Assembly: GCF_004944975.1 (NCBI RefSeq)
Contig: NZ_SPQG01000019.1
Location: 1 to 38,212, forward strand
Direction of reading: 5' to 3'
Source of the DNA: Halorhabdus amylolytica
Lineage (GTDB): Archaea > Halobacteriota > Halobacteria > Halobacteriales > Haloarculaceae
Length of the DNA stretch: 38,212 bases
Made by a program: the position numbers and the translations under genes. The notes under the pieces are model-generated. The model had not been told where the DNA came from. It worked only from the letters and a program-made list of their open reading frames with translations, and did not search any database. The number at the start of each line of letters is the position of its first letter. Within the stretch, counting starts at the first letter, position 1. Positions 1 through 38,212 of the stretch are shown in pieces.

Positions 1-54
1 ATCTCCCTAGTTCTGACGGTCGAAGCCGCCGCTGTTTAGCGATTCACCAGAGCC
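1..54 (+). repeat. Left copy of 54-bp terminal inverted repeat
   Basis: These bases are an exact reverse complement of the last 54 bases of the window; the match stops at base 55 (t here, c in the other copy). Within the repeat one frame reads SKPPLFSDSPEP from either end inward, after stop codons TAG and TGA near the outer edge. The inward reading then diverges between the two sides, so the repeat is shared sequence fused to two different contexts. It may be a dispersed repeat that broke the assembly, or the terminus of a mobile or invertible unit. No flanking target duplication can be seen because the window stops here. Confidence 0.95.
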
Positions 55-231
55 TACGAGTGGAAAAATATCCCGTAAAACACCATTCAGAGATATGAAA
101 ATGAATATGTACGTCCACAGTGAAAGCCAGCAAGTAGCTATGAATACTGGCGACTGTACCTGATTCCAGTCATCATGGGAAATCGATCTTACAGGCGTGA
201 TACGGTTTCGCTCGAAAAGGATCGTGAGCAA
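7..231 (-). other. Possible small membrane ORF ending in the terminal repeat
   Basis: A 74-codon reading frame contains one convincing hydrophobic stretch (about residues 28-50, rich in F, I, L, W) and ends inside the terminal repeat. It has no recognisable family, and its last 15 codons come from the repeat, so it may be a chance frame or a fused remnant. The 272 bases before the first firm gene hold nothing else I can support. Confidence 0.2.
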
Positions 232-272
232 TACCTCTCAAAGGGTTCTGTGATGAGTTTCCCTACCGAACA

Positions 273-1214
273 ATGACACCAGATCTGGAGCATATTCTCG
301 GTACAGACAATCGAAGATTCGCGTTGCCGAAGAGTCCGTTTGCCAGTGTATCGCTTGGGATAACAGCCCTACGCGGCCTAGGTGCCGCAGGATATATAAT
401 CGGACTCCTTTTGTTTTCGTTTTGGGTACCGGGTGATTCAGCCGAGTTAGTGATTGGCTCAGTTTCGATTGACTGGACGGTAGTACTCGGTGGCGGCGTT
501 TTGCTCTGTATCATTGCCACCATACTACAGATGGGGATACTCGCACTTTCGAATCGCCCCTCTCAACCAGCCCCAACATTGACACTGATCGTATTCGAAC
601 TCTCATCGGTTGTTGCTGCAATAAAGAAACTCCCACTTGATACACTTGATACGAACCTAATTGAACCGGCTGTCATCGTTTCAACTCTACTCACCATTCC
701 AGTTGGAATTATCTACGTGGGATGGTTCTGGGAACAACTCAACGTCATCGGAAAGCGACTTGGAAGTTCGTCTTCGGGTCGCAATGGATTACCACACATC
801 ATCTCCGTTTTGCCATTTGTTGGACTTTCTTACTATTTTCCGCGGATAGGATTCGGTGTATTCTGTGGCATGTTTTTTGGAAACTTGTGTGTCCGTGGAT
901 ATCGGGACCTCATTGTACCGTTGACGCTACGGCGAAGCGAGCCCGACAAAGAAGGAGCCGAAATATCCCCAACTGAGTATTTTGCAGCAGAACTGAGCAA
1001 AGGACTAGGATCAGCGTCTGCTTCTCTTTTCGTGGTCTGGGTATATACTGCAGCTATCTTTTATGATTCGAGGGGAGCAAGTAAAACAGTTGCAGAACAT
1101 GCCGGTATTGAGACGATCGTCGGATACGATCCAGTACTGTTTCTACTTGGACTCGGTGGTATCATCGTATTTCTATTCATCGGCTGGATCAGACTGGGTT
1201 CTGGTAATCACTAG
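273..1214 (+). CDS. Multi-pass membrane protein of unknown function
   Basis: The 313-residue product has about six to seven hydrophobic segments (roughly residues 31-51, 67-91, 130-155, 175-205, 245-265 and 284-305), separated by short polar loops and a charged cytosolic-looking loop near 210-245. I recognise no enzymatic motif or transporter signature. ATG follows an A-rich context (acaatg); no Shine-Dalgarno is seen, as is common in haloarchaea. Codon use is AT-richer than in the core genes from 4151 on, which fits an acquired region. It converges on the truncated exoprotein gene at 1388-4063. A partner or immunity role for that protein is possible from position only and is not supported by sequence. 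Confidence 0.7.
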   Translation: MTPDLEHILGTDNRRFALPKSPFASVSLGITALRGLGAAGYIIGLLLFSFWVPGDSAELVIGSVSIDWTVVLGGGVLLCIIATILQMGILALSNRPSQPAPTLTLIVFELSSVVAAIKKLPLDTLDTNLIEPAVIVSTLLTIPVGIIYVGWFWEQLNVIGKRLGSSSSGRNGLPHIISVLPFVGLSYYFPRIGFGVFCGMFFGNLCVRGYRDLIVPLTLRRSEPDKEGAEISPTEYFAAELSKGLGSASASLFVVWVYTAAIFYDSRGASKTVAEHAGIETIVGYDPVLFLLGLGGIIVFLFIGWIRLGSGNH

Positions 1215-1387
1215 ACAGCGTCAGTTCCGATCGTCAGAATTATGAGTTGATGCGGGAACCGCCGATGCCTCTGTCGAAGATCTCTCCGCTTCACAAGCAA
1301 AGCGGTCTAGTTAGCAAAATGCCGTCGGTACGGGTCGCCGAATCTATCCAGCTACGTAGAGTTGTATAAATATAGTACGTAGAGTCG

Positions 1388-4063
1388 TTAGCTATCGAAG
1401 ACGATCTCCGCTACACCGGCACCATCGAGTGGGTACCCGACGATTATAGCGCCGTGATTGCCAAGATGTTCACTTGTAATGGCGAGCCGTGATTCGCTAC
1501 TACCAGCGAAGCCACCAGAATATGTGAGGATTGGATCGGATTGCCAATCTGAGCCTTCTGCGATATCGAGCAACGTCGATTTGACCTCCGAGTCGCTCAT
1601 TCCGGTGGATGTATCCAGGTCATCGCGAGCCGAAATGTCGGCACCGACAGTACCCTTGAGATAGTCCCACCTATCTTTTGTGATGAATACAAATTTGTCT
1701 GTCATTTTCCGCCCATGTGACGATATCGTTCTCACCTCCTCAATCTCATCTGTGGAGACTTGTGCGTCAATTTCTTTAATGAATTGGGTATATTCGCGGG
1801 CAGAGAGGCCGATGCCTTTTAGTTTAAGTTTTTTAACGTTGACTGCAGCCTTGACAATTCCTCGAACCTGCGCGTCCGACATATGATCGAAGACCCCCGC
1901 TTTGCTGAGCACTTCAATAACTCCTACACCGAATTCATCGCCGTATTTTCCGGTATACTTGGCAACACCGTTAGATAATTTCGACGTATCTCCAATTACT
2001 GGAACGACACCGGCCGCCGAGAACGCAGCGTCTACTGGTTTCCCTCTAGCAATATTCCCAACGACATCACGAATGTCTCCAATCGGATGGGCGGTACTCA
2101 ATGTCTTTCCGAGAAGATAATATGGGCCCTCTATCTTCGGCTTACCCAGGGCAGCCTCAGGACTGCTCGTATCACCAAGGACGGCACCTTTCATAATCGC
2201 CGTCGCTTTGTCCGTCGATGATACTTCCAGCACACGGGTCTCTTGCAGTGGCTCGTAATCGGAGGCATCGGCCAGTCCGTCGCCGTCAGTATCAGGAGAC
2301 AGGGGGTTCGTCCCGGCCATTCGCTCGTCGAGGTCACTCAGTCCGTCACCGTCGCTGTCGACGGTCGTCGGATCGCTCTGCATCCGGAAGTACTGCTTGT
2401 CTTCGCTGTTCGGGTGGTTCGTGAAGCCATCAACGCCGAGTTCTTGCCCGTCTGTCAACCCGTCGTCGTCCGTGTCCGGATCGTACGGGTCCGTCTTAAT
2501 TCGTTCATCCCAGCCGACGGGGATTCCGCGCTTTTCGAGGTAGTCCGGGAGACCGTCCCCGTCGCTGTCCGTGGCGTTTCGGACGCTGATGCTGGTTTCG
2601 ACAGTGTCGATCTGCAGGGTCGTCGTGTCCATCGACCCGAGAGCGCATTTCCGACCGGAGTCGAAGAACGGCCGGACACGATTGACGAACACGAATCCGA
2701 AGGTTCCGTTGACGTCACCACGAACCGTCGTTGCTCCGCGTTCGTCCTCGTAGTGTCGTGGCGGAAGCGCGCGGTCACCGTATCCACCGTCGACGACTTC
2801 GTAGGGAGTCTGCTGTCCGTCCTCCACGAGATGGAACAGTGTCTGGTGGACGCCATTACCATCTCCCTCCTGGCGGTTATACGTGAATCTGACAGTGACG
2901 GTGCCGTTGAACTGTCCGATACCCTTGCCGGCCGACGTCGCGTAACAGCCATACGATTGCAGCTCGAGGTTACTGTTGCTCGCCCGGACGTGACCGTTGT
3001 CGTGGATCGGGTCGATAAAGTATCCACCCGGGTCCCGATTTACTTCTCGCGTCGTCCAGTCACTGAGGTTACCGTCCGTGAAGTCGTCAGTGTACACCGG
3101 GAGTTGCCATGTGTCACTAGTATCGTCGAGGGGTTCGGCAGTTGGCTGGCTCGTTTGCGCGTCCCAGGTGTGACTGTCCAGTACCGCGTACGTCGAGAAG
3201 TGTGAAACATCCGCGGTGACGACGTTCCGACCCGGATGAACCGTCGAATCGACTGCGACGAACGTCTGGTATGTCTTGTTGTATCTATATATGGACAATT
3301 CTGATTCGGAGCTGTCAATCTCCGATTCGGTATAATCCAGTTCGATCGTCGCCTCGTCGAAGTCCTTCTGGGTATCGAACTCGACGACATCCGAGACAGC
3401 GACATCCGAGACTGCACTGGCTTCGAACGGTATTTCAGTCGTCTCTTCGATCGTGGCCGAATTGGCGACAATACCTTTTCCGGAGAGGGTCACCTTGGCT
3501 CCGACACTTTCGTTTTTCGTTTCGATCTGTAGCGTCTCGTTGCCATCAATTGTGCCGTCTCCATCGGAATCAGAGTCCAGGGGATCGGTTCCGGCTGTGA
3601 CTTCCGCACTGTCCGTGAGTCCATCGCCGTCGGAGTCGGCTTCGGTCGGGTCTGTTCCGAGTTCGACTTCTCGACCGTCGGTCAATCCGTCCCCGTCGGT
3701 ATCTGTGTCCATCGGGTCCGTTCTGAATTCCTGTTCTTCGAGGTTCGTTAGTCCGTCTTCGTCCGGATCACCCTTCGAATCATTGATACCATCTCCGTCG
3801 GAATCCACTTTAGTCGGATCAGTGAACGCGTACACTAACTCGAAGGTATCGTTTAGTCCGTCGCCGTCAGTGTCCGGTTCGAGGGGATCAGTCCCGATCT
3901 CGAACTCACGTGCGGTCGGAATCCCGTCACCGTCGAAATCTTCTGCCCCATCTTTGATCCCGTTATCCCCTTTGTCAGATACCGTCTCGTTAGAATCGCT
4001 ATCAGGATCGGTCGGATCCGTTCCGGTGACCGATAACTCGTAGGTCGTGTATTTCCTGTCCAT
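1388..4063 (-). CDS. 5'-truncated secreted exoprotein with thrombospondin type-3 Ca-binding repeats and toxin-like C-terminus
   Basis: From the first plausible ATG the product has 891 residues. Residues about 14-175 carry six or so Asp-rich repeats of the form DxDGDGLxD...GTDP, and a second cluster lies near 498-610. Both are typical calcium-binding thrombospondin type-3 repeats of haloarchaeal surface proteins. Between them is a beta-rich region that looks like a lectin-type fold. After residue 670 comes AAGVVPVIGDTSKL, like the linker that precedes the variable toxin domain in polymorphic toxins, then about 200 residues I cannot assign. There is no signal peptide. The frame stays open upstream, but only as antisense of the neighbouring dehydrogenase, so the real 5' part has probably been lost. 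No same-strand immunity gene follows. It is either a silent cassette or a pseudogene. Confidence 0.6.
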   Translation of the reverse strand: MDRKYTTYELSVTGTDPTDPDSDSNETVSDKGDNGIKDGAEDFDGDGIPTAREFEIGTDPLEPDTDGDGLNDTFELVYAFTDPTKVDSDGDGINDSKGDPDEDGLTNLEEQEFRTDPMDTDTDGDGLTDGREVELGTDPTEADSDGDGLTDSAEVTAGTDPLDSDSDGDGTIDGNETLQIETKNESVGAKVTLSGKGIVANSATIEETTEIPFEASAVSDVAVSDVVEFDTQKDFDEATIELDYTESEIDSSESELSIYRYNKTYQTFVAVDSTVHPGRNVVTADVSHFSTYAVLDSHTWDAQTSQPTAEPLDDTSDTWQLPVYTDDFTDGNLSDWTTREVNRDPGGYFIDPIHDNGHVRASNSNLELQSYGCYATSAGKGIGQFNGTVTVRFTYNRQEGDGNGVHQTLFHLVEDGQQTPYEVVDGGYGDRALPPRHYEDERGATTVRGDVNGTFGFVFVNRVRPFFDSGRKCALGSMDTTTLQIDTVETSISVRNATDSDGDGLPDYLEKRGIPVGWDERIKTDPYDPDTDDDGLTDGQELGVDGFTNHPNSEDKQYFRMQSDPTTVDSDGDGLSDLDERMAGTNPLSPDTDGDGLADASDYEPLQETRVLEVSSTDKATAIMKGAVLGDTSSPEAALGKPKIEGPYYLLGKTLSTAHPIGDIRDVVGNIARGKPVDAAFSAAGVVPVIGDTSKLSNGVAKYTGKYGDEFGVGVIEVLSKAGVFDHMSDAQVRGIVKAAVNVKKLKLKGIGLSAREYTQFIKEIDAQVSTDEIEEVRTISSHGRKMTDKFVFITKDRWDYLKGTVGADISARDDLDTSTGMSDSEVKSTLLDIAEGSDWQSDPILTYSGGFAGSSESRLAITSEHLGNHGAIIVGYPLDGAGVAEIVFDS

Positions 4064-4086
4064 CCCGTTGCTCGCTGTTGGTAATT

Positions 4087-4120
4087 CGCGAAAGTTTCGC
4101 GCCAGGACGAACTCTAAAAG
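4087..4120 (+). promoter_or_regulatory. Promoter and palindrome upstream of the serA-like gene
   Basis: A perfect 15-base palindrome (CGCGAAA-G-TTTCGCG, 4087-4101) lies just before a TATA-like TCTAAAA at 4113-4119. The box is about 32-38 bases before the ATG at 4151, as expected for a leaderless or near-leaderless haloarchaeal transcript. The palindrome sits over the BRE region and could be an operator. This is inference from spacing. Confidence 0.45.
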
Positions 4121-4150
4121 GTTAATGTGGTGGGGGAATTCCCTCCGTGC

Positions 4151-5716
4151 ATGAAGGTACTGGTCACGGACCCGATCGACGATGCGGGCCTGGCGCGACT
4201 GCGTAGCGCCGGTCTCGACGTCGTCGAGGACGTGGATATCGACACCGAAGGCGTCTTGGAGATCGTCGAGGACGTCGACGCAATGCTCATCCGCGGGACG
4301 GAGATCACCCGCGAGGTTTTCGAGAACGCACCCAACCTCAAGGTCGTCTCGCGGGCGGGGATCGGCGTCGACAACATCGACATCCCGGCGGCGACCGACC
4401 ACGGCGTCATCGTCGCCAACGCACCCCGCGGAAACGTCTATGCGGCAGCCGAACACACGATCGGCCTTGCCTTTAACGCCGCCAAACGTATCCCGCAGGG
4501 CCACATGCAAGTCCAGGACGGCGGCTGGAACGGCGAGTCCTTCGAGGGGCTGGAACTCGGCGGGATGACCGCCGGGATCGTCGGCCTGGGCCGGCTGGGC
4601 CAGGAGGTCGCCTGGCGGCTGGACAACCTCGGGATGGACTTACTCGCCTACGATCCCTATCTCGGGGAGGCCCGCGCCCGCCAGATGGGCATCGAGCTAG
4701 TCGAACTCGACGAACTGCTCGAACGCGTCGATCTCCTCTCCGTGCAGGCCCGCCTGACCGACGAGACGCGCGGGCTGATCGGCCCCGAGGAGATCGAGCG
4801 CTTCAATGGGGATCTCGTCGTGTTGAGTTCCAGGGGCGGTATTATCGACGAGCAGGCACTCGCGAATGCCGTCGCAAGCGGCGACATCGAGGCTGCGGGC
4901 GTCGATGTCTTCTCGACGGAACCACCGGCCGAGGACAACCCCTTACTGGCCGTCGACGACATCATCGTCACACCCCACCTGGGCGCGAAAACCTACAACG
5001 CGCAGGTCAACGTCGCCGTTACCGCCGCCAACAGCATCATCGCGGGGCTCGAGGGCGAGGAAGTCCAGAACGCGCTGAACATTCCCTCGACGGACGCGAG
5101 TTCGGACCCGCGGACGCGCGGGTTCGTCGACGTCGCCGAAACCGCGAGCAAACTCGCGCTTCGACTGTTCGACGGTCGCGTCCAGTCCATCGAGATTGAG
5201 TACGCCGGCGACCTGGCCGACGAGGAGGTCGACCTGATCACAGCGGCCGTGTTCAACCCCTTCGGCTGGCAGGATGTCGTCGTCGACGCGCCGACCCGGA
5301 TCGCCGAGCGCCGGGGTATCCAGGTCGTCGAGAGCCGTCGTCGCGAGACCGAGGACTACCAGAACCTCGTCTCGATCACTGTCAGCGACGGCGAGGAGGA
5401 ACTGACGGTCAGTGGGACGCTCTTCGGTGACAACGAGCCCCGGATCGTCGAGATCGACGGCTTCCGGGTCGACGCGGTCCCCTACGGGACGATGCTCGTC
5501 TCCTACAACAACGACGAGCCGGGCGTGATCGGCTCGCTCGGTTCGATCCTCGGCGAACACGATGTCAACATCGCCGGCATGGCCAACGCCCGCCAGGCGA
5601 TCGACGGCGAGGCCATGTCCGTCTACAATCTCGACGATACAGTCCGCGACGAGGTCGTCGCGGCCATGGAGGCCGACGACCGCGTCACCGGCGTCGAAGT
5701 CATCGAACTGCACTGA
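4151..5716 (+). CDS. serA: D-3-phosphoglycerate dehydrogenase family protein with ACT domain
   Basis: The 521-residue protein has the long-form SerA layout. The substrate domain halves flank a NAD-binding Rossmann fold with GLGRLG (145-150). Catalytic Arg228 (SSRGG), Glu257 (STEPP) and His276 (TPHLGA) are present. An intervening domain follows, and a C-terminal ACT domain near 450-521 (NDEPGVIGSLG) probably binds a regulatory amino acid. The family oxidises 3-phosphoglycerate in the first step of serine synthesis. Unusually, the strand that normally reads VHTPLT reads SVQARLT near 197-203, and the catalytic loop has LSSRGG rather than NxARGG, so a paralogue with another 2-hydroxyacid substrate cannot be excluded. 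I chose the ATG at 4151 over an in-frame start 24 bases upstream because KVLVTDPI is the usual N-terminus and the TATA spacing fits. Confidence 0.85.
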   Translation: MKVLVTDPIDDAGLARLRSAGLDVVEDVDIDTEGVLEIVEDVDAMLIRGTEITREVFENAPNLKVVSRAGIGVDNIDIPAATDHGVIVANAPRGNVYAAAEHTIGLAFNAAKRIPQGHMQVQDGGWNGESFEGLELGGMTAGIVGLGRLGQEVAWRLDNLGMDLLAYDPYLGEARARQMGIELVELDELLERVDLLSVQARLTDETRGLIGPEEIERFNGDLVVLSSRGGIIDEQALANAVASGDIEAAGVDVFSTEPPAEDNPLLAVDDIIVTPHLGAKTYNAQVNVAVTAANSIIAGLEGEEVQNALNIPSTDASSDPRTRGFVDVAETASKLALRLFDGRVQSIEIEYAGDLADEEVDLITAAVFNPFGWQDVVVDAPTRIAERRGIQVVESRRRETEDYQNLVSITVSDGEEELTVSGTLFGDNEPRIVEIDGFRVDAVPYGTMLVSYNNDEPGVIGSLGSILGEHDVNIAGMANARQAIDGEAMSVYNLDDTVRDEVVAAMEADDRVTGVEVIELH

Positions 5717-6982
5717 TCAGACCGGCCGTTCGTTTCTCCCGTCCGCCGTCTTTTGGATATGTCTGATCCGCTCGGGGATCGGCGGATGATCGTAGTGAAA
5801 CGTGGCGTACAGTGGATGCGGAAACGGGTTCGAGAGGTTTTCGCCCGTCAGATCCGTCAGCGCATCGATCATCGCGTCGGCGTCGGCCACCTCGACCGCG
5901 AAAGCATCGGCTTCTCGTTCGTGAGCCAGCGACAGCCGGTTGGTCAGCGGCGCGGACAGTCGTGCGACCGGCTCCAGTAACAGCACAGCCAGCCCCAGGC
6001 CGGCATACATGGGCTGGCCCGCAACCGCGAACATGTCGTACAGCCAGGTCGCTTCGACCAGCAGCGACGCCCCGAACAGCACAACGCCGACCTGGATTGC
6101 TCCGGCGGCGAGTTGCTTCCAGGTATGTCCGTGCTGATAATGAGCGAGTTCGTGGGCCAGTACCGCCTGGATCGACGGGATCGACAGTTGATCGATCAGC
6201 GTGTCGAACAGGACCACGCGTTTGGTCCGGCCAAAGCCGACGAAGTAGGCGTTTGAGTGGCTCGACCGACGGCTGGCGTCCATCTCGTACAGCTGTGAGC
6301 AGGTGAAGCCGGCGCGGTCGAAGACATCCGTTACGGCATCCTCGAGATTGCCGCCCTCGATCGGCTCGAAGTCGTTGAACAGTGGCGCGATCACGCGCGG
6401 ATAGAGCACCTGCATCACCAAGGCGAAGCCGACGAACAGCAGCCAGGCGCCGACCCACCAGAGGCCGCCGATCGCGCCCATCGCCGCGAACAGTGCGGCG
6501 GCGAACACGCCGCCGAGGACGACCATCACAGCCAGCGAAACGACGAGATCACGGAACCACAGCCCCAGCGTCTGCTGGTTGAATCCGAACTGCTCCTCGA
6601 CGACGAACGTCTCGACGATGTCGAAGGGGAGACTGATCGCCTGGAGGGCGAGGAGGGCCCCGAGAACGAAGACGGTCCCGCGGACGACCAGCGGCCAGCC
6701 GGTCGCCTCGATGGCGGCGACGATGTCCGCGTAGACGCCCGAATAGAGGACCAACAGGACGATCGCGAGCGAGATCCACGTCTGTAGTTGCGAGAGTCCT
6801 GTCCCGAGACGGTTGTAATCGATCAGTTCGCGGGGATCGTCGACGCCGACCCGCTCCCGGAGCCACCCCTCCTCCTCGGCGACGGTCCGCTCGGCGTGCC
6901 GGAGGTTCATCGTCGCAAGCGCCGTGAAAAACGCTTCCGTCCCGACCAGCACCACGACGAAGAGGACGTGATAGACGAGCAT
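5717..6982 (-). CDS. M48 family membrane metalloprotease, Ste24/CAAX protease type
   Basis: The 421-residue integral membrane protein has several transmembrane helices in its first 200 residues, a zinc-binding HELAH at 277-281, and the downstream ligand motif EREAD at 355-359. The motif is followed by FAVEV, as in Ste24-type proteases. The length matches Ste24 homologues rather than the shorter HtpX. Archaea are not known to use the yeast a-factor pathway, so a role in membrane protein turnover is the likely one (inference). The stop codon is immediately adjacent to the stop of the convergent serA-like gene, with no bases between them. A weak T-rich box near 7005-7013 lies at promoter distance upstream of the ATG. 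Confidence 0.9.
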   Translation of the reverse strand: MLVYHVLFVVVLVGTEAFFTALATMNLRHAERTVAEEEGWLRERVGVDDPRELIDYNRLGTGLSQLQTWISLAIVLLVLYSGVYADIVAAIEATGWPLVVRGTVFVLGALLALQAISLPFDIVETFVVEEQFGFNQQTLGLWFRDLVVSLAVMVVLGGVFAAALFAAMGAIGGLWWVGAWLLFVGFALVMQVLYPRVIAPLFNDFEPIEGGNLEDAVTDVFDRAGFTCSQLYEMDASRRSSHSNAYFVGFGRTKRVVLFDTLIDQLSIPSIQAVLAHELAHYQHGHTWKQLAAGAIQVGVVLFGASLLVEATWLYDMFAVAGQPMYAGLGLAVLLLEPVARLSAPLTNRLSLAHEREADAFAVEVADADAMIDALTDLTGENLSNPFPHPLYATFHYDHPPIPERIRHIQKTADGRNERPV

Positions 6983-7082
6983 ATCCGCGCTTGGACGCGG
7001 ACGAGCAAAAGAGGAGGGACATCGAGGATGGACGGGTCAGCGATCACAGCAGGAGACCCCTTCAAACGATGGGGGTTGCGAG

Positions 7083-7091
7083 AGGTTTAGG
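7083..7091 (+). promoter_or_regulatory. TATA-like box setting a GTG start
   Basis: The sequence AGGTTTAGG lies about 27-33 bases before the GTG at 7116. This is leaderless haloarchaeal promoter spacing and supports GTG as the start of the J-domain gene. Confidence 0.4.
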
Positions 7092-7115
7092 CCGGTCGAC
7101 ACCCAACCGACGGCC

Positions 7116-7646
7116 GTGAAACGGTCGCGACTGTTGTCCGGGCTTGCCGGCTCCTTCGCCGCGATGACGGCCACATTAGCCGTTGCAGGGGTGCTGTACA
7201 ACCCCGCGATCCTCGCCCCGGCAGCGTTGTTCGGCGTCGTGACCTACTTCCTGTGGATGCACGCCAGCGGCCGGCTGGCCGCCCGGATCTACCGTCGCGT
7301 CGAACAGCGGGCCGCGGCCAACGGCGGCCGATCGACGGGCCGGGATCCGGACGGATCGGACCGACGAGGTCGGGCACGCCGCAGACGGGCGGAACGCATC
7401 CGAGGACGCCGAGCACGGCGTGAGCGAACCCGACGGACTAACGGCGGTCCACGGTCCCGCCCGGAAGATGTTTCGATGGCCCGGAAAGAGGCTCGCGAAG
7501 TGCTCGGCGTGGGCCCGGACACCGACCAGGAGCGGATCAAGGAAGTGTACCGCGAGCGCGTCAAGGATGTCCACCCGGACTCCGAGGACGGCGACCGGGA
7601 GGCGTTCAAGCGCGTACAAGACGCCTACGAGACCCTCCGGGAGTGA
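7116..7646 (+). CDS. Membrane-anchored J-domain protein
   Basis: The 176-residue protein starts at GTG. Two adjacent hydrophobic helices (about 8-28 and 32-50) form a membrane anchor. A very Arg-rich linker (about 60-115) leads to a C-terminal J domain (about 120-176). The J domain has REVLGVGPDTDQERIKEVYR and the invariant HPD tripeptide that stimulates Hsp70 ATPase. It lacks the G/F and zinc-finger regions of full DnaJ, so it is a specialised co-chaperone that probably recruits DnaK to the membrane (inference). The phosphatase gene begins 49 bases downstream on the same strand. Confidence 0.85.
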   Translation: MKRSRLLSGLAGSFAAMTATLAVAGVLYNPAILAPAALFGVVTYFLWMHASGRLAARIYRRVEQRAAANGGRSTGRDPDGSDRRGRARRRRAERIRGRRARRERTRRTNGGPRSRPEDVSMARKEAREVLGVGPDTDQERIKEVYRERVKDVHPDSEDGDREAFKRVQDAYETLRE

Positions 7647-7695
7647 CTCCCTTCGAAGCGCAACCGGCAAGCCGGCGGGGATCGGACGCTCCGAC

Positions 7696-8391
7696 ATGAC
7701 TGAGAAAGCGGTTCCTCCGCTGGTGACCGATATCGACGGCACGCTGACGGACGACGACATGATCCTCGATCCTCGCGTGGGTGAGGCACTCCGTGAGTGG
7801 GCCGCGCCGGTCATCCTCGCGACAGGAAAAGTCCTCCCGTTTCCGATCGCGCTGTGTAACTACCTCGGACTGGATCGTCACGTCATCGCCGAGAACGGCG
7901 GTCTCTCCTTCGTCGAGACGGCCGAGGGGATCGAACGCCACGGCGACCGCGAGGCCGCCCAGGCCGTCGCCGACGAGTACGTCGCGGCGGGCTACGACCT
8001 CGGGTGGGGGCCGGCTGACCTGGTCAACCGCTGGCGCGAGACCGAGGTCGCACTGGCCCACGACGTTCCGATCGAGCCACTGCGGGAGATCGCACGCGAA
8101 CACGGCCTGGAAGTCGTCGACACGACCTACGCCTACCACGTCAAGTCTCCCGACATGAGCAAGGGGCGGGCCCTGGAATCGGTCGCGGAGTCGCTGGAAT
8201 ACGAACCCGCCGACTTCCTGGCCGTCGGCGACTCCGCGAACGACGTCTCGACCTTCGAGCGGGCCGGCACGGCCATCGCCGTCGCCAACGCCGACGCTGC
8301 GGCGATCGAAGCGGCCGACCACGTCACTGACCGTTCCTTCGCCGACGGCTTCCTCGAGGCGCTCGATCGCGTCGAAGCCGGACAGTTCTGA
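7696..8391 (+). CDS. Phosphoglycolate phosphatase, archaeal HAD type
   Basis: The 231-residue HAD hydrolase has motif I TDIDGTLT (Asp12 nucleophile, Asp14 acid), motif II near VILATGK, a lysine in the HVKSPDMSKG segment, and motif IV GDSANDVSTF. A cap domain between about residues 80 and 150 makes it a class IIB member of the archaeal phosphoglycolate phosphatase group (TA0175 type). It would remove phosphate from 2-phosphoglycolate or a similar small sugar acid phosphate in the cytosol. The ATG at 7696 is the first methionine before motif I; an open frame continues upstream only through the preceding gene. Confidence 0.88.
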   Translation: MTEKAVPPLVTDIDGTLTDDDMILDPRVGEALREWAAPVILATGKVLPFPIALCNYLGLDRHVIAENGGLSFVETAEGIERHGDREAAQAVADEYVAAGYDLGWGPADLVNRWRETEVALAHDVPIEPLREIAREHGLEVVDTTYAYHVKSPDMSKGRALESVAESLEYEPADFLAVGDSANDVSTFERAGTAIAVANADAAAIEAADHVTDRSFADGFLEALDRVEAGQF

Positions 8392-8425
8392 TCCGGCGGA
8401 TCGGAACTCGCAGCGACGAGAGTGA

Positions 8426-8455
8426 GTCGGGACCGTTATGCCGGCGTGTCCCGAC
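8426..8455 (+). promoter_or_regulatory. Inverted repeat around the promoter of the KDPG aldolase gene
   Basis: The arms GTCGGGA (8426-8432) and TCCCGAC (8449-8455) are exact inverted copies flanking a TATA-like CCGTTATGCC, about 26-38 bases before the ATG at 8469. A dimeric regulator binding over the TATA box is an attractive explanation but is unproven. Confidence 0.4.
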
Positions 8456-8468
8456 ACCCCCGGACGTG

Positions 8469-9110
8469 ATGAACGCACACGATCGATTGATCGACAGTGG
8501 CGTCGTCGCTGTGCTCCGGAACATCGACGCCGACGCGATGCTCGACACCGTCGAGGCGCTACGGGCCGGCGGTGTGACGGCCTTCGAGGTGACGGTCGAC
8601 GCCACGAACGCGACCGACCTCGTCTCTGAGGTGACCGCGGAGTTCGCTGACGACGAGGAAGCCGTCGTCGGTGCCGGGTCGGTGCTGGACGCCCCGGCCG
8701 CCCGATCGGCGATCGAGGCGGGTGCCGAGTTCGTCGTCGGGCCGACGCTCGCACCCGACGTGATCGAGACGGCCAACCGCTACGGTGTCCTCGTCGCACC
8801 GGGTGTGATGACCCCGACCGAGGCCATCCGGGCGGCCGAGGCCGGGTCCGATCTGATCAAGGTGTTCCCCGCTGCGACGGTGGGACCGGACCACCTGAGC
8901 GCGATCCAGGCCCCCCTGGGCGACCTGCCGCTGATGCCGACTGGCGGGATCGGACCGGACAACGTTGATGCCTTCTTCGACGCTGGCGCGACCGTTGTGG
9001 GCGCCGGCAGTGCACTCATCGACTACGATGCCATCGAGCGCGGCGACTTCGACGCCGTCGAGGACCACGCCGCCGAGTTCGTCACGGCCGTCGAGGACGC
9101 CCAAGACTGA
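8469..9110 (+). CDS. eda: 2-keto-3-deoxy-6-phosphogluconate (KDPG) aldolase
   Basis: The 213-residue class I aldolase is of normal Eda length. It has the N-terminal GVVAVLR (Arg17), catalytic Glu40 (FEVT), the PGVMTPTE loop, Schiff-base Lys131 in DLIKVFPA and the phosphate-binding TGGIGPDN. It splits KDPG into pyruvate and glyceraldehyde 3-phosphate, the last dedicated step of the semi-phosphorylative Entner-Doudoroff pathway. An upstream GTG codon abuts the chosen ATG; ATG is preferred because promoter spacing fits. It converges on the gluconate dehydratase gene across a repeated hairpin region, and its pathway partners follow within 5 kb. Confidence 0.93.
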   Translation: MNAHDRLIDSGVVAVLRNIDADAMLDTVEALRAGGVTAFEVTVDATNATDLVSEVTAEFADDEEAVVGAGSVLDAPAARSAIEAGAEFVVGPTLAPDVIETANRYGVLVAPGVMTPTEAIRAAEAGSDLIKVFPAATVGPDHLSAIQAPLGDLPLMPTGGIGPDNVDAFFDAGATVVGAGSALIDYDAIERGDFDAVEDHAAEFVTAVEDAQD

Positions 9111-9121
9111 GTTGACGAACG

Positions 9122-9200
9122 CGATCCCTAGGCGGGATCGAACGCCGACAGACTCACTCCGTTCGTCTGTCGAACTCGACGAGGCTATGCCTCGTCGAAC
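9122..9200. repeat. Copy 1 of a 79-bp direct repeat containing hairpins
   Basis: This copy matches 9226-9304 with three mismatches. It holds three potential hairpins: CGATCCC/GGGATCG, CGACAGAC/GTCTGTCG, and a strong 10-bp stem TCGACGAGGC/GCCTCGTCGA with loop TAT. It lies between the convergent aldolase and dehydratase genes and duplicates the 3' end of the dehydratase gene. Confidence 0.9.
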
Positions 9201-9225
9201 GATTCAAATCAGAGATTTGCCGGTT

Positions 9226-9304
9226 CGATCCCTAGGCGGGATCGAACGCCGACAGACTCGCTTCGCTCGTCTGTCGAACTCGACGAGGCTATGCCTCGTC
9301 GAAC
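9226..9304. repeat. Copy 2 of the 79-bp direct repeat, overlapping the dehydratase stop
   Basis: This second copy starts 104 bases after the first. It includes the last five codons and stop of the dehydratase gene, in a hairpin that could act as a two-way transcription terminator. The three differences from copy 1 all fall in the loop region of the middle hairpin, so the stems are kept. Confidence 0.9.
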
Positions 9305-10527
9305 ACCGTCTCGCCGTCGACCTTGTACTTCTCGACGGCGTCGAGATCGAGCGTCAGACCAAGGCCTGGCTTCTCGGGGATTGCCATCGAACCGTCCTCG
9401 ATGAGACCGTCCTCCTCGACCAGGTCTTCCCACCAACCGAGTTCGTAGGAGTGGTACTCGACGGCGAGGGCGTTCGGGATCGCCGCGCCGACCTGTGCGG
9501 AGGCCATCGTTGCGATCGGCGAGCCGACGTTGTGCATCGCAACGGGGATGTAGTAGAGATCGGCCAGGTCGGCGATCTTCCGGGTCTCGCGCATGCCGCC
9601 GACTCGCGGCACGTCGGGCGCGATGATGTCGACGGCCTGCTCTTCGAGCAGGCGGCGCTGGCCGTGCTTGCGATAGACGTTCTCACCGACGGCGATCGGC
9701 GTCGTCGTCGACTGCGTGACCTCACGCTGAACGTCGTGATTCTCCGGTGGGACCGGGTCTTCGAGCCACCAGACGTCGTCGTCCTCGATCTCTTCGGCGA
9801 GTCGCTTTGCGCTGCCACCGGTGTATGTCCAGTGGCAGTCGAAAGCGACCTCGGCGGCGTCGCCGACACGCTCGGTCGTGGCACGGACGATCTCGGCCTT
9901 GTGCTCGATCTCGGGTTGGCTGAGGTGGCGGTTGGCCGAGTCCTTCTCGTGGCCGCTGGGGACGTCGAGATCGAACTTGATCGCGTCGTAACCTAACTCC
10001 TCGACGACGCGCTCGGCCTCGTCCGCGCAGGCCTGCGGGTCAGCCTCGTCCTCGGTGTGAAGGTCACAGTAAACCCGCACGTCGTCGCGGTACTTCCCGC
10101 CGAGGAGTTGATAGGCGGGTACGTCCATGATCTTCCCGGCGAGGTCGTGCAGCGCGATCTCGACACCCGAAATGGCGTGGAGCCACACGCCGGCGATCGA
10201 GCCTTCGCCGGAGGTCTTCTGGACCATGTGTTCGTACAGGCGGTCGATGTCAAGCGGGTTCTCGCCGACGATGAAGGGTTTCAGTCGCTCGACGAGTTCG
10301 GGGACGCCTGCTCCCCAGTAGGCCTCGCCCGTCCCGACGACGCCCGCGTCGGTGTAGATCCGGACGAGTGTCCAGGGGTAGTTTCCGTCGACCATCGTCG
10401 TCTGGATGTCGGTGATCTCGACGTCCCGCGTGCCGCGATCAGCTATCACGCCCATCGTCTCGGCGGAGAGGTCACGCATCGTGTACTCCGCGTTCGGATC
10501 GCTAAGCTGGGTGTAATCTACTGGCAC
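9289..10527 (-). CDS. gnaD: D-gluconate dehydratase (enolase superfamily)
   Basis: The 412-residue mandelate racemase/muconate lactonizing family protein has an N-terminal capping domain and a TIM barrel. Metal ligands are the Asp in AFDCHW, the Glu in WWLEDPVPPENH and the Glu in VGENVY; an IKFDLD segment holds the barrel lysine. In haloarchaea this type dehydrates gluconate (and possibly galactonate) to 2-keto-3-deoxygluconate. Its neighbours, KDG kinase and two aldolases, support that. I chose the GTG at 10527 because VDYTQLSDPNAEYT looks like a conserved N-terminus and a TATA box lies 28 bases upstream. A longer frame would run into the upstream kinase gene. The stop lies in a duplicated hairpin. 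Confidence 0.85.
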   Translation of the reverse strand: MPVDYTQLSDPNAEYTMRDLSAETMGVIADRGTRDVEITDIQTTMVDGNYPWTLVRIYTDAGVVGTGEAYWGAGVPELVERLKPFIVGENPLDIDRLYEHMVQKTSGEGSIAGVWLHAISGVEIALHDLAGKIMDVPAYQLLGGKYRDDVRVYCDLHTEDEADPQACADEAERVVEELGYDAIKFDLDVPSGHEKDSANRHLSQPEIEHKAEIVRATTERVGDAAEVAFDCHWTYTGGSAKRLAEEIEDDDVWWLEDPVPPENHDVQREVTQSTTTPIAVGENVYRKHGQRRLLEEQAVDIIAPDVPRVGGMRETRKIADLADLYYIPVAMHNVGSPIATMASAQVGAAIPNALAVEYHSYELGWWEDLVEEDGLIEDGSMAIPEKPGLGLTLDLDAVEKYKVDGETVFDEA

Positions 10528-10550
10528 GCCCGGGAAGTCGGCGTTCGAGT

Positions 10551-10560
10551 GGTTAATCCT
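10551..10560 (-). promoter_or_regulatory. TATA box for the dehydratase gene
   Basis: AGGATTAACC on the minus strand is centred about 28 bases upstream of the GTG at 10527, inside the 55-base gap after the kinase stop. It suggests that the dehydratase has its own leaderless promoter and is not only co-transcribed with the kinase. Confidence 0.5.
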
Positions 10561-10582
10561 TTCCCAGGAAGCTCGTCTTGAA

Positions 10583-11542
10583 TCAGCGTGATATCTCGTC
10601 GACGTCACCCGCGACGATCGACTCGACGGCCTCCGGTCGCACGACGGCGAGGTCGCCCTCGATCGTCCGCTTGAGCGCCGCCGTCGCGGCCCCCCACGCC
10701 AACGCGGTCGACAGATCCGTCCCGTCGAGCCAGGAAGCCAGGAACCCGCCGACGAAAGCGTCGCCAGTTCCGATCGCGTCAGTGGTCTCTGTCTCGATCA
10801 CCGGCTGGCTCACGGCCTGGTCGCCGTCGAAGGCCAGTGCACCCTCCTCACCGCGGGTCATGACGACGAGGTCGGCGTCGTAGGCGTCCCGTAATCCCTC
10901 GACGACCGCCTCGTCGTTCCCGTCGAAGTCCAGAACCGTCGCAGCGTCTCGCCGGGCGACGAAGAGGATATCGACCAGCGGGAGGAGGTCCGAAAGCGTC
11001 GCCGCGGCCGTCTCGGTGTCCCAGAGGTTCGATCGGTAGTTGACGTCGAAGACCGTCGTAATCCCGTTGTCATCCGCGGTGGTGAGGACCCGCTCTGTCG
11101 TCTCCGCGAGCGTTTCCGAGAGCGCCGGCGTAATCCCCGTGACGTGCAGGGTGTCGGTATGTTCGATCGGTTCCGTAGGCAGTTCCTCGTATGTGGCGGT
11201 CGTGATCGCGGAGTCAGCCCGGTCGTAGAAGACGCTCGAACCCCGCGGTTGTCCGCCGCGTTCGAGGTAATACGTACCCACGCGGCCGTCGTCGTCCCAG
11301 GCGACGGCCGTGTCGACGCCGTGGGTGTGGTACGTCGAGGTCACCTTCTCGCCCAGCGGCGTCCGGGGGAGTTTCGATACCCAGGTGGCGTCGATCCCGA
11401 GGCGCTGGGCCGCGACTGCGACGTTACCCTCGGCGCCGCCGACGTAGACGTCGAAGGCATCGGTTGCCTCGATCGGTTCCTCAACCGGTGTCGACAGTCG
11501 CAGGAGCGATTCGCCGAACGTAGTGAGGCGAGGTCGTGTCAC
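10583..11542 (-). CDS. kdgK: 2-keto-3-deoxygluconate (KDG) kinase, PfkB family
   Basis: The product of about 319 residues has the ribokinase-family substrate motif near the N-terminus (GGAEGNVAVAAQRLG) and the C-terminal PfkB signature DAIGTGDAFVGGFLA, with the catalytic Asp in TGDAF. The FGESLLRL start and the VFDVNYR segment with its conserved Arg are typical of KDG kinases. It would phosphorylate KDG to KDPG for the aldolase at 8469-9110. An ATG 27 bases upstream lies within a TTTATG box placed exactly at promoter distance, so the GTG at 11542 is the better start. The dehydratase follows on the same strand. Confidence 0.9.
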   Translation of the reverse strand: MTRPRLTTFGESLLRLSTPVEEPIEATDAFDVYVGGAEGNVAVAAQRLGIDATWVSKLPRTPLGEKVTSTYHTHGVDTAVAWDDDGRVGTYYLERGGQPRGSSVFYDRADSAITTATYEELPTEPIEHTDTLHVTGITPALSETLAETTERVLTTADDNGITTVFDVNYRSNLWDTETAAATLSDLLPLVDILFVARRDAATVLDFDGNDEAVVEGLRDAYDADLVVMTRGEEGALAFDGDQAVSQPVIETETTDAIGTGDAFVGGFLASWLDGTDLSTALAWGAATAALKRTIEGDLAVVRPEAVESIVAGDVDEISR

Positions 11543-11565
11543 GTTCGCCGGTGTGCCTGGCGGGT

Positions 11566-11574
11566 GCATAAATC
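11566..11574 (-). promoter_or_regulatory. TATA box of the KDG kinase gene
   Basis: GATTTATGC on the minus strand is centred 27-28 bases before the GTG at 11542. An alternative ATG lies inside this box, which argues that it is promoter rather than coding sequence. Confidence 0.5.
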
Positions 11575-11699
11575 GGCGGGATCCTCGCCACTGGATCTAC
11601 TCGTGAGTGGTATGTCCGAAACGGTTGCGAACCCGATAGCCACGCGCTTCGTGGATTATTTCCCGACAGCCGCGTAGTATTCACCTACGAGCATCCACC

Positions 11700-12065
11700 A
11701 TGCAACGCTACGACACGAAACTCGAAGACGGTGCCTTCTTCGTCGAGTGGGACGAGGAGTGGCTCGAGATCGGAGAGATGGCGGCGCTCAGGGACCTCTT
11801 CGGCGGAGATACCTACGAGATCGAGTACGATCAGACCCAGTCGAAGGCGCCCTGGCTGGAGAACGCCCTCGAAGATCAGACGCTCTCCTTCGACGTGACC
11901 GAGACGCTCGTCGACATGGACTTCGACGCAGAGTTCGTCGCGGACGTCGCCCAAGAGCCCATCGAAGAGACTGGCCCGCGTGGCTACCCCGTCCGAACGG
12001 AAGTCTTCGCCGAGAAGATGATCGAGATCTGGGATGCGCAGGGCCGCCAGGACGACGAGGTGTGA
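11700..12065 (+). CDS. Small acidic conserved-looking haloarchaeal protein, function unknown
   Basis: The 121-residue protein is highly acidic and compositionally typical of a cytosolic haloarchaeal protein. It has no transmembrane segment, no cysteines and no motif I recognise. The start ATG follows closely on the A/C-rich leader ATCCACC, and a strong terminator-like hairpin lies 38 bases after the stop. It sits between kinase and mutarotase-like genes of the sugar-acid cluster but is on the opposite strand, so a role there is only possible. Confidence 0.75.
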   Translation: MQRYDTKLEDGAFFVEWDEEWLEIGEMAALRDLFGGDTYEIEYDQTQSKAPWLENALEDQTLSFDVTETLVDMDFDAEFVADVAQEPIEETGPRGYPVRTEVFAEKMIEIWDAQGRQDDEV

Positions 12066-12103
12066 GACAGGCTCACCAGGAAGACGACGATACGGGATAA
12101 GCG

Positions 12104-12135
12104 AAGGGGGCAAGCGGTCGGGAACGCCCCCTTTT
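12104..12135. terminator. Hairpin terminator between convergent genes
   Basis: AAGGGGGC (12104-12111) and GCCCCCTT (12126-12133) form an 8-bp GC-rich stem followed by TT, between the convergent 121-residue gene and the mutarotase-like gene. Confidence 0.6.
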
Positions 12136-12157
12136 CATGGATGGCTCGTCTTCGCCC

Positions 12158-13033
12158 TCAGATCGCGTCGGGGTCGATCGCGGCGGCGTCGGCGGGCGTA
12201 TCGACGCCGTCGGCTAGTGTCCACGTTTCGGTGTGAGTTGCGCCCTCCCCGGGCTTGACGGTTCGGAGCGGACCCAGTGACTCGACTTCCATCACGTTCT
12301 GATTCGTGTAGACCTCTGCCGCGCTGCCCCCGTCCGGATACGTCGCCGACGGGTCGAACGCGTAGTCCTTCCGGAAGACGTGGCCGTCGTTGAAATAGGC
12401 GAGCCACCCGTCCGCCCCCGATGTACCGAGTTTCATCGCCTCGCGGTCGGTTTCCTGGCTGACGTAGATGTACTCCTCGCCGAAGTCGATCCGGTCGTCG
12501 CCGGGCGTGGTGTAGGGCCACAACTGGATCGAGCGGTCTGGCAATAGCGATGTCTCGTCGGCCTGCGGGGTGAACGGGAGGACAGCCGTCCCGTCAAGCT
12601 TGAGAACGGAGATTCCCCAGGGCGCGAATTCAAGCGGCCAGGCGCGTCGGTTCGTGAGTTCGTGTTCGACCTCGACTGACGCCCCGGTTCCCATCCGTAC
12701 CGTGATCGTCTTCTGGACGCCGGCACCGGGATCCTCCGGGCCGACGAGACGAACGCCATCGACCAGCACCTCGGCATCGACCGGATCCGTGTCGGGCTCG
12801 TAGGTCCTGTCGCTGTCCTCCGGGGCGTGCCAGAGCCGATGCCCACCGATCAGTGGCCACTCCTCGCGCCCCTCTTCGAAGATCCGGAACTCGTTGGGGC
12901 CTCCATCAAACCCGAAGTGGACGATCCGCGGGCCGATCGACGTCGGCGCCAGCAGTTCGATCGTTCCGTTGGCGACGCGAATACTCTCGCCCCATCGCTC
13001 GTGGTCGACGCGTTCGACTGTGGGTTCACTCAT
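12158..13033 (-). CDS. Galactose-mutarotase-like sugar-binding protein (DUF4380-like)
   Basis: The 291-residue protein is mostly beta strand. It has the opening IELLAPTSIGPRIVHFGFDGG and GGHRLWHAPE typical of aldose-epimerase-like beta-sandwich proteins, with HRLWHAPE in the position where that superfamily places sugar-contacting residues. It may interconvert anomers or bind a sugar acid that feeds the adjacent pathway (inference from fold and position). It has no signal peptide. A TATA-like CCATTATACG lies about 35 bases upstream. It is followed on the map by the KDG aldolase gene on the same strand, 135 bases away. Confidence 0.65.
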   Translation of the reverse strand: MSEPTVERVDHERWGESIRVANGTIELLAPTSIGPRIVHFGFDGGPNEFRIFEEGREEWPLIGGHRLWHAPEDSDRTYEPDTDPVDAEVLVDGVRLVGPEDPGAGVQKTITVRMGTGASVEVEHELTNRRAWPLEFAPWGISVLKLDGTAVLPFTPQADETSLLPDRSIQLWPYTTPGDDRIDFGEEYIYVSQETDREAMKLGTSGADGWLAYFNDGHVFRKDYAFDPSATYPDGGSAAEVYTNQNVMEVESLGPLRTVKPGEGATHTETWTLADGVDTPADAAAIDPDAI

Positions 13034-13168
13034 GATTGTCCAGCGTGTACGGTCTCCTGTTGGGCGTATAATGGTTCTGATACGCTCGCGTCGACATGTC
13101 CGGCCGGCAATTCGGTGCCGGCGTATCCGACTGCCGGGATCGCGACCAGTGCCAGATCGGCGGTTCGC

Positions 13169-14089
13169 TCACAGGAGGTCCAGTTCTTTCAGGTCTTCTT
13201 TCAGTGCCGCCGTTTCCTCGTCGTCCAACCGCCGGAGCGGGCTCCGCAACGGTCCGGGTTCGATGTCCACGTCCCGAAGAGCGAGGGCCGTCTTGACAGC
13301 CGCCATGTACGGCCCGCGATCGAAGGCCGCGAGCACGTCCAGAACCTGCCGTTGGAGCTGCTGGGCTCGCTCCTCGTCGCCGTCGTCGAACGCCTCGTAG
13401 AGGTCGACGACCAGTTCCGGGAAGGCATTGGCTACGGAGCTGACCGTTCCCGAACAGCCGATCTCCAGGCCCGTATACAGCAGTGCGTTCGAGCCCGCCA
13501 GGTACGTCAGATCGGGGCTGTCGGCCATTGCCCGACCGAGCCAGGGAACGTCCTCGCTGGTATCCTTCAGCCCCGCGACGCCGTCGATGGCCGCGATCTC
13601 GCGCATCGTTTCGGCCCCCAGCGTGTTGCCGGTTCGCTGCGGGATGTGATAGGCGTAGATCGGCCGATCGACGGCCGCGGCAACCTGTCGGTAGTGTTCG
13701 ACAGCACCCCGGTGATCGAGCGGGAAGTAATAGGGTGTGACGACGACGAGTCCGTCCGCGCCCGCTCGGGCCGCTCGCTCGGCGTGTTCGACTGTCTCTC
13801 GGGTTCCCGGTGCGCCGACACCGGCGATCACCGGTACCTCGTCGCCGACGGCGTCGACGACCGTCTCGACGATCCGCTCGCGTTCGTCGCCGGACAAGAG
13901 CGGAAACTCGCCGTTCGTACCGAGTGGGAAGACGGCGTGGACGCCTCGGTCGACAACGAACTCAGCCTGGGCGGCTGTCCCCTCGTAATCGACATTCTCG
14001 TTTCTGTCGAAGGCCGTAAGCGTCGGCGGGATGACCCCGTGGAGATCGAGTGGATCCACTTCTCCGGACGCTGGTGCGTGTTCGGGCAT
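13169..14089 (-). CDS. 2-keto-3-deoxygluconate aldolase (DHDPS/NAL family)
   Basis: The 306-residue class I aldolase has PLGTNGEFPLL (56-65), tyrosines at 145 and 147 (IYAYHIP) and Schiff-base Lys175 in GLKDTS. These mark the dihydrodipicolinate synthase/N-acetylneuraminate lyase family. Next to KDG kinase and gluconate dehydratase, cleavage of KDG to pyruvate and glyceraldehyde is more likely than a lysine-pathway role. If so, this strain carries both the phosphorylative and non-phosphorylative branch points in one cluster. A TATA box (CTTAATA, 14114-14120) is 27 bases before the ATG. Confidence 0.82.
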   Translation of the reverse strand: MPEHAPASGEVDPLDLHGVIPPTLTAFDRNENVDYEGTAAQAEFVVDRGVHAVFPLGTNGEFPLLSGDERERIVETVVDAVGDEVPVIAGVGAPGTRETVEHAERAARAGADGLVVVTPYYFPLDHRGAVEHYRQVAAAVDRPIYAYHIPQRTGNTLGAETMREIAAIDGVAGLKDTSEDVPWLGRAMADSPDLTYLAGSNALLYTGLEIGCSGTVSSVANAFPELVVDLYEAFDDGDEERAQQLQRQVLDVLAAFDRGPYMAAVKTALALRDVDIEPGPLRSPLRRLDDEETAALKEDLKELDLL

Positions 14090-14139
14090 CGTTCTCCGGT
14101 ATCGGAGGTCGGATATTAAGACCTGGGGTCAACTCCCAC

Positions 14140-14280
14140 ACCCTACTTCGTTCGGTCTGAGGACCTCGCTTGTTGAGGGTTCCGTTAGACCGGGTCTGAG
14201 GACGTGCAGTCTTTGCTCCCTTCCCTCCTCTGAAGGGGTTGGCTTTCGACTTGCTACCGCTGTAAGTCACCACTGGAGAT
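14140..14280 (-). other. Gene-free stretch with repeated motif, possible transposon scar
   Basis: From 14122 to 14878 I find no supportable gene. The part at 14140-14280 has the motif GTCTGAGGAC twice (near 14155 and 14194) and a purine-run/pyrimidine-run composition like the right ends of haloarchaeal IS605-type elements. That resemblance is from memory and weak. The rest (14430-14878) shows nothing I can name. Confidence 0.2.
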
Positions 14281-14410
14281 TTCGCGTCGACTCATTCTCC
14301 GCCGATACAGGATCGGAAACGTCGAAACGCCGTTTAGCTTCGACATCCCGACGCTCGTGCTTCCGCATCGCGAATCTCTGTGCCGACGCCCTCTATCGGA
14401 TGGAGAACTG

Positions 14411-14425
14411 ACGTGTTGACACGAA
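14411..14425 (+). repeat. 15-bp direct repeat with palindromic core, copy 1
   Basis: ACGTGTTGACACGAA occurs here and again at 16072-16086. The core CGTGT-TG-ACACG is a perfect inverted repeat, so it could be a regulator site or a recombination scar. Confidence 0.6.
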
Positions 14426-14878
14426 AGGGGGGATGAGCAACACGCCGGAGGGTCGGCGGTTGGCCTGTGCCTCCGTCGTCCCCGGGTACCCGAGGACGCG
14501 ATGAGATCCGACCGCGGCGCGGACCCGTCGTCCGTGCGGCGTCGGTGGACCGGTCAGGGGAACCAGTCCATCCGGATCAACGGGGGACACGTTTGTAAAC
14601 CAGTAACCACAACTTCACACTCAGAAGTTCCTGAACCACCGCTTTCACTGAGATTAGAACAGATTTTGGACGTCCACGTCACGGAGAGCACAGAGGGAGT
14701 ATCGGTGTCGGCCGCCGGCTTCATCTGATACCGGGCCGGATACCTCTCGTCGGGTGGAGGGCGCCCGATCACTTTGTAAGTCGTGCAGTGACCGAACCGA
14801 CGGGTGGGCCAGTGGCTGCGCTATGATCAGTTGGGACGCCGCTCGGAGAAATGCGGCCGGCTTGAGGAGGGTCAGCCG

Positions 14879-15046
14879 CTACTCCTCGATCAGTTCGGCG
14901 TCGCTACTATCACATTCTGGACAGCCGAACCAGTGGGAATCGGTGTCCGACGACGACTGAAATTCTGTCCCACACTCGGCACAGCGGTAGGTGGGTCGGG
15001 GCTCTTTGAGACCGATCGTCTCCTTGATCGACTGGATGACGCTCAT
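14879..15046 (-). CDS. 55-residue two-CxxC zinc-finger protein
   Basis: A short gene encodes MSVIQSIKETIGLKEPRP followed by CAEC and then CPEC, 20 residues apart, and ends in an acidic tail (ELIEE). The four cysteines would bind one zinc ion, as in the many small zinc-ribbon proteins of haloarchaea. A TATA-like TTCTTAACC sits about 28-35 bases upstream of the ATG. The role is unknown; nucleic-acid or protein contact is usual for such ribbons. Flanking stretches on both sides (14430-14878 and 15047-15271) show no other gene. Confidence 0.7.
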   Translation of the reverse strand: MSVIQSIKETIGLKEPRPTYRCAECGTEFQSSSDTDSHWFGCPECDSSDAELIEE

Positions 15047-15271
15047 GTACGAGTGAAGACGCTCGATCCGGTTAAGAATCCGAGAGCGATTTCACCGGAC
15101 CATAACGGGCCTCGCGATACCGGCCCGCCATCGACCCGAGAATCCGCGACGCGTGTCAACTTCGGCCATCCAGCACGAGAGCGGGGGGGAAATCCTACCA
15201 CTGCCGACTACCCGCTTCACCGAGGGTATTTTCACGACGCACAAACGCGGGGTCAGCTCCCGGCTGTGCCG

Positions 15272-15574
15272 TCAGTGTTGCTGCAACGAGTAAAACAGCA
15301 CCGCGAGTCCGGCCGCGACGAGGACGCCTTCGACCGTGTGAAGCGCGAGTAGTTCGCGCCCAGTGAGTTCGTAACTCCGCCGGTAACCGAGTTCGTAGAT
15401 ACCCTCGACGAGCGTCCCGAGCGTGAGGAGGGCGAACCCCCCCGAGGCGAGCCCGAACGATCGGCTCCCGGTACGCTGGTAGGCCCGTCCGCTCAGGAAG
15501 GCCATCGCCCCACCCAGCACGAGGACGAGCGCGTTCGACATGACGAACAGCCACAGTTCCGGTGGGTTAGCCAT
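15272..15574 (-). CDS. Small three-helix membrane protein, regulator-linked
   Basis: The 100-residue product has three hydrophobic segments (about 8-26, 40-60 and 78-96) with short polar loops and no enzymatic motif. It lies 30 bases after the winged-helix regulator gene on the same strand, a pairing seen repeatedly in haloarchaea (DUF7521-like membrane protein with ArsR/MarR-type regulator, from memory). Co-transcription and membrane sensing for that regulator are inferred. Confidence 0.7.
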   Translation of the reverse strand: MANPPELWLFVMSNALVLVLGGAMAFLSGRAYQRTGSRSFGLASGGFALLTLGTLVEGIYELGYRRSYELTGRELLALHTVEGVLVAAGLAVLFYSLQQH

Positions 15575-15604
15575 CTGTCTGTTCTCTCGTCGATATTCGC
15601 TGTT

Positions 15605-15982
15605 TCATGGTTCGTTTCCTCCGCGTTCGAGATCGCTCCAGAAGTCGCTGAACTTGTCGACGAGGTCCTCGCGGAGTTCGACGTTGACTGTGAACCCGCC
15701 GTCGGCCACCTCGAAACTGACCCGTTCAAGGGTCGTCTCGTAGACCTTGTAGTGGTTCCCCTCGCCGTCGATCCGCGTTTCTTCCCGAAGCATGTCGTAT
15801 TCCTGGAGGACGTCGACGCGTCGGTAGACTGTCGGGAGGGACGCGTCAGTGTGTTCAGCGAGCTCGTCCGCCGAAAGGGGTCGTACGTCAGCGAGCGCGA
15901 GTATCTGGCGGACGTGTTCGTTCCCAAGGACTTCGAAGACGTTCTCGGGATCCCATTCGTTGCCCACGACGAATGGACTCAT
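15605..15982 (-). CDS. Winged-helix transcriptional regulator
   Basis: The 125-residue protein has an N-terminal winged helix: FEVLGNEHVRQILAL, then ADELAEHTDASLPTVYRRVD as the recognition helix-turn-helix, then the LREETRIDG wing. A short dimerisation segment follows. This is the common ArsR-like architecture of haloarchaea. A TATA element (GTTTATC, near 15990-15997) is placed for a leaderless start at the ATG. The small membrane protein gene follows as the second gene of the unit. Confidence 0.85.
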   Translation of the reverse strand: MSPFVVGNEWDPENVFEVLGNEHVRQILALADVRPLSADELAEHTDASLPTVYRRVDVLQEYDMLREETRIDGEGNHYKVYETTLERVSFEVADGGFTVNVELREDLVDKFSDFWSDLERGGNEP

Positions 15983-16071
15983 TGCCGGGTGAATGATAAA
16001 CCCAGGCGATCTACTTCAACGGCTATCTGGAGAGCACGTTCTTCGACGAATCGATGACGCATATCACAATT

Positions 16072-16086
16072 ACGTGTTGACACGAA
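16072..16086 (+). repeat. 15-bp direct repeat with palindromic core, copy 2
   Basis: This is the second copy of ACGTGTTGACACGAA, 1661 bases from the first. The pair brackets the zinc-finger, membrane-protein and regulator genes. Confidence 0.6.
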
Positions 16087-16172
16087 TCCAAGGAGGTGGT
16101 GTCCAAACTATTCTGTCGGACCGCGTTCTTGAAGGAGTTCAAGAGGATCATCCCAGCCAGTAGAGTTCGAAA

Positions 16173-16300
16173 GTGACATCCTCCGCGCCGTGAACTGAGA
16201 GGGAGCGTAGCTCCCTCAAGCAGTCGGGCGTAGCCCGACGACGGCGCGGCTTCCCACGCATGGGGCATACCAGCTAAGTGCGGCTATCGCTGGCAGAGGG
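16173..16300 (+). ncRNA. Strongly folded IS605-end-like or ncRNA-like element (copy A)
   Basis: A perfect 9-bp stem, CCGCGCCGT (16183-16191) with ACGGCGCGG (16241-16249), encloses two perfect hairpins, GAGGGAGC-GTA-GCTCCCTC and TCGGGC-GTA-GCCCGA. This gives a three-way junction. It is followed by a small CCCA/TGGG hairpin and the box GCATACCAGCTAA (16265-16277), which recurs almost unchanged at 26272-26284. The GTGACATCCTCCGCGCC entry resembles right ends of haloarchaeal IS605/IS1341 elements, where TnpB guide RNAs are made, but no tnpB gene is near. Orphan guide-RNA scaffold, MITE or independent ncRNA are all possible. Confidence 0.5.
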
Positions 16301-16618
16301 TTCCGACCCGTGGAAGGCCGAGTGAGTCATTTGCGAATAGTCCGGTGCCGAGATTCCATCCCCACGAACCACGACCGGGTATGGGCGTAGTCGTGGCCGG
16401 TCTACATGATCGATGGCGGCTTTCTACGAGCCGTTTCGGTGATTACGGCGACCACCTCTCTTTGGCTCCGGGTTCCACACGACGGCGACGGGGGCCACAC
16501 AGGTGTTGACTAAACTCCGAATTTTCGGAATTTTCTAATTCCGCTAATTCGCCTGTATTCTGTACTTTGAGGGCCGTAAGACTAGTTTTGGAAACCTTCC
16601 AAAATAGTCAACTTCTTG
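16301..16618. other. Gene-free stretch with operator-like repeats
   Basis: No gene is supportable here. AT-rich repeats of AATTTTC/GAATT occur at 16515-16550, and a perfect TTTTGGAA-ACC-TTCCAAAA inverted repeat lies near 16584-16602, just before GTCAAC and a small reading frame. These look like a promoter or operator or an element end, with no firm assignment. Confidence 0.3.
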
Positions 16619-16849
16619 ATGGGCCCGCTCGGGGAACTTCCAGAACGCTCTGGAGCGTCAGCGATGAATACTCCGGAGCGTACAGTGCTGAAAAGCCGCT
16701 TGAGATGTGTTGAAATAGTGACTGAACTTTTGAAGAATCATCATAGCAATGCAGATCAATCCCTATCTGGACCCACACCGGCCAAACAACGTCTTGACCA
16801 ATACATTTGCTACGGTCTGATCAAGCTAGGTCTCTCCACTGATACCTAG
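16619..16849 (+). CDS. Doubtful small protein
   Basis: This 76-codon frame lies after the AT-rich operator-like region. It may equally start at the ATG at 16664. The middle (RLRCVEIVTELLKNHH) could form a helix, but I see no family signature and the composition is not acidic, unlike most haloarchaeal proteins. It may be a remnant. Confidence 0.3.
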   Translation: MGPLGELPERSGASAMNTPERTVLKSRLRCVEIVTELLKNHHSNADQSLSGPTPAKQRLDQYICYGLIKLGLSTDT

Positions 16850-16972
16850 ACAACTCCAGAATTAGCAAACTGCTCCCCAAATACCTTTACTAACAGACGG
16901 AAAATGACAGTTCATTGCAAGACAGATTCGATCCTTCTGAACGAGCCCCTGGGATGTACCGGCCAGTGCGTT

Positions 16973-18148
16973 CTATTGTAATTCCTCATTCAAAACCGGC
17001 GTCAAATGTTCGTGGAATTCCGCCAGCCGGCCAACGGCCCACACTTTGAGATCCTCGTCTTCCAGAGCGTCGTCCAGTGGGCCCACCTCCCGTTTGACAT
17101 AGAGTCGCGTGTACCCGCTACTGCCGTACCCCTCTGAATGGATCTCTCCGGAGATGTCCAGTGAACGGTCTTCGATTGCCGACTGCATTGTCTCAAGCAT
17201 TTCCCCGTTCCGTGAGGACTCGTCAAACTGAAAGTTCATCACGACGTGGAGCTCCTTGTCGCCAGGATCCCCTTTGAAGTGCCACACGAATTCGACATCC
17301 GTGTGGCCGGCCGGAATCGTGAGCCAGCTGTCGCTACTGGCACTCCTGCTGGTGACGCCGGGGAGTTCTTCTTTAAAGCGTCCGAGCACTTCGGCGAAGA
17401 ACCGTCGGTACTTCTTCTGTTTCGGCGATTCCTCCTGTTCTTTGATTTCCTGCGTCTCGTCGACACCGATGATCGTCGGGACGAACATCTCGGCATCGTT
17501 CTTCTCGTAGTAATCGAATTCAACGCAGTTGATCTTCAGATCGTGTTCGTCCCGCAGCCAGCGCGTCATTCGCCGGACGTCGTCGGTCATCGTGTACGCG
17601 ACCAGCATGAGCTGGGGCGACTCCAGCCTCTCAGTGAACTCCCGCTCGAAGTCGTCGATGTCAAACTCCGAGTCTTCTTCGTGGTCGAACGCTCTGTAGA
17701 GTTCCTCCACCGACTCATAGTCGGTGAGGTCGAAAAATTCGTCTTGGTCCATCCGGGCCAGTGAGGACGCATAATCAAATAGTTGGGTCGCGGCTGATCG
17801 CGGCGACCGGTCGCGCTTGAACTCGATCGTGGTAAGCGTCCCACGTTTGTCACAAACAAGTAGATCTGGCTCCTTGCCGGTCGGTAACTGGAGCTTGCTC
17901 CCAAGAACGACGTTCTCCCGGGTCGTGAGCGTCCCCATCACTAGCCTCGGATCGCTGTGGATCACCTCGTGAAGGTCGTCCTCTAGATGTTCCTCGCTGT
18001 ACTCCACCTCCTCGAGATACTCAATTTCGTCATCCTCGCGGCGAAAGCCGATCAATGACATTACCATAGATGCCAGGAGCCATCCAAAAGATCTTGCCCC
18101 GTCGACATAGCGGCCGGGCAAGGGTCGATTTGCATCGCTTCGGGCCAT
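16973..18148 (-). CDS. PD-(D/E)XK nuclease with DUF4268-like C-terminal domain
   Basis: In the 391-residue protein the nuclease core lies near 55-130: Glu61 in LHEVIHSDP, then PDLLVCD (Asp95), TTIEFKRD (Glu109, Lys111), and the following helix with Gln122 and Tyr126. The catalytic pattern is complete. The C-terminal part (about 255-385) resembles DUF4268, a domain often attached to restriction-like nucleases. The N-terminus has one weakly hydrophobic stretch (21-35) that may be a membrane contact or an over-long start. It begins 4 bases after the stop of the upstream nuclease gene, so the two are almost certainly one operon. A defence function is inferred. Confidence 0.75.
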   Translation of the reverse strand: MARSDANRPLPGRYVDGARSFGWLLASMVMSLIGFRREDDEIEYLEEVEYSEEHLEDDLHEVIHSDPRLVMGTLTTRENVVLGSKLQLPTGKEPDLLVCDKRGTLTTIEFKRDRSPRSAATQLFDYASSLARMDQDEFFDLTDYESVEELYRAFDHEEDSEFDIDDFEREFTERLESPQLMLVAYTMTDDVRRMTRWLRDEHDLKINCVEFDYYEKNDAEMFVPTIIGVDETQEIKEQEESPKQKKYRRFFAEVLGRFKEELPGVTSRSASSDSWLTIPAGHTDVEFVWHFKGDPGDKELHVVMNFQFDESSRNGEMLETMQSAIEDRSLDISGEIHSEGYGSSGYTRLYVKREVGPLDDALEDEDLKVWAVGRLAEFHEHLTPVLNEELQ

Positions 18149-18152
18149 GACC

Positions 18153-18959
18153 TCACTCCGGCGGATGTACCTCGTGAATTCGGAGTGAGTACTGGTCCGG
18201 AAGGGCCTTGATGATGACCCGGATTTTCAAGATGCGTTCGTCTCTTGCCAGTGTCTCCATCGTTTTAACCTGCGACCGTTGGAATGACGCGTCGCCCGTC
18301 TTGATTTCACAATAGTACCGTTCCAATAGTTCGCCGTCCCACCCGTCTTTAGCCTTGATAACGCAGTCCGGCTTCCATCTTCCCATTCCGGATGAGATCT
18401 TAACCGAAGACGAACGACCGCGATTGACATCTACACTTAGACCCCACTCAAGATCGTTCTCGTCGATATCTAGGTCCTGCCGGACGAAGTAAATGAGTGC
18501 GTGTGGCTTCGGGGACTCCAATAGGATCGCCTCGCCAAGCGCACCATACAGGTTCGCTCCCACGTCGAACGTCCACGTGTCACCGTCGATATCAGCTGGT
18601 TCCTTGATGGACGGGTTGTGTTCGGCGAGTAGGTACGCATCGATGTCTGTTGGTTCGTTCTCTGGGGCGGCTTGGACTCTGAGTGGCCCATTGGAGGCTG
18701 ACAACTGGCTTGCGTAGTCCTCCGCGTGCTCTCTCGATCCGAATTCAAGTGTGTCACCGTGGCCTCCGACAGCTTCCCGAAGTCGATCATTCACCTCCAG
18801 TGCCCCGGGTTTCACTTCGACTACGAATCCTGTCTCTACCCCCGGCTCAATAGATTCGGCAGTGTGATCAGCGTCAGGGGTTGCAGAAGTATCCGACTGC
18901 GCAACGACATTTCCGTCCTCGAATCGTAATTGATACTCGTCTGATTTGTCGTCTTCCAT
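18153..18959 (-). CDS. Second PD-(D/E)XK nuclease-like protein of the operon
   Basis: The 268-residue protein has an unassigned N-terminal half (about 1-125) followed by a nuclease-like domain: Glu143 in GALGEAILLES, Asp198 in WKPDCVI, Glu218 and Lys220 in YYCEIKTGDAS, and Gln227/Gln230 in FQRSQ. The EIKTGxAxFQRxQ segment is characteristic of PD-(D/E)XK enzymes that act on DNA. The ATG at 18959 is preferred to an upstream TTG in the same frame. It is the first gene of a two-gene operon with the DUF4268-type nuclease. There is no methylase or helicase nearby, so this is not a normal restriction-modification system. Confidence 0.7.
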   Translation of the reverse strand: MEDDKSDEYQLRFEDGNVVAQSDTSATPDADHTAESIEPGVETGFVVEVKPGALEVNDRLREAVGGHGDTLEFGSREHAEDYASQLSASNGPLRVQAAPENEPTDIDAYLLAEHNPSIKEPADIDGDTWTFDVGANLYGALGEAILLESPKPHALIYFVRQDLDIDENDLEWGLSVDVNRGRSSSVKISSGMGRWKPDCVIKAKDGWDGELLERYYCEIKTGDASFQRSQVKTMETLARDERILKIRVIIKALPDQYSLRIHEVHPPE

Positions 18960-19262
18960 CTCGGTGCTCTCCAATATGATCTGTTCACGTCAGCTGAAGA
19001 TACCTTCGAAGAGTCCGATATCAACGAGGTACTACGAGGGGGATCGATGGAGATTCCAGGAAGAGGACGAGTTATCGAACTACTGATTTTGGAAATGCAG
19101 ATTTCTGAAATATATATTTCTTTATCGTCGTCGGCATACTGTGTGATATCGCATCCGCTCAATCCGAATGCAAATTTCACAGTGTTCCGGTTCAAACGAT
19201 CGTCGGAACTCGTTTCGTTTGGGCGAGTCTCCGCTTTTCGCCACCAACCGCCTGATGATCTG

Positions 19263-19412
19263 TCATTCTGTTCGATGAAGTAGGTCCCTACAGGTCGATT
19301 TCGCGACTCCAACACTGTCCGCCAGGTCCTCTTGCGTGCTGTTTCGGAAGTCGTCCTAATAGCCGTTCTCCAGCGCTGCTTAGACGATAGTCTACTGGCG
19401 GTCGGTCAATAA
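19263..19412 (-). pseudogene. Decayed HTH-10 (bacterioopsin-activator type) regulator fragment
   Basis: Read on the minus strand, this 50-codon segment gives LLTDRQ, then ALENGY, RNSTQEDLADSVGVAK and STCRDLLHRTE followed by a stop. This is the C-terminal HTH-10 domain of haloarchaeal Bat-like regulators, which normally runs LTDRQ...AxExGYFDxPR...EDLAxxxGxSKSTxSxLLHRAE. Three in-frame stop codons interrupt it, including one where Phe is expected after ENGY. The rest of the gene is missing. Around it (18960-19556) are AT-rich palindromes such as GAAATATATATTTC near 19107, but no intact gene. Confidence 0.75.
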
Positions 19413-19556
19413 CTGATTTAAGTTCTTAAGTGACAACAGGTATCTAGTCCACGCAGAGATCTTGAGTATTTGTGGAGGTGTAATCTACCACCCCACTATT
19501 TTTATTTAGCACCGAAAACACCAATAACGGTCACCGTATTTGCAGGGATACAACTG

Positions 19557-20729
19557 ATGGAACGAGATGATTTCGACGAGACGGCTCCCGGTGAAATCGT
19601 TCCTACGACTACACAGAAGGGAACGTACTCGGCGTTTCGGCCCGATCCGCTTCCGCCCGCAATCAGCACTGAGCAACTCATTACGCCGCTGGCGGAAGCG
19701 ACGCAGGCACTTGGTCGACTCCATGGTATCGGTCCCCGTGTCGGATCGCGAGAGATACTCATCGAGCCATTCATCCGAAAGGAAGCACTGGAATCCTCGC
19801 AAATCGAAGGGACACATGCCACACTCTCTGACATCTACGCCTATGAGGCTGGACAAGAAGCGCTCATCCACGAAGACAGACGACAGGGGACACAGGAGGT
19901 TGTGAACTACCTGCACGCACTGACTCACGGATTAGATGCGATCACAGCGGGCGATCCGATCACTGTCGAGCTACTGTGCGAAATGCACGACAGATTGCTT
20001 TCAGGTGTCCGCGGAGATGCGGCCAATCCAGGCGAACTCCGCGCGACTCAGAACTTCATCGGCAGTACGCCCTACATCCAGGACGCCAGGTATGTTCCGC
20101 CACCACCGAACGAGATTCCCGACCTTCTAGCGGACTTGCTTGAGTACGCAAACCAAGATGTTGATCTCCATCCGCTCCTCCGGACCGGACTGATCCACTA
20201 TCAGTTCGAGACCATTCATCCGTTTCTCGATGGGAATGGTCGTCTCGGGCGGCTGTTAATCAGTCTCCTTTTGCAACGAGACGGCCTCTTGCCCGAGCCG
20301 TATCTATACTTGAGTTCGTATTTCAATGCACGACGCTCGGACTACGTCGACCATCTCTTAGCAGTAAGCCAGCATGGCGAATGGGAGGAGTGGCTGCTGT
20401 TCTTCCTTCGTGGCGCCCAATCACAGGCAGACGAAGCTCACCAGCGGGCAAATCTATTGGTCGACCTCCGTGAGGACTATCAACAGCGCTACCAGAGTGA
20501 GCGGTCTGAGAACATCCTGGAGCTTGTCATGCGGCTGTTCGAAGATCCATACCTCGATGTGAACACGGCAGCCGAGTGGTTGGGGGTAGAATACAGTACG
20601 GCTAATCGGCTCGTTGGGCAGCTCGAGGACGACGGAATACTCGAAGAGCTCACCGGAAAAGAGCGAAATCGGTTCTATCGAGCAAGCGAGGTCTTCGAGA
20701 TCATTAACAAGCCAATCGACCGACTCTGA
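19557..20729 (+). CDS. Fic-domain AMP-transferase-like protein with C-terminal winged helix
   Basis: The 390-residue protein has a canonical Fic active site, HPFLDGNGRLGR, at 221-232. An N-terminal inhibitory helix carries SSQIEG (80-85), matching the (S/T)xxxE(G/N) motif of class II Fic proteins, in which the Glu blocks ATP until relieved. Residues about 320-385 form a winged helix (TAAEWLGVEYSTANRLV). The length and layout match the widespread Fic/DUF4172-like group. It would transfer AMP or another nucleotide to a protein hydroxyl; the target is unknown. The ATG at 19557 gives the family's usual N-terminus; a TATA-like TATTTTTATTT lies about 55 bases upstream. Confidence 0.9.
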   Translation: MERDDFDETAPGEIVPTTTQKGTYSAFRPDPLPPAISTEQLITPLAEATQALGRLHGIGPRVGSREILIEPFIRKEALESSQIEGTHATLSDIYAYEAGQEALIHEDRRQGTQEVVNYLHALTHGLDAITAGDPITVELLCEMHDRLLSGVRGDAANPGELRATQNFIGSTPYIQDARYVPPPPNEIPDLLADLLEYANQDVDLHPLLRTGLIHYQFETIHPFLDGNGRLGRLLISLLLQRDGLLPEPYLYLSSYFNARRSDYVDHLLAVSQHGEWEEWLLFFLRGAQSQADEAHQRANLLVDLREDYQQRYQSERSENILELVMRLFEDPYLDVNTAAEWLGVEYSTANRLVGQLEDDGILEELTGKERNRFYRASEVFEIINKPIDRL

Positions 20730-20848
20730 CACGATTGTCCGGGAAACGCGGCTTCTTTATGATCGGACTATGTGTCTGGTTTTGAGGAGGTCTGTTTCAG
20801 CGTGAGCAGCTCAGCATACACTCTTGCGCGCTTTGGGGGCTCAAATCT

Positions 20849-20863
20849 GTAGCTTTACGCTAC
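20849..20863. promoter_or_regulatory. Palindrome upstream of a winged-helix gene
   Basis: GTAGC-TTTAC-GCTAC is a perfect inverted repeat 74 bases before the ATG at 20937. It could be the operator of the regulator encoded there. A TATA-like CCTTATT follows near 20901. Confidence 0.35.
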
Positions 20864-20936
20864 ACCGGAACTCCGCATTGTGACACCTCTGTCTCGACAA
20901 ACCTTATTGCGACTTGTGTGCAATTCGCTATAAAAG

Positions 20937-21470
20937 ATGGCTACGAGAAAAGCGAACTATGAGACACCTCTCGATACCGGCGGCGAGGCGTTCGAACTGC
21001 TCGGGAACGCCCGCAAAGCATGGATATACACCTATATCCGCCATCACCCGTCGACGACGATCCAGGACATTGTCGAAACGCTCGATCAACCACAACGAAC
21101 GGTCTACGAATACGTCGACGACCTCGAAGCCGCGGGTTTCATCGAACAATCGAATGACGGGCGACCAGCGGAGTATACAGCTCACGAGATAGAGATTCAA
21201 CTGGCAGAAGGCGATGCCGAACGACGAATCACGCCGGAGTTGGTTGAGGCGGTTGCCCGCCGAACGCGTGACGATGACATCGATACCTACATCGATCGCC
21301 ACGGACTGGACGGACTCGCCGTCGCACTCGAATACACTCGTGAGTACGTCGACGGATCGATACCTCATCAGATCATGGCCCGCGAGCAAGAGATCTCACC
21401 CGTCGAAGCGGGCGTCGTTCTGGATGCACTCCGTCCGGTCGTCGAGGATGTCGTTCCCGAATTTGACTGA
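20937..21470 (+). CDS. Helix-turn-helix regulator (DUF7437-like)
   Basis: The 177-residue protein has an N-terminal winged helix (about 20-80): LLGNARKAWIYTYIRHHP, then TIQDIVETLDQPQRTVYEYVDDLEAAGFI. A helical C-terminal domain follows, with GLDGLAVALEYTREYVDGS. This architecture is common in haloarchaeal accessory islands and is often paired with a toxin-like partner. Here the partner could be the Fic gene 207 bases upstream, or none. The sequence GCTATAAAAG directly before the ATG is an additional A/T-rich element of unclear role. Confidence 0.8.
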   Translation: MATRKANYETPLDTGGEAFELLGNARKAWIYTYIRHHPSTTIQDIVETLDQPQRTVYEYVDDLEAAGFIEQSNDGRPAEYTAHEIEIQLAEGDAERRITPELVEAVARRTRDDDIDTYIDRHGLDGLAVALEYTREYVDGSIPHQIMAREQEISPVEAGVVLDALRPVVEDVVPEFD

Positions 21471-21740
21471 CGCTACTCCTTGTGCCTTCTTCCTCTGTAC
21501 TTCCCTATTGCAACATTGTGACTGGAGCTCTCAACTAAACTCGATTCGTGATTCGGCCGAGTGAAGAACGGCAACCACAACCGGCGATTGATCTTTACGT
21601 CCCGGTTCGAGGATTCGACTGAGCGCAAATCGGACGAGCATGTGGCCACTCTCGAGAAAATACAGTCCGACGTTGACACGGATTCACCATTCGGCTTGCA
21701 AAACTCGGACACCACTTTCGGTTTGCGTCAGAGCATTCGC

Positions 21741-22754
21741 ATGTCCACTGAACTTGACCCACTCGATCCAGCGACCGCCCGACAGATGTACCTCGACGAG
21801 CGACGCAACGAGCTCGCTGTTGCGACGATTCAGTCCCACGGGTACCGACTCCAGCAGTTTGTCGACTGGTGCAACCAGGACGGCATCGAGAACCTGAACG
21901 AACTCTCCGGGCGAGACGTGCATCGCTTCCGCGTCGACCGACGGAACGAGGACGACCTCGCCACCGCGACCATGAAGGGCCAGCTCGCAACGCTACGGAT
22001 CTTCCTGAGATTCTGTGCGAGCGTCGACGGGGTCGAGCCCGGGATGGACGAAAAGATCATTCTCCCGCGGACGACGGCGGAGGATGCCCGTGACGAACTC
22101 GTCAATCCCGACCGTGCCAGACAGATCCTCGAGCACCTCGATCGATACCGATACGCCACGCTGGAACATGCACTGCTTTCGGTCCTCTGGCACACAGGGC
22201 TGCGGATCGGTGCGGCGATCAGTCTCGACGTGGAGGACTACGATTCCGGCGAGCAGTACCTGGATCTGGTCCACCGTCCTGCGGATGGGACGCCGTTGAA
22301 GAACGGCGCACATAGCGAGCGTTTCGTCGCCCTGTCCGAGCGAGTCTGTACTGTCCTCGACGACTGGCTCGAGGTGAACCATCCGGGTGTCGAGGACGAT
22401 TACGGGCGATTGCCGCTGTTCGCGACGCGACGGGCTCGACTGAGCAAGAACCGCGGACGGACGATCGCCTACCAGTACACTCGCCCGTGCGTCTACTCGA
22501 ACGAGTGCCCACACGACCGAGACGAGGAGACTTGCGAGGCTCTCTCGACTGCCCGCGCGTACGCCTGTCCGTCGGCGATGAGCCCACACCCGTTCCGTCG
22601 CGGGGCGATCACGTACCACTTGCAGCAGGACACGCCGGAGAAGGTCGTGAGCGATCGGATGGACGTGGGTATGGACGTGCTGGAACGCCATTACGACCAG
22701 CGATCGGCGAAAGACAAACTACGTCAGCGGCGCCGCTACCTTCCAGACGACTAA
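21741..22754 (+). CDS. Tyrosine recombinase/integrase
   Basis: The 337-residue protein has a SAM-like core-binding domain (about 10-105) and a catalytic domain with Arg155 (HTGLRIGA), Lys187, His283 and Arg286 (SPHPFRRGA) and nucleophile Tyr318 (LERHYDQRS). The set is complete, so it should be active. Between strands and active site it carries four cysteines (250, 256, 265, 276) that probably bind zinc, a halo-type insert also seen in the recombinase at 26959-28086. The ATG at 21741 is chosen over an upstream frame without domain content. The following 458 bases (22755-23212) hold no gene I can support; no attachment site was identified. Confidence 0.9.
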   Translation: MSTELDPLDPATARQMYLDERRNELAVATIQSHGYRLQQFVDWCNQDGIENLNELSGRDVHRFRVDRRNEDDLATATMKGQLATLRIFLRFCASVDGVEPGMDEKIILPRTTAEDARDELVNPDRARQILEHLDRYRYATLEHALLSVLWHTGLRIGAAISLDVEDYDSGEQYLDLVHRPADGTPLKNGAHSERFVALSERVCTVLDDWLEVNHPGVEDDYGRLPLFATRRARLSKNRGRTIAYQYTRPCVYSNECPHDRDEETCEALSTARAYACPSAMSPHPFRRGAITYHLQQDTPEKVVSDRMDVGMDVLERHYDQRSAKDKLRQRRRYLPDD

Positions 22755-23212
22755 CTCAGTCACAATCGATCGCCGTGTGTGATTTCACTGTCCTCGTCGT
22801 CGGTCGATTATACTCTCTGTCGATGCTCGATTCTGTAAACTTCTAGCACCGGTTTTGCGTACGAGGAAGCAGGTGAGCCGATAGTTGTCGATCCGCCGTT
22901 TCCAATCTAGTCTGGGGTGTCACAGGACTGTGGCACATTTGGGCTGTGGAGGTAAGTACGAGGACTGAAATAGCGAATTGTCCAGGCACCTGCCTGATAT
23001 CGGTCACCATCTGGTTGCTGAATATAGAGTGTGTATGTATCATAGGAATCGAGGCATTGTTTAGAGAGCGAAGAGAGTCGTGAAGTAACCGATTAAATAT
23101 GTAAATATTTTTACTGGATTCAAATATGTCTTAGAGCGGTATCTGGTTCGAAATCCAAGTCTTCCGTAGTTAATAAATATGATGAATATACCAAAAAAAT
23201 TAAGATAAGATT

Positions 23213-24013
23213 CTAATTATAGTCTTCAGGAATGATTTTATCAGACAAATTAATGACGGTCGCCCCATGTGGCATATTTCCAGTAAGCTGTGGTTCAGAG
23301 ATGACAGATCGGATCAATATCTCAAAGACCTCTTCATCTTTATCCTCATCAAATTCTTCTCCCAAGTAGACCATTAGCCGGTCATCTGGTTTTGGCGCAT
23401 TGAAGCCCTCTACTGAACCGATGTATTCTGGACGATCACTGTCGGCGTAGCGCTTCTGTACGACATTTACATTTTCCTTATTGTATAGTACTATATCGTC
23501 GATGCCCCACTTTGATGGCATCCATTCAACCTTAATATCTGACGCACCTGCGATATACATACCGTCTTCTTTAGACTTAATCCGTCCGTCACTACGCCAC
23601 TCATGGAGTTGCATTCGGAAATCCGTGCTATTGGGGATATAGATAATATCAGGATCATATACGTGATCAAAAGAATTTACAATTATCGAGTCATACGAGA
23701 ACTCAGATACTTCAAAAGAATCAATTTCACCCTGTTCAGCAGCAGCCCTGATTGAGGATAAAATACTCACGATCTCACCAGTTGTTATCGAGTCAACGAA
23801 TTGTTGAATTAGCGGCTTCAAAATAACTCCTTCATCTCGGAAGAATCGTTTTGGTAGGTTACTTCGCTTTCCGACTTGTGCAAACTCTTGATGAGAATGG
23901 GTCCTCTCATCGTATTCTGTTACATTTGAAACCTCATCCAATTCTGTAGATTCCTCGTAGTTGCTCACGATCTCACGAGCGAATGAATTAACTTCTTCAA
24001 TTTCAGAGGTCAT
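23213..24013 (-). CDS. Unknown protein of an AT-rich two-gene unit
   Basis: The 266-residue acidic soluble protein has no recognised motif. It contains a helical N-terminus (SEIEEVNSFAREIVSNYEES), a central region rich in I, Y and D, and a closing strand-rich part. Its start ATG overlaps the stop of the upstream membrane-protein gene as ATGA, so the two are translationally coupled. Base composition is much more AT-rich than in the rest of the window, a strong sign of recent transfer. A sensor/effector pair for defence is a guess from context. Confidence 0.65.
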   Translation of the reverse strand: MTSEIEEVNSFAREIVSNYEESTELDEVSNVTEYDERTHSHQEFAQVGKRSNLPKRFFRDEGVILKPLIQQFVDSITTGEIVSILSSIRAAAEQGEIDSFEVSEFSYDSIIVNSFDHVYDPDIIYIPNSTDFRMQLHEWRSDGRIKSKEDGMYIAGASDIKVEWMPSKWGIDDIVLYNKENVNVVQKRYADSDRPEYIGSVEGFNAPKPDDRLMVYLGEEFDEDKDEEVFEILIRSVISEPQLTGNMPHGATVINLSDKIIPEDYN

Positions 24014-24444
24014 TGCCAATCCTCCAATGTAATATCTGACCCACCGACTGAAATGGTCTCTTTCATAGCTTTCTCTGCTTTACTATCCATTAGTTCTGCT
24101 TGAGACTCAACCATCTCTCTTATAGCTCTCTTTTTACTCAGATTTTCGTCATGATGCTTTTTCCAAATCCAAATCCCGTAGCTACCCATAAAGATTCCAG
24201 CAATTCCAGGTACTGCTAAAAACAGAATATGAAGTCCGTCAGATTGTCCTGCAAAAGAGAATGTAGCCGTTAAATACCCAAATACGCCTAAATAGGAGAG
24301 TACAAATAATGATGTACCCGTGGAGGTGAAATATTTGTGATATTCGCTATAGTTTATTTGAGCGACACCATTCAGTGCTTTGCTCATCCTACTTATACCG
24401 AGCAAACGGAACCACTTTATTATTGTTCTGTCCTTGTCAGCCAT
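24010..24444 (-). CDS. Two-helix membrane protein, first gene of the AT-rich unit
   Basis: The 144-residue protein has a basic, cytosolic-looking N-terminus, two transmembrane helices (about 46-65 and 72-94) and a charged C-terminal tail (about 95-144) predicted to be helical and possibly coiled coil (KKRAIREMVESQAELMDSKAEKA). I recognise no family. It is coupled by a 4-base overlap to the following gene. An inverted repeat lies 25 bases upstream of its start. Confidence 0.65.
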   Translation of the reverse strand: MADKDRTIIKWFRLLGISRMSKALNGVAQINYSEYHKYFTSTGTSLFVLSYLGVFGYLTATFSFAGQSDGLHILFLAVPGIAGIFMGSYGIWIWKKHHDENLSKKRAIREMVESQAELMDSKAEKAMKETISVGGSDITLEDWQ

Positions 24445-24468
24445 CCGAATTAGATTAGTACGCCACGG

Positions 24469-24518
24469 TCTGACACAGACGATGGCTTTTACGACATTCT
24501 TTCCGTCTGTGTGTCAGA
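24469..24518. repeat. Inverted repeat upstream of the AT-rich unit
   Basis: TCTGACACAGACG (24469-24481) pairs with CGTCTGTGTGTCAGA (24504-24518), identical apart from a 2-base insertion, with a 22-base loop. It could be an operator for the two-gene unit or a short element end. The remaining 24519-24805 shows no gene. Confidence 0.7.
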
Positions 24519-24805
24519 ATTGTGCCCAAAAGCCGAAATCCAGTATGTACGCTAGATACTTGAGTAGTACCAGTAAAGCAAATCCTTCGTAGGGATACAA
24601 TGACGCCTCGATATGACTGACGGATATGCGCCCTGTATTCAGCACGACGCTATAGACAGCAACATTTCCTGAGAGAATCTTCAGCGGTCAACTCGCAATC
24701 TACCAAATAGGTATTTCAACATGGTTCAGCCAGACGAAACAGCTTGTGAGGGGGTGTATGACCACCCTCTTCCAGTCGGTTATCGGGATCTATATGTTCC
24801 TGTCA

Positions 24806-26083
24806 TCAAACCACCTCTCGCAAGGCCCAAATGTCGGTCATTGGGTCCAAATTAGTCGGCTCTGCCCCGCGCTCGGTGAGAATCCCGGTGTGGTACAGCA
24901 TCGCCTTCAGCTGAAAGACCGTCGGGGAGTGGTAGACTTCGCCGTCTCGCAGCTCTGCCTCGCGGAGGTCGCCGTCCGGCGTCAGTACCCGGCTACGAAC
25001 GTCGTCGTCACCGCGGAGGAATAACTCCACGGTGAATGCCGGGTGCAGTTCGTGGAGATAGACAACTAGATCGACGAGGCACGGTCGATCGATCCCGTCA
25101 TCGTGCATCTTCTGGACTTCCTCGACGAGGAGTTGTGTCGCCGGGTAGGCGAACACGATACGGCGGGCCAGATCACCCCAGTCCGGTGCGAGATCGTAGA
25201 AGCACTTGGACTTGTGATACCAGTCCTCGAACTCGGTCAGCGCCTCCTCCACGGATCCGTAGCGCGCCTTCGCGAAGCGAACCACCTCGCGCCCCAGCGG
25301 CGTCAGTTCAATGCCTGCTGGCTTCGATTCGACGAGGCCGAGAAATGCTGCCCCACGGCGGGCGTCGTCGAACGCCCGAACGACCTTGTGTTCCTTGAGG
25401 AGTTGTTCAGTCGGTTCATCGGCGTGATGTGCCAGCGGATAGCCGAGGTAATTCTTCGGGTGGTTCAGCCCGAACGACTTGTCGGCGACCCCCTGGGCGC
25501 TGGCTTGAAAGCGGATGGCTGTCGCCTCGTCCGTCGACCGATTGCCGACGACGCGCGGGATCTCCAACGGCTCGACGGTACCGGTCACATCGACGCCCAG
25601 GACGCCGACGTTGAGTTCGCGAGCGAGCGTTCGGTCGGTCTGGGAGACGGCGTCGGTCGGGACGGCCACGTACGCCACGTTGGCCTCGTTAAGCCGATCG
25701 TAGGCCTGGACAATTCCCCACTGCGTGTCGACCCCGCCATGTTCGGTGACGCCCTTCGCCTCGACGGCGATCAGCGGCGGGTCGTCGCCCAGTCGTTCGA
25801 CTGCGAGGAGTTCGGACTCGAGGGAACGAACGCCGACGAGATCCGGAAAGCCACTACCGACGCGGACGTGGTTGAACGGTGCCAGCGTCTCCCTCACTGA
25901 GGCGTCGACGGTTGTTCCGGCGAGCCACTCCTCGCTGGCGAATTGCGTGTCCACGACAGCGTAGGTATTCTCGTCGTCGGCTTCATCCGGGAACAATCGT
26001 CGCTTCGCGTGTGCGAGGACGTGTGGTTCCGAGAGTGAACTCGCCGCGCTTGGCATGCGCCTACCATCGGCGACCAGTGTCAT
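24806..26083 (-). CDS. PD-(D/E)XK endonuclease-like protein
   Basis: The 425-residue protein has its nuclease core near residues 75-130: SGFPDLVGV (Asp81), LIAVEAKG (Glu108, Lys110) and QAYDRL with Gln126. The VDTQWGIVQAYDRL helix is typical of restriction-like proteins that sense DNA. The remaining 250 residues hold no motif I know, but PLGREVVRFAKARYGSVEEALTEFE suggests a helical regulatory domain. The start could be the ATG at 26083 or the internal Met10. It stands alone with no cognate methylase, and the folded RNA-like element B is divergently placed 90-200 bases upstream. Confidence 0.7.
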   Translation of the reverse strand: MTLVADGRRMPSAASSLSEPHVLAHAKRRLFPDEADDENTYAVVDTQFASEEWLAGTTVDASVRETLAPFNHVRVGSGFPDLVGVRSLESELLAVERLGDDPPLIAVEAKGVTEHGGVDTQWGIVQAYDRLNEANVAYVAVPTDAVSQTDRTLARELNVGVLGVDVTGTVEPLEIPRVVGNRSTDEATAIRFQASAQGVADKSFGLNHPKNYLGYPLAHHADEPTEQLLKEHKVVRAFDDARRGAAFLGLVESKPAGIELTPLGREVVRFAKARYGSVEEALTEFEDWYHKSKCFYDLAPDWGDLARRIVFAYPATQLLVEEVQKMHDDGIDRPCLVDLVVYLHELHPAFTVELFLRGDDDVRSRVLTPDGDLREAELRDGEVYHSPTVFQLKAMLYHTGILTERGAEPTNLDPMTDIWALREVV

Positions 26084-26170
26084 GAAGATTGAGGACGGGA
26101 CCTGTGGCCAGCGGTAGTTGATCTATCACCGGAGCGGTTCACGATTCCATGGCCAGTCCCCCGACGCCGA

Positions 26171-26178
26171 TTTAAATA
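26171..26178 (+). promoter_or_regulatory. TATA box preceding folded element B
   Basis: TTTAAATA is an excellent archaeal TATA box. Transcription would start about 26198-26200, exactly at the 5' edge of the folded region and 230 bases before the next start codon. Confidence 0.55.
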
Positions 26179-26198
26179 CACCCAGGCAGTATTTGATC

Positions 26199-26300
26199 AA
26201 TGCGAGGCGCGGGAACTCTGAAATGAGGCCGGTGTACATGCACCGACCCCGCGCTTCGTGGAGCACACGAAGCATGCCAGCTAACGAAGCTAGCGGACTT
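26199..26300 (+). ncRNA. Folded RNA-like element (copy B), ncRNA or long structured leader
   Basis: GCGCGGG (26207-26213) pairs with CCCGCGC (26248-26254) around an inner CCGGTG/CACCG hairpin. Next is a CTTCGTG/CACGAAG hairpin, then GCATGCCAGCTAA (26272-26284), nearly identical to the box in copy A, and a small AGCT/AGCT stem. The architecture matches copy A although the stem sequences differ, which points to conserved RNA structure. A TATA box is in register upstream. It may be an independent ncRNA, or the leader of the gene at 26432. The stretch 26301-26431 has no gene. Confidence 0.5.
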
Positions 26301-26431
26301 CAGGATTCCGCCGCGAGTGTCGTATCGAGCCAATGGGATGGCCGCATGCGTGCAACGACCAGTTCCTGGAAGTCGGTAGAGGTCGCCTTTCTCGGAGCCC
26401 AGCCGCGACAGACTAGGGGGGTGTGCCTGTG

Positions 26432-26938
26432 ATGGACGCGCCAGTTGATAGGGAGCGCGCGACATTGCTCGCCTGTGAGCAATTAGTAGCTGCTCTCGAG
26501 TATCCAGGCGACGACTCGTCGAGCGACATGTGCCGTCTAGTAGATTCGGCTTCCGACGTCGCGGCTCCGCTGGAGCGCGGAGAACGGTCGAACAGAGAGG
26601 ATATCGAACGAGCCCATCAGTACACCGAGCGAGTCCAGGAACGTCTCCAAGAGGTTGTTGATCTTTTCGAGTGGGAGACACCACCGGCCGTCGGGACCGG
26701 TGACAGTGCGAGCGATTGTGCTGGCAGTCCTGAACTACTCGAAAACGATGAGCTCGTGGCACTCAGGTCGAATATCGAAGAAGGACTCTCGGTAGCTCAG
26801 TACGACGGTGCTAGCAGGGATGCGGCAGCACGAATGCTTGAACTGTATGCTCGGTGGGTCCGTCGAGGACACATCTATCCGCCATCTCGACGCGGCGAGT
26901 GGAACCGGGAGTCTCACGAAACGGATCGAGAGAACTGA
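26432..26938 (+). CDS. Acidic hypothetical protein next to the recombinase pair
   Basis: The product of about 168 residues is acidic and mostly helical, with ATLLACEQLVAALEYPG, REDIERAHQYTERVQERLQE and AARMLELYARWVRRG. I know no family. It converges on the tyrosine recombinase at 26959-28086 with a 20-base gap and lies downstream of folded element B. A G-rich run (GGGGGGTG) about 10 bases before the ATG may act as a ribosome site. It may be an accessory gene of the recombinase element. Confidence 0.55.
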   Translation: MDAPVDRERATLLACEQLVAALEYPGDDSSSDMCRLVDSASDVAAPLERGERSNREDIERAHQYTERVQERLQEVVDLFEWETPPAVGTGDSASDCAGSPELLENDELVALRSNIEEGLSVAQYDGASRDAAARMLELYARWVRRGHIYPPSRRGEWNRESHETDREN

Positions 26939-26958
26939 CTGACCGCATCTTGTGAGAG

Positions 26959-28086
26959 TTAGCCATTCCACGCACTTCTGACCGCGTTTGACCGATCTTC
27001 CTTCCGCCTTCGTTTCGTCCGCGGATCGTAATGCTTCCGGATGGTTTTGATCGAAACGTCGAACCGCTCGCTTGCGATCGCGGGTTGGAGACCTCCACTG
27101 AGATGGCGGACGATCGCGCCACGACGGATCGCATGTGGGTAGTACGAGTAATCGCAGATGTCCGAATCGGGGTTACAGCTTCCATCGCATGAGCAGTCTT
27201 CGGAACTATCTGATCGCCAGCGGCAGCTCGTCGCCTCGTAGACCCGACGACGGAGTGTCGATCGAGTTGCGCGCCCGTGGGTCGTTGCAAAAAGCGGTTC
27301 TCGGCCAAACTCGTCCGTCACGTTCGGACGCTCGTGATCGAGATACCACTCGATGGCTTCGACGGCCTGATCGCAGAGTGCGACGTTACGTTCGCCATCG
27401 CCTGCTGTGTTCTCGTCTTCGCTCCCGTTCTTTAGTCGGGTTCCACTTTGAGGCCGATGTCTCAGCCGGACCTCGCTGTTGGCGGGATCGAAGTCCCGGA
27501 TATCTAGCGAGTGCGCACCGCCGAGACGCAAGCCGGCGTTCCAGAGCAGTTCGAGAAGCGCGTGCTTCAGTGAGCCACGCCGCTGGCGACGAAGTTTCCC
27601 GAGAATAGTGTTTGCTTGCTCTTCCGGGAGTGCCTCGTCACGGGCCCGCGGATTGAGTCCGAGTTCGTCCTCGTCGAGGATCTGGTAGACTGCGTCCTCA
27701 CACTGATTGCGCCTGTTGAGCCACCGCAGCCAACTGCGGACGTTCTTCGTATAGGTGAGGATCGTCGAGTCGGTATCGTACTGCCCCTGGAGTTGATCGA
27801 CGTACGCGTCGATCAGCGCAGTCGAAATACCTGCTGGTGTGGTGACGCCCTCGTTTTTGGCGAATTCGATGAACTTTGGAAGTGTCCGACGATACTGGGC
27901 TCTCGTCGCCGGGCTCCGGTCACGTCTCCGTGCGAGGTACCGGTTGTAGAGTTCCTGAAGGGTCGGCACTTCCGACGAATCGGTCTGTCCATCGGCAGTG
28001 CGATCGCTTTGGGACAGTTCGAGTACTTTCTCGATCGTTTCTGGATCGTTGACGTCTGCCAGGACGTCGGCAATGGATTCTGTCAT
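26959..28086 (-). CDS. Tyrosine recombinase, catalytically complete member of an overlapping pair
   Basis: The 375-residue protein has a core-binding domain near 40-130, then Arg187 (NAGLRLGG), Lys219 (TRLKNG), His318 and Arg321 (YPHAIRRGA) and nucleophile Tyr353 (IRKHYDPR). A cysteine-rich insert just before the HxxR motif (C288, C298, C300, C304, C311) probably binds zinc. Its start overlaps the stop of the upstream recombinase-like gene by 4 bases (ATGA), so the two proteins are made together. It shares the phage-integrase fold with the recombinase at 21741 but differs clearly in sequence. Confidence 0.9.
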   Translation of the reverse strand: MTESIADVLADVNDPETIEKVLELSQSDRTADGQTDSSEVPTLQELYNRYLARRRDRSPATRAQYRRTLPKFIEFAKNEGVTTPAGISTALIDAYVDQLQGQYDTDSTILTYTKNVRSWLRWLNRRNQCEDAVYQILDEDELGLNPRARDEALPEEQANTILGKLRRQRRGSLKHALLELLWNAGLRLGGAHSLDIRDFDPANSEVRLRHRPQSGTRLKNGSEDENTAGDGERNVALCDQAVEAIEWYLDHERPNVTDEFGREPLFATTHGRATRSTLRRRVYEATSCRWRSDSSEDCSCDGSCNPDSDICDYSYYPHAIRRGAIVRHLSGGLQPAIASERFDVSIKTIRKHYDPRTKRRRKEDRSNAVRSAWNG

Positions 28087-28976
28087 CGTTGTTCGAGGAT
28101 CGTGGACATCGCGTACTGCCAGATGTCGTGGGGAACGACTGGTCGCGATTCGCCGGCCGATTCAGGTGAACTGCTCTCACTCATCTGCTTGATCGAACGA
28201 CGCAAAGTAGCGGGACTCACGCGCCCCTGGCGTGTTGAGAAAACTGGCTGTTCACTGTCGCCGTCAAGATCTGGGCGCTCGTATTCGATGTACGTTTCTA
28301 CGGCGTCAACTGTCGTAGCAGTGAGGCGAGTAACGCGTTCGGTAACCAATCCGGCTACACTCACTAGGTGGGTGTCGGGAACACCTACGGTCACAGAACT
28401 GCGCTCGAGGTCAAGATCTGCGAGATCGATCTGTCGAATTTGCTCGGGCCGACCTTTTGTGTCCACAAGGAGCTCGACGTAAGCATGCGCACGGGTTCCG
28501 AAGTGACGCTGTCGAAGATTGGCAAGGAAGCGTGGAACCTGATTCTGTTCGTCTTCATTTTTGGTTCCATCGACGAGCTGATCACCCAGCTTCTGAAGTT
28601 GTGACTCTGGCGAGGCACATAGCGCCGAAGCGATTTCGTATGTTAGTATCTCTGGATCACGTTCATGGTGGTAAGCGAGCGCGTTTGCTACGGTCGAGAT
28701 ATACCCACGGATCGTGCTCGTGGAACATCCCGACTCAGAAAAGAGATACTGAGCGAATTGGACGACGATGTCGCACTCAGTGACTTCTGGACTGCATGTC
28801 TGTTCATCGTACCACTCGTAGAACGTAGATGACTGAGACTTGTGCGATCGGTAGGTCGTAACTGGAACCGCACTGGAGATGCTATCAAGGTAGTTATCCA
28901 GTGTCTCATGTAGGTCGTCTTGAGCGCGCGCGCCAGATCGGTCGCAATCTCGGCGGGTCAACTTCCCCACCCCCAA
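28083..28976 (-). CDS. Tyrosine recombinase-like protein lacking catalytic residues
   Basis: The 297-residue protein keeps the recombinase fold. It has an N-terminal SAM-like domain (about 25-105: TTYRSHKSQSSTFYEWY, then STIRGYISTVANALAYHH) and a catalytic-domain outline with LLVDTKGRPEQIRQIDLADLD and TLRRSIKQM. It lacks the HxxR motif (PHDIWQYA in that position) and ends before any nucleophilic Tyr. It is therefore probably an inactive partner that helps the overlapping active recombinase choose or bridge sites. The start is uncertain (TTG at 28976 or 28961); a TATA-like CTATTATC near 28987 would favour the latter. Confidence 0.7.
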   Translation of the reverse strand: MGVGKLTRRDCDRSGARAQDDLHETLDNYLDSISSAVPVTTYRSHKSQSSTFYEWYDEQTCSPEVTECDIVVQFAQYLFSESGCSTSTIRGYISTVANALAYHHERDPEILTYEIASALCASPESQLQKLGDQLVDGTKNEDEQNQVPRFLANLRQRHFGTRAHAYVELLVDTKGRPEQIRQIDLADLDLERSSVTVGVPDTHLVSVAGLVTERVTRLTATTVDAVETYIEYERPDLDGDSEQPVFSTRQGRVSPATLRRSIKQMSESSSPESAGESRPVVPHDIWQYAMSTILEQR

Positions 28977-29307
28977 TTTCCGCGATAATAGCCTGTTAAC
29001 TGGCTAAAACCCCAAAAATAGGGAGAAAGATGCGTTGGTTGATAATCGGAGTATTGCTCCGTCCTGACCCTCCGATTCGCTCGACTCGCTGCTGAGCGCT
29101 TAGCCACGATATTTGTCTGCAGATTTATCTTTCGTGAGATCGAATTTCCTCGATCATTTCTGGCAAGGATTGGATATTTAGAGAGATGGGGTTCCTCAAT
29201 CCCAGGCCCAAAATAAGATAATTGATATTCTATGTAATATGTTCTATCAAAATATTTAAGGCGTTTCTGTACCAAGCATCGATTGAATAGATTTGTTACT
29301 AATAGCC

Positions 29308-29389
29308 TCTGTGCAGCACCCATGAAGCAAGTATGATGTTGAAACGCCAGCGTTTCCACAGCAAGCCTAATTTAGGCACTCTGCACAGA
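29308..29389. other. Inverted-repeat-bounded, hairpin-rich segment in a 700-base gene-free gap
   Basis: TCTGTGCAG (29308-29316) and CTGCACAGA (29381-29389) are exact inverted copies. Between them lie GAAACG/CGTTTC and GCCTA-ATT-TAGGC hairpins. A TATA box TTTATATA follows directly at about 29393-29400. The gap 28977-29673 is very AT-rich and otherwise empty. The segment could be a short MITE, an ncRNA, or recombination-site DNA for the serine recombinase that follows. Confidence 0.4.
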
Positions 29390-29583
29390 CCATTTATATA
29401 GGTCCGTTAGGTGGAACCACAAGATATAATACAAAACCGCTCTATGACTTATTGCGAGTGGGCAATAGGAAATCTTTCCGAAGCAGAGGTCAAATCATAC
29501 TTCTACTCGGGATTTTTTAGACAAAAAGATGGTATATAAATATATCTTATGTTTTAGTGACTACGTCGCCCAATTTGAAGAGA

Positions 29584-29609
29584 TTCCGTAAAAACTATTT
29601 ATGACGGAA
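29584..29609 (+). promoter_or_regulatory. Promoter with flanking inverted repeat for the large serine recombinase
   Basis: TTCCGT (29584-29589) and ACGGAA (29604-29609) flank a TATA-like CTATTTATG. A repressor or the recombinase itself could occupy the box. The start codon is 65 bases further on. Confidence 0.4.
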
Positions 29610-29673
29610 AACTTATCTCTGCAGTAAAGTATCAATATTACTATGGTGAGGATTTATCATCCGGTCTCCTTCT

Positions 29674-30819
29674 ATGAGCGACTGGACAATGAACGGACGA
29701 GCCGACAGCGAGTCATGTAAAAATGATGATAAAGAAGGCGCGCTCGCTTACGCGCGTGTGAGTGACCCTAAGCAAGTGCGAGAAGGACAAAGTTTGGAAG
29801 CTCAAAAGAATTGGACGGCAGAAGAGGCCGAAGCACGTGGACTTGAATTGGTGAATACCTTCAGTGACTCGGCGAAGTCAGGTACTAACTTCGAACGAGA
29901 GGGTATACAAAAGGTCAGGGACGAAGCTGAAAAAGAACGCATCTCCTATGTGATCGTAGACGAGCTTGACCGGATCGGGCGGCATGCAGTCGAGACCGTG
30001 TACTACGTCTACGAGCTTCGAGAGGACTGTGGTGTCAAAATCATCGTAAACGAAGCGAGAGATGTCCTCGACGTAGCCCAATATCAAGACCTAAGCTATA
30101 TTATGAATCGCGCATTGGCTTCGCAAGCCAGCGTCGAGACGCAGGCTCGAAGAGCAGAAGCCGGACGGGCCAAAAACTTCACTGAAAAGAAATGGAATTC
30201 AGCATTTAAATACGTTCCTATTGGCTACAAAGAAAATGATGACGATAACTGGATCTCGACAGAAGTAACCGAGATAGGTGTCGTCCAGGAGCTGTTTAAA
30301 AACTTCATAGGGTCTGATATATCTAGACCATTCGCTGAGACACTCGACAAAACACCCACCCTAACCGAAGACTTTGGCCGGCAAAGACTTCGAAATACTC
30401 TTGAACGCCCTCTCTACGTCGGGGAGCCAACCACAGGATTTGTTGATTACACACGTAACGATCAATCTAAAGAAGAGACGACAGTCATCGACAGGTCGCT
30501 ACGGATCATCAGTGATGAAACTCGTGAAAAAGCTCTTGAGAAGCTTAAAGAAATTGATGAGTATTACACTGATGCCAAAGAAGAAGGAGAAGATGTAGAA
30601 TCGTTAGTCAGCGAGCACGGCCCAGAACCTGTTGTTGATTGTAGCGAAATCATTCAGGTCCGTTGCCCAGAATGTGATACAGAAATGATGAAGAACGGAA
30701 TCCGTGAATGGAATGATCACATCGGCCGAAAATACTTGTGTCCGGCCTGTGGGCGACATCGCCTGTTCCCGAAGCAGACTGAGATGGATCAACTAAGGGA
30801 CCAACCCGAAGACAATTAG
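29674..30819 (+). CDS. Serine recombinase with C-terminal zinc ribbon
   Basis: The 381-residue protein has a resolvase/invertase catalytic domain (about 22-160): ALAYARVSDPKQ with catalytic Ser30, the SGTNFEREG segment, and VDELDRIGR. A helix with ASQASVETQARRAEAGR and a Recombinase-type DNA-binding domain (about 175-260: VPIGYKEN, LRNTLERPLYVG) follow. A zinc ribbon (CPEC...CPAC, about 330-362) closes the protein. The last part replaces the longer coiled-coil module of typical large serine integrases. The gene is AT-richer than its neighbours and lies convergent to the second serine recombinase. Integration, excision or inversion of DNA is expected. Confidence 0.85.
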   Translation: MSDWTMNGRADSESCKNDDKEGALAYARVSDPKQVREGQSLEAQKNWTAEEAEARGLELVNTFSDSAKSGTNFEREGIQKVRDEAEKERISYVIVDELDRIGRHAVETVYYVYELREDCGVKIIVNEARDVLDVAQYQDLSYIMNRALASQASVETQARRAEAGRAKNFTEKKWNSAFKYVPIGYKENDDDNWISTEVTEIGVVQELFKNFIGSDISRPFAETLDKTPTLTEDFGRQRLRNTLERPLYVGEPTTGFVDYTRNDQSKEETTVIDRSLRIISDETREKALEKLKEIDEYYTDAKEEGEDVESLVSEHGPEPVVDCSEIIQVRCPECDTEMMKNGIREWNDHIGRKYLCPACGRHRLFPKQTEMDQLRDQPEDN

Positions 30820-30865
30820 TTAATGTATAACGTAATAGGAATGTTTGGAAATAGTCAATTCTGCG

Positions 30866-31804
30866 TTAATTTATCCAGTCTCGGTATTGCTCAAGGATTC
30901 GTTCGACACGACTTGTCTTTCGTTTGTTCTTCATTCTGGTTCGACTGTGGCTTTGATCCCCACTAAATCGCGTTCTAATTGATCTGGCCTCATCGAAGAG
31001 ATCATCGGAAACAATCCGATACGACTCCTCTTTCCGCTCGATATCTCCTACCGAATATCTGCCGATATATAACTGGTTTCTCAGGGTCGCGCTCAGAGAT
31101 GCTGTCGTCCAAGATCGATGACCGGATTCCCGTTCGTTTAGCTCTTCGGCGACGTTTGCCATCGATTTCATCTCAACGTATCGTTCGAAGATTCTTCGAA
31201 CAATAGAGGCTTCAGACTCAACGATTTTCAATCGCCCGTCAGGGGTAGCCTCATACCCGAGTGGTGGGGACGCATTGGGCCATTTGCCTTCCATCGCTCG
31301 TGCTGCGTGTCCCATCTTGGTCCGCTGCCGGATCATTTCCCGTTCGAACTCCGCGGTGTTCGCCAGGTTCCGGAAATTGAACTGTCCCGAAGGCGTTGTC
31401 GTATCGATTTGTTCAGTGACGCTGTGGAGAGCAACGCCCCATTCTTGGAACTTCTTCTCGAGCTGGACAGCGTGCATAATGCTCCGTGAGAACCGATCGA
31501 TCTTCCAGAACACCACCACGTCAATTTGCCCGTGCTTCGCCCGGGTCAACATCTCCTGGAACATCGGCCGATCCGTATCTTTCCCGCTCATTGCCTCGTC
31601 GCGGTACACGAACGCCACTGTCCAGTCCAGTGCTCGACAGCGGTCGACGCATTGTCGGACCTGTTCGTCTATCGAGTATCCAAGTTGCTGTTTTGTCGTT
31701 GATGTCCGCGCGTAGATCGCCGCTCTCTGCTGTGGTCGCTCTTCACCGTCCATATTGCCGGCGTCACGGGGTACGGTGGTGACGGGCGCAAAACTCTGGT
31801 TCAT
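30866..31804 (-). CDS. Serine recombinase, third gene of a coupled operon
   Basis: The 312-residue protein has a resolvase domain with YARTSTTKQQLGYSIDEQ (Ser35 nucleophile), DEAMSGKDTDRPMF, FWKIDRFSRS and EFEREMIRQRTKMG. A Recombinase-type DNA-binding region (PPLGYEATPDGRL, LRNQLYIGRYSVG) and a basic C-terminal tail follow. It is clearly distinct from the convergent serine recombinase. Its ATG overlaps the stop of the TFB gene as ATGA, and that gene overlaps the Cas4-like nuclease gene, so the three proteins should be made in fixed proportion. No attachment site was recognised. Confidence 0.88.
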   Translation of the reverse strand: MNQSFAPVTTVPRDAGNMDGEERPQQRAAIYARTSTTKQQLGYSIDEQVRQCVDRCRALDWTVAFVYRDEAMSGKDTDRPMFQEMLTRAKHGQIDVVVFWKIDRFSRSIMHAVQLEKKFQEWGVALHSVTEQIDTTTPSGQFNFRNLANTAEFEREMIRQRTKMGHAARAMEGKWPNASPPLGYEATPDGRLKIVESEASIVRRIFERYVEMKSMANVAEELNERESGHRSWTTASLSATLRNQLYIGRYSVGDIERKEESYRIVSDDLFDEARSIRTRFSGDQSHSRTRMKNKRKTSRVERILEQYRDWIN

Positions 31805-32637
31805 GATTTGTTCTCGTCTTGTCCGGACTGATTCGAGGCTCGTCGGCCGTTAACGGCTTCCCGACAGTCCTTTACTCTGAGTCGAATCGTCTCAGTCGTC
31901 ACTCCCGTGGCAGTCGCGATCTCACGCTGTGTGATCGCTCCTTCCGCAGCGAGGTAGAGTGCGGCTCCTGCGAATGCTCCTGGATGTTTCCCGCAGAGTT
32001 GTTTCGCAGGTACGGCCTCGAGTAATTCTTCGGCTACGGATATCGTCGCTTTGTGGATTTCGAGATCTCGGGCGAGGCCACCAAGGTACGTCCGCGGTGG
32101 ACTTGGTTGACTTCCATAATCCAAGTCTTGCCGGAGTACACGGCAGATGCGACGAAGAGAATCCGAATCGACGTCGGCAATGTCAGCTATCCGGCTGGCC
32201 GGAATCGGGTTCTCGCTCTCCTGTCCAGCGACGGTGACACATGCTGTGACGAAGAGCTCCATAGAGCGACCGTCGGTGAGCGTCTCAGTTGCACCGTCGG
32301 CGTAGATTTCCGCTGCCCTCTCTCGAGTGGAGGTCGGAACGTCTAAACGACTCCCCAACTCCTCTAAGTACTCGAAAGCACGTGCAATCTGGTACTCTGT
32401 ACTGTTCGTGACCCGGTGATTTTCTGACCAGCTTTCACGGGCATCTCTGTCTGGTTCAAAATCAGTCAGTGCTTCGTCAAACTCAATTGAGGCGGATACG
32501 ACGGCCCCGCACTCCTGACAGACCGGATCGAGTCCTTCGATCGACCTATCGACTTCAGTCGAGTCACACGCGGGACAGCGAACGTTGTTCGTCCCTGATG
32601 TACTTTGCATGGCCCCCCACGGACCGTTTTCAGACAT
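31801..32637 (-). CDS. Transcription initiation factor TFB family protein inside a mobility operon
   Basis: The 278-residue protein has an N-terminal zinc ribbon (CPACDSTEVDRS...CQECGAVVS) and two cyclin-like repeats, the second ending in ITQREIATATGVTTETIRLRVKDCRE, the DNA-reading helix-turn-helix that binds BRE. It is shorter than general haloarchaeal TFBs, and the B-reader/linker region looks reduced. The start is fixed by a GGAGGT ribosome site 8-13 bases upstream and an 8-base overlap with the preceding stop. A private TFB could direct RNA polymerase to promoters of this element. That is inference from its place between a nuclease and a recombinase gene. Confidence 0.88.
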   Translation of the reverse strand: MSENGPWGAMQSTSGTNNVRCPACDSTEVDRSIEGLDPVCQECGAVVSASIEFDEALTDFEPDRDARESWSENHRVTNSTEYQIARAFEYLEELGSRLDVPTSTRERAAEIYADGATETLTDGRSMELFVTACVTVAGQESENPIPASRIADIADVDSDSLRRICRVLRQDLDYGSQPSPPRTYLGGLARDLEIHKATISVAEELLEAVPAKQLCGKHPGAFAGAALYLAAEGAITQREIATATGVTTETIRLRVKDCREAVNGRRASNQSGQDENKS

Positions 32638-33748
32638 CTCTACCACCTCCTGAAAGAGTCGGATCGTCTGGCATTGGCCCCGAAAGCGTGGCCAAGATGC
32701 CGTTTGATCCGCACTCCTTACAGGCGGGTGCCTGATCAACATCGCCGTCCCAGTCGATCAATCCCACGGCTTTCGTGGTACCACACGCTGGACAGTGCCA
32801 CTCCTGGCTCCCGTGGCTTTCCGCCAGATCGGGATGTACATGCGCGAGCGTGGGAGTCAGCTTTGCGCCCTGATTGGCTTCCAGATACTCGACGACGCTC
32901 TCTCGTGGATATTCGTCGTAAAGGGGAAGGAAACCCTCCGGTCCGAAGCCGTTAGTCTCCGTTTCCCCTTTCCCACACCGCTCGCGATAGTCACAGAACT
33001 CACACTCCCAGTCGTACTCGGGTGTCGCAGGCGGTAACTCGTCGTCGAGTCTGTACTGAGTGTGTTCACGGGCCCACTCGAGGACCACATCTTCCCAGAA
33101 CGCGTCGTCGAATTCGATGTGGAATACCTTGAGGTCCATCGACTTTCGGCCACCGTAGAGGATAACGGCATCGCGAAGGTCGACGTCATACTTCTCGGAG
33201 AGACCGACGAGGTACGCGTGTACCTGCGCACGATGGTGACGATTGGGAGAATCCACGTGATCGAGTGATGACTTCGTCTTGACTTCTATCGGGAGAATGG
33301 GGACGGAGTCCTCGTCGACGATGACTGGATCCGTGGCCCCCTTGATCCTCACCTCTCCGGCGTCTGTCTCGATGGAGGTGTCGATCCACATCGTGTTCCG
33401 GACGTACGTGTTCGGGTCCGTGACCGCGCGTTCGAGGAAAGGGAAGACGATGTCCTCCTCGAAACGCGATCCGAACCAGAAAATTCCATCTGGATCTGGC
33501 TGTTCCGCCGGTGCGTTACACTGACGATAGAATACCTTCCGGTGGCACTGGAGGAGCGAGCTCGGACTGTGTCGCTCTGGGTCGGGAACGTGATCTGGTC
33601 CGTTGAAGTAGGGCGTCCCGTTCTCGATGTTCTGTCTGTGCTGGCGTTCCCGATACCAGTCCTGGAAGCGATCCGCCGAGATCTCATTGAGAAGGCCGCT
33701 GATCGACGGATTTTCGCGATTTGATATGCGTGGTTGTTCTATAGCCAT
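32630..33748 (-). CDS. Cas4-like PD-(D/E)XK nuclease with Fe-S cysteines and an extra zinc ribbon
   Basis: The 372-residue protein has the Cas4/AddB-like pattern. Cys68 (SLLQC) and a C-terminal trio Cys249, Cys252 and Cys258 (CEFCDYRERC) would hold a 4Fe-4S cluster. The nuclease core between has KGATDPVIV (Asp140), PIEVKTK (Glu155, Lys157) and HRAQVHAYLVG (Gln175, Tyr179). Unusually, a second zinc-ribbon-like CxxC pair (319/322 and 343/346) is fused at the end. No cas1, cas2 or repeat array is visible, so a CRISPR adaptation role is unlikely here. DNA-end processing for the recombinase of the same operon is a reasonable inference. Confidence 0.82.
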   Translation of the reverse strand: MAIEQPRISNRENPSISGLLNEISADRFQDWYRERQHRQNIENGTPYFNGPDHVPDPERHSPSSLLQCHRKVFYRQCNAPAEQPDPDGIFWFGSRFEEDIVFPFLERAVTDPNTYVRNTMWIDTSIETDAGEVRIKGATDPVIVDEDSVPILPIEVKTKSSLDHVDSPNRHHRAQVHAYLVGLSEKYDVDLRDAVILYGGRKSMDLKVFHIEFDDAFWEDVVLEWAREHTQYRLDDELPPATPEYDWECEFCDYRERCGKGETETNGFGPEGFLPLYDEYPRESVVEYLEANQGAKLTPTLAHVHPDLAESHGSQEWHCPACGTTKAVGLIDWDGDVDQAPACKECGSNGILATLSGPMPDDPTLSGGGRDV

Positions 33749-33829
33749 GATGTGCTTGATGACCGGTGTAGTGGGTCACCGTTGGTTCCTAAGATGTCAC
33801 TAGCCAACTTACTCAATCGCTCATTGTGG

Positions 33830-34222
33830 TCACCGGTCTCCATCGTCGCTCATCTCTTCCAGGAGTGACTGGAACAGGTCTACTGTCGGCGCGTTCGCAT
33901 CGAGAAGAACTGCGGCGATCTGGAAGTTCGTCCCTCGGCAGACCGTTTGTCGCTCGGAGTCATAGACGATGATGCCCGCGTCCGATAGTGTTGGAAGATG
34001 CGTCTGGGAAAGTGCGTTGTACGCGTTCCGATACGGTTCGCCTGTAGCCTGATCCGCGGGCACGTCCTGCTCAAGACTCGCAATCTTTCGCGCCAGGTCC
34101 CTGGTGGTATGGGTAACCTCATCGCTTTCTTGGAGAAACTGGATCACGTATCGTCGCCGAGCTGCCCGGAGCGCATGGTAAAGAGCCGAAAGAAAGTCCT
34201 CAATTGTCGTCACGGACAGCAT
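33830..34222 (-). CDS. Winged-helix protein, DUF7344 type
   Basis: The 130-residue protein matches the haloarchaeal DUF7344 pattern: LSALYHALRAARRRYVIQFLQ, then TTRDLARKIASLEQ, a helix RNAYNALSQTHLPTLSDAGIIVYD that acts as recognition helix and wing, and a C-terminal helix. Such proteins are common small DNA-binding regulators. It is on the same strand as the Cas4-like operon, 81 bases upstream of it, and could be its regulator or first gene. A divergent PhiH1-like regulator lies beyond. Confidence 0.75.
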   Translation of the reverse strand: MLSVTTIEDFLSALYHALRAARRRYVIQFLQESDEVTHTTRDLARKIASLEQDVPADQATGEPYRNAYNALSQTHLPTLSDAGIIVYDSERQTVCRGTNFQIAAVLLDANAPTVDLFQSLLEEMSDDGDR

Positions 34223-34324
34223 CCACTCCGGATCGTTTTCTCAGATATGCTCCTCTGGCTCTGTTTAGCGTGCCTTGCCTTCTCCGAAGATGTTTCACTT
34301 GCCATACGAGATTTGTTAGCACGA

Positions 34325-34375
34325 AACCGTAAAAATCTACGGTTAAAATATACTAAATACACTTCTATAACCGTA
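34325..34375. promoter_or_regulatory. Triple operator and promoter between divergent regulators
   Basis: AACCGTA (34325-34331) and TACGGTT (34338-34344) form an exact inverted repeat around AAAATC. A third AACCGTA sits at 34369-34375. A TATA-like GTTAAAATATAC overlaps the second arm. The position between the divergent genes at 34222 and 34420 fits autoregulation by one of them, most likely the PhiH1-repressor-like protein. Confidence 0.55.
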
Positions 34376-34419
34376 TTTGCACCCCCTCTTAGGGTGTTAT
34401 TTCACCAACTCAGGGCCAG

Positions 34420-34683
34420 ATGCGCCCTCGCGTAGAGTGGATGACGCAAGCTGACGAGCGAATCTTGGAGTTTCTACAGGAGAAAGAGATCGTGGCATCT
34501 CCCGCTGTAATCGCTGCGAATATCGATTACACCGGCAAATACGTGTCTAATCGATGCCGAATGCTCGCAGATGCTGGCCTTATTCAGAGAGTCGACGCTT
34601 CGAATTACCAGATTACGGACTTTGGTGAGCGATTTTTGGATGGGGACGTTGAAGCAGAGGAACTAGAGGTTCAAGACAGCTAA
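34420..34683 (+). CDS. PhiH1-repressor-like winged-helix protein
   Basis: The 87-residue protein opens with VEWMTQADERILEFLQ, continues ASPAVIAANIDYTGKYVSNRCRMLADAGLI and closes with YQITDFGERFLDGD. This is the arrangement of small phage PhiH1-type repressors of haloarchaea. The recognition helix is YTGKYVSNRCRML. The role is likely lysogenic-style repression of the neighbouring mobility operon or of its own gene. The start ATG at 34420 keeps the conserved WMT. Confidence 0.85.
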   Translation: MRPRVEWMTQADERILEFLQEKEIVASPAVIAANIDYTGKYVSNRCRMLADAGLIQRVDASNYQITDFGERFLDGDVEAEELEVQDS

Positions 34684-34831
34684 TTTGCCACCGCGGACTG
34701 TGATACTTGAGGGGGTGAAACATCATCTCCAGCCCGATGAGTACCACAACCGACTCAATCACAACTGCACGCTAGCTCGAAATATATTGGCCACAGCAAG
34801 AAATATGTATTTTTAGTGCGTGGGATGATGT

Positions 34832-35350
34832 ATGGCAGAGAGTTCCCGCGCCGACGGCCCGCCGCCCTTTGACCGGCCGTTTGAAGACGCGGACACGAAA
34901 CAGCGCGTCTACGGGGCGGTCTTCCATGCACGAGAACCGATGACGGCGGCGGAGATCGCTGAGCGAGCGGACTGCTCTGAGGATGCAGCGCGGGCGCATC
35001 TTTCCTTTTACGCCGATCTCGGGATCGTCATCCGCCACGAGGGCCGGCCGGTGAGGTACGAGCGCAATGACGACTACTTCGAGTGGCGGCGAGTGAACGA
35101 ACTCGCGCGGGAACACACCGTCGAAGAGTTGCAGGCTCGCGTCTCAGAGCTCACCGATCAGCTCGAATCGTACCGTGACGAGTACAACGCTGACTCACCT
35201 GCTGACGTCGACGTGCTCGCGTTCGACGCGGACCATGTCGATGACGTGTACGTGGACCTCAGTGATTGGGTTACTGTCGTCGAGGAGCGGCGCCTGCATG
35301 AACGCGCTCGACGGAAGGCCACCAGCTCAACGGCGCAGTCTCACAGCTGA
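34832..35350 (+). CDS. Antitoxin-like winged-helix protein (DUF7342-like), pair 1
   Basis: The 172-residue protein has a helix-turn-helix (about 35-75: MTAAEIAERADCSEDAARAHLSFYADLG). A coiled coil follows (about 88-118: RVNELAREHTVEELQARVSELTDQLESYRDEY), then a C-terminal segment about DVDVLAFDADHVDDVYVDLSDW. The partner gene starts 2 bases after its stop. The homologous pair at 35921-36927 has the same order, which supports a two-gene toxin-antitoxin unit with this as the DNA-binding antitoxin. A TATA-like ATTTTTAGTG precedes the start by about 20 bases. Confidence 0.75.
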   Translation: MAESSRADGPPPFDRPFEDADTKQRVYGAVFHAREPMTAAEIAERADCSEDAARAHLSFYADLGIVIRHEGRPVRYERNDDYFEWRRVNELAREHTVEELQARVSELTDQLESYRDEYNADSPADVDVLAFDADHVDDVYVDLSDWVTVVEERRLHERARRKATSSTAQSHS

Positions 35351-35352
35351 CG

Positions 35353-35778
35353 ATGGTGCCAGTGGAGGACGGCGCGAGCCCCGCGCCGATCGATCGGGCA
35401 GTCTTGCAACAGATGCGGTCTCGATTTCTCGGTAGTCGCCAGATCGACGCCGCTCGTATTCTGGAGGACGAAAAGCTCCACCTGCGCGTCGAATTGTCGA
35501 GTGACTACTACCCGAGCCATTCTTCGGTCCGTCTGAAGATCCGTTGGTACCGCAATGACGGCTTCAACATCTACTATCAGGAACAACGAGACGAGGAGAC
35601 CTGGCAGTACCGATGGGATCGCCATCCGAACGTCCACAATTCGCGAGATCATTTCCATCCACCACCAGTAGCCAGTCGTACTGAGGCCCAGGACGCCGAC
35701 TGGCCAAATGACCATCGTGAGGTGTGCCGTCTCGTCTTGGATTATATCGAAGAGCGGATTGAAACGCTCTGGGAGTGA
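35353..35778 (+). CDS. TumE-like toxin candidate, pair 1
   Basis: The 141-residue protein has the strand pattern VRLKIRWYRNDGFNIYYQEQ followed by WQYRWDRHPNVHNSRDHFHPPP. The RWD-x-HP and HFHPPP motifs resemble the DNaPHH...PHHKH core of DUF6516/TumE-family toxins. The resemblance is by eye and the target is unknown. The gene starts 2 bases after the regulator stop, so the two are co-translated. Its stop codon overlaps the start of a decayed copy of the folded element seen at 16173. Confidence 0.6.
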   Translation: MVPVEDGASPAPIDRAVLQQMRSRFLGSRQIDAARILEDEKLHLRVELSSDYYPSHSSVRLKIRWYRNDGFNIYYQEQRDEETWQYRWDRHPNVHNSRDHFHPPPVASRTEAQDADWPNDHREVCRLVLDYIEERIETLWE

Positions 35779-35852
35779 TATTCTTCGTGCTGTGAACGGA
35801 GTGGGGACGAAGCTTCCTCAGGTAGTCGCGAGTAGCCCGACGACGGCGCGGA
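35775..35852 (+). ncRNA. Decayed copy (C) of the folded element
   Basis: This region aligns along its length with element A at 16173-16250: GTGATATTCTTCGTGCTGTGAAC against GTGACATCCTCCGCGCCGTGAAC, and 19 identical bases at TAGCCCGACGACGGCGCGG. Mutations break the outer stem and the first hairpin, and the GCATACCAGCTAA box is absent, so this is probably a dead copy. A 12-base repeat GAGTGATATTCT occurs at its start and again at 35889-35900. Confidence 0.5.
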
Positions 35853-35920
35853 GGCTGTTACCTGCTCAGATTACTATATCATCCCAAAGAGTGATATTCT
35901 CACGTATCGTACGCCCACCC

Positions 35921-36451
35921 ATGCCAGATCCCGCTCCGACGTTCGAGAATGTGAACGAGCGCGCCAAGGAGGACTGGAAACGTGATACCACTCCCTTCGA
36001 CCGCGTGCGGTCCGTGATGCGCACAGCGTACGATCCCATGACTGCAGCGACTGTCGCGGAGAAATCTCTCACGTCGGAGCAGACGGCTCGCAAGCACCTT
36101 CGCTCGCTGGTCGAACACGGCTACGTGACGGAGACAGCCTCGCCTGACTCGAAGGCCACGCTGTATCGACGGGCGAACGATTCACTCGCACTCGAACAGG
36201 CGCGGCGTATCCTTGACGAGACGGATGTCGATACGCTCTCGACACGCGTCCTGGAGATGCGCGAACAGCTTCGTGAGTACGGCGAGCGGTTCAACGCGGA
36301 CTCGCCCGATGGCGCTGTTCGGGCTCACGCGGATATCGACCCGGAGACACTCATGGAATGGCGAACGACGCGGCGAAACCTCGCGTTCGCCGAGGTAGCA
36401 CTCGCACTCAGTAGCGTCGAAGACGTTTCCGGGGTCGCGGAGGCAGTCTGA
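35921..36451 (+). CDS. Antitoxin-like winged-helix protein, pair 2
   Basis: The 176-residue protein has the same layout as the regulator at 34832. It has a helix-turn-helix (MTAATVAEKSLTSEQTARKHLRSLVEHGYV), a coiled coil (TRVLEMREQLREYGERFNADSP) and a conserved SPDGAVRAHADIDPETLMEW end corresponding to SPADVDVLAFDADHVDD in the first protein. Sequence divergence is large, so the duplication is old or the pairs were acquired separately. Its stop overlaps the next start by one base (TGATG). I chose the ATG at 35921; the longer frame upstream runs through the folded element. Confidence 0.78.
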   Translation: MPDPAPTFENVNERAKEDWKRDTTPFDRVRSVMRTAYDPMTAATVAEKSLTSEQTARKHLRSLVEHGYVTETASPDSKATLYRRANDSLALEQARRILDETDVDTLSTRVLEMREQLREYGERFNADSPDGAVRAHADIDPETLMEWRTTRRNLAFAEVALALSSVEDVSGVAEAV

Positions 36452-36927
36452 TGCAATTTGAGAGTGGAAAGGGTGAGTCTCACGCGCTACGAGGATCGAT
36501 CGACGTGGCGAAACTCGACGCGTTCCGCGATGCGTTCGTGTCTCTCGAACCGATGGCCGCTGGCGCGATTGATGATCGACTTGATCCCCGAGAGCTCCGG
36601 CTTACCATCCCGTACGGTATCGGGGATACTGAGGAGACGACATTCACTGTCCGATGGACGACAGTAGGGGACTATAACATCCACTACTCGGATACGTCCG
36701 AGCGAAACCTTCGCTGGGATATCCACCCACATGAGTTTTCGACACCATCTGATGACCGGCACTTTCATCCGCCACCGAACGCGTCAAACGACGATGAGGA
36801 TGTCGAATCCTCTTGTATCGAGGCAAATCGGATTGATCTCGTTGCCAGGGCAGTTCACCTCCTGTGGAGAAGGGCACTCGACGAAGAGTCAGTGGACAGC
36901 ATCAACGCTGGCACAAACCCACCCTGA
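36451..36927 (+). CDS. TumE-like toxin candidate, pair 2
   Basis: The 158-residue protein has TTFTVRWTTVGDYNIHYSD followed by LRWDIHPHEFSTPSDDRHFHPPP, the same RWD-HP...HFHPPP core as the toxin candidate at 35353. Translational coupling to the regulator gene is the strongest in this region (one-base overlap). The order regulator first, TumE-like second matches known TumA/TumE-type pairs in outline only. Activity on nucleic acid or a cell target is not shown by the sequence. Confidence 0.6.
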   Translation: MQFESGKGESHALRGSIDVAKLDAFRDAFVSLEPMAAGAIDDRLDPRELRLTIPYGIGDTEETTFTVRWTTVGDYNIHYSDTSERNLRWDIHPHEFSTPSDDRHFHPPPNASNDDEDVESSCIEANRIDLVARAVHLLWRRALDEESVDSINAGTNPP

Positions 36928-37113
36928 CGACGGTTCGTGGCACACATCGGGGGCAAGCACTGGGCCAGTCGCCTTGTCCAGCCTGGTGGACACTATTCAT
37001 TAGCCCACTTCAAGCGGTTCGTCCCGACGATCGAATCCAACAGTCAGCGAGTCACTCTCGACTGATTAAGATACTTTACTCTTGCACAAGAATTTGCAAT
37101 AATAAGAGTATAT

Positions 37114-37770
37114 ATGTATAGTGCCTGTGGGGAGAGAGAACTGAAGACCTTGCTCGCGATTAAGCCGGGCGATACGATCGTTGATGTAGCTCGGAAGATC
37201 GACGAGAACCGGGAAACGATTCGTCGGGCCGTCGATCGCCTCGAAGACGAGGGATACGTCGAATACGCCGACGGACTCTCCGTGGTCGATGAGTCTGTAC
37301 GAGAGGCGGGGATCCAGTTCTTGGCAGCCTCAGCAGGTGTGTCTCCGCCATCGATCTCAAAAGGATACGTCTTACCGCATTTCGCCGGCATGGACTTCGC
37401 GTACACAGGCATCGACGCAGTGTATGTCTGGACTCAAGGCGGCTATCAGGTTGCCCGTAGTCCGGACGACTATCCTCTGTTTATCGGCGTGAAGGAAGCG
37501 GACCTTACCGAGTGGGAACAATTTTTCGACTTATTCGGAATTCCAGTTTCCCAAGAACGACAGCCGCTCGATGAGAGTGACGAGTCACTCCAAATCGTCC
37601 TCGAAACTCGACAGTCTATCGATGCAGAAATGGTTGAGGGCCATCCAGTTATAGCTCTGGAGGAGACAGTTGAGTTCGCTCGCGAGCATTACGCTACTTT
37701 CCAGTCGGCTCTTTCGATGCTTGATCGGATGTACGATCAGGTCGATAGCGACGCAGAATATCATCGATAA
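37114..37770 (+). CDS. Winged-helix regulator with alpha/beta C-terminal domain
   Basis: The 218-residue protein has an N-terminal helix-turn-helix (about 10-55: GDTIVDVARKIDENRETIRRAVDRLEDEGYV). A larger domain follows, with FAGMDFAYTGIDAVYVWTQGGYQVARSPDDYPLFIGV, resembling the sensor part of accessory regulators found beside nucleotidyltransferase or recombinase genes in haloarchaea. No partner toxin is adjacent. The region just upstream is AT-rich (GAGTATATATG), so the true start could be slightly downstream. Confidence 0.75.
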   Translation: MYSACGERELKTLLAIKPGDTIVDVARKIDENRETIRRAVDRLEDEGYVEYADGLSVVDESVREAGIQFLAASAGVSPPSISKGYVLPHFAGMDFAYTGIDAVYVWTQGGYQVARSPDDYPLFIGVKEADLTEWEQFFDLFGIPVSQERQPLDESDESLQIVLETRQSIDAEMVEGHPVIALEETVEFAREHYATFQSALSMLDRMYDQVDSDAEYHR

Positions 37771-37836
37771 CAGTATTCTATTTTGGTTCGGGAGTCTGTT
37801 CAGCCAGTCTGTGCGTTTGTCTGATGAACTCGGGTC

Positions 37837-38196
37837 TCACTCAGTAGTATCCTCGTCTGCGAGTTCTTCGTTCGCGAATTCATTCAATTTCTGCAGTCGA
37901 TCATTGAATTCGTCTTCAAAGTCAGTGGCGAGCGCGTCATCGTACAGTTGAAGAGTTCGTCCGAGCCCAATCATCGCAAGCCAGTCTTGGAACTGATCGT
38001 TACTCATATCGTCAACAGGTCTACTCAATTCATCAATATTCGAACCAGCTGCCCAGAGATGGAGAAGATTGAGATCGTTGACCATTGCTAAATAGGCGAA
38101 GTCTGCGAACGCAGCCTGGACTTCGTGTGATAACTGTTTGTAGGAAACCGAATCATAGGGCTCTGGTGAATCGCTAAACAGCGGCGGCTTCGACCG
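37837..38196 (-). pseudogene. 5'-truncated acidic protein fused to the terminal repeat
   Basis: The coding pattern runs from the terminal repeat inward: SPEPYDSVSYKQLSHEVQ, then AAFADFAYLAMVNDLNLLHL, then an acidic helical part ending in EELADEDTTE. The frame is open for 119 codons but has no ATG, GTG or TTG before the internal Met at 38085, and in-frame stops lie just outside in the repeat. The natural start has therefore been lost, or only the last 82 residues are made. I recognise no family. Confidence 0.55.
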
Positions 38197-38212
38197 TCAG
38201 AACTAGGGAGAT
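38159..38212 (-). repeat. Right copy of 54-bp terminal inverted repeat
   Basis: Exact inverted copy of bases 1-54. On this side the repeat continues in frame into the truncated acidic protein, whereas the left copy runs into unrelated sequence. The repeat therefore looks older than, or external to, at least one of its two contexts. Confidence 0.95.

Follow-up and report, generated by a model that had tools for sequence, protein, structure and literature searches.

A conserved TFB-like protein and two serine recombinases in haloarchaeal integrative islands: a possible two-subunit recombinase with a TFIIB-derived partner

The DNA analysed here, a stretch of 38,212 nucleotides (the window), carries three consecutive genes on the minus strand between 30866 and 33748, for a nuclease, a TFB and a serine recombinase, as a preliminary description of the locus had stated. 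The overlaps that it reported, 8 bases between the nuclease and TFB genes and 4 bases between the TFB and recombinase genes, were confirmed, as was a GGAGGT before the ATG of the TFB gene. The locus also contains three features beyond that description: a second serine recombinase gene (Ser2), a DUF7344 gene and an att copy of a tRNA-Met. The features of the locus are the following.

16619 to 16635, minus strand: att copy, tRNA-Met 3' end (CCGAGCGGGCCCAT), with the chromosome on its left and the island on its right
21561 to 22754, plus strand: tyrosine recombinase nearest the att copy, the likely tRNA-site integrase by analogy with the Haloferax massiliensis island
26959 to 28086, minus strand: TyrB tyrosine recombinase
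28083 to 28976, minus strand: TyrA tyrosine recombinase, overlapping TyrB; a backbone gene that flanks the exchangeable module on its other side
29674 to 30819, plus strand: Ser2 serine recombinase, 381 aa, convergent, with a C-terminal zinc ribbon; co-varies with Ser1 and the TFB
30866 to 31804, minus strand: Ser1 serine recombinase, 312 aa, with resolvase and recombinase domains and no zinc ribbon
32637 (ATG) to 31801 (end), minus strand: TFB-like protein, 278 aa, with a zinc ribbon and two cyclin repeats, no B-reader and a shortened linker
32630 to 33748, minus strand: Cas4-like PD-(D/E)XK nuclease, 372 aa, with four Fe-S-type cysteines, D140/E155-x-K157 and a C-terminal zinc ribbon; part of the island backbone
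33830 to 34222, minus strand: DUF7344 regulator-like gene upstream of the nuclease, common to serine- and tyrosine-type islands
34420 to 34683, plus strand: small winged-helix protein, divergent; a backbone gene

The residues to which the nuclease assignment had been tied earlier, the four Cas4-type cysteines (C68, C249, C252 and C258) and D140, E155 and K157, are invariant in 45 homologues, and so is the additional C-terminal ribbon (C319/C322/C343/C346). The protein matches PF12705 (E=1.3e-7), its structural model has a mean pLDDT of 82, and the nearest solved structure is that of the Cas4 protein SSO0001 (4ic1; Foldseek E=1.8e-9). It shares the PD-(D/E)XK fold, the four cysteines and a mobile-element context with Cas4 and the Cas4-like nucleases of mobile elements, but differs from Cas4 in its score against TIGR00372 (55.8 bits, under the cut-off of 65) and in the extra zinc ribbon. 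Its immediate neighbours are the DUF7344, TFB-like and recombinase genes; neither cas1 nor cas2 adjoins it, and no Cas1-family integrase (casposase) was found among the window genes searched. In the accessible text of a Cas4 survey, the roles of Cas4 in mobile elements are stated to be unknown, and that text makes no mention of haloarchaeal islands, TFB or serine recombinases (Hudaiberdiev, 2017; PMC5704561).

The TFB-like protein has the zinc ribbon, two cyclin repeats and C-terminal helix-turn-helix (HTH) of archaeal TFB (TFIIB). It contains two PF00382 repeats (E=6.6e-19) and matches solved archaeal TFBs; the zinc ribbon is weak in Pfam, yet all four cysteines are present. Its score against the curated TFB family NF001658 is 126.5 bits, with a cut-off of 384. 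In a tree of 61 sequences (in whose labels two "element" rows are chromosomal TFBs and one "housekeeping" row is the module TFB of the window), the haloarchaeal module TFBs, including that of the window, form one clade with an SH-aLRT of 100. This clade stands apart from the housekeeping TFBs, among them those encoded elsewhere in the window's genome, a clustering that would have spoken against the preliminary description had it come out otherwise. The B-reader motif is found in none of 38 module TFBs and in all 23 housekeeping TFBs, and the spacing from zinc ribbon to core is 33-52 aa in the former versus 76-83 aa in the latter, the pattern having mis-measured one row in each group. Opening of the promoter and choice of the start site are tasks of the B-reader and linker. 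Given the missing B-reader and the shortened linker, the protein probably does not initiate transcription in the manner of an ordinary TFB, and the earlier idea of a promoter-selectivity factor finds little support. With its zinc ribbon and HTH retained, the protein might still touch RNA polymerase. What sets it apart from archaeal TFB is thus the lost B-reader, the short linker, the separate clade and its constant position beside a recombinase.

Ser1 of the window matches PF00239 (E=9e-40) and PF07508 (E=1e-13). Its catalytic serine S35 is invariant among 21 aligned proteins, and YxRxS is present in 37/37 Ser1. A zinc ribbon pattern occurs in 0/37 Ser1 versus 25/35 Ser2, where it lies near the C-terminus (CxxC...CxxC); in the remaining ten Ser2, looser groupings of cysteines are visible by eye. 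The group with the gene order Ser1-TFB has a Ser2 with an altered YxRxS, so Ser2 activity is less certain there. Ser1 resembles the large serine integrases of the phiC31 type in having resolvase and recombinase domains (PHROG 95 integrase, E=9e-82), but it stops after the recombinase domain, lacks the zinc ribbon and has a second recombinase and a TFB as near-constant companions. The CcrA/CcrB recombinases of SCCmec are likewise a pair of serine recombinases whose genes lie together in an integrated element with cargo, and Ser1 resembles CcrB over 229 residues (NF047343, E=5e-39), although it falls far under the curated CcrA/CcrB/CcrC cut-offs (134 bits versus 900 for CcrB). Unlike the ccr genes, those of Ser1 and Ser2 are convergent rather than tandem and are accompanied by a TFB-like partner, Ser1 has no zinc domain, and the island lies at a tRNA gene (Met or Arg in the mapped cases).

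Among 391 haloarchaeal genomes, Ser1 is found at 31 loci in 30 genomes and 24 genera, and the TFB-like gene abuts or overlaps it at 31/31 loci. The best 20 matches to the TFB (E<=4e-30) all adjoin Ser1, and the matches after these, from E=7e-27, are ordinary TFBs that align over the cyclin core only. Both gene orders, TFB-Ser1 and Ser1-TFB, are present, which means that the adjacency outlasts rearrangement. Ser2 is convergent at 28 of the loci and missing from its usual position at three. Hosts of the module include Halococcus morrhuae, Halogranum rubrum, Natrinema zhouii, Halorubrum aidingense and Haloferax massiliensis. The expectation that adjacency with overlaps would be conserved among differing flanks is thus borne out in 24 genera and is not confined to one strain. 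At 23 of the 31 Ser1 loci, the gene immediately upstream encodes the Cas4-like nuclease; the nuclease is absent at five, 4-5 kb away at one and on another contig end at one, and one locus ends at the contig edge with its upstream gene out of view. Nuclease homologues are more widely distributed (56/391 genomes, 34/86 genera).

Pairwise distances of TFB, Ser1 and Ser2 correlate with one another over 23 loci (rho 0.71-0.78, Mantel p=0.001). The nuclease distances at the same loci correlate with those of the three proteins at 0.01-0.13, not significantly, despite the shared operon. The nuclease serves as an internal control here, because a common host phylogeny, or linkage across the entire locus, would have left its mark on this gene too. 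The co-variation can nevertheless come from linkage of the three genes on one mobile unit and not from physical interaction. Of the coupled trio proposed initially, the pairing of TFB and Ser1 stands and Ser2 has to be added, but the nuclease does not belong to the co-evolving unit: its distances are uncorrelated, and it equally precedes a tyrosine-recombinase module or follows an Orc/Cdc6-like gene.

The nuclease gene is found in three contexts: S (TFB-Ser1-Ser2), Y (a 190-aa protein of no known identity, a winged-helix-like protein and a tyrosine recombinase) and O (after the Orc/Cdc6-like gene). In the tree of the nuclease, S and Y are interleaved and the context changes at least 9 times overall, and near-identical nucleases precede either the S module or the unrelated tyrosine-recombinase module. 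From the winged-helix gene to the nuclease end, locus L039 (S) and locus L042 (Y) share 87% identity; the recombinase modules that follow are unrelated, and identity resumes (86%) in the TyrA-TyrB pair. The nuclease stop codon/Shine-Dalgarno marks the exchange junction. This backbone recurs in the window, where it is combined with the S module. Both modules couple a recombinase to a small DNA-binding protein, and this parallel is the main analogy from which a partner role of the TFB-like protein may be proposed.

The module of the window lies within an island integrated at tRNA-Met. In two congeners (G145 and G140) the site is empty, tRNA-Met being followed directly by the chromosome of the window's left flank, and in the window's genome another contig (C12) has tRNA-Met with island DNA after it. 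A join of the window to this contig was considered and set aside since their ends do not overlap, and the left half of the island is not placed with certainty. The att call is based on comparison with G079, G145 and G140; AATCCGAGCGGGCCCAT with 3 mismatches, taken alone, is near chance as a DNA site. The Haloferax massiliensis island spans 27.0 kb and sits at the 3' end of tRNA-Arg(CCG) with the direct repeat CCCGTCGGGTCCGTCC; the site is empty in two relatives (G152 and G076), and a tyrosine recombinase lies beside attR. Previously described tRNA islands with tyrosine integrases also have a 16-bp direct repeat at the tRNA 3' end, empty sites and a tyrosine recombinase near attR (PMC8371274); the present islands differ from them in the added, exchangeable serine-recombinase/TFB module. 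The trio had been regarded as a self-contained mobile-element core, a view that is at odds with a larger island at a tRNA 3' end and a tyrosine recombinase near the mapped att copy.

No recombination site of Ser1/Ser2 and no att site adjoining Ser1 were found, and the ends of the mapped islands lie at tRNA genes, as is typical of tyrosine integrases. Ends that Ser1/Ser2 could have produced were sought and rejected, as only tRNA-type ends are present and the repeats at 29-37 kb of the window are weak two-copy matches. The gap between Ser1 and Ser2 was also rejected as a general cargo slot: it is below about 150 bp in most loci of TFB-Ser1 order, and is filled by 8 kb including a type I RM system in H. 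massiliensis and by 2-4 kb at L032, L058 and L212. A viral origin was likewise discarded, the nuclease having no match in phage records and IMG/VR giving only distant matches for Ser1 and the nuclease.

Relatives of Ser1 outside haloarchaea were found in one Archaeoglobi MAG, two Bathyarchaeota contigs and one bin labelled Poribacteria, which is perhaps mis-binned. They are 45-51% identical, one broken copy being 38% identical. A TFB-like gene follows Ser1 in 3/4, Bathyarchaeota contigs included, and a convergent Ser2 is present in 2/4. The TFBs of these modules form a separate, long-branched clade in the tree of 61 sequences, and a common origin with the haloarchaeal module TFBs is not shown by it. 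The gene upstream of Ser1 differs from the Cas4-like protein. In the Bathyarchaeota contigs it is a DUF2130 gene, of a family that we take to be PD-(D/E)XK. In the Archaeoglobi MAG it is related to the gene upstream of the TFB in Halorutilus salinus (E=6e-22); these two share an invariant D...E-x-K and have a more remote cousin in the third contig. A CoiA-like gene occupies the upstream place at one Halorubrum vacuolatum locus, and the upstream nuclease-like protein at locus L159 has a low-confidence model and a fold search that was not significant. The motifs and DUF2130 suggest that the upstream slot is commonly nuclease-like, with the family varying.

From these observations we tentatively propose that the TFB-like protein, Ser1 and Ser2 may constitute a two-subunit serine recombinase with a TFIIB-derived partner, carried as an exchangeable island module beside an end-processing nuclease. 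The three proteins are the conserved core of a recombination module of archaeal integrative islands, in which Ser1 and Ser2, with their complementary zinc domains, would most likely form one enzyme. The TFB-like protein would most likely be its DNA-binding or DNA-bending partner, a specificity or directionality factor, and not an initiation factor. The module fills an exchangeable slot between the backbone block (winged helix, DUF7344 and Cas4-like nuclease) and the tyrosine recombinase pair, a slot that in other islands holds a tyrosine recombinase with its winged-helix-like partner. The nuclease probably processes DNA ends in excision, repair or cargo exchange. A recombinase partner fits the co-variation, the complementary zinc domains, the lost B-reader, the parallel offered by the Y module and an adjacency that persists whichever of the two genes comes first.

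The main competing explanation, which we consider rather unlikely, is that the TFB-like protein controls island genes, either as a transcription factor belonging to the island or as a decoy against the TFBs of the host, and that recombinases adjoin it because they are under its regulation. Haloarchaea use many TFB paralogues, PF00382 has 23 domain matches in the window's genome, and the zinc ribbon, both cyclin repeats and the HTH are all kept; against such a factor stand the absence of the B-reader and the shortened linker in 38/38 module TFBs, the existence of both gene orders relative to Ser1, and the fact that the strongest link of the TFB is to Ser1/Ser2 rather than to the island backbone. 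The junction at the nuclease stop/Shine-Dalgarno would be explained if TFB-Ser1-Ser2 were a small nested mobile element inserting at the 3' ends of nuclease genes, and the many nuclease contexts and the lack of co-variation between module and nuclease agree with this. Such an element seems improbable, as the upstream genes elsewhere are unrelated yet mostly nuclease-like, which a sequence-specific att site would not produce; moreover, the module of the window has no convincing flanking repeats, and its right-hand junction is at another gene boundary (TyrA).

The islands also carry defence genes (OLD/Gabija-like, type I RM and PbeA/PbeC, and in the window SoFic and a PDC-S11 candidate), which brings up an island-borne defence or counter-defence system made of module and nuclease. 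PADLOC gave no match for Ser1, recognized the nuclease only as Cas4 and found a weak mad1 HTH match for the TFB, and this role appears very improbable. An island rich in unrelated cargo could, lastly, hold recombinases and a stray TFB paralogue as ordinary clutter, neighbours by chance; the 31/31 adjacency, the conserved Ser2, the co-variation and the presence outside haloarchaea contradict this and make it barely credible.

Searches of the open-licence literature that combined Cas4, serine recombinase, TFB and haloarchaea yielded no description of the trio, in agreement with the preliminary description, to which no such system was known, and the pairing of a TFB-like protein with a serine recombinase does not appear to have been described before. 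A review notes the occurrence of archaeal serine recombinases in transposons and adds that they were "never fully investigated" (PMC8371274).

A recombinase with a TFIIB-derived partner leads to a bolder idea, which we regard as doubtful: a heteromeric serine recombinase may have taken on a TFIIB-fold protein as an obligate subunit with an architectural or targeting role. In that case a transcription-factor scaffold would direct site-specific recombination in archaea, possibly at TBP/BRE sites, and the three genes would form the core of a recombination module that has dispersed among archaeal phyla and trades places with tyrosine-recombinase modules. A precedent for guidance of this kind is TFIIIB, which guides Ty3 integration. 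Should the TFB-like protein prove to be a recombinase subunit, it would be a basal transcription factor converted into a DNA-recombination factor, a change for which we know of no other system. The module offers a testable answer to the question of what some mobile-element Cas4-like nucleases and orphan haloarchaeal TFB paralogues do, its hosts include organisms with working genetics (Haloferax), and it might also provide a salt-tolerant integration tool.

The island integrated at tRNA-Met that holds the window module also carries defence genes, and a further cluster, possibly toxin-related, lies in the window:

16973-18148 (-), PDC-S11 candidate defence protein, within the island
19557-20729 (+), SoFic-like Fic protein (PADLOC, E=5.6e-118), within the island
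34832-36927 (+), a pair of DUF7342 proteins and, after them, a weak match to the TumE toxin (E=8e-4)

The last of these looks like a toxin-antitoxin-like cluster, and it is kept in the sister island of genome G079. An identical 54-bp sequence is found in inverted orientation at both window ends (1-54 and 38159-38212), and is probably an insertion-sequence end where the assembly broke.

At three loci, Ser1, the serine recombinase lacking a zinc ribbon, has a CoiA-like neighbour, a nuclease-like protein of the competence type. In two of them its gene comes directly after Ser1, and in a third it lies upstream:

L061:12739-13392, CoiA-like protein
L205:8912-9565, CoiA-like protein
L157:10062-10694, CoiA-like protein

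In Haloferax massiliensis, Ser1 and the second serine recombinase, Ser2, are separated precisely by an 8-kb insert (G267:C1:488468-496436; L065/L281), whose type I restriction-modification operon looks complete. A Ser1-TFB pair (L219:7926-9778) is present on a contig binned as the bacterium Candidatus Poribacteria; because a TFB-like gene occurs in a bacterial bin, mis-binning or transfer from archaea is suggested.

The slot 3' of the Cas4-like nuclease, which holds the serine-recombinase module in other islands, is filled in type Y loci (L040-L043, L045, L047-L050, L052) by tyrosine-recombinase modules, commonly in two copies, consisting of an unknown 190-aa protein, a winged-helix-like protein and an integrase. 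In type O loci (L062, L064, L066-L070, L164, L166, L170-L172), some of which sit on named plasmids, an Orc/Cdc6-like ATPase gene precedes the same nuclease, and type O is possibly a replicon-type variant.
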